Positions 1 to 37,630 of a stretch of DNA of 37,630 nt are shown here, in pieces (the first letter of the stretch is position 1; the number at the start of each line of letters is the position of its first letter). A model generated the notes under the pieces. It saw nothing but the letters and a program-made list of their open reading frames with translations, ran no database searches and was not told the origin of the DNA. Source of the DNA: Gammaproteobacteria bacterium. Lineage in GTDB: Bacteria > Pseudomonadota > Gammaproteobacteria > Eutrophobiales > Eutrophobiaceae. The stretch covers positions 1 through 37,630 of the forward strand of contig CANKCB010000020.1 of the NCBI GenBank assembly GCA_947480335.1, read 5' to 3'. The position numbers and the translations under genes were made by a program.

Positions 1-105
1 AATACCCAGCTCCCGAGAGAGCTGCGCACAACTGATCCCCGGTTGACGGGCCTGTTCTAAAGCACCCCGTTTGAACTCAGGGCTATACTTTCTTCTCTTC
101 GACAT
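1..105 (-). CDS. IS3-family transposase OrfA, N-terminal part (cut by window edge)
   Basis: The reverse strand reads MSKRRKYSPEFKRGALEQAR and then a short helix-turn-helix-like stretch ending QLSRELGI at the window edge. This is the typical start of IS3/IS911-type OrfA, the DNA-binding half of the transposase. The ATG is at 103-105 and is preceded on its own strand by AGGAG about 6 bases upstream, which supports the start. Only 35 codons are visible, so it cannot be told whether the element is intact. The family call is from the N-terminal sequence alone. Confidence 0.75.
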   Translation of the reverse strand, partial: MSKRRKYSPEFKRGALEQARQPGISCAQLSRELGI

Positions 106-140
106 AAACACTCCTTTTGCCTATCATAAGGCTTCTTTGA

Positions 141-163
141 AGTGTCCGTAAAATCGGGGTAGA
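141..163. repeat. probable terminal inverted repeat of the IS3-family element
   Basis: Reading towards the transposase on the reverse strand, the sequence CCCCGATTTTACGGACACT lies about 40 bases upstream of the OrfA start. GATTTTACGGACACT-like ends are common in one group of IS3 elements. The opposite end is outside the window, so the exact boundary and target duplication cannot be confirmed. Confidence 0.4.
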
Positions 164-366
164 ACCCTATGATCACGCGCCAGGATAACAGCCATTTTAC
201 GTTGGGAAGGTAGCCCAGTTTGAAAGCCCTGAATTAAAATGATACCTTTGGGACAATTAGCTTTCTACTAGCTGCACATGTCTTGGATACCCAGTTGGGT
301 ACTTTTAGAAACTAACACCAAAAAACAACTTCAAGCCTTTGATTGTATTGAATATATTATGGAAAT

Positions 367-558
367 ATGAATCTCTCTCCCTCCGCCAAATTACCCGGAC
401 AACAGCCTATACATGATATGAGACCAACAGTTGCAGTAGTAAACCCCAGTTATGAGGCCAAGAAACATATGATGGAAGTGCTATCCACAACATCATCCGG
501 ATACAAGGTACTTCACAAAAACCTTTGTCCACTTTACAACAATACCGGCAAGGTTTGA
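367..558 (+). pseudogene. decayed start of a family-2 glycosyltransferase (probable)
   Basis: A 63-residue reading frame. Residues 19-40 (RPTVAVVNPSYEAKKHMMEVL) resemble the first beta strand and helix of GT-A glycosyltransferases, which normally read VAVVIPSYN..HI..VL. After about residue 42 the resemblance stops, and no nucleotide-sugar DxD region follows, so the gene appears internally deleted. It lies between an IS3 end and a flippase-like gene that starts 3 bases after its stop, a context typical of polyprenyl-phosphate sugar transferases. The alternative is a chance ORF; the similarity is short and judged by eye. Confidence 0.35.
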
Positions 559-561
559 GTT

Positions 562-900
562 GTGGCTTATACGATTTCTTTTTTGTGTGTAATTGGCATA
601 GCTATAGGTCAGATATTATTTAAATTGACAGCGGATAGTATTCAGAAAACCGGCAATTACCTGGATGTCAGAGGACTAACCTTTCTGTTCATGGCATTAG
701 TGCTTTATGGGGTGACTACTCTAGGATGGGTCTGGGTATTACAAAAAATTGAACTGGGTAAAGTCTACCCATTAATGGCGCTCGCTTTTGTACTTGTCCC
801 GCTGGGCAGTCATTTACTGTTTGGCGAACGGTTTCAGCTTCATTATTTTATCGGTGTTGCATTCATTATGGCTGGAATTGTAATTACCGTAAAAGCCTGA
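562..900 (+). CDS. small four-helix membrane transporter (SMR/EamA, ArnE-like flippase subunit)
   Basis: 112 residues with four hydrophobic segments (about 3-23, 37-59, 69-88 and 93-111), the size and layout of small-multidrug-resistance proteins and of ArnE/ArnF-type undecaprenyl-phosphate-sugar flippase subunits. It contains the family-like stretches GQILFKLTAD near the N-terminus and KVYPLMALAFVLVPLGSHLLFGE in the second half. The start is GTG, with AAGG about 8 bases upstream. It follows the glycosyltransferase remnant by 3 bases, which favours lipid-linked sugar export over drug efflux. It converges on the large membrane protein gene on the other strand. The substrate cannot be deduced from sequence. 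Confidence 0.7.
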   Translation: MAYTISFLCVIGIAIGQILFKLTADSIQKTGNYLDVRGLTFLFMALVLYGVTTLGWVWVLQKIELGKVYPLMALAFVLVPLGSHLLFGERFQLHYFIGVAFIMAGIVITVKA

Positions 901-927
901 TATCGGCAAACCTTTCGTCAAGAAGCA

Positions 928-2955
928 TTAGTGTGTTTCGTTCTCTTTGAGTCTGTACAAGTAGTATGAATTCCCCCTGCCTGCTTTAATATTCAGGGGA
1001 GTTTGCGTCTGATCAATTAATTCCAGTGGACTATCACTTGTTAAAATCAAAGGCCCTAATGACAACACATAATTGACATCCAGCATTTTGAACCGCGGAT
1101 CATCAACTGATATCTGCAACAGGATATTATCTGCGTAAGGTAAGGTAATGCTGAAATCCTCAATATCAGGAACTATATTCACAATCAGATTTGCATAACG
1201 GTTATAGGCCTGAGTGTATTTGCCTTCCGGGTCCAGCTTTTTCCAGAAATCCCACTGAGGATACATAAAATTTCCGTTTAATGTATGCAAGCCCAATGAC
1301 CGTAAAAACATAGCAATAGTGCTATCTCCCACCATCAACCATTTGTTCTCTTGTGAATGTGGATTTTGAACACGCAACACCATTTTGCCCAGAAGACTGG
1401 ATTCAAAGATGCTGGAACCTCCACGGACGATTGGGTTAAAGTTGAAACTGAGAAACAGGTTCAATGCACAGATTATTACTACCAGATATCGAAACCTGAG
1501 ACCCACACTAAAGCCGGTAAGCATCGAAACACCCAATGCAAAGAGAATCCAGCTGCTGAGTCTGATTGGACCATAGTCATTTGAAATTGCCATAGCTGCA
1601 GGGAACAGAGCCATCATCAGGATCGTCCAGGTACAGGTCCAGAACAGTGCAATGCCCCAATCTATTTTTTTTAGGCTGACCGTCTTGAAATACAATGATG
1701 AACAGGTAATTAACAACGCCATATTGGCGACTGTGTGCCCAATAATCGATCTGTATTCTGGAACATAGGAGAATAGAGTCAATTTGGCCAACCATACGGG
1801 CATCGGAATAAACAACCATGCGGTAAGCCAAAGCAATATCACTGACAGGGAAATTACAACCGGATCAATGTCTGAAAGCCTGTTCCAAATAGTGCCCGTC
1901 CGGTTTTTGTAACTGTCATAAAACAATACGATTATTATCAAGGGATAAATCAGAATGGATGACGCGGCTTCACTGGGATTACCAAACCCTTCATATTGGC
2001 CAACCCAGCGTAAAGGAATCAGATTATTGATAAACAGCTTCCATAAAGGCAGGTTGCCTCCCGTGGACAGGCGTTGCCCTGGGTACACGGTATGAGAAAG
2101 AGTATAAATGGCTTCCCGCGCATCCGGGTAAAAAATATAGACAGATGTCGTAGGTATGAGTATTGCCAGTAACAACCCGATGGTTTTGACCACGGACCAG
2201 TTTAGCTGCTCGTGTGAACGATATTTACGCCACAATAGACCAATAAAAATTGCCAGACAGACATACATCATCGGCACTTGAAAGGCAGGATACAGCCAGT
2301 AAGTGAAACAGGCCAGGGCCCAACCCAATAACAATGAAATTGCAAAGATATTTCTAGTGCGGGTTTCCTGGATTAACTGGTAAGCCAGCACCGTACAGAA
2401 GGCTGCCTCTGCCGCCATAGCAGCACTGTTTAATGACCAGAATTGAAAAAAGGGAGTAAATAACAACGCTACTGCGCCGGCGGCAGAGATAAACACCGCA
2501 TTTCTACTGCACAACAAAAACAGGAAAAAATAGGCATAGAGGAAACTGTAAACATAAAAATTCCAGTTCCACGACAGACCGAAATCGGGCCCGATAAAAT
2601 ATCCCCAGGTATGTGGACGAAACAGGGTGACCTGGTTTAATACAGGCACCGTGGGAATGACCAGCATGTTTTGCCCATCACCAATCAGCGGGTTGATCAC
2701 TGGAAAAGGAGGGTCTGCCTTGATTTGACTAAGTGACAAAGGAATTGCAACCTGCCAGTCATCTGATCTGAAATCCCTTTCGCCACCAAAAATGACTTTA
2801 TAACCAGGCTCGCCCAGATACCAACGCCAAACAGGCAGGGAAAAACCGTGTAGGCCAGAGAGCACAGCCAGAACCCACATGATTCCCCAAAGTTTTACAA
2901 CCAGGTATATCTGTTCCCGGACTGTTTTGCCTGTCCACCAGGTTAAATTTAACAT
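928..2955 (-). CDS. large polytopic membrane protein, GT-C/DUF7657-like
   Basis: 675 residues with roughly a dozen hydrophobic segments and a soluble C-terminal part of about 150 residues. The first periplasmic loop carries an RSDDW motif within GERDFRSDDWQVAIPLSLSQ, followed by a conserved-looking PVINPLIGDGQN and RPHTWGYF. I associate this arrangement with bacterial GT-C-like membrane proteins that modify cell-envelope glycans (DUF7657-type); this is family memory, not a search. The gene starts 16 bases after the kinase stop on the same strand, so the two are probably co-transcribed. Together with the flippase-like gene and the glycosyltransferase remnant it would complete a three-component glycosylation system. 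The actual sugar and acceptor are unknown. Confidence 0.6.
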   Translation of the reverse strand: MLNLTWWTGKTVREQIYLVVKLWGIMWVLAVLSGLHGFSLPVWRWYLGEPGYKVIFGGERDFRSDDWQVAIPLSLSQIKADPPFPVINPLIGDGQNMLVIPTVPVLNQVTLFRPHTWGYFIGPDFGLSWNWNFYVYSFLYAYFFLFLLCSRNAVFISAAGAVALLFTPFFQFWSLNSAAMAAEAAFCTVLAYQLIQETRTRNIFAISLLLGWALACFTYWLYPAFQVPMMYVCLAIFIGLLWRKYRSHEQLNWSVVKTIGLLLAILIPTTSVYIFYPDAREAIYTLSHTVYPGQRLSTGGNLPLWKLFINNLIPLRWVGQYEGFGNPSEAASSILIYPLIIIVLFYDSYKNRTGTIWNRLSDIDPVVISLSVILLWLTAWLFIPMPVWLAKLTLFSYVPEYRSIIGHTVANMALLITCSSLYFKTVSLKKIDWGIALFWTCTWTILMMALFPAAMAISNDYGPIRLSSWILFALGVSMLTGFSVGLRFRYLVVIICALNLFLSFNFNPIVRGGSSIFESSLLGKMVLRVQNPHSQENKWLMVGDSTIAMFLRSLGLHTLNGNFMYPQWDFWKKLDPEGKYTQAYNRYANLIVNIVPDIEDFSITLPYADNILLQISVDDPRFKMLDVNYVLSLGPLILTSDSPLELIDQTQTPLNIKAGRGNSYYLYRLKENETH

Positions 2956-2971
2956 CTACAACATCCTGCAG

Positions 2972-4315
2972 TTATATCTGGCGCAACTGGGTCAGAATCG
3001 AGGTGGTGAGTTTGAGTCGTTCGACAACAATGCCAACGAAAACCTTGAGAAATCGTAACTGTGTGCTTTCATCGGCGCGATCGAGTGTGGATTGATTTAC
3101 GCGTATTAGTGAGACATCCGTTTTGGCGGTGACAGAAGCCGTGCGTTCGGTTGTGGACAAGAAACCCATTTCACCAAAACAATCACCTTCTTTAAGTGTT
3201 TCAATGATCTGATTGTTTTTCTGTATCATTACCTGACCGGCAAGAATAATATAAAAGGAGTGATCCTTGTCACCTTCGTTGATTATGATCTTGCCAGGAA
3301 CATAACTGTCCCAGTTGCTTGCTCGTACCAAACTCCAGATTTCCGCATCATTAAAGCTCTTGAAGAATCCAAGTTTACTGAGTGAATCAAATCTGTCGCG
3401 TAGTGCGTCCTGGGTATCCACTTTTTCAAGATCATCAAACAGCAGGGCCATATCAGCCGCAAGATCCAGACCAGTTGCGTAGCGTTTGGAGTTTTTCTTT
3501 TTCAACATGCGTGCCAGGATATAATCCAGGCCTTCAGGCAGATCCTGCCGATATTCAGACAGGGGAACCGGGGTTTCATTGGTAATATTATTTATGATGG
3601 CGGCCAGACTATCGGCACGAAAGGGATGATGGCCGGTCAGCATTTCATACATAACAGTACCCAGTGAAAATATGTCCGTATTGGTAGTCATGGGCCATTC
3701 ATTAATCTGTTCTGGAGACATATACAAAGGGGATCCCATAAAACCATCAAATTGAGTTGATGTTTGGTCCGCTCGATTGATTCTTGCAATACTGAAATCG
3801 GAAATTTTTATATCCCGATCATCGGTAAACAGTATATTGCTGGGTTTAATGTCACGGTGAATTATTCCTTGGCGGTGCGCATAATCGAGCGCCTTGGCGC
3901 ATTTGTAAATGATCCCGACGATTTCACGTACACTTAACAGCGTATTTGGTTTACAGAAGTCTTCCAATGTGCGCGCGCCGGAGATGAACTCCATTACCAG
4001 GTAACAGGTTTCACCGTCTACACCAGCATCAAACAGACTCAAAATACTCGGATGGCTCAGCACACCGGCAGCATGAGCCTCATTAAAGAACAGTTTTCGA
4101 AACCGCAGACCATCCTCATCCTGCTTCACAAAATGCGGGTGAGCCACCTTGATCGCCACCTTCCTGTTAGCGAAGGGGTCAAACGCCTCATAGACCGTTC
4201 CCATGCTGCCACGACCTGCCTCACCGATAATTTCATACTTGCCGATGACTTTGGCCAGACCTGGGACAGTATGAAACGTACTGCCATAATTGACTGATGT
4301 ATTGGTATCTTCCAT
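2972..4315 (-). CDS. serine/threonine protein kinase with C-terminal cyclic-nucleotide-binding domain
   Basis: 447 residues. A Hanks-type kinase domain spans about 27-295: glycine loop GEAGRGSMG (31-39), ATP lysine in VAIKVAH (K56), catalytic HRD (153-155) with N160, metal site DFS (173-175), SPE (200-202) and DIFSLGTVMYEMLTG (214-228). A cyclic-nucleotide-binding domain follows at about 315-435, with the phosphate-binding cassette FGEMGFLSTTERTASV (380-395). No transmembrane helix is seen, so it is probably cytosolic. The kinase could be gated by cAMP or cGMP, with the binding arginine present (R391). DFS instead of DFG still keeps the metal-binding aspartate, so activity is plausible. It is the first gene of a two-gene unit with the membrane protein downstream, and is divergent from the DNA-repair operon. 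Confidence 0.92.
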   Translation of the reverse strand: MEDTNTSVNYGSTFHTVPGLAKVIGKYEIIGEAGRGSMGTVYEAFDPFANRKVAIKVAHPHFVKQDEDGLRFRKLFFNEAHAAGVLSHPSILSLFDAGVDGETCYLVMEFISGARTLEDFCKPNTLLSVREIVGIIYKCAKALDYAHRQGIIHRDIKPSNILFTDDRDIKISDFSIARINRADQTSTQFDGFMGSPLYMSPEQINEWPMTTNTDIFSLGTVMYEMLTGHHPFRADSLAAIINNITNETPVPLSEYRQDLPEGLDYILARMLKKKNSKRYATGLDLAADMALLFDDLEKVDTQDALRDRFDSLSKLGFFKSFNDAEIWSLVRASNWDSYVPGKIIINEGDKDHSFYIILAGQVMIQKNNQIIETLKEGDCFGEMGFLSTTERTASVTAKTDVSLIRVNQSTLDRADESTQLRFLKVFVGIVVERLKLTTSILTQLRQI

Positions 4316-4380
4316 AGATTTGTACTGTTAAATTCCGCAAATAAGTGCTGATAGCTACTTGATTAAATTATGCTTTCATT

Positions 4381-4400
4381 CCTGTTACCATTGGTACAGG
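4381..4400. promoter_or_regulatory. inverted repeat in the divergent kinase / uracil-DNA glycosylase intergenic region
   Basis: CCTGTTACCATTGGTACAGG is a near-perfect inverted repeat: arms CCTGT-ACCA and TGGTACAGG pair if one T is bulged. It lies in the 117-base gap between two divergent genes, 33 bases before the glycosylase start. It could be an operator serving either gene. No matching known regulator site was recognised. Confidence 0.3.
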
Positions 4401-4432
4401 CATACTATTTAATCACAAATTGACAGGTCAGC

Positions 4433-5092
4433 ATGATAAAAAAAAGCATTAAATCGAGCGAATTTGACCCTGATTGTCGCTTATGTCCACGTATTAGCCG
4501 TCATTTTGATGATATCAGGTCAGTTTATCCCTCCTATCATTGTGGCCCCGTCGCCGCCTTTGGTGATAAGAAGCCGCGTCTGTTAATCGTTGGCCTTGGA
4601 CCCGGTTTGCATGGCGCTAATGCCACTGGACGACCTTTTACTGGTGACCATGCGGGCATATTGTTATACCAGATGCTATATGAATTTGGTTTCAGCAATC
4701 AGGCTATAGCAACACATAAAAATGACGGGCTTAAATTACACAATTGTCGTATAACCAATGCGGTCAAATGCCTGCCACCCGCTAATAAACCACTGCCCAC
4801 TGAAATCAAGAACTGTAACAGCTATCTACAAGCAGAGCTGGCGGCGCTGCATGACAAACTGGTTATTCTTGCCCTTGGACGTGTGGCCCATGAGGCCATT
4901 TTGTCAGCAATGAACCTACGTAAAAAAGATTATCCTTTTGCTCATAATGCAGTACATGAAATCAGTAGTGTCAGCTACTTGCTTGATTCCTATCATTGTA
5001 GCCGGTACAACACGCAAACCAGACGATTAACAGAAGACATGTTCAGAAAAGTCTTTTCCACAGCAACCCGTTTGATAAATGAACAAAACTGA
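4433..5092 (+). CDS. uracil-DNA glycosylase, family 5-like (UdgB type, Fe-S)
   Basis: 219 residues. It would remove uracil or other deaminated bases from DNA to start base-excision repair. Motif 1, GLGPGLHGANATGRPFTGD (54-72), matches the family-5 pattern GLAPxxHGANRTGRxFTGD, including the lack of a catalytic Asp or Asn at the family-1 position. Four cysteines (C15, C18, C113, C128) have the spacing expected for the 4Fe-4S cluster. Motif 2 is expected near 186-193 as SYHPSxxN but here reads SYHCSRYN, so Pro is replaced by Cys. The length is normal. The last 14 bases overlap the uvrC start, implying translational coupling of two DNA-repair functions. Confidence 0.85.
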   Translation: MIKKSIKSSEFDPDCRLCPRISRHFDDIRSVYPSYHCGPVAAFGDKKPRLLIVGLGPGLHGANATGRPFTGDHAGILLYQMLYEFGFSNQAIATHKNDGLKLHNCRITNAVKCLPPANKPLPTEIKNCNSYLQAELAALHDKLVILALGRVAHEAILSAMNLRKKDYPFAHNAVHEISSVSYLLDSYHCSRYNTQTRRLTEDMFRKVFSTATRLINEQN

Positions 5093-6896
5093 ACTGAAAA
5101 AATTTGCAGTCACCCTGACTACTCAGCCGGGTGTTTATCGTATGTACGATACAGATGGTAAAGTAATTTATGTTGGCAAGGCGAAAAACCTGAAAAATCG
5201 TGTCAGTAGCTATTTTCGGGATACAGTCGATTCAGTCAAGACCATGGCCATGGTCAAACATATACACTCACTGGAAATTACCATTACTGAAACTGAAGTT
5301 GATGCGTTGCTACTGGAAAGCAATCTAATCAAGGAATATAGACCCAAATATAATATTTTATTTCGGGATGACAAAAGTTATCCATTTCTCAGCTTGTCCC
5401 GAAATGATTTTCCAAGGTTGAGTTTGTTTCGTGGCAAAAACAAGGCGGATGGCAACTATTATGGGCCATATCCAAATACAGGGGTGGCAAAACGAACTCT
5501 CAATCTGATTCAAAAGATCTTTCGGATACGTCAGTGCAATGATACGTTCTTCCGAAATCGTCAAAGACCCTGTCTGCAGTACCAGATTAAACGGTGCAGC
5601 GCTCCCTGTGTAGGCTTTATCAATCATCAGGATTATTTAAAGGACGTTGATCTTGCCGTTCATTTGTTAAAGGGCAATAACGAACAGGTATTACACTCCT
5701 TAGGGATGTCCATGCAACAGGCTGCACAACATCTCGATTTTGAAAAGGCCGCCACATACCGCAACCAGATATCCACGCTCCGGCAGTACCATAACTCCCA
5801 ACATATCGTTACTGACGCCGGTGAATCTGACATTATTGCCTGCACGATAAATGCGGATATGGCTTGCCTGCAATTATTCACCATTCGAGGGGGGCGCAAT
5901 CTGGGTAACAAGTCATTTTTCCCTGTAATTAAAATGGGCGAATCTGCGGAGGATCTGATTGGTACATTTATCACACAATATTATTCTGATAGTAGTAACG
6001 TAATTCCTTCCCATATTTATGTCAGTCATAAACCGGATGAGTCCAATCTACTCGAATCTTTATTGACTAAAATCCAGGGTAGTACAATCCGGATACAAAC
6101 TGGCAATAGGGGTGAAAAAGGCAAGCAGTTGAGAATGGCGTTACATAACGCCTCTATGACATTAACGCAGCGACTGGCACAAGGCCAGAAGTACACCCAA
6201 CGATTGGAAAAAATTCAACAATTGATGGCCACCGACAAGCCCATTGAGCGGATAGAGTGTTTTGATATCAGTCACATCAGTGGAGAACAAACTGTGGCAT
6301 CCTGTGTAGTCTTTGGTAAGGAAGGTGCTATCAAATCTGAATATCGACGATTCAATATTGAAGGCATCAATAAAGCCGATGATTATGCGGCCATGAATCA
6401 GGTTATTTTACGTCGCTATAGCAGACGTATAAAAGACCAAGGTCTATTGCCTGATCTAATCCTGATTGACGGGGGCAAAGGGCAACTGGCCATGGCCAGA
6501 CAAGCGATCAGTTCTGTCCAGCTGGACACAAAAATATTGTTAATGGGAATTGCCAAAGGTCCCGCCAGGAAACCGGGATTGGAAACACTCATACTGACGG
6601 ACGGTAAACGTAAAATTCAATTGCCACCAGACTCACCCGTACTACACTTGCTACAGGAAATCAGAGATGAAGCTCACCGGTTTGCCATTACGGGCCACCG
6701 ACAACGCCGTAAAAAACAACAAAATCATTCCCTGCTAGATGAAATTGAGGGAATTGGCGCTAAACGAAAACAACAACTGTTATTGTATTTTGGCGGTCTC
6801 CAACAGATTTCAGGGGCTAGAACGGAAGAACTTGCGAATGTGCCGGGAATCAATAAGAATCTCGCGCAAAAAATATACGATACACTGCATAGCTGA
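5079..6896 (+). CDS. uvrC: UvrABC excinuclease subunit C
   Basis: 605 residues, the normal length for UvrC, which cuts both sides of a lesion during nucleotide-excision repair. The N-terminal GIY-YIG nuclease has PGVYRMYD (17-24) and YVGKAKNLKNRV (31-42). A UVR helical hairpin with DFEKAATYRNQI lies near 215-230. The C-terminal RNase H-like nuclease shows ECFDISHISGEQTVAS and LIDGGKGQL. Tandem helix-hairpin-helix motifs (EIEGIGAKRKQQLL, NVPGINKNLAQKI) end the protein. The ATG lies within the end of the upstream glycosylase gene, and the stop TGA shares one base with the pgsA ATG. The uvrC-pgsA order is conserved in gammaproteobacteria. Confidence 0.98.
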   Translation: MNKTELKKFAVTLTTQPGVYRMYDTDGKVIYVGKAKNLKNRVSSYFRDTVDSVKTMAMVKHIHSLEITITETEVDALLLESNLIKEYRPKYNILFRDDKSYPFLSLSRNDFPRLSLFRGKNKADGNYYGPYPNTGVAKRTLNLIQKIFRIRQCNDTFFRNRQRPCLQYQIKRCSAPCVGFINHQDYLKDVDLAVHLLKGNNEQVLHSLGMSMQQAAQHLDFEKAATYRNQISTLRQYHNSQHIVTDAGESDIIACTINADMACLQLFTIRGGRNLGNKSFFPVIKMGESAEDLIGTFITQYYSDSSNVIPSHIYVSHKPDESNLLESLLTKIQGSTIRIQTGNRGEKGKQLRMALHNASMTLTQRLAQGQKYTQRLEKIQQLMATDKPIERIECFDISHISGEQTVASCVVFGKEGAIKSEYRRFNIEGINKADDYAAMNQVILRRYSRRIKDQGLLPDLILIDGGKGQLAMARQAISSVQLDTKILLMGIAKGPARKPGLETLILTDGKRKIQLPPDSPVLHLLQEIRDEAHRFAITGHRQRRKKQQNHSLLDEIEGIGAKRKQQLLLYFGGLQQISGARTEELANVPGINKNLAQKIYDTLHS

Positions 6897-7456
6897 TGAA
6901 TATCCCAAATACCCTTACCTTACTTAGAATTATACTGATTCCGGTATTTGTGGTGGTGTATTACCTGCCTTTTTCCTGGGCCAATATCGCTGCTTGCAGT
7001 ATTTTCAGCTTTGCGGCAATTACTGATTTACTGGATGGGTATCTGGCACGAAGACTGGGGCAAATCTCTAAACTGGGTGAATTCCTTGATCCGGTGGCGG
7101 ACAAGCTGATGATCGCTGTCGTACTGGTTTTACTGGTTGAACACGACCCCAGACCCTGGATGGCTCTGCCTGCCGCAGTCATAATTGGCAGGGAAATTAC
7201 CGTTTCTGCCTTGAGAGAATGGATGGCACAACTGGGAGCCAGAAGCAAAGTAGCCGTTTCAATATACGGGAAAATCAAGACAATTGCGCAAATGATCGCA
7301 CTGATTTTACTTGTTTACAGCGATAGCATTTGGGGCATTCCAGTCTACGCAATAGGCGTATTTTGTCTGTATATCGCCGCCATACTGACACTTTGGTCTA
7401 TGGTCCAGTATATTTCCAGTGCCTGGCCAAAATTGAAAGAATCAAACACAAAATAA
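6896..7456 (+). CDS. pgsA: CDP-diacylglycerol-glycerol-3-phosphate 3-phosphatidyltransferase
   Basis: 186 residues, a multi-pass inner-membrane enzyme that makes phosphatidylglycerol phosphate, the first committed step to phosphatidylglycerol and cardiolipin. The CDP-alcohol phosphotransferase signature is complete: D44, D47-G48, A51-R52, G61, D65 and D69 with the exact family spacing. The N-terminal NIPNTLTLLRIILIPVF is the usual PgsA start. Its ATG overlaps the uvrC stop by one base, so it is translated as part of that operon. tRNA genes follow directly, as in E. coli. Confidence 0.97.
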   Translation: MNIPNTLTLLRIILIPVFVVVYYLPFSWANIAACSIFSFAAITDLLDGYLARRLGQISKLGEFLDPVADKLMIAVVLVLLVEHDPRPWMALPAAVIIGREITVSALREWMAQLGARSKVAVSIYGKIKTIAQMIALILLVYSDSIWGIPVYAIGVFCLYIAAILTLWSMVQYISSAWPKLKESNTK

Positions 7457-7476
7457 TAAAGTATGTAGATCAGTCA

Positions 7477-7504
7477 TTGACAGATGATCGGGCGCGGTTA
7501 AAAT
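7477..7504 (+). promoter_or_regulatory. sigma-70-type promoter for the tRNA cluster
   Basis: TTGACA (7477-7482) is a perfect -35 box. After a 16-base spacer comes TAAAAT (7499-7504), five of six matches to the -10 consensus. A GC-rich discriminator (GGGCG) follows, as is typical of stringently controlled stable-RNA promoters. The tRNA-Gly gene starts 35 bases after the -10 box. Confidence 0.7.
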
Positions 7505-7538
7505 GGGCGTCCTTTCGGCTAACCCTGAAAGGAATGTT

Positions 7539-7614
<76 letters not shown>

Positions 7615-7620
7615 GATTTC

Positions 7621-7646
7621 AACCCCGAGCAAAACTCGGGGTTTTT
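7621..7646 (+). terminator. rho-independent terminator after tRNA-Gly
   Basis: A nine-base-pair stem AACCCCGAG / CTCGGGGTT with a four- to five-base loop is followed by a run of T. It lies 6 bases after tRNA-Gly, so tRNA-Cys and tRNA-Leu probably depend on read-through or their own promoters. Confidence 0.85.
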
Positions 7647-7684
7647 CGCTTTTTGAAGCCAATAGAAATAGAGTTCTGACACAA

Positions 7685-7758
7685 GGCTGGGTGGCAGAGG
7701 GGTTATGCAGCGGCCTGCAAAGCCGTGTACGCCGGTTCAAATCCGACCCCAGCCTCCA
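7685..7758 (+). tRNA. tRNA-Cys (anticodon GCA)
   Basis: 74 bases with acceptor arms GGCTGGG / CCCAGCC, anticodon stem CGGC/GCCG around CTGCAAA (anticodon GCA), and encoded CCA. It is the counterpart of cysT in the E. coli glyW-cysT-leuZ cluster. Confidence 0.97.
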
Positions 7759-7808
7759 TTTTTTTCACACAGACTGTGTGCCCGCCTTTATAATCATGAC
7801 TTCAGGAA

Positions 7809-7895
7809 GCCCAGGTGGTGGAATAGGTAGACACAAGGGACTTAAAATCCCTCGGCAGAAATGCTGTGCCGGTTCGAGTCCGGCCCCGGGCACCA
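7809..7895 (+). tRNA. tRNA-Leu (anticodon UAA), used as integration site
   Basis: 87 bases with a long variable arm, anticodon stem AGGGA/TCCCT around CTTAAAA (anticodon TAA), T loop TTCGAGT and encoded CCA. It corresponds in place and anticodon to leuZ of E. coli. The acceptor stem GCCCAGG / CCCGGGC has one A-C mismatch at the fifth pair, where E. coli has G. Its last 59 bases recur exactly at 23206-23264, which marks it as an attachment site. Confidence 0.95.
7837..7895 (+). repeat. left attachment repeat (3' end of tRNA-Leu)
   Basis: This 59-base stretch runs from inside the anticodon stem to the CCA end. It is identical, base for base, to 23206-23264. Tyrosine-recombinase elements commonly integrate into tRNA 3' ends, leaving such direct repeats. 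The repeat ends exactly at CCA; the following base differs (t here, c in the other copy). Confidence 0.9.
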
Positions 7896-7954
7896 TTAAT
7901 TACAATAAGTTACATGCCATCGCGCAGCTACTAAAAGTTGCTATGGTCCTGTAT

Positions 7955-7971
7955 GGAACACTCACGGGACA
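7955..7971 (+). repeat. possible integrase arm-type site, left
   Basis: GGAACACTCACGGGACA lies 59 bases after the left attachment repeat. It matches 15 of 17 positions with GGGACACTCATGGGACA near the right attachment repeat. An inverted AGTGTCCCATT, related to the same motif, is at 8064-8074. Short repeats near both att sites suggest recombinase arm binding, but this is inference. Confidence 0.35.
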
Positions 7972-8212
7972 GTTCGAGCCTGAATTTCTATATCCCAAGA
8001 AGCTTCCTGATTGGACTTAACAGCGTCTATCCGTAACAAATAATTCCTAGCCTTGCTGTTTTTAGTGTCCCATTACCGCCCCATGTATCATGGTTGTAGT
8101 ATTTAAAATATTGTTATTAATAGGTGGGAGTAATTCGATTGGCAGAAGTTGATAGAGAAGCACGGGTCAATGAGTTGCGCGACTCGCGCATCAGGACCAT
8201 TCTATCGAGAAG

Positions 8213-8353
8213 ATGAGCGATGAGATTTACTGGCTACAAAAACATATTTCACAACTGAAAGCAAAAGTGAGCGCTCTGGTCGAAGGCTTGGAGCAGGTCA
8301 CGCTACAGCAGTCATCGAATAAACAGTACGATGACGTGCCCCCTCATTATTAG
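8213..8353 (+). CDS. small coiled-coil protein of unknown function (46 aa, uncertain)
   Basis: ATG at 8213 opens a 46-codon frame beginning MSDEIYWLQKHISQLKAKVS, with heptad-like leucine and isoleucine spacing suggesting a short coiled coil. Its ATG overlaps the stop of another short frame (GTG 8124 to TGA 8216, ending RIRTILSRR), an ATGA arrangement seen in coupled genes. Both are charged and helical, and could be remnants of a mobile-element accessory operon at the island's left edge. I recognise neither, and chance is possible at this size. Confidence 0.3.
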   Translation: MSDEIYWLQKHISQLKAKVSALVEGLEQVTLQQSSNKQYDDVPPHY

Positions 8354-8597
8354 CGATCTGGGGTGAGGGGCGATGTCGCACCCTGTCTTGCGCGACACCC
8401 TGACCTTTGGCGTACATCAGCCCAAGACGGTACTGAGCTTTCACAACTCCTTGTTCTGCTAAAGGCCTCCATTCACGCATGGCTGTTGCGTAGTTTCCAG
8501 GCTCACATGCTTTAACACCCTTATCAAAATCCTGAGAATAACAGGCGTTACTTATAAGTAGTGAGGCGAGCGCGATTACTTTTAGTGTGTGATTCAT
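8298..8597 (-). pseudogene. Sel1-repeat (TPR-like) exported protein, truncated
   Basis: The 99-residue frame begins with a clear signal peptide (MNHTLKVIALASLLISNACYSQ), then YATAMREWRPLAEQGVVKAQYRLGLMYAKGQGVAQD, a Sel1 repeat. After AQD the expected next repeat is replaced by unrelated RVRHRPSPQ, so the gene is broken there by frameshift or a recombination junction near 8380. Full-length relatives carry several repeats. The start is supported by GGGGGATT just upstream on its own strand, the same leader found before receptors 1 and 2. A GCGGCG-TTAC-CGCCGC hairpin sits at 8610-8625 in its upstream region. Confidence 0.65.
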
Positions 8598-8715
8598 GAA
8601 TCCCCCAGCGCGGCGTTACCGCCGCAGTGGAGAAGAACCCAGAAAATCTTACATATAGTTTATAAAAAGATACAAATATTTTACTAACATTTGAAATGTA
8701 GATGGTATAGTTTAC

Positions 8716-8805
8716 TAATAGTTAAAAAATTGTTTATTATTACTTGACAATAAATGACCTATGATTTAATAATAGTTAACAGACTGTTTTTATATATTTG
8801 ACAAT
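8716..8805 (+). promoter_or_regulatory. AT-rich 54-base imperfect tandem repeat with TTGACA boxes upstream of TonB receptor 1
   Basis: TAATAGTTAA occurs at 8716-8725 and 8770-8779, and TTGACAAT at 8744-8751 and 8798-8805, both with a period of exactly 54 bases. The intervening bases are also similar (TTGTTTATTATTA and CTGTTTTTATATA). Each unit offers a perfect -35 hexamer, though only weak -10 candidates follow (for example TAATAA at 8767). This is a likely promoter and operator region for the receptor operon and perhaps for the divergent Sel1 gene. Confidence 0.4.
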
Positions 8806-8867
8806 TAGATGGGCAGCCTTGAAAAATCTGTTCTGAAAAAAAATGAATCAATCCGGGGGGGATTTTC

Positions 8868-11789
8868 ATGCGTAAATTTTCAGATATAGCAAGAATGAGC
8901 AGTCGTATTTCGGCTGCAGTTGCATTGTCAACAACGTTGTATTATCCAGCATTACTTCATGCCCAGGCGCTTGAAGAAATCGTTGTAACCGCCCAGCGGC
9001 GGGTACAAAGCTTGCAGGAAGTACCGATATCCATCCAGGCAGTATCCGGACTGGAACTGGTCCAGAATGGCTTTCGAACGATGGAAGACATGTCATCCTA
9101 TGCACCCTCAGTAGAGATTAATGAATCTCTACATGAATGGTCTGTGACTATCCGAGGCATGGGCAATGATGTCGCCAATATGTCGGTTGAACAATCCGCT
9201 CCTATATTTGTTGACGGTATCCATTTTGGGCGCCCCTCCATGATCAAGGGTGCATTCCTCGATCTGGAACGGATAGAGGTACTGACCGGACCTCAACCTA
9301 TCTATTTTGGCCAGAACGCTACTGCTGGCGCATTCAGCCTGACGACCCGTAAACCGACGGAGACTTGGGAGGGTGATGCGAATGCAGAATTTGGAAACTT
9401 CGGGCGTAACACCTTTGAAGGCGCTATTGGCGGACCAGTAACAGAGTCTGTAGGCATCCGTCTGGCAGGTAAATGGGACTCTACCGATGGTCATATTACT
9501 GACGCATTTACCGGTAATAAGTTCCCGCACAGGGAAGACAGTTCAGCTCGCCTGACAGCCTTGTGGAAGGTATCTGAAAATTTTGAGGTGTTGGCCAAGG
9601 CAGAGGTCACAAAAAGGCGGTCAGCCGGTGACACCAATGTGGTCTGCGAAACCGAATTTCCACCACCAGAAGATACCACCCTGAATTCGATCGATGTCGG
9701 TGCCGTACTGGTGCGAGGTCGTGCGCCAACCTATGATGCCTTATTCAATCAAAGACCAATCCCAAATTGCGCAAAAGACGGCTTCAAGGCGTTCGGTGTC
9801 CAGGAAGGTACTGGTAATTATCTTGCCCCGATTCAGGGGATAAACAACGACGATGGTCGTTCCGGTATGTTGGATATACGCGCACTGGCGGCCCAGACCA
9901 TGCCGGGTGGTGATCTGACTTCCCGTGAACCACTGGATGCATGGAACTACCGTCTGGGTCTGACCTACGAACTTGACAGTGGAATCACACTTGAATCCAC
10001 TACAGGATTGGTGGACTACCAGAGAGAGACCTTTGAATCCAGCGATGAATCACCGTTCCTGATGGAGGCTGCCCGGCGCGTAGAATTATTCGACATGTGG
10101 AGTCAGGAGTTTCGTGTCAGTAGCCAATCAGGTGGACGTATAGAGTGGACCACTGGGGCGTATTACCAGAAAGAAGCGCTGGATATGGATGGTGTGTTCA
10201 CTATGCGTGCCAATCTTGTGCAACCCCTGCACATAATCAATCCGTACAATAATGCCGAGTGGAAGAGTGCTTTCGCGAACTTCACCTTTAATTTCCTCAA
10301 TGAAAAGGCCTCGATCGATATCGGCGGCCGCTACTCGGATGTTTCAAAAGATGGTGGTATAGACACCACAGCGGCAACCTATATTTTTGACATCAACCCA
10401 GACTCCGTCGTCGCGAAAGGTCGTTTGGCAAACGGTACTAATGTTGTTGATGTTGTCGGTGACAACAGGATATATGCCGTACAGCACCGACCGGCAGCGG
10501 GTGGAGGCGATGTTGTCAGGGAGGTTACATCAAATATCATCAGTTGTGAAACCGGCTTGACACCCACTGGGGCCGTGCCGAGCACCGCCTGGACTACCGG
10601 CATTCCCAACCACCCCGGCAAACCGGGTAAACAGCAGTGTGGTCAATATGCCGGTCGGGCCGGATTTTGGACCCATGAATGGCGTGAGAGTGCCGACATC
10701 CCGGAAGCCTGGGACACCCGGGCGCCGATTGCGCTCGGACCACAACTATATGGTATCAGACGTGATCCAGGACCGTTTCGCGATGTTTACAGTGAAGACA
10801 GCTTCGACCCACAGATTACCCTGCGTTACCGCCCGACAGCAAACCATTCGCTCTACGCCAAATGGGCAACAGCGTTCAAGGCGGGGGGGTTTGACACCAG
10901 CGACCGTGGCATGCCCAGGGGTGGTTTAAGATATGCGGAATTCAATCCGTCCGCTCCGGAAAAATTTGACGCAGACGGTCAGAAAGAATTCACCTATCTG
11001 GCAGAACATGCCAGTGTTTATGAAATAGGCGCAAGGGGCGATCTGTTTGATGAAAGAGTAAGGTATGGTCTGACCCTGTTCTATCAGAAGATACTTGATC
11101 TCCAGCTTGAAACCGAAGTTGCCAGCTTTGATGCGCTTATCAGTGGCACGCCCTCTACCGGACGTTTCATGACTAACGCAGGAGCCCAACGCAACCAGGG
11201 TCTTGATTTCGAACTCGGCTGGGCAGCCACGGATCGTCTAACGTTGAAAACGGCTGGTGTCATACAGGATTCAATCATGCTGAGCTTCATCGGTGGTTGT
11301 ACCGATGCCGAGGCGGATGCCGCTGCTACGGGAGACTGCTGGACTGCCGAGGAGTCTCTCGCATTGACCGCCAATGCAAAGTTAGGTGCGAGTTCAGTCC
11401 TAGCCGGGTTAATAGACCGCACAGGCTACAAGGCCCCCCGAGCACCGGATTGGAAAGTTATATTTGGGGGAGACTACGAACGGCCTTTATTTGATCAATA
11501 CGTCGCCAAGCTAAACAGCAAACTGTCTATTTCTGACTCCTACACCGAGGATACGCTCGGATTCACCTATGTCGTGGCATGGCCCGTCCATTACGAACTG
11601 AACCTGCTTGCGGGTATCGGTTCTGCTGAAGGAACCTGGGATATCAATTTCTATGGCCGCAACTTCTTTGGTGCCAGACAGAAATATTACCAGGAAGAAG
11701 AGGCAGATTTCCGGGGTATCGTTGAGGGAGATATGCCAGCTTCCAGTTTCTTTACTTACGGCATGCAATTCAATTATCACTTTAAATAA
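8868..11789 (+). CDS. TonB-dependent outer-membrane receptor 1
   Basis: 973 residues. A signal peptide (about 1-33, ending LLHAQA) precedes EEIVVTAQRR, the TonB-box and plug start of this large receptor class. The plug contains TIRGMG, FVDGIHFGR and VLTGPQPIYFGQNATAGAF. The rest is a 22-strand-type barrel ending FNYHFK, with a terminal aromatic region for BAM recognition. It would import an unidentified ligand across the outer membrane using TonB energy. It is much closer to receptor 3 than to receptor 2: both share DVANMS.EQSAP.FVDGI, GGFDTSDRGM and a cysteine pair (GC...GDCWTAEES). The start follows GGGGGGGATT. It leads the island copy of the DUF1592/DUF1552/ankyrin module. Confidence 0.93.
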   Translation: MRKFSDIARMSSRISAAVALSTTLYYPALLHAQALEEIVVTAQRRVQSLQEVPISIQAVSGLELVQNGFRTMEDMSSYAPSVEINESLHEWSVTIRGMGNDVANMSVEQSAPIFVDGIHFGRPSMIKGAFLDLERIEVLTGPQPIYFGQNATAGAFSLTTRKPTETWEGDANAEFGNFGRNTFEGAIGGPVTESVGIRLAGKWDSTDGHITDAFTGNKFPHREDSSARLTALWKVSENFEVLAKAEVTKRRSAGDTNVVCETEFPPPEDTTLNSIDVGAVLVRGRAPTYDALFNQRPIPNCAKDGFKAFGVQEGTGNYLAPIQGINNDDGRSGMLDIRALAAQTMPGGDLTSREPLDAWNYRLGLTYELDSGITLESTTGLVDYQRETFESSDESPFLMEAARRVELFDMWSQEFRVSSQSGGRIEWTTGAYYQKEALDMDGVFTMRANLVQPLHIINPYNNAEWKSAFANFTFNFLNEKASIDIGGRYSDVSKDGGIDTTAATYIFDINPDSVVAKGRLANGTNVVDVVGDNRIYAVQHRPAAGGGDVVREVTSNIISCETGLTPTGAVPSTAWTTGIPNHPGKPGKQQCGQYAGRAGFWTHEWRESADIPEAWDTRAPIALGPQLYGIRRDPGPFRDVYSEDSFDPQITLRYRPTANHSLYAKWATAFKAGGFDTSDRGMPRGGLRYAEFNPSAPEKFDADGQKEFTYLAEHASVYEIGARGDLFDERVRYGLTLFYQKILDLQLETEVASFDALISGTPSTGRFMTNAGAQRNQGLDFELGWAATDRLTLKTAGVIQDSIMLSFIGGCTDAEADAAATGDCWTAEESLALTANAKLGASSVLAGLIDRTGYKAPRAPDWKVIFGGDYERPLFDQYVAKLNSKLSISDSYTEDTLGFTYVVAWPVHYELNLLAGIGSAEGTWDINFYGRNFFGARQKYYQEEEADFRGIVEGDMPASSFFTYGMQFNYHFK

Positions 11790-11897
11790 GTCTTGATAAT
11801 GAGATTACAAATTATCCAGCTGGGTATTCCTTTAATAATAACAATACCGCTGAATTTGAATTTACGATATTAAGAACAGTAAAAAAGAGGGGTGGGT

Positions 11898-14357
11898 ATG
11901 TATCAAATTACGGCTGCATTTTATTCTGTTTTTATCGGCGCATTTTTGTTGCTGGCGGGAACTGAACATACCTTTGCGCAGGGACAACAGGAATCCGCAA
12001 GTACTGCTGATAACTCCCTTGCACAATATCGTTTAACCCTGAACCAGTATTGTGTAACCTGCCATAATAAAACACTTAACACGGCATCCCTGATGCTGGA
12101 CAAGGCCAATTTGCAAGATCTCAGCGAGGCACCGCAAATCTGGGAAAAGGTCATTACCAAGCTTTCCCTGCGGTCTATGCCTCCGGTAGGTATGCCCCGG
12201 CCGGACGAGTCCTTTTATAAATCATTTACCAACCACCTGAAAAGCGAGCTGGACCGGCTGGCTGAAATCAATCCGAATCCCGGTAGAGGGGTCATAGCTC
12301 ATCGTCTAAATCGTACCGAGTACACTAATGTAGTGCGGGATTTGATGGGTGTGGAAATCGATGGTGAAGAAATGCTGCCTGCCGACAATTCAGGCGGTTT
12401 TGACAACCTGGGCGACCTATTGTCAGTATCGCCACTGTTACTGGAAAAATACATGTCTGCAGCTCTTATAGTTACCCGATTAGCCATCGGCGACCCTGAT
12501 ATGCAGGTGGACAGTCAGGCATACACTGTTGATCCGAATCTGCTGCAGGATAAGCGCATGGATGAAAACCTGCCGTTTGGCTCACGAGGCGGTCTCGCGG
12601 TCAGCCATCGCTTTCCGGTGGATGGCGAATACGTGTTAAAGGTGCGTCTGCAAAACCAGGGTGGAGGCTTGATCGTGGGGTTGGCCAAACCCAGTCGCCT
12701 GGATATTCGCGTGGACGGTGAAAGAGTCAAATTACTTACCGTGGGTGGTGATAATGTGGGCATCGGCCTGGGACGCGAAGCCTCAGATACACTGCCGCCG
12801 GATGTTAAACAATCGATGTATGAACGTACTGCGGATGAGGCGTTGGAAGTTCGCTTTCCCATGCAGGCGGGTACACATAATATCCAGGTAGTATTCCTGA
12901 AGGAAAATTTTGCGTGGGAGGGCGTTGCTGTACCTCAGCCCAATTATGAGAATTATAACAGGGCCAGAATCAAGGAGACTTATGGGCGGGCCTGGGCTGA
13001 ACCGTCTGTGAGCAATATCAGCATCGAGGGCCCTTACAACGTAACAGGGGTCGGGAACACTGTCAGCCGCGAGAAGATTTTTGTGTGTACGCCGGCCAGC
13101 AAGGCCAAAGAGGAGGCCTGTGCCCGGCAGATACTGTCCCACCAGGCACGGTTGGCCTATCGCCGACCAGTTGATAACGCCGATATCGCGCCTTACCTTG
13201 GCCTGTACAGACAAGCACGTATGGATGGGTCATTTGAGGTCGGAATTCGCAAGGCGCTGGAAGGCATGTTGATGAGTTCGCAGTTTTTATACCGCATCGA
13301 AGCTGATCCGCTACAGGTCAAACCCGGCACTAATTATGCGTTGGATGATCTGACTTTGGCCTCTCGCCTGTCATTTTTTCTCTGGAGCAGTATTCCCGAT
13401 GACGAACTGTTGAGTGTGGCCGAACAAGGCAAGCTTCGGGAGCCAGCGGTCCTGGAAGCCCAGGTACGGCGATTGCTCAAGGACGAACGTTCTGCATCAC
13501 TGGTAAACAATTTTGCCGAGCAGTGGTTGTTGCTGCGCAATCTCCCTGCAGCGCAGAAGAGCGCAAAAGTATTCCCCGATTTCGATGAGGAACTGCGTCA
13601 GGCCTTTTACAAAGAGGTGACCATGTTTGTCGGCAGTATCTTTGACGAAGATCGTTCGATACTGGATCTGTTCCGGGCGGACTATTCGTTCCTCAATGAA
13701 CGACTGGCCCGGCATTACGGGATCAATGATGTGTATGGCAACCGCTTCCGGCGGGTCACTCTGGCCAAGGATCAGCGGGGTCTATTGGCCCGTGCCGGTA
13801 TTTTGTCTATTACTTCGTATCCGAACCGGAATTCCACCGTTTTGCGCGGCAAGTGGGTGCTGGATAATATATTGTCCTCACCACCACCACCGCCACCGAC
13901 AGTAGTACCCGCATTGGAGAACATAGTAGCGGAGCCGGGTAAAACGCTGACCCTGCGCCAAAGGATGGAGCTTCATCCTGCCAATCCCGTTTGTGCCGTC
14001 TGTCATAACCAGATGGATCCCATCGGGTTTGGTCTAGAAAACTATAATGCCGTCGGCCAGTGGCGCACCGAGGACGAAGGCCAGCCCATCAATGCTAGTG
14101 GCATCTTGCCGAGTGGAGTCAAGTTTGAGGGGCCGGCACAATTGCAGGAGGCACTGCTGCGTTCGCCAGAGGTGATTGCCAATTCATTCACCCAGAAGTT
14201 GCTTACCTATGCGCTGGGTCGGCCGGTCGAATATTACGATATGCCTGCAGTACGTCATATCATTCACGCGGCATCCGATCAAGATTACAAGTTTTCATCC
14301 ATTGTTTTAGGGGTAATTAACAGTACACCATTCCAAATCAGGAGGACAGGATCATGA
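11898..14357 (+). CDS. exported DUF1592-type protein with two c-type haem motifs (island copy)
   Basis: 819 residues from the ATG at 11898; a GTG two codons earlier is possible, but AGAGGGG fits the ATG better. A signal peptide (to about 28) is followed by CVTCH (52-56), then a DUF1587-like block (HRLNRTEYTNVVRDLMG), a beta-rich middle with repeated R-V-DG-RV, a DUF1595-like block (ARLAYRRPV), DUF1592 (LASRLSFFLWSSIPDDELL), DUF1588 (RAGILSITSYPNRNSTVLRG with a PPPPPP linker) and DUF1585. The last contains a second haem motif, CAVCH (699-703), and LLTYALGRPVEYYDMP. This is the planctomycete-type cytochrome architecture. It probably acts in the periplasm in electron transfer; substrate unknown. 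The stop overlaps the DUF1552 start by 4 bases. Confidence 0.88.
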   Translation: MYQITAAFYSVFIGAFLLLAGTEHTFAQGQQESASTADNSLAQYRLTLNQYCVTCHNKTLNTASLMLDKANLQDLSEAPQIWEKVITKLSLRSMPPVGMPRPDESFYKSFTNHLKSELDRLAEINPNPGRGVIAHRLNRTEYTNVVRDLMGVEIDGEEMLPADNSGGFDNLGDLLSVSPLLLEKYMSAALIVTRLAIGDPDMQVDSQAYTVDPNLLQDKRMDENLPFGSRGGLAVSHRFPVDGEYVLKVRLQNQGGGLIVGLAKPSRLDIRVDGERVKLLTVGGDNVGIGLGREASDTLPPDVKQSMYERTADEALEVRFPMQAGTHNIQVVFLKENFAWEGVAVPQPNYENYNRARIKETYGRAWAEPSVSNISIEGPYNVTGVGNTVSREKIFVCTPASKAKEEACARQILSHQARLAYRRPVDNADIAPYLGLYRQARMDGSFEVGIRKALEGMLMSSQFLYRIEADPLQVKPGTNYALDDLTLASRLSFFLWSSIPDDELLSVAEQGKLREPAVLEAQVRRLLKDERSASLVNNFAEQWLLLRNLPAAQKSAKVFPDFDEELRQAFYKEVTMFVGSIFDEDRSILDLFRADYSFLNERLARHYGINDVYGNRFRRVTLAKDQRGLLARAGILSITSYPNRNSTVLRGKWVLDNILSSPPPPPPTVVPALENIVAEPGKTLTLRQRMELHPANPVCAVCHNQMDPIGFGLENYNAVGQWRTEDEGQPINASGILPSGVKFEGPAQLQEALLRSPEVIANSFTQKLLTYALGRPVEYYDMPAVRHIIHAASDQDYKFSSIVLGVINSTPFQIRRTGS

Positions 14358-15697
14358 TTATATTTAAAAAAGCCATACCGCGGCGCACATTTTTGCGGGG
14401 ATTGGGGGCTACAGTCGCCTTGCCGATGTTGGATGCTATGTTTCCGGCCCTTGCAGCACAATCAATAGTTAAAATGCCACTGCGCGTGGGCTATGTTTAT
14501 ACTCCCAATGGCATCATCAGAGATCGTTTCCGGCCTGCTACGGCCGGCTCTGGTTATGAGATGACGGATATCCTGAAACAGTGGGAACCGTTCAGGGATC
14601 AACTGCTTGTACTCAGTAATCTTAATAACGGTGGTTCGGAAAGCGTCAGTGGGCATGTCGGTGGCAGCACCATGTTCCTGACAGGGTCCAAACCTAACCA
14701 GTCTGTCAGCGAGATCCACGCTGGAATTTCCGTGGACCAGGTAATTGCAAATGAATTTGGCAAACAAACACCGTTGGGATCGCTGCAACTCTGCATTGAA
14801 GATGCCGCGTCGCTGGCTGGCCAGTCTACCGGTGGCTATAGCTCGGCCTACACTAACACGATTTCCTGGAGCGGTCCGACCACGCCGTTGCCCATGGCGC
14901 ACCGTCCTCGCGACATTTTCGAGCGCTTGTTCAGTGATGCAGGCACGAATCCGGATGCCAGGAAATCCCGTCTGCTCGAGCAGAAGAGTATCCTCGATTT
15001 TGTGAAGGAGGACTTCGCCAGGACAAAAAGCAAACTGGGTGCGACAGATAAAACCAAACTCGATGAGTTTACCGATGCGCTGCGCGATGTTGAATCCCGG
15101 ATCCAGAAAGCGGAAACAACAGTCAACATAGAATTGCCGGAGATGCAGCGGCCGGTCGGCATTCCAGAGTATGAAGAGCATGTCCGTCTGATGTTCGATC
15201 TGATGCTGATGGCTTTCCAGACCGACATGACACGCGTTTTCACCTTCATGGTCGCACGTGAATACAGTGAACTGGTCTTTACCCAGCTTGGTCATACGGA
15301 TCCTTATCACCCCACAACCCATCATCGGGGCAATCCGGAGAAGATACGCAGGGCTGGTGATATCAATGTATATCACGCGAAACTGCTCGGCGAGTTCCTG
15401 GCAAAAATGCGTGCGACCAAAGACGTCGATGGGTCCACGCTGCTGGATAATTCCATGATCGTTTACGGTGCGGGTATGGGCGATGCCGATATCCACAGTC
15501 AGTGGAATGTACCTGTAGCTCTGCTTGGTGGTGGTGGTGGCACGCTCAAGGGTGGTCGTCATCTTGTCTACAAAGAGGGCACCCCTTTCTCCAACCTCCA
15601 TGTCGCGATGTTGAACAAGATGGGGATCGAAACAGCGAGTTTTGGTGGTGAACTAGGACAATCCGATGGAGAACTGGATCTCAGCCTTCCCGCATAA
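14354..15697 (+). CDS. Tat-exported DUF1552 protein (island copy)
   Basis: 447 residues. The N-terminus PRRTFLRGLGATVALPMLDA is a twin-arginine signal, so the protein is exported folded, probably with a cofactor or metal. The body matches DUF1552, related to DUF1501 and the alkaline phosphatase/sulfatase-like fold. A histidine-rich conserved segment, GHTDPYHPTTHHRGNP, and DNSMIVYGAGMGD are candidate metal-site regions. The start codon overlaps the cytochrome gene's stop (ATGA) and has GGAGG upstream, so the two proteins are made together and probably form a complex. DUF1592-DUF1552 pairing is familiar from other genomes, but I know of no assigned reaction. The copy at 25829-27172 has the same length. 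Confidence 0.88.
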   Translation: MIIFKKAIPRRTFLRGLGATVALPMLDAMFPALAAQSIVKMPLRVGYVYTPNGIIRDRFRPATAGSGYEMTDILKQWEPFRDQLLVLSNLNNGGSESVSGHVGGSTMFLTGSKPNQSVSEIHAGISVDQVIANEFGKQTPLGSLQLCIEDAASLAGQSTGGYSSAYTNTISWSGPTTPLPMAHRPRDIFERLFSDAGTNPDARKSRLLEQKSILDFVKEDFARTKSKLGATDKTKLDEFTDALRDVESRIQKAETTVNIELPEMQRPVGIPEYEEHVRLMFDLMLMAFQTDMTRVFTFMVAREYSELVFTQLGHTDPYHPTTHHRGNPEKIRRAGDINVYHAKLLGEFLAKMRATKDVDGSTLLDNSMIVYGAGMGDADIHSQWNVPVALLGGGGGTLKGGRHLVYKEGTPFSNLHVAMLNKMGIETASFGGELGQSDGELDLSLPA

Positions 15698-15733
15698 GTA
15701 CTGATATTAAGAATAAGAATGAGGGTCGAAGCT

Positions 15734-17629
15734 ATGAGTTCAGACGTAATTAAATCCGGAAGTTTGGGTAAGCCTGCGGTTACTTGGTTGACTGCCTTAT
15801 TCCTGCTTGCGATTGTCAGCTTGTCAGCGGTTGCTGAGTCTGATTTACGGTTGCTGGAGGCTGCCAAGACCCAGGACTGGGCGAGTGTACGTTCCTTGCT
15901 GCAAGAGAAGGGCGTGAATATCAATGCGGCCCAGGCAGACGGAGCCACGGCACTGGCCTACGCTGTGTATTGGGACAAACTGGATTCGGTACAGCTCCTG
16001 TTGGAGGCTGGAGCTGATCCCGATATTGGCAATGACTACGATGTAACTCCCCTTATGTTGGCCGCAGAAAACCGCAGTCAGGCCATGGTGAAACTACTGC
16101 TGAAGGCAGGGGCTGATCCTGATATTGCAAGCTGGAGCGGCGAAACGCTGCTGATGACTGTTACGCGTACAGGCATGCTCGAAGCCGTTCAGTTGTTATT
16201 GGAGCATGGCACGGATGTGAATGTACGCGAACCCAGGCGCGGACAAACCGCGCTGATGTGGGCGATTTCATTTAAACGCCCTGATATTGCCCGTTTGCTG
16301 ATCGATCATGGTGCCGACATCAACGCGAGCACGATCAGGCTGAACGAGGATTTTCAGCCGCTGGAAGTAGAAGGTTATATGGGGTCAACAATACAGGCTG
16401 TGCCTATGGGAGGGTATACCCCGCTGTTGTTTGCAGCCAAGGTCGGTGATGTGGCTACAGCCCGACTGCTGGTGGAGAAGGGGGCCGATGTGAATGCGGT
16501 TTCCCAAACCGACGGCAGTCCGCTGATCATGGCAGCTGCGCAAGCTAATGAAGAACTTGCCTTATTTCTACTGGATCATGGAGCCGATCCGAATGCAGTT
16601 GATGAAAATGGCATGACAGCACTGCACTATGCACTACGAGATGGCATTAAGGTTCTGCATGGCCATATTATTACCGATAAGAAAATGGTATGTAATTTCG
16701 GAGGGGAGGACTTCCTGTGTCGACCCTACGAAACCCTGAATGAAAATATACTTGCGTATATGGCACTGCCCGAATCAGAGGTATATGTCGTTGATACCAA
16801 GTTTGACGGCTATGGCAATTATGATCTAGATAAACCGTTACCGGGACCAAATATGCATGCTTTGTCCACGGCATTATTGGCACGCGGCGCTGATCCGAAT
16901 GCAAAGATGAAGAACCCGCCAGCCATGTTAAGACTGGAAAGAAACCCCTGGTTTTCAATGCGCAATGCCACTCCGTTTTTCCTGGCTGCGGCATCCCAGG
17001 ATCTTGATACCGTGTCGATATTGCTGGAGGAAGGGGCCGACCCGATGGTAACGACGGAGATCAATGAAGATCTGTTTAAGAAACAGGTGAAATCCCCCGC
17101 CGAAGATAATATGGTCGTAGGTAATGCCACCTCTCTAATGGCAGCTGTGGGTATGGGTCGCAGGGCTGATCTCACATTCGAAGAGGAAGACAATGCAGTC
17201 AAGATCGCCAAAGTTCTGATCAGCTTGGGTGCGGATGTCAATGAAGCTACGCCTACAGGCTGGACCCCGTTGCACGCAGCTGCCTTTCTCGGGTCTGATA
17301 AGCTGGTCAAGTTCCTGGTTGAGCAGGGCGCCAATATTGATGCTATGACTGGTTGTGGCAGAACACCCATCAGTCTGGCAATGGCTGACAGGACGGAGGG
17401 TATGCTGGATCGGACCCTGCCACGCATCGAAACCGCAGAATTGCTGCTGGAACTGGGAGCCGGCGATATGCCACCATCAGGACCCTTAGGTCAATGTGTA
17501 GGTGGACGGGGAGGGCTTGAGGCTGATCAAGAGCAAAATGAAACTGTCAAGGCTGCCATCCAAACTGTGAAACAGAAACTTGAAGACAAGAAAAAGAAGT
17601 GGAAGACTGAAGCTGCAGTTCAACTGTGA
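15734..17629 (+). CDS. secreted ankyrin-repeat protein (island copy)
   Basis: 631 residues from the ATG at 15734. This start is preferred over the ATG at 15719 because GAGGG lies 10 bases before it and the paralogue also begins MS. A signal peptide (LTALFLLAIVSLSAVA) is followed by about ten ankyrin repeats of the form DG.TAL..A......VQLLLEAGADP, in two blocks. The blocks are separated by an insertion near 310-370 containing a cysteine pair (VCNFGGEDFLC). Further conserved cysteines occur in TGCGRTPISLA and GQCVGGRGGLE. The C-terminus is a charged helix. A periplasmic protein-binding scaffold for the cytochrome and DUF1552 partners is the likely role, inferred from genes kept in the same order twice. 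Confidence 0.87.
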   Translation: MSSDVIKSGSLGKPAVTWLTALFLLAIVSLSAVAESDLRLLEAAKTQDWASVRSLLQEKGVNINAAQADGATALAYAVYWDKLDSVQLLLEAGADPDIGNDYDVTPLMLAAENRSQAMVKLLLKAGADPDIASWSGETLLMTVTRTGMLEAVQLLLEHGTDVNVREPRRGQTALMWAISFKRPDIARLLIDHGADINASTIRLNEDFQPLEVEGYMGSTIQAVPMGGYTPLLFAAKVGDVATARLLVEKGADVNAVSQTDGSPLIMAAAQANEELALFLLDHGADPNAVDENGMTALHYALRDGIKVLHGHIITDKKMVCNFGGEDFLCRPYETLNENILAYMALPESEVYVVDTKFDGYGNYDLDKPLPGPNMHALSTALLARGADPNAKMKNPPAMLRLERNPWFSMRNATPFFLAAASQDLDTVSILLEEGADPMVTTEINEDLFKKQVKSPAEDNMVVGNATSLMAAVGMGRRADLTFEEEDNAVKIAKVLISLGADVNEATPTGWTPLHAAAFLGSDKLVKFLVEQGANIDAMTGCGRTPISLAMADRTEGMLDRTLPRIETAELLLELGAGDMPPSGPLGQCVGGRGGLEADQEQNETVKAAIQTVKQKLEDKKKKWKTEAAVQL

Positions 17630-17752
17630 ATAAATGCCCTGAATATCTAGAGCAACCAGAAAATACTATCGTGCTACATCTGCCGGATGAATAAGCCCGA
17701 AAAATAATAATCATTACAATAGTTTTTTATTACTTAATCAGGGGGATTACGT

Positions 17753-20700
17753 ATGTTTGTCAAGATTAATTCATCAAAAGTCCACTCTATTCTAATAGCG
17801 ACAGTGGCAGCATCTTCTGTCTTACCAATCAGCTTGCAAGCTCAGGTCTTGGAAGAAATTGTCGTAACGGCACAACGTCGTGAGCAGTCTCTTCAAGAGG
17901 TGCCGGTTTCAATCAGCGTATTTTCCGGCGCCCAAATCGAACTGCAGGGCTTTAAAAACCTGGATGACTTAGCGAGGATGTCGGCAACGGTCAATATGGC
18001 AGACGGTACCTCGGGTCAAAACACTACGATTCGTGGATTCGGTACAGCTGGTAACTCAATGACATTGCAATCTGCTACACCATTATTTGTTGATGGGATC
18101 CATTTTGGTTCTATGGAAATGGTTAAGAATGCCTTTATGGACACCGACCATGTTGAGGTGTTGATGGGACCACAACCTTTACATTTTGGTATGGATGCCA
18201 GTGCTGGAGCTTTTACGATTTCGAGCAAGCGACCTACGGCGGAATATGAGGGTGACTTTGCGACCGAGTTCGGTAATGACGGTAAACGCGAAATTACTGG
18301 GGCATTTGGTGGGCCGATTTCTGATACTCTGGCCTTTCGAGTAGCAGTTGCCTACGATAAACTCGAAGGTCTGTTAAAGCACCGTTACGATGATTCCAAA
18401 TTTCCCCAGTTTGATTCGTTGGGTGGACGAGTGATGCTTGAGTGGAAGCCGAATGAAAGCTGGGATGTACTGACAAAATTCGAGATTAATAGGCAGCGCA
18501 ATGGCGGTGAAATTGCCTCTGGCTGTATTGCAGAAGGAAGTGTTAGAGGTTATGTATCGACAACAATTGCAGGTGTTACACCTGGTAACCCAGATGTTGG
18601 AATTCAATCAATCGTCTATGTACCTGCGACCTCGGGCGGACTTTCCAATGGAGATAGACTCGGCATAAGGCAATTTAGCACAAAGTATACTGGGGAGGAC
18701 TGTTTTAATGACGAGTATGGAATAAGCCGGAATGGGCCTTATGCAAAACCAATTATCAGCAATATCACTAAGGATAATACTAATACTATCTTTGACGGCT
18801 ATGCAGACGCTTCAGTACTAATGGATAAATTCCATTCGGTTGAAACGAGCAAAATAAAAATAATGGGTGTTGATGGTATCGACGGTAATGGCAACAAGGG
18901 CACGGATGATATTGATTCCTATCACGGGTTACTTGATGCCACGTATGAATTAGGAAACGGGATGACTTTTAACTCCCAGACGGCATATGTTCATTTTTTG
19001 CGTGATGCAAATGCAGACAGTGGCAATTCACCCTTTGCTGATAGTAATCAGTATCGCCGTACCCTTTTTGATCAACACAGCCAGCAATTTCGACTTGAAT
19101 CTCCTGCTGATGGTTATGATATCAACGCTGTAGATTTACCGGGTGGCTTGACGATGAACTTCATGCTTGGAGGCTATTACCAGCAATGGGACAAGGATGT
19201 ATTCATTAACAACATCAGGGCAGTTTTTCTACGTGGTCAGCGTATGAATCAAATCTGGGAAGATGCCAAGTTTTTCTCGGCTTTCTGGGGAATGGACTTA
19301 AATTTCATGGATGAGCAACTCTCACTTCAGGCAGGTGGTCGCTACTCTAATGTTGAGAAGCAGGTATTTCTGAGGGGTTTTGGTGCCGCACTTATATTTG
19401 ATAAATTCCCGTGTAATTCTGCGGGAACTAATGCAGACCCGGCTACCTGTGCGTCAGATCCAGACTTCAAGCGCGTCAGCCCGAATCTAACCACGTTTAC
19501 TGTTGTTGATCCGATTACTGGCAGAGGTGCGACGACAGGCACTGCCGTACAACGCATCACACGTCAGGTACGAGTGGATAGCCCGAGAATATTTCTCCAA
19601 GGTGTCGATATGAACAACCTCTGGACAACAAATCAATGGAATGTGAAAGCTGGAGACGCAGTTCCACTTAACTGGAGAGGAGCCCAGGCTCAGGCAGTGG
19701 GTCTTACTGCGCCAGTATATGCAAACGTCCCTGGTCCTTACGGTGACTGCAGTATCTGTACTAATGATATCGATCAGAGCGCCAAGAATTATTCATCCCA
19801 GATAGTCCTTAGTTATACACCAAGCAGTGGCACCTTTGACGGAAACCACACTTTCTATGGTAAATATGCAGAGGGTTTCAAAGGGCCTGTCACGGACACC
19901 GGGACATCAACACTTCCGGCCACTATTAACGATATCTACTTTACGCCTGAGTACTCCAAATCATATGAGTTGGGTGGAAGAGGCTCAATTCTAGAAGGCA
20001 AGGCAAGATACTCCTTAACAGGGTTTATAACGCGATTTACAGACTTGCAGTCCGAAGCAGCAGTAGCATCGTATGATCCCCAAGAGATTTCTGATCAACA
20101 AGGTATCAGCCTGAATGCCGGCAAAGTCAAGGTAGACGGTGCGGAGTTAAATTTAGATATGGCTGTTAACGATAATCTGGTATTGAATCTGGCCTCATCT
20201 CTGATCAACGCCAGGTATGGTGAGTACGATGGTACTGGCTGTACCGACACGGAGATTATCGCCGCCTCAATTGATGCTGTGGAGAATCCATCAAGGAGGA
20301 CTGCCGCGGAGATCACTTTTGCCAACACAATTCTTACCAATATGGGGACGGCGAATAGGGCTACCTTGCCTCATGCTTCTGAAATACCTGAGTTTTTGTT
20401 GGCAAATGGTGGCTGTCGTTTGGTAAATACTCCGGAATTTGCTGCCGGGACGAATAGCATTGGTGCGGCGTTGACCTTTAACCGTGCTGGTCTGCAACCA
20501 GCCTTTGCGCCAGACTACAAAATAGTCATGGGTGCTACCTATACACTGCCAGTCCTTTCTGAGTATGAAGTTGTCCTGAATGCTCAGGGATATATTGAAG
20601 ATGAGAAAACAGTACTCGCAGACATTATGGATCATTCCAGGATGTATAATGCCGGGCATTGGGACGCCAACCTGATGACTAGTTTTGGCCCACAATCTGG

Positions 20701-20866
20701 TTCCTGGCAGTTAGTAGGTTTTGTCCGTAATTTGATGGAAGACCGTATCGTATTCAATCAGGAATTCGATCTAACACGTTCTGGCATAGTTTTTTCTGAT
20801 GACAGGGGTATAAGCAAGGCCAGCTTCAGGAGCTATGGCGTACGCTTCCAGTATAATTTCAGATAA
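17753..20866 (+). CDS. TonB-dependent outer-membrane receptor 2
   Basis: 1037 residues. The signal peptide ends LQAQ, then EEIVVTAQRREQSLQEVPVSI marks the TonB box and plug start. The plug has TIRGFG, LFVDGIHFG and VLMGPQPLHFGMDASAGAF, and the barrel ends VRFQYNF. It is clearly related to receptors 1 and 3 but more diverged: it lacks the GGFDTSDRGM block and has GFKGPVTDTGTST there, and the loop cysteines are farther apart. It sits in the position after the ankyrin gene that receptor 3 holds in the other module. The start is supported by CAGGGGGATT. It is less GC-rich by eye than the upstream cytochrome genes. A hairpin terminator follows. Confidence 0.92.
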   Translation: MFVKINSSKVHSILIATVAASSVLPISLQAQVLEEIVVTAQRREQSLQEVPVSISVFSGAQIELQGFKNLDDLARMSATVNMADGTSGQNTTIRGFGTAGNSMTLQSATPLFVDGIHFGSMEMVKNAFMDTDHVEVLMGPQPLHFGMDASAGAFTISSKRPTAEYEGDFATEFGNDGKREITGAFGGPISDTLAFRVAVAYDKLEGLLKHRYDDSKFPQFDSLGGRVMLEWKPNESWDVLTKFEINRQRNGGEIASGCIAEGSVRGYVSTTIAGVTPGNPDVGIQSIVYVPATSGGLSNGDRLGIRQFSTKYTGEDCFNDEYGISRNGPYAKPIISNITKDNTNTIFDGYADASVLMDKFHSVETSKIKIMGVDGIDGNGNKGTDDIDSYHGLLDATYELGNGMTFNSQTAYVHFLRDANADSGNSPFADSNQYRRTLFDQHSQQFRLESPADGYDINAVDLPGGLTMNFMLGGYYQQWDKDVFINNIRAVFLRGQRMNQIWEDAKFFSAFWGMDLNFMDEQLSLQAGGRYSNVEKQVFLRGFGAALIFDKFPCNSAGTNADPATCASDPDFKRVSPNLTTFTVVDPITGRGATTGTAVQRITRQVRVDSPRIFLQGVDMNNLWTTNQWNVKAGDAVPLNWRGAQAQAVGLTAPVYANVPGPYGDCSICTNDIDQSAKNYSSQIVLSYTPSSGTFDGNHTFYGKYAEGFKGPVTDTGTSTLPATINDIYFTPEYSKSYELGGRGSILEGKARYSLTGFITRFTDLQSEAAVASYDPQEISDQQGISLNAGKVKVDGAELNLDMAVNDNLVLNLASSLINARYGEYDGTGCTDTEIIAASIDAVENPSRRTAAEITFANTILTNMGTANRATLPHASEIPEFLLANGGCRLVNTPEFAAGTNSIGAALTFNRAGLQPAFAPDYKIVMGATYTLPVLSEYEVVLNAQGYIEDEKTVLADIMDHSRMYNAGHWDANLMTSFGPQSGSWQLVGFVRNLMEDRIVFNQEFDLTRSGIVFSDDRGISKASFRSYGVRFQYNFR

Positions 20867-20923
20867 AAAAAGAGATTGAAATAAGGCTATTAGCGGATAT
20901 TGTTTGCTTAAACACTTGAGTGT

Positions 20924-20967
20924 CCCCGGTTGAATAAAATCTGTTTAATCGGGGATACTATATTTTT
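20924..20967 (+). terminator. probable rho-independent terminator after receptor 2
   Basis: CCCCGGTTGAA pairs with TTTAATCGGGG (11 pairs including two G-T) around a 9-base loop, followed by ATACTATATTTTT. It would end the receptor 2 transcript about 100 bases after its stop. Confidence 0.6.
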
Positions 20968-20979
20968 AACTCAAAGGGG

Positions 20980-20993
20980 GCGTCAAATGACGC
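20980..20993. promoter_or_regulatory. perfect palindrome upstream of the amidohydrolase gene
   Basis: GCGTCAAATGACGC is a 6-base-pair inverted repeat with a two-base centre, lying between the receptor 2 terminator and the amidohydrolase start. It could be an operator; no known regulator was recognised. Confidence 0.25.
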
Positions 20994-21106
20994 GGGTTCA
21001 AATATGAAGCGCAACGCCTGACACACAGCTAAATGGGTGATAAGTTGAAATTCTACTAGAATCCTGGTCCGACCATCCAGCATCTGACTCAACCGGAGCA
21101 TACAAT

Positions 21107-22651
21107 ATGAAACTGATCCGTTTTACTCATCTACCCTTGATTTCCATGATGCTGACACTGCTGTTGTCAGCCTGTAGCTCGGACAATCAGGGTCAGGCGC
21201 AGTTACAAACGCCGGCCATAGTCGCATCAACCGTACCCGTGGCGGTTGAACCCGAGCCTGTAGCTGAGGCAGACCTGTTGATCCAGGGTGGTATCTTGCT
21301 GGATATGGTCGCAGATGAATCGATGCCGAGACCGATCAAGGGCATCGTGATACGTGATGGCAATATAGACAGTATTATTGCAGCGGACTCAACCGATCCC
21401 TTGCCACCTGCCACCAGAATCATCAATGCAGAAAACAACTATATCCTGCCCGGTCTTATAGACGCACACGTCCATTTCAAACCGTTTGTCCCAGATGCTG
21501 CTATCTGGCGCAGGTTGAGTCTGTATTATGGTGTCACAACACTGATGGATACTGGACCCTGCGGTGAAACCTGCGAGGAGACTGGACAGGATGCCAATCC
21601 CTGGATAATGGAATACAAGGACTTCATGAATAATTCTTCCGCAACCAGTGGTCCCAGCCTGTATGTAACTGGCAAACGCATTGATGGACCTGCCGAAGGT
21701 GGGCATCCACTTGCTGTAAAGGTAAAAAACAGGGATGAGATAGCCCAATATCTGGATTTTCTGGTAGAGAGTGGCTCTGACGGTATCAAGGTGGAGAGTA
21801 CCTTACCTGCTGACCTCAGGGCACTTGTCATGCAGGAAGCCAATAAACGTGGACTACCGGTAGTCGGTCACTCCAAGGACGCACGCGAATCAATTGAGGC
21901 AGGCATGAAATTCATTGAACACATGTGGCCGGTTGTATCTTCTACACTTTCGGGTGAGCATCCCAAGGATATGTCATCACCTCAACATGATCATCTTATG
22001 GATTTGGATAAAGCACCCGAAGTAGTCAAGTTAATGGTCGACAATCACGTTTATCTTAACCCGACGATGGTCGGGCGTTACGGCTATTTTTCCCGACATC
22101 TGGCAGACTGGTCCCTGGAAGACGAGAAAAACATGCAGTTTGGTGGCCTTTACAGTGACCTTTCGGAAGAAAAAAAGGCGCCAATAATTGCACTCTGGAA
22201 ACGCTCGGAAAAGGTCAGCCCTGAAGATCTGGCCAACTACAAGATTGGTCTTGAAAAGGTAAATACCTTTATCAGGCTGCTCAGCGAGGCAGGGGGCAAG
22301 GTACTTGCGGCAACTGATGCTGGCCAGGAAAGGTTAACCGGAATATCGCTGCACCGTGAGATGCAAATGATGGTTGATGCCGGCATTACTCCTTACCGTA
22401 CGCTGCTCGGCGCCACACGCTGGCCTGCCGAGATGATTTACAAGGACAAGTTGATTGGAACAGTCGAGGTCGGGAAGCAGGCCGACATCTTCATCACCGC
22501 CTCAAATCCGGCTGAAAATATCGCCGCAGCCCAAAACATCATCTATGTCGTCCGCAAGGGTAGCGTCCAGCGTACACCAGATGATTGTTCCACTGTTTTT
22601 CCTCCGATTGCCATGTCCTGTAACAAAACGCGGGTTCAAAAAGGACCATGA
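21107..22651 (+). CDS. lipoprotein amidohydrolase (imidazolonepropionase/prolidase-like)
   Basis: 514 residues. The N-terminus ends in the lipobox LLSAC (C23), so the protein is lipid-anchored in the envelope. The amidohydrolase metal site is complete: GLIDAHVHF (H121, H123), lysine K227 in GIKVES (the likely carboxylated bridge), H254 in VGHSKD, H271 in IEHMW and D403 in AATDAG. Such enzymes hydrolyse C-N bonds in cyclic amides, dipeptides or related compounds, and often occur next to TonB receptor loci, where they act on imported material. The spacing and the terminator before it suggest its own promoter. The exact substrate cannot be read from sequence. Confidence 0.88.
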   Translation: MKLIRFTHLPLISMMLTLLLSACSSDNQGQAQLQTPAIVASTVPVAVEPEPVAEADLLIQGGILLDMVADESMPRPIKGIVIRDGNIDSIIAADSTDPLPPATRIINAENNYILPGLIDAHVHFKPFVPDAAIWRRLSLYYGVTTLMDTGPCGETCEETGQDANPWIMEYKDFMNNSSATSGPSLYVTGKRIDGPAEGGHPLAVKVKNRDEIAQYLDFLVESGSDGIKVESTLPADLRALVMQEANKRGLPVVGHSKDARESIEAGMKFIEHMWPVVSSTLSGEHPKDMSSPQHDHLMDLDKAPEVVKLMVDNHVYLNPTMVGRYGYFSRHLADWSLEDEKNMQFGGLYSDLSEEKKAPIIALWKRSEKVSPEDLANYKIGLEKVNTFIRLLSEAGGKVLAATDAGQERLTGISLHREMQMMVDAGITPYRTLLGATRWPAEMIYKDKLIGTVEVGKQADIFITASNPAENIAAAQNIIYVVRKGSVQRTPDDCSTVFPPIAMSCNKTRVQKGP

Positions 22652-22866
22652 TTGCGACACTGCAGGATCTGAGGTTTGTGGTCGATAAGGCAGATTTGGA
22701 GTTGGGCGCTATCTCAGCGACTAAACTAGTTGGTTATGCTCTAAGACTGACGGTATCTACACATCCTAATAATGACAAAAGAGTAATAATTAGGGCCAAT
22801 GCACAGCTTAATATTACTTCTGTTACCGAACCAAAACTTTATCAGGAATATTTTTGCTGCTCTTGA
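22648..22866 (+). CDS. hypothetical 72-residue protein (uncertain)
   Basis: The frame starts at an ATG overlapping the amidohydrolase stop (ATGA) and encodes a 72-residue protein with no recognisable domain, signal peptide or membrane segment. The overlap would allow coupled translation and AAAGG lies just upstream. It could equally be a chance frame or a fragment of a gene cut at the island's right edge. Confidence 0.25.
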   Translation: MIATLQDLRFVVDKADLELGAISATKLVGYALRLTVSTHPNNDKRVIIRANAQLNITSVTEPKLYQEYFCCS

Positions 22867-23205
22867 GAAAGCAATGTTCCTCACCGTCGGGTTCAACCCC
22901 ATTTCTAGCGACGGTTTTAAGTGGCTAGTATCATTTCCTCACACATTACCCCATTAACTGCGCACATTACAGAGTATACGTAGCTAGGTACCATCAAACT
23001 GAAATACGGGGGTGCCACCCCGGTGGGGTCTGGAATGTGCCGGAAAAGGGGAAGTGAATTATCCAGAAGACTACGGGACACTCATGGGACACTTAAGCAC
23101 AACAATGAATAACATTACACAATGATAGACAAAACATAATTCTACTTATTTCAGCAGAAATCATACTATTACGTGTTGTAGTGATTCGTGGTTATTTGTA
23201 GCGCT
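22867..23205. other. non-coding island right edge with short repeats
   Basis: No gene is seen in these 339 bases. CACATTAC occurs twice, 21 bases apart (22942-22949 and 22963-22970), with a reversed GGAATGTGC at 23032-23040; this pattern recalls the multiple short repeats at ends of IS21-type elements, but no transposase remains. A hairpin CCACC-CC-GGTGG lies at 23015-23026. The GGGACACTCATGGGACA motif is at 23076-23092. Confidence 0.35.
23073..23093 (+). repeat. possible integrase arm-type site, right
   Basis: The segment holds GGGACACT twice (tandem units GGGACACTCA and GGGACACT), 113 bases before the right attachment repeat. It matches the left-edge copy at 7955-7971 in 15 of 17 bases. 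Confidence 0.35.
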
Positions 23206-23264
23206 GGGACTTAAAATCCCTCGGCAGAAATGCTGTGCCGGTTCGAGTCCGGCCCCGGGCACCA
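23206..23264 (+). repeat. right attachment repeat (tRNA-Leu 3' fragment)
   Basis: An exact copy of the last 59 bases of tRNA-Leu, from the anticodon stem to CCA. No 5' half of a tRNA precedes it (GTTATTTGTAGCGCT instead), so it is not a functional tRNA. It marks the right border of the island. Confidence 0.9.
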
Positions 23265-23390
23265 CTTACTTAATCATCAAGCTGCTATTACTCCAGTTCG
23301 TGACCACGCTATCATCCGTTGCAAAAAACGGTCAGTCGTGGTAGTTTCGGAATAGTTGATGTTAGGCTATTTATTCGGGGGGATAAGCAG

Positions 23391-25832
23391 TTGGGCACAC
23401 AGAAATCACCATTTTCCAGATTTGTCCTGATATCAGGCGTAATACTATTCAGTAACATTGGACAGGCTCAAACCGACGAGTCAGTTGAGCAATACCGCGC
23501 CACAATAAATACCTATTGTGTTGGCTGTCATAATGACACATTAAAAACGGCCAATGTCATTCTCGACAAGGCAGACCTGAATAAACTGGGTGAAAATCCT
23601 AAACTCTGGGAAAAAGTGATTACCAAGCTTTCCTTGCGTTCGATGCCTCCAGTGGGCATGCCGCGTCCCGATGACAAATTCTATAACTCATTCGCTGGCT
23701 ATCTGAAATCCGGACTGGATACGCTTGCAGAAAAAAATCCCGAACCGGGTAAAGCGGTAGCTGCCCATCGACTCAATCGTACCGAATATACCAATGCCAT
23801 ACGCGACATGCTGGGTGTCGAGATCGATGGCAAGGCCTTGCTACCCCCCGATAATTCCGGTGGTTTTGATAATCTGGGTGATTTGCTCTCTGTTTCTGAA
23901 GTATTAATGGAGAGTTATATGGCCGCCGCGCGGAAAATCAGCCGTCTGGTCGTAGGTGATACCACAATAGATGCAGATACGGCTCAATATAATATCGATC
24001 CAAAATTATTGCAGAATGACCGCATGAATGAGGAACTGCCGTTTGGAACCCGGGGTGGCTTGGCAGTACGACATAACTTCCCGGTGGATGGCGAATATGT
24101 AATGAACATTCGTTTGCTAAGAACTTCCGGTTCGGCATTGATCATTGGTGTCAATGAACCACATCAAATCGACGTGCGTGTCGATGGCGACCGGGTTAAT
24201 TTACTTACCGTTGGCGGGGAAAATGTAGGCCTTGGACTTGCCAGTGGTGGTGCAGACAAGGTGCCGCCTGATTTTGCTCAGGCACAATATGAACGTACTG
24301 CAGATTCGAAACTTGAAATCCGCTTTCCGATGAAAGCCGGTACTCGTACGGTACAGGTTGCATTTCTGGATGAGACGTTTGCATGGGAGGGCGCTATCCC
24401 TCCCCAAACATTCGAAAACTGGGACAAAGCCAAAATCGGTGGTGATTTTGAACGAGCTTGGCGCGATCCCTGGGTCAGTAGTGTAATAATTACTGGTCCG
24501 TTAAAAGTCGCTGGTTCCGGATCATCCGTCAGCCGTTCAAAAGTATTTATTTGTACGCCTGCTAGTCAAACTGATGAAGAACCCTGTGCCAAAAAAATTG
24601 TAACGAATATAGCCAGACTCGCACATCGCCGTCCTGTAACAGATGATGACATTGAACCATTGCTGGGTTTATACAGGCAAGCTCGCAAGGACAATAGCCC
24701 CTTTGATGCGGGCATTCAAATGGCCATTGAAGGATTGTTAGTCAGCACAGAATTCCTGTTTAGAATAGAAGCTGACCCAACGAATCTGGCTAAAGGAGAG
24801 TTGTATGCACTCAGCGATCTGGATTTGGCATCACGTCTGTCATTCTTTCTCTGGAGTAGTATACCGGATGATGAGTTATTGACTGTTGCAGAGCAGGGGA
24901 AACTGCATCAACCTGAGATACTTGAACAACAAGTCAAAAGAATGCTTAAGGATGACCGTGCCACTAATCTTGTGACCGATTTTGCTGACCAATGGCTGTT
25001 ATTACGCAACCTGCCACTATTGTCCAAAAATCAGGAAATCTTTCCTGATTTTGATGAAACGCTCAGACAGAACTTGTATACAGAAATCCAGCTATTTTTA
25101 GGCAGCATTTTCAGGGAAGATCGTTCTATTCTGGATTTATTCCAGGCGGATTATACCTACCTGAATGAACGATTGGCGAAACACTATGGAATTAAAAATG
25201 TTTATGGCAATCGATTCAGAAAGGTCACGCTGGATGATGTAAATCAACGTGGACTGCTGGCACGAGCCAGCATTCTGTCGATAACAACCTATCCGAATAG
25301 AAACTCCACGGTACTCAGAGGCAAATGGGTATTAAGTAATATTCTTGCCGCGCCACCACCACCGCCACCACCCAATGTACCTACATTGGATGCGACCAAG
25401 GCGGACCCTGGCCAACGAAAATTGACTTTACGCGAAAGAATGGAAAAGCATCCAGCTAATCCTGTATGTATGGTCTGCCATAACCAGATGGATCCTATCG
25501 GATTTGGCCTGGAAAATTACGACGCAATTGGCCGCTGGCGCACTGAGGACGAGGGCGTCCCCATTAATGCAGCAGGTAAATTGCCTAGCGGTATTGAATT
25601 TGAAGGTCCTGCACAGCTTCAGAAGGCCTTATTAAGTAAACCAGACGTGATAGCCAGTGCATTTACTCAAAAACTCTTGACGTATGCATTAGGCAGGCCT
25701 GTTGACTACTATGACATGCCCTCCGTTCGTAAAATTATTAATAATTCGGCTGGTAAGGACTACCGTTTTTCATCCATCATCTTTGGAATTGTAAACAGCA
25801 TACCTTTTAATATGAGGAGGGTTGGGTCATGA
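23391..25832 (+). CDS. exported DUF1592-type protein with two c-type haem motifs (second copy)
   Basis: 813 residues from TTG at 23391. The frame is open upstream to a TTG at 23319, but the later start has a GGGGGG ribosome site 8 bases before it and places a signal peptide (FVLISGVILFSNIGQAQ) at the N-terminus. Haem motifs are CVGCH (43-47) and CMVCH (693-697). Domain order is that of the island copy, including HRLNRTEYTNAIRDMLG, LASRLSFFLWSSIPDDELL, the proline run and LLTYALGRPVDYYDMP. Its base composition is clearly more AT-rich than the island copy. It begins 126 bases after the right att repeat, with no receptor gene in front. The stop overlaps the DUF1552 start by 4 bases. Confidence 0.87.
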   Translation: MGTQKSPFSRFVLISGVILFSNIGQAQTDESVEQYRATINTYCVGCHNDTLKTANVILDKADLNKLGENPKLWEKVITKLSLRSMPPVGMPRPDDKFYNSFAGYLKSGLDTLAEKNPEPGKAVAAHRLNRTEYTNAIRDMLGVEIDGKALLPPDNSGGFDNLGDLLSVSEVLMESYMAAARKISRLVVGDTTIDADTAQYNIDPKLLQNDRMNEELPFGTRGGLAVRHNFPVDGEYVMNIRLLRTSGSALIIGVNEPHQIDVRVDGDRVNLLTVGGENVGLGLASGGADKVPPDFAQAQYERTADSKLEIRFPMKAGTRTVQVAFLDETFAWEGAIPPQTFENWDKAKIGGDFERAWRDPWVSSVIITGPLKVAGSGSSVSRSKVFICTPASQTDEEPCAKKIVTNIARLAHRRPVTDDDIEPLLGLYRQARKDNSPFDAGIQMAIEGLLVSTEFLFRIEADPTNLAKGELYALSDLDLASRLSFFLWSSIPDDELLTVAEQGKLHQPEILEQQVKRMLKDDRATNLVTDFADQWLLLRNLPLLSKNQEIFPDFDETLRQNLYTEIQLFLGSIFREDRSILDLFQADYTYLNERLAKHYGIKNVYGNRFRKVTLDDVNQRGLLARASILSITTYPNRNSTVLRGKWVLSNILAAPPPPPPPNVPTLDATKADPGQRKLTLRERMEKHPANPVCMVCHNQMDPIGFGLENYDAIGRWRTEDEGVPINAAGKLPSGIEFEGPAQLQKALLSKPDVIASAFTQKLLTYALGRPVDYYDMPSVRKIINNSAGKDYRFSSIIFGIVNSIPFNMRRVGS

Positions 25833-27172
25833 TGATATTCAAGAAAACATTGCCACGTCGTACATTCTTGCGTGGTATGGGGGCAGCCATCTCCATGCCG
25901 ATGTTAAGTGCGATGGTGCCAGCCATGGCAACACCTGCAGAAGGTAAAATGCCACTGCGTGCCGGATATATTTATTCACCCAATGGCATCATACGTGAGC
26001 AATGGAGGCCAGCAAGCCGGGGCGCCAACTTTGAAATGACGAACATCCTGAAAAACTGGGAAAATGTCAGGGACAAGATTCTGGTGCTGAGCAACATGAA
26101 TAACGGCGCATCAGAAACTGTTGATGGTCATGTAGGCGGCAGCTCGATGTTCCTCACCGGAGTTGAACCTAATAAATCCTTAAGCGAACTATTGGTCGGA
26201 ACCTCTGTTGATCAATACATAGCCCAAAAAACCGGCAAGGAAACTCCGCTGGCGTCTCTGCAGGTCTGTATTGAGAATGCTGCTGAACTGGCAGGGCAAT
26301 CAAATGCCGGTTACAGCTCGGCCTATACCAATACCATTTCCTGGTCGAGTCCGACTACACCCTTGCCGATGGAACATCGTCCACGAGCCATCTTCGAAAG
26401 ATTATTTGGTGATGGTGGAACCGACCCTATCGCCCGTCAACTACGAATTGGCAGACAAAAAAGCATACTTGATTTTGTTAAAGATGATGCGTTACGCGTA
26501 CAGAAAAAACTGGGTCTTGCAGACAATCATAAACTGAATGAGTTTACAGATGCTTTACGTAGCGTTGAAGAACGCGTCCAGAAAGCTGAGCAGAAAACCA
26601 GTCAGGAATTACCCGATATGAAACGCCCTGTCGGTATACCTGCTCATGAAGAACATATTGGTCTGATGTACGATTTATTACACCTCGCATTTCAGACAGA
26701 TACAACCCGTGTGTTTTCATTTATGGTGGCCAGAGAATACAGCGAGCTTGTCTACACACATCTTGGCCATACGGATCCATATCATCCATTAACACATCAT
26801 CGTGGTGACCCTACCCGCAAACGCCAGGCTGGCGAGATAGATATATACCATTCCAAATTGTTCGGTAATTTCCTGACCAAAATGGAAGCCACCAAGGACG
26901 CTGATGGGTCGTCATTACTCGATAATTCCATGATCGTATATGGTGCTGGCATGGGCGAGGGCGATGTACATAATCAGTACAATGTGCCAATAGCTTTGTT
27001 GGGTGGCGGTGGCGGTGCTTTCAAGAGTGGTCGCCATATTATGTATACCATGGGTACACCATTAACGAATCTCCATCTGGCCATGTTGAATATATATGGT
27101 ATACCCATGGAGAAAATGGGAACTCGATTTGGTGCATCTACCGGCTTACTGGATTTGAGCGCGACTTCATAA
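25829..27172 (+). CDS. Tat-exported DUF1552 protein (second copy)
   Basis: 447 residues, the same length as the island copy. It has the twin-arginine signal PRRTFLRGMGAAISMPMLSA and the conserved GHTDPYHPLTHHRGDP and DNSMIVYGAGMGEGD segments. It starts within the cytochrome gene's stop, with GAGGAGG upstream. A second ATG follows immediately. The conservation of the histidine-rich segment between the two diverged copies argues that it is part of the active or metal site. It is probably partner of the cytochrome protein encoded just upstream; reaction unknown. Confidence 0.87.
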   Translation: MMIFKKTLPRRTFLRGMGAAISMPMLSAMVPAMATPAEGKMPLRAGYIYSPNGIIREQWRPASRGANFEMTNILKNWENVRDKILVLSNMNNGASETVDGHVGGSSMFLTGVEPNKSLSELLVGTSVDQYIAQKTGKETPLASLQVCIENAAELAGQSNAGYSSAYTNTISWSSPTTPLPMEHRPRAIFERLFGDGGTDPIARQLRIGRQKSILDFVKDDALRVQKKLGLADNHKLNEFTDALRSVEERVQKAEQKTSQELPDMKRPVGIPAHEEHIGLMYDLLHLAFQTDTTRVFSFMVAREYSELVYTHLGHTDPYHPLTHHRGDPTRKRQAGEIDIYHSKLFGNFLTKMEATKDADGSSLLDNSMIVYGAGMGEGDVHNQYNVPIALLGGGGGAFKSGRHIMYTMGTPLTNLHLAMLNIYGIPMEKMGTRFGASTGLLDLSATS

Positions 27173-27200
27173 CAAATCACTTGCTGGAGGGGGTAACAGA

Positions 27201-29093
27201 ATGTCTGTTTGTGATCTGAAGAAGCGTTTATTTGTTGGCCTGTTTTTGACAGTCATGTCAGTGGCAGCGCTTACTGTGCATGCGGCTGATGATTTGCAAA
27301 TTGTGCTGGCCAGCAAAAAACAGGACTGGGATGCTGTACGCACAGCATTAACAAACCAGAATGCTTCAGTAAATTCTGCGCAACCGGACGGTGCTACAGC
27401 ACTTGCCTGGGCAGTTTACTGGGACAACGCTGAAATTGCTGAATTGTTACTTCAAGCTGATGCTGACCCTAACATTGCCAATCAATACGGTGTGAGCCCT
27501 CTCTTTTTGGCTTGCAAAAACCGTAACGCTGCAATGGCAGAACTGCTATTGAAAAATGGTGCTAAATCTAAAACCAAATTGTGGAGCGGTGAAACACCGT
27601 TAATGTCTGCGGCCAAAACAGGCGTGAACGACCTTGTATTAACCCTGCTGAAACATGGCGCGGATGTTAATAGTAAAGAACCCAGACGTAACCAGACTGC
27701 GCTGATGTGGGCAATCGCCTTTAAACACCCTGAAACTGCAAAACTATTAATTGAGCACGGCGCAGATGTAAACGCTAAAACGAAAATGCTCGATGAAAAG
27801 TTCAAGCCTGTTGTGCTTGAAGGCTATACAGCAAATGTATTGGGAACTCCTCAGGGTGGATTTACACCTCTAATGTTTGCTTCACGAACCAATGATCTGG
27901 AAACCGTCAAACTACTTCTTTCTCACAAGGCAAAACTGGATAGCGTTTCGGTTGATGAAGGGACTGCACTGGTCATAGCCGCGGCGGGAGGCAACGAAGA
28001 GATAGCACTCTATTTGCTTCAGCAGGGCGCCAATCCGAATTTAACTGACGCAAATGGTATGACTCCCTTGCACTACGCAATGCGAGATGGTCTTAAGGTT
28101 TTGCATAATATGCGAACAAACTTTGCTAAACAGGTCTGCGGATATGCATCTGACTCGCGTTGCAAGGTTTACTCAAGTCTGACGGCTGAAGAACTAAAAC
28201 TACTAGATGATCCGAAGTTTGGTCTTTATATTGTGGAACCAAAGGGAAACCCGAACGATCCGCTATATGGAAAGAATATGCACGCATTGGCGAAAGGCTT
28301 ATTAGATGCGGGCGCAGACCCTGATGTGGCCATGTTATATCCACCTCCTCGATTACGCATGGAAAGATTACCTTATTTTAATCTGACCGGGGTAACACCT
28401 TTTATGCTTGCAGTGGCTGCGCTTGATATGGATGCAATGGAAATGCTGCTACAAACTGAAGTTGATCCTCTGGTAAGCACAAAAGCCAATCTTGCCGTTT
28501 TCCCTAAACAGACCAAGAACTTTTCTGACGATAATCAGTTTCAGGGTAATGCCACATCGTTGATGGTTGCAGCTGGCATGGGAAGAAATAATGATTATTC
28601 TCCGGAAGAAGAAGAAAAGGCACTATCAGTCGTAAAAAGACTTCTTGAATTTGGAGCAAACGTTAACGAGACAAATGAAGTTGGCTGGACTGCTTTGCAC
28701 GCAGCAGCCTTTCTCGGTGCTGACAAAATAGTTAAACATCTTGTGGAAAATGGTGCGGCAATAGATATACAAAATGGTTGTGGCCTAACTCCATTGAGTC
28801 TGGCTGTCGGTAGAAACCAGAAAGGTTTGATACGACGTACAGTTCCACATATGACTACAGCCAAGTTACTGCTTGAACTGGGCGCTGGTGACAAGCAACC
28901 TTCTGAATCAAAAGGTCAATGTATTCAGGGTCGTGGTGGGCTGGAATTTGATGACTTCCAGAGAGATCAGGTTGAGTCAGTTATTAATTTGGCCGGTTTG
29001 CAGGAATTGCTGGACAAAAAACCCTACGGTCATCTTGTGGGCAAAATCTATAACATGAGCGAAACCGGTCGATTAGGAAACCGGCAGGAATAG
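27201..29093 (+). CDS. secreted ankyrin-repeat protein (second copy)
   Basis: 630 residues with a signal peptide (LFVGLFLTVMSVAALTVHA) and about ten ankyrin repeats, interrupted at the same place as the island copy by an insertion with a cysteine pair (VCGYASDSRC). The shared NGCGLTPLSLA and GQCIQGRGGLE segments also keep their cysteines, consistent with disulphides in the periplasm. GGAGGGGG precedes the ATG. The C-terminus differs from the island copy, ending YNMSETGRLGNRQE instead of a lysine-rich helix. It is the third gene of the second module, 28 bases after the DUF1552 gene. Confidence 0.87.
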   Translation: MSVCDLKKRLFVGLFLTVMSVAALTVHAADDLQIVLASKKQDWDAVRTALTNQNASVNSAQPDGATALAWAVYWDNAEIAELLLQADADPNIANQYGVSPLFLACKNRNAAMAELLLKNGAKSKTKLWSGETPLMSAAKTGVNDLVLTLLKHGADVNSKEPRRNQTALMWAIAFKHPETAKLLIEHGADVNAKTKMLDEKFKPVVLEGYTANVLGTPQGGFTPLMFASRTNDLETVKLLLSHKAKLDSVSVDEGTALVIAAAGGNEEIALYLLQQGANPNLTDANGMTPLHYAMRDGLKVLHNMRTNFAKQVCGYASDSRCKVYSSLTAEELKLLDDPKFGLYIVEPKGNPNDPLYGKNMHALAKGLLDAGADPDVAMLYPPPRLRMERLPYFNLTGVTPFMLAVAALDMDAMEMLLQTEVDPLVSTKANLAVFPKQTKNFSDDNQFQGNATSLMVAAGMGRNNDYSPEEEEKALSVVKRLLEFGANVNETNEVGWTALHAAAFLGADKIVKHLVENGAAIDIQNGCGLTPLSLAVGRNQKGLIRRTVPHMTTAKLLLELGAGDKQPSESKGQCIQGRGGLEFDDFQRDQVESVINLAGLQELLDKKPYGHLVGKIYNMSETGRLGNRQE

Positions 29094-29184
29094 TTGGGTT
29101 TAATTACATTTTATAAAACCTTGATTCGAGGTCTGGCATTCAATTAATTAGTAAATATAAATAATAAATAGGAGGGGTGGATTT

Positions 29185-32133
29185 ATGGGGGGCTTTAAAT
29201 CTAGCACGTTGAAACCGAAATCAGGCATGTATATCGCCGTGTTTACTGCGCTAATTACTACTGGTATCAGTTCGCCGCTGGTAACAGCACAAGGTCTGGA
29301 AGAAGTGATTGTCACAGCGCAGCGCCGTGAACAATCCTTACAAGAAGTACCAATATCATTAACCACGGTTAATGCAGATGAAATCCGTGCGCTAGGTATT
29401 CGTACTGTAGAAGATCTGGATACTTTTTCACCGTCGGTAGAAATTCAGTATAACCTGCATTCTCCTTCCATCACAATCCGCGGCATGGGTAGTAACGTTG
29501 CCAATATGAGTATCGAACAATCTGCTCCTATGTTTGTAGATGGTATTACTTATGGACGCGCATCAATGATGGCGGCTGGTATGGTCGATGTGGAACGTAT
29601 CGAGGTACTCAATGGCCCGCAACCGATATCATTTGGTCAAAATGCTACGGCCGGTGCGTTCAGCGTAACCAACCGTAAGCCTACTGACATTTGGGAAGGT
29701 AATTTTGATTCGGCTGTAGGTAGATTTGGCAGGTTATCCTTTAATGGGGGTATTGGCGGTCCAATCAATGATACCTGGGGCATACGTGTTGCAGGCAAAT
29801 GGGATCAAACGGATGGACATCTAATTGATGCCTGGACCGGAGAATCATTCCCACATCGGCGCGATGCAATCGGTCGTGTTTCCTTGCAATGGAAACCTGC
29901 TGAAAATTTTCAGGCTTTACTTAAAACCAGTTATATGCAGAGAAAATCAGAAGGTGACCCGAACCTGATTTGCTTGAATCCAAAAAATGCAATGTCCGGT
30001 CAATTCGATGAAACAGCCGTTCTAATCCCCGGAAAAGTTCCTGCATGGGATGCGGCTTTTGGTCCGACACAGGGATTGCAGCGTCCTATTCCGGATTGCG
30101 TGAAAGATAACTTCACCCGTGTAGGTTGGAGAGAAGGGCGCGAAAGCAGACCTCGTCAGATATATCCTGGTTATAACAGTTCAGATGCACGAAGTGGAAC
30201 CTTTGATATCACCGACCAGATTTATAATGTAATGGGATTAGTTGGAGCGGATAAAACGATAGCTTCGAGAGAACCCTTGCATTCAACGGACGTGCTGTTA
30301 AATATGACATATGATTTCGATAATGGGATATCTGTCGAATCCAATACCGGCATGGTTGATTATTTACGCAAAACCTATGAAGACAATGAGCTGGATCCAT
30401 TCATAAATGACTCTTCATCCCGTGTCGAAAAATTCGACATGTGGAGTCAGGAAATCAGGGTTCGCTCCGTTGCAGGTGGAACCTTCGAGTGGGAAGGCGG
30501 TGTCTACATGCAAATTGAAGATCTGGATCTGGAACCTGTAGCAACTATCCGACCGAATCTGTCTGAGCCTATGCGATTCTACAAGCCGGCACAGAGCCCA
30601 AAGTGGAAGAGTGCATTTGGAGCGATCACCTATAATTTCTGGGGTGAAAAAATGTCGCTTGATGTGGGTGGCCGATATACCGATGTACATAAGGAAGGCA
30701 GCCAAACATCAAAGACAGCGACCTGGATTTTTAACATTGATCCCAGAATTAACGGTGCTATTACCTCAACACAGCATAAAGACCCACGGGTTGGCCCGGC
30801 GGTAGTACGTACACTGACATTTGCAACATCCGCAACCAGCAACACCTATAATGCCAATGGCGGTATTATCGATTGCGGACTGGCACATTTCCGTCCAGTC
30901 ACCAACGTACGTGGCGCCATACCTGCCAATCCGTCAGCTACAGCATCAGCCACCAATCCGGTTAAACCAAATGACCAAAGGACAGCATCAGAAAGCCCCT
31001 GTGGAAATTATGGTGCGGGGTACTACACTGCCTTGTGGTTAACCAGAGACATTCCCGATGCATGGGATGGCAAGGCTCCTGTGGGAATGAGTCCCATCAT
31101 GACGGATTTTTCAGACCGACCTGGACCATTTAAGGATACCTATGACTCCAGTAGTTTTGACCCTCAGGTTGTCTTGCGCTACCGCCCATGGGAAAACCTT
31201 TCTGTCTATGCAAAATATGCTGAAGCATTCAAATCCGGTGGATTTGATACCAGTGACCGAGGCATGGCGACTGGTGGAGTCGGTACGACAGAAGATCAGG
31301 ATGGATTCTCCTATAAAGATGAGTTTGCAACCAATTATGAGCTTGGGGCAAGGGGCGATCTGTTTGATTCAACTGTGCGTTATGGCGTCACTTTATTTAA
31401 TCAAGAGGTCAAGGATCTGCAAATTGAAGCAACACTGATCGATCTGGCAGCAATTGCAGCCGGTCAGGATTCCACAGGACGCGCCCAGATCAATGCCGGT
31501 CTGCAACGTACTCGTGGTGTGGACTTCGATTTGACCTGGATGATTAACGACAATTTTACCTTTACTTTCAATGGCGTAGTACAGCGAGGACGTATGCTGG
31601 ACTTCATTGCAGGTTGTACACCAGAGGAAATCGCTAATGCGGCAACCGGTGATTGCTGGACCGCAGAAGAATCTATTGCTCTGGTTGGAAATGCCAATGT
31701 AGCCAATTTTATAGACCGTGCCGGTTCCCAGGCTCCTCGTACTCCAGACTGGAAGTTTAATTTAGGTCTGGATCATGAAGCCGCATTGCCATTCTGGGGT
31801 GGGGAATATAAGTATTATATAAATAACAAAATTGGTTTCTCAGACGGCTTCTCGGTCAATCCTGTAACCTTTAACCGGGTAGTAGGGTTTGAGCCACACA
31901 AGATCTGGGATATGAACATCGGTGTTAAGACAGAAGATGAAACCTGGCAACTTGATTTCTATGGAAGGAACATTCTGTCTGAACGTATTACTTACAATCC
32001 GCAATATGACATCGTCAACACACAGACCATTGCAGGGGTAACCGCAACACCCACACCCCAGGCGTGGCAAGGTGCCGTGGCGGGTGAACGTGATTATTTC
32101 AGTTATGGAGTACAATTAAGCTACAAATTCTGA
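29185..32133 (+). CDS. TonB-dependent outer-membrane receptor 3
   Basis: 982 residues. The signal peptide ends near LVTAQG, then EEVIVTAQRREQSLQEVPISL marks the TonB box and plug start. The plug has TIRGMGSNVANMSIEQSAP, MFVDGITYGR and VLNGPQPISFGQNATAGAF. The barrel includes FKSGGFDTSDRGM and a cysteine pair in CTPEEIANAATGDCWTAEES, and ends VQLSYKF. It is the close paralogue of receptor 1, although it sits after rather than before its DUF1592/DUF1552/ankyrin genes. The start follows AGGAGGGG. A strong terminator 22 bases after the stop closes the module. Confidence 0.93.
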   Translation: MGGFKSSTLKPKSGMYIAVFTALITTGISSPLVTAQGLEEVIVTAQRREQSLQEVPISLTTVNADEIRALGIRTVEDLDTFSPSVEIQYNLHSPSITIRGMGSNVANMSIEQSAPMFVDGITYGRASMMAAGMVDVERIEVLNGPQPISFGQNATAGAFSVTNRKPTDIWEGNFDSAVGRFGRLSFNGGIGGPINDTWGIRVAGKWDQTDGHLIDAWTGESFPHRRDAIGRVSLQWKPAENFQALLKTSYMQRKSEGDPNLICLNPKNAMSGQFDETAVLIPGKVPAWDAAFGPTQGLQRPIPDCVKDNFTRVGWREGRESRPRQIYPGYNSSDARSGTFDITDQIYNVMGLVGADKTIASREPLHSTDVLLNMTYDFDNGISVESNTGMVDYLRKTYEDNELDPFINDSSSRVEKFDMWSQEIRVRSVAGGTFEWEGGVYMQIEDLDLEPVATIRPNLSEPMRFYKPAQSPKWKSAFGAITYNFWGEKMSLDVGGRYTDVHKEGSQTSKTATWIFNIDPRINGAITSTQHKDPRVGPAVVRTLTFATSATSNTYNANGGIIDCGLAHFRPVTNVRGAIPANPSATASATNPVKPNDQRTASESPCGNYGAGYYTALWLTRDIPDAWDGKAPVGMSPIMTDFSDRPGPFKDTYDSSSFDPQVVLRYRPWENLSVYAKYAEAFKSGGFDTSDRGMATGGVGTTEDQDGFSYKDEFATNYELGARGDLFDSTVRYGVTLFNQEVKDLQIEATLIDLAAIAAGQDSTGRAQINAGLQRTRGVDFDLTWMINDNFTFTFNGVVQRGRMLDFIAGCTPEEIANAATGDCWTAEESIALVGNANVANFIDRAGSQAPRTPDWKFNLGLDHEAALPFWGGEYKYYINNKIGFSDGFSVNPVTFNRVVGFEPHKIWDMNIGVKTEDETWQLDFYGRNILSERITYNPQYDIVNTQTIAGVTATPTPQAWQGAVAGERDYFSYGVQLSYKF

Positions 32134-32155
32134 TATTGCAGTAATTACCACAAGA

Positions 32156-32190
32156 ATCCGCCCGGGTGTTACATCCGGGCGGATTTTTTT
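32156..32190 (+). terminator. strong rho-independent terminator after receptor 3
   Basis: A perfect ten-base-pair stem ATCCGCCCGG / CCGGGCGGAT with a 9-base loop is followed by seven T. It ends the second module's transcript and separates it from the receptor 4 operon. Confidence 0.93.
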
Positions 32191-32316
32191 ATGTAATCCC
32201 GTGAAGTGATTTATTTTGTTCAACGAAATGCAAAGGTGTTTTTCAAATAGTTTGCACAATGTCCTTCTGAATATACTGTACATTAGAAATAATATTTAAC
32301 ATCAGAAGGTAGTCAA

Positions 32317-34467
32317 TTGAAACCACGAACATTATCAAAAATCTACACACTGAATATCACCCTGTTACAGCTGGTTGTTTTTCTTTTAATACCTGCTACT
32401 GATGTTTTCGCCCAAAATTATCAGGAAGAAACAGTTTCACTTCTTACTCAGGAGATTATTGAACAGGACCTTGTAAGTTATCCATCCAGCTATTTTGACA
32501 AGGTTCAGCCTGTAACAGCGCTGGATATGATAAAACAAGTCCCGGGTTTCCAGCTGGATGACAATATCAATAATGTTCGTGGATTTGCCAGCACATCAGG
32601 AAATGTATTTATCGACGACAGACGACCCAGCACCAAACGGGATAACTTGTCATCTATTCTGACCAGGATCCCCGCGACCAGTGTAGACCGTATTGAATTA
32701 ATCAGAGGTAAAGTTCGAAGCATTGATCTAAGAGGTCAGTCAGCTGTACTCAATATAGTATTAAAAGAAGGCATGCCAGCAGCTATCCAGTGGGAATCTT
32801 CCGTCCGGCAGACATTCGGACATGGGCCGCTTAAACCTGAAGGGAGAATTTCATTATCTGACGACTGGCGTGGAATTGATTACAACGTTGGTATAGATGC
32901 TCGAAGATCATCAGTGGGGCGAACAGGTTTTGATAATATCGAGGACGGTAATCGCAACCTCACTGAGATTCGAACTGACGATAAGGAAAACCGGAATACG
33001 GTTTTAAAAGCCAATCTGAATCTGGCAGGATGGTTCGGAGAAAATTATTTGCAGGCAAGCACTATTTATAACTATGAAAAGCAGCATACCTATACCAATT
33101 CAGATCGTGTCAAGTCGTTAACCGGGATTCAACGCAATGTTTTTTTTAACGATGTTGAAGAGGAACCCACTATTGAAGCGGGTCTGGATGTAGAACGTAT
33201 ACTGATTGACCGTCTGACTGGCAAAGCTATTGTGTTGTACGTTAAGGGCAATCGGAATATTTATAACAGCCAGCTGGATAAAAACTCATCAGGGGTACAA
33301 ACACTTAATCGAATTGCCACAGGCGAACTTGATTCCAGCGAAAATATTGCGCGTCTGGAAATGGACTGGTCCGGTTTTACTGACCATCTGCTGCAGTTTA
33401 ATGCTGAACGTGCCGCAAACAACTTGAATAGCACACTGGCACAAACCGATGATACAGGTTTTGGGGCAGTAATCATTGATGTACCAGGAGCTAATGGTCG
33501 GGTTGAGGAAATTCGCTGGGATACACTTTTAAAGGATACCTGGACACTCAATCAACTTGAACTGGATTATGGTATCGGTACCGAAGCATCGACAATCTCC
33601 CAGACCGGTGATGCAGAACTTGATCGCAGTTTTTTCTTTGTGAAACCCTCGGCTGTAGCAACCTGGTTGTGGTTAAATCGCGACCAGAGCCGTCTACGAA
33701 TTGTGCGTGAGATAGCCCAGTTGAATCTGGAAGATTTTGTCAGTGCAACCGAGTTTCTGGACAATGATATTGCATTGGGTAATCCCAACATCAAGCCGGA
33801 TGCCACCTGGAAACTTGAAATTAGTCATGAGATACGATTTGGGTCAAAAGGTCTGGTCAAGCTGACAGCATTTCATCACTGGATAACAGATGTGCTGGAT
33901 TTGCTACCCATTACAACGACATTTGAGGCGCCTGGGAACATAGGAGATGGTCGTCGATGGGGTCTGATTTGGGAAAGCAGTGTTCCACTCGACTGGATAT
34001 ACCTTAAAGCAGCCAAACTGGATGCAAAAATTCGTTGGCAGGATTCATCTGTGATTGATCCGGTTACTGGGAAAAACAGGGTATTGTCGATTGCGACTAT
34101 ATCTGCTGGCCCCATCATGTTTGATGTTGAAAATAAATATGCTTATGAGGTCAATTTTCGTCAGGATTTTCAGGCACAGAAATTCGCCTGGGGCTGGAAA
34201 GTAATGGAAAGGGCAGAACAATACCAGTTCAAGGTGAATGAATTACTCATTTATGATGAAAATACAGATATTCATGCTTACATTGAGACATCGCGCTGGT
34301 TTGGTATCAAAATGATACTGGGGACAGAAAATATCTTCAATTTTCATGAAGATAGGCTACGTATTATTTATAGCGGGGAACGAGAACGCTCACCGGTCAA
34401 CACAATAGAAACCCGAGATCGTACACGTGGTTTTCGACTTAATTTTACTGTCAGTGGAAGCTTCTAG
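32317..34467 (+). CDS. TonB-dependent receptor 4, plug plus barrel, different subfamily
   Basis: 716 residues, starting at TTG with AGAAGG 7 bases upstream. A signal peptide (LVVFLLIPATDVFAQ) precedes a plug-like domain (ALDMIKQVPGFQLDD, NVRGFASTSGNVFIDD, IPATSVDRIELIRG, LNIVLKEG). A barrel of about 500 residues follows, ending FTVSGSF. The IVVTAQRR box of receptors 1-3 is absent, so this belongs to another receptor group (OMP_b-brl_3-like). The DUF4159 gene follows 9 bases later, and the pair is separated from the upstream module by a strong terminator. The ligand is unknown. Confidence 0.85.
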   Translation: MKPRTLSKIYTLNITLLQLVVFLLIPATDVFAQNYQEETVSLLTQEIIEQDLVSYPSSYFDKVQPVTALDMIKQVPGFQLDDNINNVRGFASTSGNVFIDDRRPSTKRDNLSSILTRIPATSVDRIELIRGKVRSIDLRGQSAVLNIVLKEGMPAAIQWESSVRQTFGHGPLKPEGRISLSDDWRGIDYNVGIDARRSSVGRTGFDNIEDGNRNLTEIRTDDKENRNTVLKANLNLAGWFGENYLQASTIYNYEKQHTYTNSDRVKSLTGIQRNVFFNDVEEEPTIEAGLDVERILIDRLTGKAIVLYVKGNRNIYNSQLDKNSSGVQTLNRIATGELDSSENIARLEMDWSGFTDHLLQFNAERAANNLNSTLAQTDDTGFGAVIIDVPGANGRVEEIRWDTLLKDTWTLNQLELDYGIGTEASTISQTGDAELDRSFFFVKPSAVATWLWLNRDQSRLRIVREIAQLNLEDFVSATEFLDNDIALGNPNIKPDATWKLEISHEIRFGSKGLVKLTAFHHWITDVLDLLPITTTFEAPGNIGDGRRWGLIWESSVPLDWIYLKAAKLDAKIRWQDSSVIDPVTGKNRVLSIATISAGPIMFDVENKYAYEVNFRQDFQAQKFAWGWKVMERAEQYQFKVNELLIYDENTDIHAYIETSRWFGIKMILGTENIFNFHEDRLRIIYSGERERSPVNTIETRDRTRGFRLNFTVSGSF

Positions 34468-34476
34468 TTATTCATC

Positions 34477-35229
34477 ATGAAAATTACGATTTTTTCATGC
34501 TTGTCAGCACTGTTTTGTCTGCTCATATCATATAGTAGTCAGGCACAAAATCTGCCAAATAGTGAGGCCGAATTACATTTCGCTCGCCTTGCTTTCGGGG
34601 CGTATGGACGTACATTCAGTAATGATCCCGATGAGCCTTGGTTAAGGGATTGGCCAGATGCTGAAGACCATTTTTTAACTGGATTACAAAGGCTTACTGT
34701 TATACACAACGGTGAAAGCAGGCAAACCAGCCTGTTAGATGATTCAATTTTTGAATATCCAGTTGTGTACGCAGTTAAAGTGGGCTATTGGGATCTGAGT
34801 CAGCCGGAAATTGACCGTTTGCGTGAATATCTGGTTAGAGGTGGTTTCCTGATTGTAGATGACTTTCATGGTCCTGATGAATGGGTGCAATTCATGTCAT
34901 CTATGGAAAGGGTTTTTCCGGGCCGATCATTTATAGAAATTCCGGATAATCATGAAATCTTTCATGTACATTTTGATCTGGATGACCGCAGCCAGATTCC
35001 AGGTCGCCAAGCTGTCTACAATGGCGTTACCTGGGAAAATCCACTGGGGGTGCCAGAGTACTGGCGTGGCATTTATGATGATGATGGCAGATTGGTAGTA
35101 GCAATCAATTTTAACATGGATATGGGTGATGCCTGGGAACATGCTGACGATGCCTTTTACCCTGAACCATTAACAGCATTGGCATACCGTGTCGGGATAA
35201 ATTACATAATCTATGCCATGACACACTAA
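34477..35229 (+). CDS. exported DUF4159-domain protein
   Basis: 250 residues with a signal peptide (LFCLLISYSSQAQ). The mature part shows the DUF4159 pattern: ELHFARLAFG, YPVVYAVKVGYWDLSQPEIDRLREYLVRGGFLIVDDFHG, RVFPGRSFIEIP, and a final region rich in acidic and aromatic residues. The domain resembles the glutamine-amidotransferase-like fold used for ligand binding. It starts 9 bases after receptor 4, so it is probably its periplasmic partner. No catalytic triad was identified. Confidence 0.8.
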   Translation: MKITIFSCLSALFCLLISYSSQAQNLPNSEAELHFARLAFGAYGRTFSNDPDEPWLRDWPDAEDHFLTGLQRLTVIHNGESRQTSLLDDSIFEYPVVYAVKVGYWDLSQPEIDRLREYLVRGGFLIVDDFHGPDEWVQFMSSMERVFPGRSFIEIPDNHEIFHVHFDLDDRSQIPGRQAVYNGVTWENPLGVPEYWRGIYDDDGRLVVAINFNMDMGDAWEHADDAFYPEPLTALAYRVGINYIIYAMTH

Positions 35230-35322
35230 AATTAGCTTTTAACGACTAAAAGACGTCTGTCTGCTGGCGTTGATAGTCAGTATAGTAAAGCATCTTCAAA
35301 AAGTGTTTAAAGGGCCAAACTG

Positions 35323-35505
35323 ATGAAAAATACAATCCTATTATCGCTATTATTAATCCTGACATCTGCTTGTAGCAGTCCAGAGTCTGAAACCAAAATA
35401 TTTTCAGAACAAAAGCAGGCATTAGACAGCGCTAAGGAAGTGGAAGGCAAAATTCTTGATGCGGCCAAAGAACAAGAACAGGCCATAAAACAAAGTACGG
35501 AATAA
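35323..35505 (+). CDS. small lipoprotein (60 aa)
   Basis: A 60-residue protein with the lipobox LTSAC after a hydrophobic signal, then a charged region (KQALDSAKEVEGKILDAAKE) that should form an amphipathic helix. AAAGGG lies 9 bases upstream of the ATG. It may be a small envelope lipoprotein or linker; the function is unknown. It follows the DUF4159 gene by 93 bases. Confidence 0.7.
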   Translation: MKNTILLSLLLILTSACSSPESETKIFSEQKQALDSAKEVEGKILDAAKEQEQAIKQSTE

Positions 35506-35969
35506 GCACAAAATCCTATAATTAACTATAGGTATTAATTATATTGTATTGATATTAATACATATTATATTTTTACAGGGGCTAGGGCTTATATCTGACT
35601 TCAAACATAAAGAACTATAGTTAATTTAACATAATATACATTATGCGCAGTATGAGAATAACTTTACCATATTCTGCTAACTGTGCATTTCCTGATTCTT
35701 CATCGTTACCCCATCCAGAATGCTTTTATATTCCATATTAAGGTTCAATACCTGACACTCATCCATAAGTATCAATGTGTCAGTTTTATGCTGTAAAAGT
35801 AGATACCAGACACACCCCGTAAGATTACGTTATGCATTAGCTAGCTCTTACCGATTGGAGTCCAGTATATTGACTGTAATGCATTATGCTTATTGAAATG
35901 CCTGTAGTTTCTGTATTTCCAGAATAATATAACTATATAATTCCTCAAATATTTCACTAAACAGTCTAA
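35506..35969. other. AT-rich non-coding region with inverted repeats
   Basis: No gene is seen in these 464 bases. AATTAACTATAG (35520-35531) and CTATAGTTAATT (35615-35626) form a perfect 12-base inverted repeat 83 bases apart. Shorter symmetric elements include CATAATATACATTATG (about 35630-35645). CTGACAC/GTGTCAG (35752-35783) is followed by TTTT and could be a weak terminator. This could be a small non-autonomous element remnant, or a regulatory region for the acyltransferase gene. Confidence 0.35.
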
Positions 35970-36872
35970 ATGTCGTCAGTCAAACAACACCACATCAGGA
36001 TTCGTTACGCCATCGAAGCTTTGTTGGTAAAGATTGCCTACGGCATATTAACGTTATTGCCTATGCCTGTTGCCTCTGCGCTGGGTGGTTTTTTCGCAGC
36101 ACAATTTGGCCCCTACTTCGCCCGCAACAAGGTCGCTCATAACAATCTTTCCCGTGCGTTGCCTGAATTACCCCCCCAAGCACATACACGTATTATACGT
36201 GGGATGTGGAATAATCTCGGCCGTACATTCGTAGAATACCCTTACATTACCCGAATGAACAATGAAGCCTTTCGTAACATTGCAGTGCTTGAAGGGGTGG
36301 AACATATAAAGGCGGCGGATTTAGCTGGCAAAGGCAGTATTTTTTTCACCGGACATCTGGGTAATTTTGAAATTGGACCGAAACTGTTTGCCTGTAATGG
36401 TTTCCCACTGCATGTGGTATATAGAAGTAGCAATAATCCCGCATTACACGAACTGATTCACACATTACGTAATCGCTACCTTGCGGGTTCGATACCCAAG
36501 GGTAAGGCTGGATCCCGACAAATGATTGAGATTGTAAAATCGGGCCAACGTATAGGTATAATGTTAGATCAGAAAATGAATGATGGCATTCCTGTCAGGT
36601 TCTTTGGACAAGATGCCATGACAGCCCCTGGAGTTGCCCGTCTTGCGCTAAAATATGGAACCCAAATTTTACCGACTCGTATAATTCGCACAGATGGAAT
36701 CAAACATAAGGTTATTGTTTACCCACCTGTTACAATTACAAATACGGGAAGCTTGCACGACGATGTATTTACCATCATGAGCACAATCAATTCAATTCTG
36801 GAAAGCTGGATACGCGAATATCCGGAACAATGGACCTGGCTGCATCGCCGATGGCCAGAAAATAATAAATAG
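35970..36872 (+). CDS. lipid A biosynthesis-type lauroyl acyltransferase (LpxL/HtrB family)
   Basis: 300 residues with an N-terminal hydrophobic anchor (about 16-47) and the acyltransferase motif HLGNFE (H129-E134), the HX4E catalytic site of the LpxL/LpxM family. Downstream are DQKMNDGIPVRFFG and the typical C-terminal EYPEQWTWLHRRW. It would transfer a secondary acyl chain to lipid A or a related lipid at the inner membrane. It has no clear Shine-Dalgarno, so translation may be weak. The next gene starts 15 bases later, so the two are probably co-transcribed. Whether it is the main lipid A enzyme or a second paralogue cannot be told here. Confidence 0.88.
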   Translation: MSSVKQHHIRIRYAIEALLVKIAYGILTLLPMPVASALGGFFAAQFGPYFARNKVAHNNLSRALPELPPQAHTRIIRGMWNNLGRTFVEYPYITRMNNEAFRNIAVLEGVEHIKAADLAGKGSIFFTGHLGNFEIGPKLFACNGFPLHVVYRSSNNPALHELIHTLRNRYLAGSIPKGKAGSRQMIEIVKSGQRIGIMLDQKMNDGIPVRFFGQDAMTAPGVARLALKYGTQILPTRIIRTDGIKHKVIVYPPVTITNTGSLHDDVFTIMSTINSILESWIREYPEQWTWLHRRWPENNK

Positions 36873-36887
36873 TTACGAGGTCAATCG

Positions 36888-37298
36888 ATGAAAGACGGTA
36901 TTACATGGGTCATTTTAACAGACGGCAATTATATAAAAATCATGTTTAACAAGGTCCGCGGAGATAACCTGAAAACCCTCAGGGAGGGTGATTTTGAACA
37001 TACCAGTGAAATTGCCTATAAAATGGTTACCCGCAAACGTGCCTTAACACTAAACAAATTGGCGACCCTGCAAGACGAACAATCCTTCTTCCTTAAATTA
37101 CTGGCTGATTTTCTGAACAAACAACAGGAAATAAATGCATTTCAATATCTGACTCTGGTTGCCCCCGGAGATATAACAGACATCATAAAGGGATTTCTGC
37201 CTGAGACCGTTAATAAAATGATTATTTCTTCAGTAAAGGCAGATTACCTGCAGTTATCTCAGGACAAGATACAGACTAATTTATCCGGGAATTATTAG
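36888..37298 (+). CDS. host-attachment-like protein (baeRF/AtsE family, tentative)
   Basis: 136 residues. The first strand TWVILTDGNYIKIMFN and the later FFLKLLADFLNKQQEINAFQYLTLVAPGDITDIIKG match the pattern of host-attachment (pfam Host_attach, bacterial eRF1-related) proteins: W-hhhADG..A.hh..., then F...LA..L......hhLVAPP..L. No signal peptide or membrane segment is seen. The start has ACGAGG 9 bases upstream. It is 15 bases after the acyltransferase gene and probably co-transcribed with it. The name of the family does not establish a role in attachment. Confidence 0.5.
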   Translation: MKDGITWVILTDGNYIKIMFNKVRGDNLKTLREGDFEHTSEIAYKMVTRKRALTLNKLATLQDEQSFFLKLLADFLNKQQEINAFQYLTLVAPGDITDIIKGFLPETVNKMIISSVKADYLQLSQDKIQTNLSGNY

Positions 37299-37363
37299 GA
37301 TTACCGTTTAAATATCTAGTCACACATTTGTAAAATAGTTGCTTCTGCAGAGTAAAAATCGGC

Positions 37364-37489
37364 TCACATTGCCCTGATGATATCAACAGGCATATCTTCA
37401 GCGTCTATTGCCAAAAATAGCATGGAAACAGAATGTTCAATTCTTGACAATTCATTGCCATACGCATAAGGTTTTTCACAGGTTGGTCT
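37364..37489 (-). pseudogene. C-terminal gene fragment cut by the IS30 element (tentative)
   Basis: On the reverse strand 41 codons are open from next to the IS30 transposase end to a TGA, reading ...SMLFLAIDAEDMPVDIIRAM. The composition is protein-like, and the frame begins at about the point where the IS30 element should end, so it may be the tail of an interrupted gene. No family was recognised; a chance frame is possible. Confidence 0.25.
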
Positions 37490-37496
37490 CTATTTT

Positions 37497-37630
37497 CTAT
37501 TGCAACAGTTCACTGAAAGCTTCGAACGGTGTTTTCCAGCCTAACACTTTTCTGGGTCTGCCATTTAATCTGTCCTGGGCCTTCTGTATTTCATAGGCAC
37601 TGACCTGATGAAAGTCTGTCCCTTTCGGAA
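37497..37630 (-). CDS. IS30-family transposase, C-terminal part (cut by window edge)
   Basis: The reverse strand encodes PKGTDFHQVSAYEIQKAQDR, then LNGRPRKVLGWKTPFEAFSELLQ and a stop. LN-RPRK-L-W-TP-E-F is the typical end of IS30-type DDE integrases. Only the last 44 residues are inside the window. The terminal inverted repeat should lie just beyond the stop, around 37470-37496, but could not be assigned. Confidence 0.85.
   Translation of the reverse strand, partial: PKGTDFHQVSAYEIQKAQDRLNGRPRKVLGWKTPFEAFSELLQ

Follow-up and report, generated by a model that had tools for sequence, protein, structure and literature searches.

In SusC/SusD-type pairs, a TonB-type receptor is encoded together with an exported partner. 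The locus described here is similar in joining a receptor gene to the gene of an exported partner. It differs in its receptor (receptor 4, R4), which has no match to the SusC/RagA model TIGR04056 at E 0.1; moreover, the domain of the partner, DUF4159, is not known as a SusD family. TonB-dependent receptors in general (PF07715, PF00593) share with R4 a Plug domain above the cut-off and a C-terminal phenylalanine, whereas R4 stands apart by its missing barrel match, by lack of an evident TonB box and by paralog expansion at the level of genus. Stand-alone DUF4159 proteins are known from MoxR/DUF58 loci. The protein found in our window (the whole analysed stretch of 37,630 nucleotides) has the same domain, length class and signal-like start, but its gene is flanked by those of a receptor and a lipoprotein. 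At the level of fold, DUF4159 weakly resembles class I glutamine amidotransferases and ThuA-like proteins (HisH 4gud and ThuA-like 1t0b, Z 8.6 to 9.2) and differs by having no cysteine in the mature protein. In a search of the paper library, DUF4159, PF13709, 4I66 and Hoch_4089 were found in no paper, and TonB-dependent receptor, MoxR and DUF58 never appeared together. A MoxR/VWA locus is the subject of one paper (PMC5700661).

Features of the locus are collected in Table 1. Both open reading frames of the pair were confirmed with the 9-base spacer (by ORF coordinates) that the sequence-only reading had given. Its view that both proteins are exported agrees with a hydrophobic signal-like N-terminal segment, which can be discerned by eye in each of them. 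The third gene of the unit, encoding the lipoprotein, had been overlooked. R4 starts with TTG, and AGAAGG lies immediately 5´ of this codon. The strong terminator claimed upstream of the pair is real by folding (-26.8 kcal/mol, z -6.8; none of 200 shuffled sequences folded as well); consensus terminator scan listed none, this one included, and disagrees with folding in this respect.

Table 1. Positions of genes and signals of the R4 unit and of related receptor arrays
Feature	Position	Strand	Remark
Receptor 4 (R4), TonB-dependent-receptor-like outer-membrane protein, 716 aa	32317..34467	+	Plug 25.1 bits
Exported DUF4159 protein (putative), 250 aa	34477..35229	+	PF13709 140.7 bits; model pLDDT 90.8
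Putative lipoprotein, small (60 aa), with a signal that ends in SAC-S	35323..35505	+	ortholog directly 3´ of DUF4159 in G001/G002/G004 and 3´ of its tail in G003
Intrinsic terminator, receptor 3 / receptor 4 interval	32150..32192	+	hairpin fold, then T run
Candidate promoter/operator: bipartite element with blocks of 20 and 14 nt around a 16-nt spacer	32240..32289	+	identical blocks before G003 ortholog
R4-family receptor arrays	G000:C4:59642-72400 (L059); G004:C18 (L060); G002:C1 (L071)		

The bipartite element upstream of R4 may serve as promoter or operator of the unit. Besides the two blocks, which are identical in G003, its core TTTGCACAA also precedes the R4 orthologs of G001 and G004. 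The core is absent before the G002 ortholog and missing from 250 bp upstream of 44 other receptors scanned. When up to 3 mismatches were allowed, the element pattern was found at three places in five genomes: exactly before R4 of G000 and G003, and with 3 mismatches in G002, where it is unlinked to R4. Reversed control also gave one match. We rejected the idea of a regulon because three places in five genomes are too few.

The genus sample consists of five genomes, G000 to G004, of which G000 is the window genome. In four of the five, the R4-DUF4159 pair is intact, at the same site and in the same order and strand. In G003, one contig breaks off within the R4 ortholog, after the first 169 aa, and a second contig opens with the last seven codons of the DUF4159 gene followed by the lipoprotein; we infer that these two contigs adjoin, so that the split copy fits the unit. 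The same order and strand, the short gaps in three genomes (18 bases in G001, 18 in G004 and 57 in G002, each time with the best R4 match directly 5´ of DUF4159) and the split G003 copy argue that the pairing is more than chance. The lipoprotein (60-79 aa) lies 3´ of DUF4159 in all five genomes. In the window as well as in G002, G003 and G004, the trio is preceded by pgsA and tRNA-Gly/Cys(/Leu) genes. The upstream flank of R4 is occupied by a 24-kb module in the window, by other genes in G001 and by an extra receptor in G003, and downstream only G002 and G003 have an AsmA-like gene. The trio is constant while both flanks vary between genomes.

In phylogenetic trees, the paired receptors group in a single clade (100/99; five rows among 48, including a partial one that covers 23% of columns), and so do the paired DUF4159s (100/99; four rows among 99), whose nearest row is a solitary gene, L092 (94/66, branch not starred). 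The simplest reading would be that the pairing arose once, in the ancestor of the genus. Judged from the G001 and G004 sequences, all three genes are under purifying selection (dN/dS about 0.10 for R4, 0.09 for DUF4159 and 0.18 for the lipoprotein). Residues specific to paired proteins number 12 in DUF4159 and 24 in R4, as counted in four sequences only. Gene order and conservation of the trio and clade structure of the pair can be read directly from the genomes. The pair is a real, isolated and conserved unit, and to this extent the sequence-only reading is supported. Because the pairing occurs in other genomes of the genus, a pair confined to this one genome, the outcome that would have spoken against the sequence-only reading, is not what we see.

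The score of the DUF4159 protein (Table 1) is over the cut-off of 25.9 bits, and its match covers positions 4-202 of the 202-position profile. The model, derived from 61 sequences, matches the DUF4159-type structure of Hoch_4089 (PDB 4i66) with Z 22.3 and rmsd 2.2 Å over 185 aligned residues. GATase-class folds come next at Z 8 to 9.4, with common background reaching 7-8; the HisH match, for example, has Z 9.2 and 3.4 Å over 147 residues against this same background. Cysteines of the DUF4159 protein are situated only in the signal-like segment and its mature part has none; further, no cysteine is invariant in the 61 relatives. Glutaminase chemistry therefore appears unlikely. The 61 sequences share 34 invariant columns, including D128, D129, N213, D215, W220 and H222; these may mark a conserved pocket. 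A divergent DUF4159 paralog was noticed near a small gene (~168 aa, DUF1993-like by eye) elsewhere in the window genome (L063:8448-9215) and, again close to a gene of this kind, in another genus (G019, L069:3852-4811).

The identity of R4 as a receptor is supported less directly. Its Plug score (PF07715) is barely above the cut-off of 23.9 bits, and Pfam gave no TonB barrel match for R4 itself at E 0.1. Its relatives favour the assignment: Plug is present in 25 of 41 (at E 0.01), PF00593 barrel in 16 and OMP_b-brl_3 in 11. Compared with PDB, the profile of these 41 relatives finds the colicin I receptor plug at E 3.5e-6 and BtuB at 0.0035. No clear conserved TonB box could be seen by eye 5´ of the plug in the family alignment. 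AlphaFold model of R4, made from a 4-sequence alignment, has mean pLDDT 28.8 and holds no meaningful structure. The family comprises at least 17 copies in the window genome and at least 19 matches in each of the other four genomes of the genus; among 58 genomes, six have an R4 match: all five genus genomes and G048, where the match is weak.

We suggest that the genes of R4, DUF4159 and the lipoprotein constitute a single envelope operon specific to the genus, in which DUF4159 is periplasmic and acts on the R4 ligand. We give this reading nearly an even chance. The three genes would be co-transcribed and their products would be in contact, be it physical or functional. R4 would probably carry one specific ligand across the outer membrane. 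DUF4159, with its GATase/ThuA-like fold devoid of cysteine nucleophile, would be exported to the periplasm, where it might bind the ligand of R4, process it or hand it on. The small lipoprotein would be an accessory in the envelope. The operon reading draws on short gaps, on the conserved trio between variable flanks, on the two clades, on dN/dS values and on the unit's own terminator and upstream element. Against it stands the fact that other R4-family receptors do without DUF4159: in the five genus genomes, DUF4159 was found at 18 places, and only 4 of these adjoin an R4-family receptor. Further, DUF4159 is elsewhere commonly accompanied by MoxR/DUF58, and relatives of the lipoprotein occur without DUF4159. 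The lipoprotein has no Pfam match; with a limit of E 0.001, 23 of 40 genomes contain relatives of it, in other genera mostly away from DUF4159 among the loci listed.

The main competing explanation is that the genes are inherited neighbours. DUF4159 would function in MoxR/DUF58 (Bat-like) systems, where its relatives also seem to belong, and merely share promoter or location with R4. Since synteny extends in part to the wider region, the adjacency could indeed be inherited order, and we regard this as a serious possibility, albeit rather on the doubtful side. Surroundings of DUF4159 outside the genus are of importance here. A scan of named genomes gave 458 confirmed stretches, of which the best 80 were examined. 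They contained 87 DUF4159 places, 3 of them being R4 pairs, all of this genus. A VWA-GATase gene stands next door at 32 places and a Bat/MoxR-type gene in the flank at 18, so that a Bat-type gene accompanies 50 of the 87; 34 places have neither. At the 84 non-pair places (sequence extends for 4 kb in both directions at 57 of them and for 2.5 kb upstream at 66), no receptor was found within 4 kb.

In the phylum sample, DUF4159 is present in 106 of 398 genomes. The 105 places in other genomes divide into 93 frames of at least 578 aa and 12 short stand-alone frames (229-299 aa). All 12 short ones have MoxR at a distance of 29-1578 bases and DUF58 beyond it. Together with 8 class-level places (G387:C306 and G292:C14 were left out) they make up 20 further stand-alone loci. 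Among the class-level loci, a VWA-GATase gene is adjacent in 3, MoxR/DUF58 lies 6-7 kb away in 1, and 4 have neither; in 15 of the 20, MoxR and DUF58 lie on the fetched stretch. The exported stand-alone DUF4159 is, as far as gene neighbourhoods tell, a companion of MoxR/DUF58 in many lineages. The 20 loci contained no plug detectable by a profile built from the window genome (20 plugs and 4 of the window), with R4 search run alongside. This profile is imperfect, marking only 2 plugs in L059, a stretch with six R4-family receptors, and weak receptors could therefore be missed. Plasmid records yielded 2 matches to DUF4159 and 2 to the receptor, all of them weak. Two relatives (L089, L090, L097, L108) bear the title Klebsiella pneumoniae in public records, apparently by mislabelling.

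Contrary to what had been supposed, a stand-alone exported DUF4159 is not unusual. Many genomes have it, commonly beside MoxR/DUF58 or VWA-GATase, and the window genome alone has four DUF4159 genes. It is the receptor neighbour that is out of the ordinary. The proposed survey of neighbourhoods thus had a divided outcome: the pairing recurs within the genus, and a search for R4-DUF4159 pairs beyond it found none in the best 80 of 458 stretches and the 20 further loci. Since it was not found there, the pairing looks like a local uptake unit.

Within the genus, evidence on inherited neighbours is mixed as well. Each genome has 5-10 MoxR matches, and in G002 the distance between the pair and the MoxR and DUF58 genes (L057:16948-18867) is about 7 kb, yet the matching MoxR locus of G000 and G001 sits on another contig. 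We therefore rejected proximity of MoxR as a rule; G003 is fragmented at this place. No DUF4159 was seen beside the matching MoxR-DUF58 locus of G000 and G001 (L247; L248). Among the 20 window ORFs scanned, MoxR, DUF58 and VWA-GATase are all absent, the contig ending at 37630. Two further points weaken the notion that DUF4159 still belongs to a Bat-like system: the Bat locus of the window genome has its own DUF4159 (L061), and R4-DUF4159 order outlasts changes on both flanks.

A bolder version of the operon reading would see in DUF4159 proteins a periplasmic receptor partner of a type not described before, with a GATase-like fold lacking its cysteine, recruited from MoxR/DUF58 loci for one TonB-type receptor and making up a new three-part uptake system with R4 and the lipoprotein; we deem this improbable. 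Equally improbable is that DUF4159 and lipoprotein aid outer-membrane biogenesis or stability (e.g. R4 insertion or quality control) instead of handling a ligand, for although the lipoprotein accompanies DUF4159 in all five genus genomes and AsmA- or TamAB-like genes (named by eye) are nearby in some, these nearby genes differ from genome to genome and the remaining 16 R4-family receptors of the window genome have no DUF4159 or lipoprotein partner.

The unit is of interest mainly because DUF4159 is a domain without known function, and a receptor-linked copy, apparently a redeployed paralog, gives a handle on it. Phenotypes of receptors are testable, whereas those of MoxR/DUF58 are difficult to interpret. 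A true partnership would suggest that DUF4159 proteins act in the periplasm.

Several observations concern the wider region and the receptor family. The interval from tRNA-Leu(UAA) to R4 (window 7809-32317) looks insertion-prone. Window 8868-32133 contains two copies of a module that encodes a PSD-domain protein (DUF1592 etc.), a DUF1552 protein, an ankyrin protein and a TonB receptor, and a similar set is present in G001 (L245:5567-13704). A DUF1552/PSD-like pair also lies beside a receptor array in G000 (L059:99-3883). In these arrays (Table 1), six or seven R4-family receptors follow each other head to tail, nearly gapless, and their paralogs have orthologs across the genus according to the tree. 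The L060 and L071 arrays adjoin genes recognised by eye as zinc-uptake-like.
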